DNA from: a bacterium
GTDB taxonomy: Bacteria; ARS69
Length of the DNA: 10,226 nt
NCBI GenBank assembly: GCA_025774865.1
Contig: JALGZO010000264.1
Coordinates: 1-10,226, forward strand
Direction of reading: 5' to 3'
Within the stretch, counting starts at the first letter, position 1. Each line of letters opens with the position of its first letter. The notes under the pieces are model-generated. The model was not told the origin of the DNA, did no database searches, and was given only the letters and a program-made list of their open reading frames with translations. The position numbers were made by a program, and so were the translations under genes. Positions 1 through 10,226 of the stretch are shown here, piece after piece.

Positions 1-89
1 CCCGGGCGCTCCTTCGTCTCGATTTTCGTCGATTCGGGCGGCTGCACATTCGCCCTCTTCCTGGCTCGCGGTCGTGGCTCTCGAGGCAT
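1..89 (-). CDS. N-terminus of unidentified basic protein (partial, runs off left edge)
   Basis: An ATG on the minus strand (plus-strand cat at 87-89) opens a frame that stays open to the window edge, giving 29 complete codons. It is preceded by AGGAGAG (complement of 97-103) with a 7-nt gap, which is a very good ribosome binding site. The visible residues begin MPREPRPRARKRANVQPPE and are rich in Arg, Lys, Pro and Glu. They look like a disordered tail, with no signal peptide. The gene is divergent from the AAA+/VWA operon and shares its control region. I do not recognise the family. The call rests on the Shine-Dalgarno fit and the open frame only. Confidence 0.5.
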   Translation of the reverse strand, partial: MPREPRPRARKRANVQPPESTKIETKERP

Positions 90-158
90 GACGTAACTCT
101 CCTGTGCTACAAACTGTGAAGACAAAGGCACTATACGAGAAATCAGTAGCCTAAGTGT

Positions 159-182
159 GATGTCAATTGCACGAATGACATC
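159..182. promoter_or_regulatory. Inverted repeat IR1 (7-10-7)
   Basis: GATGTCA (159-165) and TGACATC (176-182) are perfect reverse complements with a 10-nt spacer. It lies in the AT-richer divergent intergenic region. On the minus strand the left arm is part of a TTGACA hexamer (complement of 161-166). No suitably spaced -10 follows that hexamer, so a role as operator or promoter is inference. Confidence 0.4.
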
Positions 183-208
183 GAGAATCATTCAAAGTGT
201 GCACAAAC

Positions 209-232
209 GACCTAAAATCATTTGATTAGGTC
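209..232. promoter_or_regulatory. Inverted repeat IR2 (7-10-7) overlapping a -35 candidate
   Basis: GACCTAA (209-215) and TTAGGTC (226-232) are perfect reverse complements with a 10-nt spacer. A further TCA/TGA pairing exists inside if two A residues bulge out. The right arm overlaps the TTGATT hexamer at 222-227. The placement suits an operator for the plus-strand operon. Confidence 0.45.
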
Positions 233-250
233 TATTCACGCACTTGAAAT
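222..250 (+). promoter_or_regulatory. Candidate sigma70-type promoter of the AAA+/VWA operon
   Basis: TTGATT (222-227) and TGAAAT (245-250) each match 4 of 6 consensus bases and are separated by 17 nt. Transcription would start near 257, about 30 nt before the small ORF at 286 and about 145 nt before the ATPase start. This is a tentative call from hexamers only. Confidence 0.35.
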
Positions 251-285
251 ATGGACGCAAACTTCCCCATAATTCGACTTCATCG

Positions 286-405
286 ATGGCGAAGTACGCC
301 TCCACTGACCGTAAGTCCGAGTGGTTCGGCGGTCAGACTCGCTTCGATCTGCCATCCGTGACGATCCGGTTCGATCGTCCTGCGGAAGGAGGGACAGCCC
401 CGTGA
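286..405 (+). CDS. Small 39-residue ORF translationally coupled to the AAA+ gene
   Basis: ATG at 286 opens 39 codons ending in TGA at 403-405, which overlaps the GTG start of the ATPase gene (GTGA). The product starts MAKYASTDRKSEWFGG and has a beta-like segment around DLPSVTIRFDRP (residues 22-33). GC at third codon positions is about two thirds, reasonable for this genome. No clear Shine-Dalgarno sequence precedes the ATG. The strong AAGGAGGG of the ATPase lies inside this ORF. It could be a real small protein of the system, a leader peptide controlling ATPase translation, or chance. I do not recognise the sequence. Confidence 0.4.
   Translation: MAKYASTDRKSEWFGGQTRFDLPSVTIRFDRPAEGGTAP
305..336 (+). 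promoter_or_regulatory. Leader hairpin 1
   Basis: CTGACCG (305-311) pairs with CGGTCAG (330-336). CCGA (317-320) pairs with TCGG (326-329) around the loop GTGGT, and 312-316 form a one-sided bulge. That makes 11 pairs in the untranslated leader of the ATPase gene, which also lies inside the 39-codon ORF. There is no T-tract, so it does not look like a terminator. Confidence 0.35.
355..386 (+). promoter_or_regulatory. Leader hairpin 2 abutting the ATPase ribosome binding site
   Basis: GACGATC (360-366) pairs with GATCGTC (373-379) around a 6-nt loop. TCCG (355-358) pairs with CGGA (383-386) beyond a small internal loop. The outer strand ends at the first base of the Shine-Dalgarno sequence (386-393), so folding could modulate ribosome access. 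The role is inferred. Confidence 0.35.
386..393 (+). promoter_or_regulatory. Ribosome binding site that fixes the AAA+ start at GTG 402
   Basis: AAGGAGGG lies 8 nt before GTG 402. This near-perfect anti-16S match decides for GTG 402 over the in-frame GTG at 321, which would add 27 residues that resemble no AAA+ domain. Confidence 0.8.
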
Positions 406-1445
406 TCGTTCCGAAGCTGAAAGCAGGCGAGCAGGTCATCCAGCACGTGGTCGACGCAATCCTGGCGGGGAATCCCGTCCTCCTCATCGGCCGCCATGGC
501 GTGGGCAAGAGCGAGCTCCTCGAGCAGGTCGCGCGGCGCTTGAGGAAGCGCCAGAAACGGTTCGGGTTCATCGCGAAGGATCTGAGCCTCCTCATGCCCT
601 GTGATCTCCTGGGGATCCCGCAGATCCGGAACGGGGTCACCTACTACGCGCGTCCCGCGTGGCTTCCCACGAAAGGGCAGGGTCTTCTCGTCATTGAGGA
701 ACTGGGAGCCGCGCCGGACTTCGTCAAGGTCCCGTGCCTCGAGCTGCTGACAAGGGGCTCGATGGGGGATTGGGTGGCACCGGAAGGCTGGCGCTTTGCC
801 GCATGCACGAACCCCGCGGGCGAGAAGTACCTCGTGGACGACCTGGATCCCGCACTCGCCTCTCGTTTCCAGAGATTCGAGGTGATTGCCGACCCGGTCG
901 AGTGGTGCGAGTGGGCGCGCGGCCCGGGACGGATCCATCCGAAGGTCATCGAGTTCGTCTTGAACTGTCACGGGATCTTCGAGTCCCCGGATTCGAACCC
1001 GCGCAGCTGGACGTACGTCAGTCGGCTCTTGTTCCAGTGGGAGAAGGACGGAATGAAGGACCCCCAGCGAACCCGCGAAGGGGTCGCGTCGCTGGTGGGA
1101 GAAGCGTGGGCGTCGCCGTTCGAGAAGTTCTACACGCAGGGAGAAATGCCCATCACTCCCGAGCAGATCGTGGAACAGTACACGGCCTTCCGTCCCACGA
1201 TGAAGGAGTGGTTCGCGACCGGCCGGCTCGACGTGATCGTCGTGTCGCTCGAGATGCTCAAGAGCTATCTCCGGGACGAGGATCGCTTCGTCGCCCTTCT
1301 CTCGAACGAGAGTGCGAAGGAGCGGGTTCGTCAGTTCCTCTTCGACCTGCCGGCCGACCTGAAGCGGGGCGTGCGGCAGTGGCTGAAGCAGCACGGCAGG
1401 GACGCTCTCAAGGTGCCGCGATCGGAGTCGAAGCAAGCCGCCTGA
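402..1445 (+). CDS. MoxR-type AAA+ ATPase (AAA_5-like)
   Basis: This 347-residue AAA+ ATPase hydrolyses ATP to remodel a partner protein, here probably the VWA protein encoded next. Walker A is GRHGVGKS (residues 30-37). Walker B is LLVIEE (95-100), with Glu where Asp is usual before the catalytic Glu. Sensor 1 lies in ACTNP (134-138) and a candidate arginine finger is LASRF (152-156). The helical C-terminal half (about 170-347) has no other recognised domain. There is no signal peptide, so it is cytoplasmic. The GTG start is set by AAGGAGGG. The TGA stop overlaps the Shine-Dalgarno of the following gene, so the two are co-translated. MoxR ATPases are commonly encoded beside VWA proteins as chaperone-like pairs. 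Family assignment is firm, and the substrate is unknown. Confidence 0.9.
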   Translation: MIVPKLKAGEQVIQHVVDAILAGNPVLLIGRHGVGKSELLEQVARRLRKRQKRFGFIAKDLSLLMPCDLLGIPQIRNGVTYYARPAWLPTKGQGLLVIEELGAAPDFVKVPCLELLTRGSMGDWVAPEGWRFAACTNPAGEKYLVDDLDPALASRFQRFEVIADPVEWCEWARGPGRIHPKVIEFVLNCHGIFESPDSNPRSWTYVSRLLFQWEKDGMKDPQRTREGVASLVGEAWASPFEKFYTQGEMPITPEQIVEQYTAFRPTMKEWFATGRLDVIVVSLEMLKSYLRDEDRFVALLSNESAKERVRQFLFDLPADLKRGVRQWLKQHGRDALKVPRSESKQAA

Positions 1446-1459
1446 AGGAGAACCACGCG

Positions 1460-2638
1460 ATGAAACGGGACACATCCTCGAGTTCGCCACGGCCGGTCCG
1501 ACTCGCGGACGAACAGCTGAGGGCCGCGATCCAGGCGATGATCGAAGCGTATCCGTACCACGCGGCGCTTCTCGCGCCCGAGTGGTTCTCCGAGGACGAG
1601 ACAGTCCAGACGATGGCGGTCTCGGCTCGGAACGGCGAGATCCGCTACTTCTACTCTCCGAAGTTCGTGCTCCGTTGCAGCCCGGAGGAGCTCCAGGGCG
1701 TGCTGCATCACGAGGTGAATCACATAGTCTTCGGGCACGTGTTCGCCAAGCGCGAGGACTACCCGGATCAGTGGGCACGCACCGTCGCGACCGAGGTGAC
1801 CGTGAACGAGTACGTGCCCGAACCTCTCCCGGGGAGCCCGCTCACGCTTCACCAATTCCCGGACCTGCCGCCGAACGAAGATACCGACACGCGCTATCGG
1901 CGCCTGGCCGGAAAGGGGGAGTTCGTTTCGCCGCGAATCACGCTCGACGACCACAACCACTGGGAGGGTGGCTTCCTGACGCAAGCATGGAACCGGGAAC
2001 AGCGGCAAGAGCTCCTCCGGAGATTGCGAAACGTCGGCCCGGACGATCTTCCGGGCCTCCGGCCCCGGTTTCGCATTCCGGGGATCATTTCCGCGCAACG
2101 AGTGGAGAACCTCGGGAAGGCGAAACCTCGCCAGTTGATCCCTTGGGAGCGAGTCCTCCGGGACGTGGCGGGCGGAGCCCTCGAGATCGGCGCGACGTTC
2201 TCGCGTCCCTCGCGGCGCGTGCCAGAGCTCGTCGGCATCGTGCCGGCGGAGATCGTCGAACCGACGAAGCCGCGAATCCTCGCCGTGATCGATACGAGCG
2301 CGTCGATGGATCGTCTCCGTCTCGAGCACGTCGCGGCGGAGCTCCGCCACCTGGCCCGAATCGGTCCGGTGACCGTGATCGAGTGTGACAAGAAGATCCG
2401 GGCGAAGTACGCGTTTCGCTCCGACGTCAAGAAGGTGCACGGCCGGGGCGGCACGGACTTGCGTCCGGCGCTGGAGTCCGCGGTCCTCCGCGAGACCCGG
2501 GCGCGGGTGGTCGTCTACTTTACCGACGGCGGGGGAGAGGCCCCGTCGAGCCCGCCCCGCGTACCGCTCATCTGGTGTCTCACGCCCGATGGTAGCCAGC
2601 CGGCGAAGTGGGGACGCGTGGTGAAGATGGCGGCCTGA
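1460..2638 (+). CDS. VWA-domain protein with HExxH metallopeptidase-like N-terminus (DUF2201-type)
   Basis: This 392-residue protein has two parts. The N-terminal half carries HEVNH (residues 84-88), an HExxH zinc site, followed by FGH. An ATEVTVNEYV stretch (110-119) may supply a further ligand. This is the layout of the putative metallopeptidase domain in DUF2201-type proteins. The C-terminal half (about 272-392) is a von Willebrand A-like domain with an intact metal-ion-dependent adhesion site: DTSAS (278-282), the Thr of GGTD (330-333) and the Asp of FTDGGG (354-359). There is no signal peptide or membrane segment. The start is ATG 1460, 9 nt after GAAGGAG (1444-1450), only 14 nt after the ATPase gene, so an operon is very likely. 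The family suggests a zinc-dependent partner driven by the ATPase. Protease activity is not demonstrated. Confidence 0.87.
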   Translation: MKRDTSSSSPRPVRLADEQLRAAIQAMIEAYPYHAALLAPEWFSEDETVQTMAVSARNGEIRYFYSPKFVLRCSPEELQGVLHHEVNHIVFGHVFAKREDYPDQWARTVATEVTVNEYVPEPLPGSPLTLHQFPDLPPNEDTDTRYRRLAGKGEFVSPRITLDDHNHWEGGFLTQAWNREQRQELLRRLRNVGPDDLPGLRPRFRIPGIISAQRVENLGKAKPRQLIPWERVLRDVAGGALEIGATFSRPSRRVPELVGIVPAEIVEPTKPRILAVIDTSASMDRLRLEHVAAELRHLARIGPVTVIECDKKIRAKYAFRSDVKKVHGRGGTDLRPALESAVLRETRARVVVYFTDGGGEAPSSPPRVPLIWCLTPDGSQPAKWGRVVKMAA

Positions 2639-2692
2639 ATCCGGCTGCGACGAATGGCAGATCGGTCGCGCGGCGCGGAGGCTCCAGCGCCC

Positions 2693-2721
2693 TTGACAGC
2701 GCCTCGCCAAATAGGTAACGT
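2693..2721 (+). promoter_or_regulatory. Promoter of the arsR cassette
   Basis: TTGACA (2693-2698) is a perfect -35 hexamer. At 17-nt spacing lies TAACGT (2716-2721), which keeps the key first T, second A and last T of a -10. Transcription would start near 2728, only about 5 nt before the ATG, so the message may be nearly leaderless. The AGAGG at 2722-2726 would then fall outside it. Confidence 0.6.
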
Positions 2722-2734
2722 AGAGGTTACCTAT
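2711..2734. promoter_or_regulatory. ArsR-type operator, perfect 9-6-9 palindrome
   Basis: ATAGGTAAC (2711-2719) and GTTACCTAT (2726-2734) are exact reverse complements with a 6-nt spacer. The site covers the -10 element, the expected transcription start and the first two bases of the start codon. A dimeric ArsR-family winged-helix repressor binds such a site, so autorepression by the protein encoded at 2733 is the natural reading. Confidence 0.75.
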
Positions 2735-3089
2735 GCAAGCGAACCCCGACACGCTCGATACCGTCTTCGCCGCCCTGGCGCACCCCGCCCGGCGCCGCAT
2801 GCTCGACCTCCTGGTCCAGGCGCCCGGCTGCAGCGTGAAGTGGGTCGCATCGCACTTCGACTTCAGTCGCATCGCCGTCATGAAGCATCTGGCCGTGCTC
2901 GAAGATGCCGGACTCGCAATCAGCGAGAAAGACGGTCGCACGAGGCAGCTCTACTTCAATCCCGTTCCGATTCAGCAGGTCTACGACCGGTGGACGAGCC
3001 AGTACAGCTCCTTCTGGGCGGAGCGTCTGACCGACGTCAAAGGACGCGTGGAAGCGCGTGCTCATAGGAGGAAGCGAAAGAGTGCCTGA
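2733..3089 (+). CDS. ArsR-family winged-helix transcriptional repressor
   Basis: The product has 118 residues, a usual size for ArsR proteins. The winged HTH spans about residues 9-80, beginning with VFAALAHPARRRML. The recognition helix lies in SRIAVMKHLAVLEDAGL (45-61), and the wing is around EKDGRTRQLYF (65-75). The metal-binding ELCVCDL signature of arsenic or cadmium sensors is absent, so a metal effector is not supported. It resembles the ArsR subgroup encoded beside SRPBCC (AHSA1-like) proteins, whose inducers are mostly unknown. The start at 2733 sits inside the palindromic operator. The stop overlaps the SRPBCC start by 8 nt, giving a coupled cassette. Confidence 0.92.
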   Translation: MQANPDTLDTVFAALAHPARRRMLDLLVQAPGCSVKWVASHFDFSRIAVMKHLAVLEDAGLAISEKDGRTRQLYFNPVPIQQVYDRWTSQYSSFWAERLTDVKGRVEARAHRRKRKSA

Positions 3090-3624
3090 GATTGCCGCCC
3101 ACGCGAAGTTCCGCGTGGTCATCCACGGCTCGATCGAGGACGTCTGGAACGAGATCACGCGAACGGATGCTCCTATTGCCGCATTCTTCAACTCGCGCAT
3201 GGAGGTGGCGCGCCTTGCGCCGGGGTCGAAGCTCGCGATGCGCACTCCGGACGGAAAGCACACCGGCGTCGTCGGAGAGATCTTGGAGCTCGACCCGCCG
3301 AAGCGCTTTGCGCACACGTTCAAATTCACGAGCTACGACGACCCTGAGTGCCGCGTCGTCTACGACCTGGAGGAAGTGGCGGGGGGTGTCCAGTTCACGC
3401 TCACCGTGACCGACCTGCCGAAGGGGACGAAGACCGCCAAGCAGATGGTGCGGGGCGGGAAGATGATCGTGAACACGCTCAAGCAGGTCATCGAAACCGG
3501 AAGGCCGAGCCTCGGCACGCGCGTCCTGTTCGGAGTCTTCAAGCTCATGTCGATTGCCACTCCGAAGAAGTGTCTCACTGAGAACTGGCCGGTCGACGAA
3601 CCGGTCGAGAGGAGGGAAACATGA
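3082..3624 (+). CDS. SRPBCC / AHSA1-like domain protein
   Basis: This 180-residue protein has the helix-grip START/Bet v1 fold that binds hydrophobic ligands. The N-terminal strand and helix motif is FRVVIHGSIEDVWNEIT (10-26), then a central GVVGEILELDPPKRFAHTF (62-80), then beta strands YDLEE and VQFTLTVTD (94-111). A long C-terminal helix starts near 113. I chose GTG 3082 over an in-frame GTG at 3058 because AGGAGG (3066-3071) lies 10 nt before it, and the extra residues match no SRPBCC start. The start overlaps the arsR stop by 8 nt, and its own stop overlaps the next ATG (ATGA). Ligand and role are unknown. The residues after about 140 extend beyond the core fold. Confidence 0.85.
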   Translation: MPEIAAHAKFRVVIHGSIEDVWNEITRTDAPIAAFFNSRMEVARLAPGSKLAMRTPDGKHTGVVGEILELDPPKRFAHTFKFTSYDDPECRVVYDLEEVAGGVQFTLTVTDLPKGTKTAKQMVRGGKMIVNTLKQVIETGRPSLGTRVLFGVFKLMSIATPKKCLTENWPVDEPVERRET

Positions 3625-4001
3625 TACGCACGCTCGTGGCGGTGGTCGGGGGGTACGCGGCCTGGACGGCAATCTGGCTCGGCGGGAACGCCGTTCTGTT
3701 TGGTGAGGCGACCGAGGTGGTCGCGGCGGGGGAGCGCTACGCAGCCGCCGGTCCGTTGGTCGGCGTGATCGCCCTCAGTATCGTCTGCTCACTGATCGCG
3801 GGTGTCACGACCACGGTCATCGCGAAGAAGCGATCGCGGAGCGCCCTTCTGGTCGTCGCCGCGCTTCTCCTGGTGACGGGCATCGGCGTGCAGTCCGGTG
3901 TCTGGAATCTCATGCCCGCCTGGTATCACCTGGCTTTCCTGGCGCTGCTGATCCCGATGGTCCTGACCGGCGGAAAGCTCGCCGGATCTCGGGCGACCTA
4001 G
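3621..4001 (+). CDS. Small four-helix integral membrane protein
   Basis: The product has 126 residues with four predicted membrane segments, at about 4-27, 44-68, 75-92 and 101-119. A basic KKRSRS loop (69-74) separates helices two and three and suggests that side faces the cytoplasm. ATG 3621 overlaps the SRPBCC stop by 4 nt and follows GGAGG (3611-3615). It is therefore the third gene of the ArsR-controlled cassette and is expected to be induced with it. I do not recognise a named family. A role in handling or exporting the ligand sensed by the cassette is only a guess. Confidence 0.8.
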   Translation: MIRTLVAVVGGYAAWTAIWLGGNAVLFGEATEVVAAGERYAAAGPLVGVIALSIVCSLIAGVTTTVIAKKRSRSALLVVAALLLVTGIGVQSGVWNLMPAWYHLAFLALLIPMVLTGGKLAGSRAT

Positions 4002-4025
4002 GAGTCGACGAGCGCTCGCGGCGAG

Positions 4026-6800
4026 CTACCGGATCAGAACGATCTTCTCGGTGGTGGCCTCGCCGCCTTGCTCCAGCCGCACGAAGTACGTGCCGGCGGC
4101 CACGCGCCGCCCCGCGCGATTCGTGCCATCCCAAGCGACGGAAAACGAGCCCTCGGTCACGGGTCCGTCGTGAAGCTCCGCGACGAGCCGTCCGGCCAGA
4201 TCGTGGACGGCCACGCGGGCGTGACCGGGTCGCGGCGCGTAGGCCTCGATCGTGTTCGAGCGACGGGTCGGGTTCGGAGCCGCGGAGAGGCGGAGTCGTC
4301 CCGCGTCCGCCGCGGCCGCCACGACCGGAACGTCCGTCGCGGTCGACAGCGACGTCACGAATGCGCCCCGCCCGAAGGTGTAGGCTACGAGCGTATGGTC
4401 TTCGATGAAGTCGAGCGACTCGACTACGGTGTGCGCGAGTCCGCCGTTCGCGGGCGACCAGGTCATGCCGCCAGTTTCCGAAACGAACACGCCGAACTCG
4501 GTGCCCGCGTACAGCCACTGCGAGTTGCTGGGCCGCACCGCGATCCAGTGGACCGGGATGTCCGGGATGCCGGTCGCGGAGATGCCGTCGATCGCCGACC
4601 AGGTGAGGCCACCGTTCGTGGTGCGGTGAACGTGCTGGACCCCGATGTTGGTGTACGTAACGTAGGCTACACTCGGGTCGACGGGATCGACGGCCAGGCT
4701 GCTGACGTAGCCGCCGAGCACGAGCCCCGACGAGTAGACATTCCAGGATGGGCTCGCCGACAGTGCGTTCACAGACTTCGCGACATAGCCGTTGTCGAAG
4801 CCCAGGTACACCACATTGCCATCGGAAGGCGCCACCGCGATCGCGGAGATCGTGTTGGCCGACGGGAGGTTCCCGCTGACCCGCGTCCAGTTTGCGGTCC
4901 CGTTCGTCGTGCGCCACACGCGCGTGGTTCCGGTCCACAACACGTTCGGATCGCTCGGGTCCATCGTGAAGACGGCGATGAACACGCCGCCCGCGTCGGT
5001 GATTCCGTTCACCGCCGGCGAGAAGGTGGCCCCGCCGTCCGTCGACTTCTGGATCGTCGGGAATCCCTGGATCTCCACGTAGAGCGTCTGGCCGTTCGTG
5101 GGATCGATGGCCACTGAGCCGCCGTCGCCGCCGTAGATCCGGTCCCAGGAATTCGGCGTGGTGGTGGACAGCGCCTGGTTCGAGCCGTTGTCCTGGGAGC
5201 CCCCGACGAACATCGGCGAGTCCCAGCCGGAATCCCCGTGATAGAACTGTGTGACCGTGTAGCCGCTCATCACCTCGTCCCACCAGACGTCCGGGGGTGG
5301 CCCCGGGTTTGCTGCAATCGGGCACTCTTCCTGAGTCGAGGCGGCCCGGGCGTTCTGGGTCCGGTAGAGTCCCCCGTCGTTGCCGATGAAGAGCGTCTGG
5401 TTCGTGACACCATCGTAGTCGGGATGGAACGTCATCGCGTGCTGATCGGGGTGCATGTAGTTCGGCTCTTCCGGATAGAAGAAGTACCCCAGGAGACCGA
5501 AGGTCACACCTGCGTCGTCGGAGCGATACACGTCGATGCCACCGAGGAAGAGGACGTCCGGATCCGTGGGGTCCACGGCGATCACCTGGTCGTACCAGCC
5601 CTGCGAGTAGATGGGGTACCCCTGGAGGCATCCGGTCGCAATGGACACGTAGCTGAGGAGCCACGGCCCGAACTTGTGTTCGAAGTCGACGACGGAGGCG
5701 AAAGTCACGCCGTCGTCCGCGCGCCAGAGATCCGCGAGCCTTCCGTACTGGGCCAGGGTCCCGTTGTCGGCCATGCACACGTACACGCGGTCGCCGTCGG
5801 AGGGGGCGATCGCGATCTCCATGCGTCCCTGATACGACGGCGTGACGTGCTCAGCCCAGGTCGTGCCGCCGTTGTCGCTCCGGAAGAGCCCGTCCTTCGA
5901 CGTGCTCCCGAACGCGGCGTACACGACGTCGGGGTTTCGATCGGGACGGATGGCCAGGTCGAGACAGCCGAGCGAGCAGCCGTTCGACGAAGCGATGATA
6001 CCCCCGACATACCACGGGTTCTTCAGCTTGATCTGCCAGCTCGTGCCCGCGTTGGTGCTCTTGTACACCCCGTACTGGGTCGCCGCGTACAACGTGTTCG
6101 GATCGTTCGGGCTGATGGCGAGCTCGTTCACGTAGTAGAACGCTCCACCGGCCACGCCGGGGGCCGTGGACGGAAGCTGCGCCCAGGTCGCTCCCGCATC
6201 CGTCGTCTTGAAGATGCCGAGTCCCCGCACGAAGATCGAATGCCCGAACCCTTCTCCGGTGCCCGCGTAGATGACGCTGGAGTTCGTAGGGTCCATGACC
6301 ATCGAGCAGACCGCGAGATTGAGCATGAGATCGTCGGTCGGGGTCCAGTTCGCGCCGGCGTCCGTCGATTTGAAGATGCCGCCGGCCACGCCGGCCGCGT
6401 ACATGATGTCGGGGTCGTTCGGATCGATGAGGATCTCGCGGGTCCTTCCACCGATGTTTCCGGGGCCGATGGACGACCAGCCCTGAATGTCGCCGGGCTG
6501 GCTTCCCCGTTCGGCGGCCTGCGCAGTCTCGCGCGCCTCGACGTCGTCGAGCATCGCACGCAGGTGCTCCATCGGTAGGTTGTCCTCACCGAGGGGGAGC
6601 CGCTGTCGCAGAAAATACTCGGCCGCCTCGGCCGGCTTCGTCTCGGGCGCATGCGCCTTTGCGGCCTTCCGTGCGAGACGCTCGGAAACAGACGGCGGCA
6701 CGTTCGCCCACGCGGGGTCGCGAAGCTCGGTGGACGACGGGATTGAGGAGAGGAACGGCAGGGCGAGAATGAGAACCGCCCAGGAACGGTCGGCGCGCAT
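4026..6800 (-). CDS. Secreted BNR/sortilin-like beta-propeller protein with C-terminal FlgD-type Ig sorting domain
   Basis: This 924-residue exported protein starts with a signal-like segment (about 1-22, MRADRSWAVLILALPFLSS), followed by a helical charged stretch to about 105. The body is made of propeller repeats opened by IGPGNIGGRT (111-120). Asp-box motifs (S/T-x-D/N-x-G-x-x-W/F) occur near 145, 199, 248, 308, 427, 586, 631, 727 and 774, usually followed by a DPxDPxxxYAG-type strand. This is the BNR/VPS10 (sortilin-like) arrangement also found in GH74-type hydrolases, but no catalytic assignment is possible. Residues about 838-924 form a FlgD-like Ig domain (AAPNPTRR, then VHDLAGRLVAEL, then GTNRAGRRVAAGTYFVRL), a C-terminal secretion or anchoring module common in FCB bacteria. 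GGGAG (complement of 6808-6812) lies 7 nt before the ATG. It converges on the membrane-protein gene, leaving 24 nt between them. Confidence 0.9.
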   Translation of the reverse strand: MRADRSWAVLILALPFLSSIPSSTELRDPAWANVPPSVSERLARKAAKAHAPETKPAEAAEYFLRQRLPLGEDNLPMEHLRAMLDDVEARETAQAAERGSQPGDIQGWSSIGPGNIGGRTREILIDPNDPDIMYAAGVAGGIFKSTDAGANWTPTDDLMLNLAVCSMVMDPTNSSVIYAGTGEGFGHSIFVRGLGIFKTTDAGATWAQLPSTAPGVAGGAFYYVNELAISPNDPNTLYAATQYGVYKSTNAGTSWQIKLKNPWYVGGIIASSNGCSLGCLDLAIRPDRNPDVVYAAFGSTSKDGLFRSDNGGTTWAEHVTPSYQGRMEIAIAPSDGDRVYVCMADNGTLAQYGRLADLWRADDGVTFASVVDFEHKFGPWLLSYVSIATGCLQGYPIYSQGWYDQVIAVDPTDPDVLFLGGIDVYRSDDAGVTFGLLGYFFYPEEPNYMHPDQHAMTFHPDYDGVTNQTLFIGNDGGLYRTQNARAASTQEECPIAANPGPPPDVWWDEVMSGYTVTQFYHGDSGWDSPMFVGGSQDNGSNQALSTTTPNSWDRIYGGDGGSVAIDPTNGQTLYVEIQGFPTIQKSTDGGATFSPAVNGITDAGGVFIAVFTMDPSDPNVLWTGTTRVWRTTNGTANWTRVSGNLPSANTISAIAVAPSDGNVVYLGFDNGYVAKSVNALSASPSWNVYSSGLVLGGYVSSLAVDPVDPSVAYVTYTNIGVQHVHRTTNGGLTWSAIDGISATGIPDIPVHWIAVRPSNSQWLYAGTEFGVFVSETGGMTWSPANGGLAHTVVESLDFIEDHTLVAYTFGRGAFVTSLSTATDVPVVAAAADAGRLRLSAAPNPTRRSNTIEAYAPRPGHARVAVHDLAGRLVAELHDGPVTEGSFSVAWDGTNRAGRRVAAGTYFVRLEQGGEATTEKIVLIR

Positions 6801-6855
6801 GGCTCTGCTCCCGAAAGTTGGCGCCAGCCGACAGGGGAGCGGGGCGGCCGGCGAA

Positions 6856-7059
6856 TCATGTCACCGATTCTACCCGAGGGTCTGCGCCGAGCCAACCGAG
6901 TGGGCTTTGGCGGACCGTCATGGATGCTGGGCGCGCCCCCTCGCCGATCCTCATGATCAGGATCTCCCGCGCGACTTCTTCCGCATCGACCTTTCGAACG
7001 ACGGCGGCGCCACGTATCCGGAGAGTCTCGGTGTCTCGCGCGTGGGACAAATGATCCAC
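6856..7059 (-). CDS. Small unidentified 67-residue protein
   Basis: A GTG start (plus-strand cac at 7057-7059) is preceded by GGAGGG (complement of 7068-7073) with an 8-nt gap, an excellent site. The product begins MDHLSHARDTETLRIRG and contains a VDAEEVAREILIMRIGEG helix-strand segment. GC by codon position over most of it is about 67, 47 and 76 percent, the order expected for coding in a high-GC genome. The opposite strand in register gives a less typical order. It ends 55 nt before the propeller gene, whose promoter lies in its 3' end. No family recognised. It could also be a decayed gene. Confidence 0.4.
   Translation of the reverse strand: MDHLSHARDTETLRIRGAAVVRKVDAEEVAREILIMRIGEGARPASMTVRQSPLGWLGADPRVESVT
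6867..6895 (-). promoter_or_regulatory. Promoter of the propeller gene
   Basis: Read on the minus strand, TTGGCT (complement of 6890-6895, 4/6) and TAGAAT (complement of 6867-6872, 5/6) are separated by 17 nt. The start would fall near 6860, giving a leader of about 60 nt before the ATG at 6800. Confidence 0.55.
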
Positions 7060-7112
7060 GTACCTGTCCCTCCACTGTGAGTGGTCCAGGGCGTATCGAG
7101 GGGTGTAAAGCG

Positions 7113-7148
7113 TCCCTTGACGTGCGCCGGGCGAGACGCCAATCTCAC
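7113..7148 (+). repeat. 36-bp upstream element, copy 1 of 2
   Basis: This stretch matches 9882-9917 at 31 of 36 positions without gaps. It begins TCCCTTGAC, which contains a good -35-like core. No convincing -10 stands at 16-18 nt. It lies about 50-85 nt upstream of the DUF3943 gene start, and the second copy precedes the broken partial copy of that gene. Confidence 0.6.
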
Positions 7149-7199
7149 GTGCTGGCGCGGCCCACGGCGCAACGAAGCAGCATGAAAGGGCCCATTAGG

Positions 7200-9338
7200 A
7201 TGCCGGTTCGAAGCGGTGGTTGGAAGACGAACTTGGTCGCCGCCCTCGTCTGCATGGTCCTCGCCGGGCATGCCGTCGGCGCCCGCGCCCAGGACGAGCC
7301 GTCCCCCACGTACGCCACGCTCGCGGATCCTTCCGACAAATGGCACCTCTTCACGAACTTCGGCGCCGGCGAGGTGAGCGGCGGCTACGGGGAGTTTCTC
7401 GAGACGCCCTACCACTACGAGTTGGCTATCGCCCGGCACCTCTCCGGCGGACGCTGGCGACTGGGCGGCGGGCTGCAGTTCGGGTCGATGGAGATGAGCT
7501 CCCCCTACCAGGACCAGCAGGAGTGGGCGCACCTCGAGACCTTTGGTAGCGGCACACGGATGTTCGGCTCCGGCCGCTTGCGGCCGTACCTCCAGGGACG
7601 GGTCGGCCTCGTCCGGATCCACCCACGGAGCGAGCTCTTCTATAACAAGGACCCCGAGGGCCTCGAACCGGGGGACAGCCCGACGAAGGCGACGAACGGT
7701 ATCGGCTTCACCGCGCTGGGCGGGCTGGAGATCGGGTTGCGCCCCGGTCTCGCGCTCGACGTGGCCGGCTATTGGACCTGGTACGGAACGCAGGAATACG
7801 ACCTCAGCCCGATCTCCATGGACCCCGTGAGTGACGGCAACGACGTGGGCGTCAAGGTCGGTCTCGCCTGGCAGCCGTTCGTCGCGTGGCCCCACCGGAC
7901 TCTGGGCAGCCCGGTGCTCGTCGACCCCGTTACCGGGGTACCGGTGCCTCTGCCCCCGGACGACGAGCTTCGCGACGCCTGGGGCGTCCCCCGGAGCTGG
8001 GGATGGGCCACCGCGGAGATGCTCGGCATCAACTTCGGCGCCTCGATGTTCAACGAGTACGTCCGCGACGCCAACTTCAACCAGATCAGCCCTCGTAGCT
8101 TCTGGCACAACCTGGAGGAAGGCTTCACCTGGGATGACAACAAGTTCAAGACCAACCAGCTCATCCATCCGTTCAACGGCTCGGCCTACTTCAACGCGGC
8201 GCGCGCGAACGGGATTGAATTCTGGGGATCGTCGTTCATGGCGCTCGCCGGAGCGTTCACCTGGGAAGCCTTCGGCGAAACCCACCCCATGTCCTTCAAC
8301 GACATGGTCTCGACCGCGATCGGGGGCGTCGCCCGCGGCGAGATGGCGTTCCGTATCTCCTCCGCCATCCTCGACAACACGAGCCGGGGCAAGGGGCGCG
8401 TCGGCCGCGAGGCCGCCGCCTTCTTGGTCAACCCGATCCGCGGCTTCAACCGGCTGGTGAGCGGCGACGCGAGCGAGGTGAAGGGCAACCCATCCGATCC
8501 TCACGACCACGTCCCTCCGCACCTCGGCGTGAACCTGCGAGTCGGCGCACGGGCGATGGGTGAGGGCGAGTCGATCACGGAGAACACGAACTACTACGGC
8601 TTCGCCGAGGTGAGCGTTGCCTACGGTAACCCGTGGGAGAACGAGCGGCGGCGACCCTACGACCGCTTCGACCTCGTGGCGGGGCTCAACTTCGGCGACA
8701 AGACGGCGCTCGGACGGCTCCTCATCCGGGGCGATATCGTCTCCCTGCCGCTCGGCGACGGCGAACGCCACACTTTCGCGGTGCAGCAGGACTTCGACTA
8801 CATCGACAACGAGGCCTACGAGTACGGCGGCCAGAGCTTCGGAGCCGCGTTGCAATCTCGTTTCACCCTGTCGTCTGACCACGCGCTCTGGTCCCGGCTG
8901 CAGGGCTACGCGATCCTGCTCGGGGCGATCAACTCCGACCTGGCTTTCCTCGCCGACGTCGCCGATCAGGAGCGCTACCGCGAGTACGACTACGGGCCCG
9001 GCGTGGGCGGTTCCTGGGAGCTTTACCTGCGGCGCAAGGGCCGCGCGTTCCTGAGCGCCCGCTACCGGTACAGCTACATCAACGTCTCGAACGGGTCGGT
9101 CTACAACGACACCGATCGCAACCTCGGTTTGAACAGCGACCACGACGTCCACCAGTTCGCGGCGACGCTGGACGTTCCCGTGACGGCCCGGATCGCAGTG
9201 GGCGTGGACGCGTCGATCTTCCTCCGGCGCAGCCGCTATGACCTCACGGGCACCGGCGAGACGGGGATAGAGACGGGTGTCCGGACCGTCACGCAGCGCA
9301 ACCCCGAGGTGCGGGCCTTCGTGGGCTGGCAGTGGTAG
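7200..9338 (+). CDS. Outer membrane protein: N-terminal barrel-like domain plus DUF3943
   Basis: The product is 712 residues. The signal peptide covers residues 1-30: Arg and Lys near the start, hydrophobic LVAALVCMVLAG, and an ARA cleavage site before QDEP. I chose ATG 7200 because GAAAGGG (7184-7190) lies 9 nt before it and the signal peptide then has normal length. In-frame starts at 7077 and 7182 would only lengthen the leader. Residues about 45-230 alternate in beta-strand fashion and resemble a small outer membrane barrel. Residues about 318-425 match DUF3943: HPFNGSAYFNAARANGIEFW, then TWEAFGE, FNDMVSTAIGGVARGE and NPIRGFNRL. From about 445 to the end come amphipathic strands with acidic turns, closing in an aromatic residue (W712), as expected for a barrel inserted by the BAM complex. 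Function of DUF3943 proteins is unknown. Confidence 0.87.
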   Translation: MPVRSGGWKTNLVAALVCMVLAGHAVGARAQDEPSPTYATLADPSDKWHLFTNFGAGEVSGGYGEFLETPYHYELAIARHLSGGRWRLGGGLQFGSMEMSSPYQDQQEWAHLETFGSGTRMFGSGRLRPYLQGRVGLVRIHPRSELFYNKDPEGLEPGDSPTKATNGIGFTALGGLEIGLRPGLALDVAGYWTWYGTQEYDLSPISMDPVSDGNDVGVKVGLAWQPFVAWPHRTLGSPVLVDPVTGVPVPLPPDDELRDAWGVPRSWGWATAEMLGINFGASMFNEYVRDANFNQISPRSFWHNLEEGFTWDDNKFKTNQLIHPFNGSAYFNAARANGIEFWGSSFMALAGAFTWEAFGETHPMSFNDMVSTAIGGVARGEMAFRISSAILDNTSRGKGRVGREAAAFLVNPIRGFNRLVSGDASEVKGNPSDPHDHVPPHLGVNLRVGARAMGEGESITENTNYYGFAEVSVAYGNPWENERRRPYDRFDLVAGLNFGDKTALGRLLIRGDIVSLPLGDGERHTFAVQQDFDYIDNEAYEYGGQSFGAALQSRFTLSSDHALWSRLQGYAILLGAINSDLAFLADVADQERYREYDYGPGVGGSWELYLRRKGRAFLSARYRYSYINVSNGSVYNDTDRNLGLNSDHDVHQFAATLDVPVTARIAVGVDASIFLRRSRYDLTGTGETGIETGVRTVTQRNPEVRAFVGWQW

Positions 9339-9375
9339 GTACTGCGGAATGGTGGGATGCGCGCCGTGACTCGTC

Positions 9376-9519
9376 TCACTCGGTGGCCTCGGTGGGTCCG
9401 GACCTCACGACTTCCCCGAAGAGATTCGTGTACTCGTAGGTCTCCCGTTCCGTGGCTAAAGGCATCGCGGCGAGGGAAGTGGCGTGCAGCAGGCGCCTCG
9501 AGCTCGCCCTGAACCGCAT
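9376..9519 (-). CDS. Possible small ORF or gene remnant (47 codons)
   Basis: On the minus strand an ATG (complement of 9517-9519) opens 47 codons ending TGA (9376-9378). The product begins MRFRASSRRLLHATSLAAMP, which looks weakly like an export signal, and continues ETYEYTNLFGEVVRSGP. No convincing ribosome binding site or homologue is recognised. It lies in a degraded region, so it may be debris. Confidence 0.2.
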   Translation of the reverse strand: MRFRASSRRLLHATSLAAMPLATERETYEYTNLFGEVVRSGPTEATE

Positions 9520-9595
9520 GGGCCGTCGGAATGGTGAGCCTCGAGGGTCCTAGCCACGTCACTGGCCTTCTGTGTTAGCGATGCACATACGAGGG

Positions 9596-9742
9596 TCAGA
9601 GGCGCCCTCGGAGGTAGAGCTGGAGCCCGGTGTAGCTGAACGCGACCGTTCCCTCGAAATCGCTGCCGGGAAAGCGGGACTCCTTGTCCGATTCGACCCG
9701 AACCACCAAAGCCTCCACACCGAAACCGATCCCGAAGTGGCC
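9596..9742 (-). pseudogene. C-terminal fragment of an outer membrane beta-barrel protein
   Basis: The minus-strand frame from about 9742 to the TGA at 9596-9598 gives 48 residues with barrel-like alternation: HFGIGFGVEALVVRVE, an acidic turn SDKESRFPGSDFEG, then TVAFSYTGLQLYLRGRL at the terminus. This is how many small outer-membrane barrels end: penultimate strand, short turn, final amphipathic strand. Here the last residue is Leu instead of the usual aromatic. Upstream the frame continues without recognisable homology, so the rest of the gene is missing. The fragment begins within a few nt of the IS3 remnant. The exact family is not recognised. Confidence 0.5.
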
Positions 9743-9744
9743 AG

Positions 9745-9855
9745 CCTCTTCATTGCCTCCTCCAGAATCGCCTTGTCCAGAGATAGATCCGCCACGGGCT
9801 TCATGAGCTTGGCATTCTCGCGATCGAGATCCTCGAGACGCTTCGCCTGGTCCAC
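9745..9855 (-). pseudogene. IS3-family OrfA transposase fragment
   Basis: The minus-strand translation contains VDQAKRLEDLDRENAKLM followed by KPVADLSLDKAILEEA. This is the leucine-zipper and linker region near the C-terminus of IS3/IS911-type OrfA proteins (typical pattern RLKxLExENxRLKxLVADLxLDKxILKEA). The upstream HTH part and all of OrfB are absent, and homology stops abruptly after ILEEA at about 9754. It is a dead remnant marking past insertion and deletion. No terminal inverted repeats could be identified. Confidence 0.7.
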
Positions 9856-9881
9856 GCGGGGCGACCTCCAACAGGCGCCCT

Positions 9882-9917
9882 TCCCTTGACCTGCGCCGCG
9901 CGAGAGGCCAAGCTCGC
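9882..9917 (+). repeat. 36-bp upstream element, copy 2 of 2
   Basis: It matches 7113-7148 at 31 of 36 positions and starts with the same TCCCTTGAC. It precedes the partial gene copy at 9953, just as copy 1 precedes the intact DUF3943 gene, so both parts probably come from one duplication. Confidence 0.6.
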
Positions 9918-9952
9918 CGGCCACCGTATTCCGAGGTGCCATTGTGCTCAAG

Positions 9953-10075
9953 ATGAACGCCGTCCTCTGCCTTTATCGTGGCTTCGGCCCCGGCAAGGTG
10001 GGCGGTGGCTACGGAGCGCATCTCGAAACGTCTGGCACCGCCACGCGAGTGTTCGGCTCCGGTTTCGAAGACTGA
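9953..10075 (+). pseudogene. Collapsed copy of the DUF3943 outer membrane protein 5' end
   Basis: ATG 9953 opens 40 codons ending TGA at 10073-10075. The product contains GFGPGKVGGGYGAHLETSG then TATRVFGSG. It matches NFGAGEVSGGYG (residues 53-64) and AHLETFGSGTRMFGSG (110-125) of the intact protein, with the intervening 45 residues missing. At DNA level the first block matches at about four of five positions. The intact gene has CTCGAGAC at 7398-7405 and 7533-7540, exactly 135 bp apart, so recombination between such repeats explains the in-frame loss. Most of the signal-peptide region is also shortened, and nothing of the DUF3943 domain remains. It is not expected to be functional. Confidence 0.7.
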
Positions 10076-10226
10076 TGCTTGCCCGGTTGCTCTGCGGCGG
10101 CAACGCGCGTCGATGTGTATCGGCTCTGCTCTTGCTCGGAGCGTTCACTCCCTGCCGCCCCGCGGCAGCGCAGGATTCGCAGTACTGGTCACAGCAGTAC
10201 GGAACGCGGTCGGAGCTTCTCGGGGG
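10075..10226 (+). CDS. N-terminus of an exported, probably outer membrane barrel protein (partial, runs off right edge)
   Basis: ATG 10075 opens 50 complete codons to the window edge. It begins with a signal peptide of about 33 residues: basic n-region (MLARLLCGGNARRCV), hydrophobic SALLLLGAF, and AAAQ at the cleavage site, followed by DSQYWSQQYGTRSELLGG. A mature start of the form Q-Y-W-x-x-Q-Y-G-T-R-x-x-L-L-G-G is typical of OMPP1/FadL-like outer membrane barrels, though the diagnostic body lies outside the window. The ATG shares one base with the TGA of the broken upstream copy. Only a weak GAAG (10067-10070) precedes it, so it may rely on coupling or on another start. Confidence 0.65.
   Translation, partial: MLARLLCGGNARRCVSALLLLGAFTPCRPAAAQDSQYWSQQYGTRSELLG

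Follow-up and report, generated by a model that had tools for sequence, protein, structure and literature searches.

A 39-codon reading frame overlapping the start of an AAA+/DUF2201-VWA operon: a possible coupled leader ORF or a chance frame

The short frame and the operon that it precedes

The window, by which we mean the whole stretch of 10,226 nucleotides that was analysed, is one entire contig of a bacterial genome assembly that has 785 contigs. Its positions 1-114 are identical to the final 114 bases of another contig (C52), and the two contigs therefore probably join there. The 5' end of a divergent gene lies on the minus strand (positions 3-89, start at 89), carries a Pfam Sugar-bind (SorC-type) domain and has its remainder on C52; this gene is the upstream neighbour of an operon on the plus strand. 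The intergenic region between them holds two perfect 7-nt dyads, GATGTCA-N10-TGACATC at 159-182 and GACCTAA-N10-TTAGGTC at 209-232, with equal 10-nt spacers and 50 nt apart, which are possible operators, perhaps for the divergent SorC-type regulator.

The operon encodes a MoxR-like AAA+ ATPase of 347 residues (402-1445, plus strand; AAA_5), the closest phage family of which is phrog_1297 and the start of which agrees with that of its relatives. After a 14-nt gap follows a gene for a 392-residue protein (1460-2638, plus strand) that combines a metallopeptidase-like half (DUF2201_N, HEVNH) with a VWA-like half (DUF2201, DTSAS). Profile searches found 52 relatives of the ATPase with 29-44% identity, mostly from Myxococcota and Planctomycetota, and a DUF2201-VWA gene adjoins the ATPase gene in most of them, with HExxH present in 45 of 47 relatives and DxSxS likewise in 45 of 47. 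Scanning specific peptides over 84,980 species genomes yielded no relative, and a close ATPase was absent from the four other genomes of the same family that were compared. The PHROGs family of the partner protein, phrog_1314, is labelled HNH endonuclease, which misfits the DUF2201 domains and motifs that we found.

Adjoining AAA+ and VWA genes with a Walker A motif and a MIDAS-type DxSxS motif are also features of the MoxR AAA+/VWA pairs NorQ/NorD (PMC9976466) and RavA/ViaA (PMC3893208). Unlike in those systems, the VWA partner here is a DUF2201 protein with an HExxH metallopeptidase-like half, and the pair groups with phage families phrog_1297/1314 and with pairs from Myxococcota and Planctomycetota.

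Immediately before the ATPase gene, the sequence-only reading had pointed out a 39-residue ORF that ends in a GTGA overlap with the ATPase, contains the ATPase ribosome binding site and lacks a Shine-Dalgarno sequence of its own, and our analysis bears out all three observations. The ORF occupies positions 286-405 of the plus strand, from ATG 286 to TGA 403-405, and its predicted product is MAKYASTDRKSEWFGGQTRFDLPSVTIRFDRPAEGGTAP. Its stop codon shares a 4-nt GTGA (402-405) with the ATPase start codon GTG 402, an RTGA arrangement, with the stop codon TGA of a small ORF overlapping the RTG start codon of the gene that follows. The Shine-Dalgarno sequence of the ATPase, AGGAGG at 387-392 on the same strand, lies within the ORF 9 nt 5' of GTG 402, while a search for such a sequence upstream of ATG 286 found none. 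The frame stays open upstream as far as TTG 244, which would give 53 residues.

Predicted promoter, composition step and probable leaderless genes

A sigma70-like promoter match, TTGAAA-N18-CATAAT (244-273, plus strand), agrees with the consensus at 10 of 12 positions; it is a consensus match only. It ends 12 nt upstream of ATG 286, its -10 hexamer begins 18 nt upstream of that codon, and it predicts a transcript start at about 280, some 5 nt 5' of ATG 286. With such a start, the ORF would make up nearly the whole mRNA leader.

The base composition changes at the same place. The GC content steps from 38% to 60% at the start of the ORF, the largest step among 78 leaders, and the best change point falls at 284-288 (2-lnL interval 251-317), with 2 of 1000 permutations producing one as strong. 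Upstream of it, positions 122-285 have 40% GC (7 in 100,000 windows) in a host genome of 66% GC and form the A+T-richest stretch of such length in a 566-kb sample; the wider stretch 100-285 likewise ranks first for A+T content in that sample.

Leaderless mRNAs are likely to occur in the host organism. In a sample of the host genome (G000) made up of L115-L194 and the window, a TANNNT motif at -11 to -14 precedes 9 of 96 genes without a Shine-Dalgarno sequence (2.0 expected, p 1.8e-4) versus 1 of 184 genes that have one. The -10 element of the ORF, at 18 nt, is more distant than the 12-14 nt of the host's leaderless genes. The 4-nt overlap is the commonest same-strand junction in the genome (60 of 300). 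We found no Rfam family at the locus, and the predicted folding of the leader RNA is unexceptional (z -1.4).

Chance expectation, coding signal and relatives of the peptide

The combination of length and overlap is real and is not rare. When the whole leader was shuffled by dinucleotides, 5% of the shuffles had an ATG-initiated frame that was 39 codons or longer and closed at the TGA of the ORF, a figure that rose to 20% when the two composition segments were shuffled apart. Moreover, ATG frames of at least 39 codons with the same overlap type were present in 8 of 65 other leaders, which were drawn from 566 kb of the same genome and defined by an upstream gap of at least 150 nt and an NTGA start; these genome-wide counts are approximate, since the genes were called by a simple custom script. 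By itself, therefore, the overlap is weak evidence for a gene. Most of the eight comparable frames have strongly negative coding scores.

Codon tests trained on the host genome gave mixed evidence for coding, with weak signals. In the shuffle test, frame 0 of the ORF tops all six frames with a lead of 5.7 in log score; real gene starts have the same lead on average, and 0.4% of stop-free shuffles matched it. The codon score, -0.84, is low, ranking at the 3rd percentile when compared with the first 39 codons of real genes. The GC content by codon position is 59/59/69%, versus 66/42/84% for the ATPase. The joint likelihood ratio for coding versus stop-free gap sequence is about 1.7, a conservative value because the gap set that served as the null probably includes some missed genes.

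The 39-residue peptide gave chance-level matches or none in Pfam, NCBIfam, PADLOC, PHROGs, PDB, phages, plasmids and 145 genomes. Nothing resembling it precedes the ATPase relatives at 80 loci, among which the nearest ATPases are about 44% identical. Alignments upstream of the ATPases of two relatives (L087 and L070; z 3.4-3.7) were rejected: the frames in which they fell are not those of the genes actually present upstream, and z averaged -0.3 across the 80 loci. Moorella phage MTATph1 has a 37-residue ORF ahead of its ATPase gene, which was judged by eye to be unrelated to the peptide. The predicted structure of the peptide, a bare hairpin with a pTM of 0.27, was uninformative. This lack of homologues is compatible with a lineage-specific ORF and gives zero positive support for a conserved component.

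In four relatives, a conserved protein of about 100 residues that has no Pfam family is encoded just 5' of the AAA+/DUF2201-VWA pair (L070, 3660-3983; L084, 3618-3905; L087, 3517-3816; L089, 3564-3863). These proteins are 54-57% identical, share the motif GWIKTY.G.HS.LY and come from Planctomycetota, a Sandaracinaceae MAG and an unclassified bacterium. The gene in L070 overlaps that of the ATPase by 4 nt. The protein is a real candidate for a third component of the AAA+/DUF2201-VWA system. A likeness between our peptide and its N-terminus was seen by eye and then rejected, as a profile of the protein scored 81% of shuffled peptides and not the peptide itself.

A possible coupled leader ORF or a chance frame, and what either would mean

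The likeliest reading of the locus, barely and at just short of even probability, is a near-leaderless upstream ORF that is coupled to the ATPase through re-initiation. The AAA+/VWA operon would be transcribed from the promoter at 244-273, beginning about 5 nt upstream of ATG 286, and some ribosomes would load on this near-leaderless ATG and translate the 39-codon frame. Termination at TGA 403-405 would leave them atop the ATPase start, and the same or newly bound ribosomes would re-initiate at GTG 402, aided by the AGGAGG located inside the frame. What would count is the act of translation itself, through coupling and an open leader, and not the peptide. We infer each of these elements, namely the transcript start, the translation of the ORF, the coupling and the absence of a peptide function. 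The ATPase has a strong Shine-Dalgarno sequence of its own, which argues against coupling, since it makes coupling unnecessary. Also against this reading are the low codon score, the small joint likelihood ratio, the GC content by codon position, the distance of the -10 hexamer from ATG 286, the missing Shine-Dalgarno sequence of the ORF and the failure to find any conservation.

Almost as probable is that the frame arose by chance in an untranslated leader of about 120 nt, and that translation is confined to the ATPase, whose own Shine-Dalgarno sequence directs it. The equal frame lengths and overlaps in other leaders, the yield of the shuffles, the low codon score and the missing Shine-Dalgarno sequence and homologues all agree with this account, whereas the lead of frame 0 over the other five frames and the siting of both the GC step and the promoter at the start of the ORF speak against it. 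The sequence-only reading had also proposed that the ORF encodes a leader peptide or a third, small component of the AAA+/VWA system. A leader is possible, given the promoter, the GC step, the frequency of 4-nt junctions and the leaderless genes of the host. A third component or regulator, as a functional small protein specific to this lineage, is unsupported and improbable: its position in the operon would suit it, and the protein of about 100 residues in four relatives indicates a slot able to hold a partner, but the peptide is unlike that protein, no other homologue was found, nothing alike precedes the ATPase at the 80 related loci and structure prediction gave a bare hairpin. Less probable still is an ATPase that starts upstream or is fused to the ORF through frameshifting. 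In the ATPase frame no stop codon intervenes between GTG 321 and GTG 402, but an ideal Shine-Dalgarno sequence serves GTG 402 and the proteins of relatives start at the same alignment position (MVSLPVG... vs VIVPKLKAG...); we rejected the fusion, as inspection of the junction revealed no slippery heptamer.

The preferred reading, a coupled upstream ORF, fits the anatomy of the locus and has precedents; the fit is almost as good for a frame that arose by chance in an untranslated leader. Coupled small RTGA ORFs on leaderless transcripts have been documented in Mycobacterium (Shell et al. 2015, PMC4633059), and a further precedent for coupled upstream ORFs is available (PMC12548453). As in Mycobacterium, a short ORF here lies at or near a transcript start, in our case a predicted one, and runs by an RTGA overlap into an annotated gene. 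Unlike in that system, the 5' UTR is predicted at about 5 nt and not 0, and no conserved orthologue of the present ORF was found at the loci of the distant ATPase relatives, whereas frame conservation has been seen for some of the mycobacterial members. In E. coli, 5'-terminal uAUG ORFs stand ahead of genes led by a Shine-Dalgarno sequence (Beck et al. 2016, PMC4965119); the likeness lies in an AUG near the 5' end of the mRNA and a main gene with its own Shine-Dalgarno sequence, but our AUG is by prediction not at the extreme 5' end.

Since we found no relatives of the ORF and its coding signals are weak, it is at best a coupled leader ORF of an ordinary kind, and it may be a frame that occurs by chance within an untranslated leader. 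If it is untranslated, it counsels caution, in that 4-nt overlaps alone do not mark small genes in G+C-rich leaders. If it is translated, it would represent no new system; it would be one more coupled upstream ORF starting the first gene of an operon, in a sparsely sampled bacterial phylum, and would join the hints of leaderless mRNA use in that phylum.
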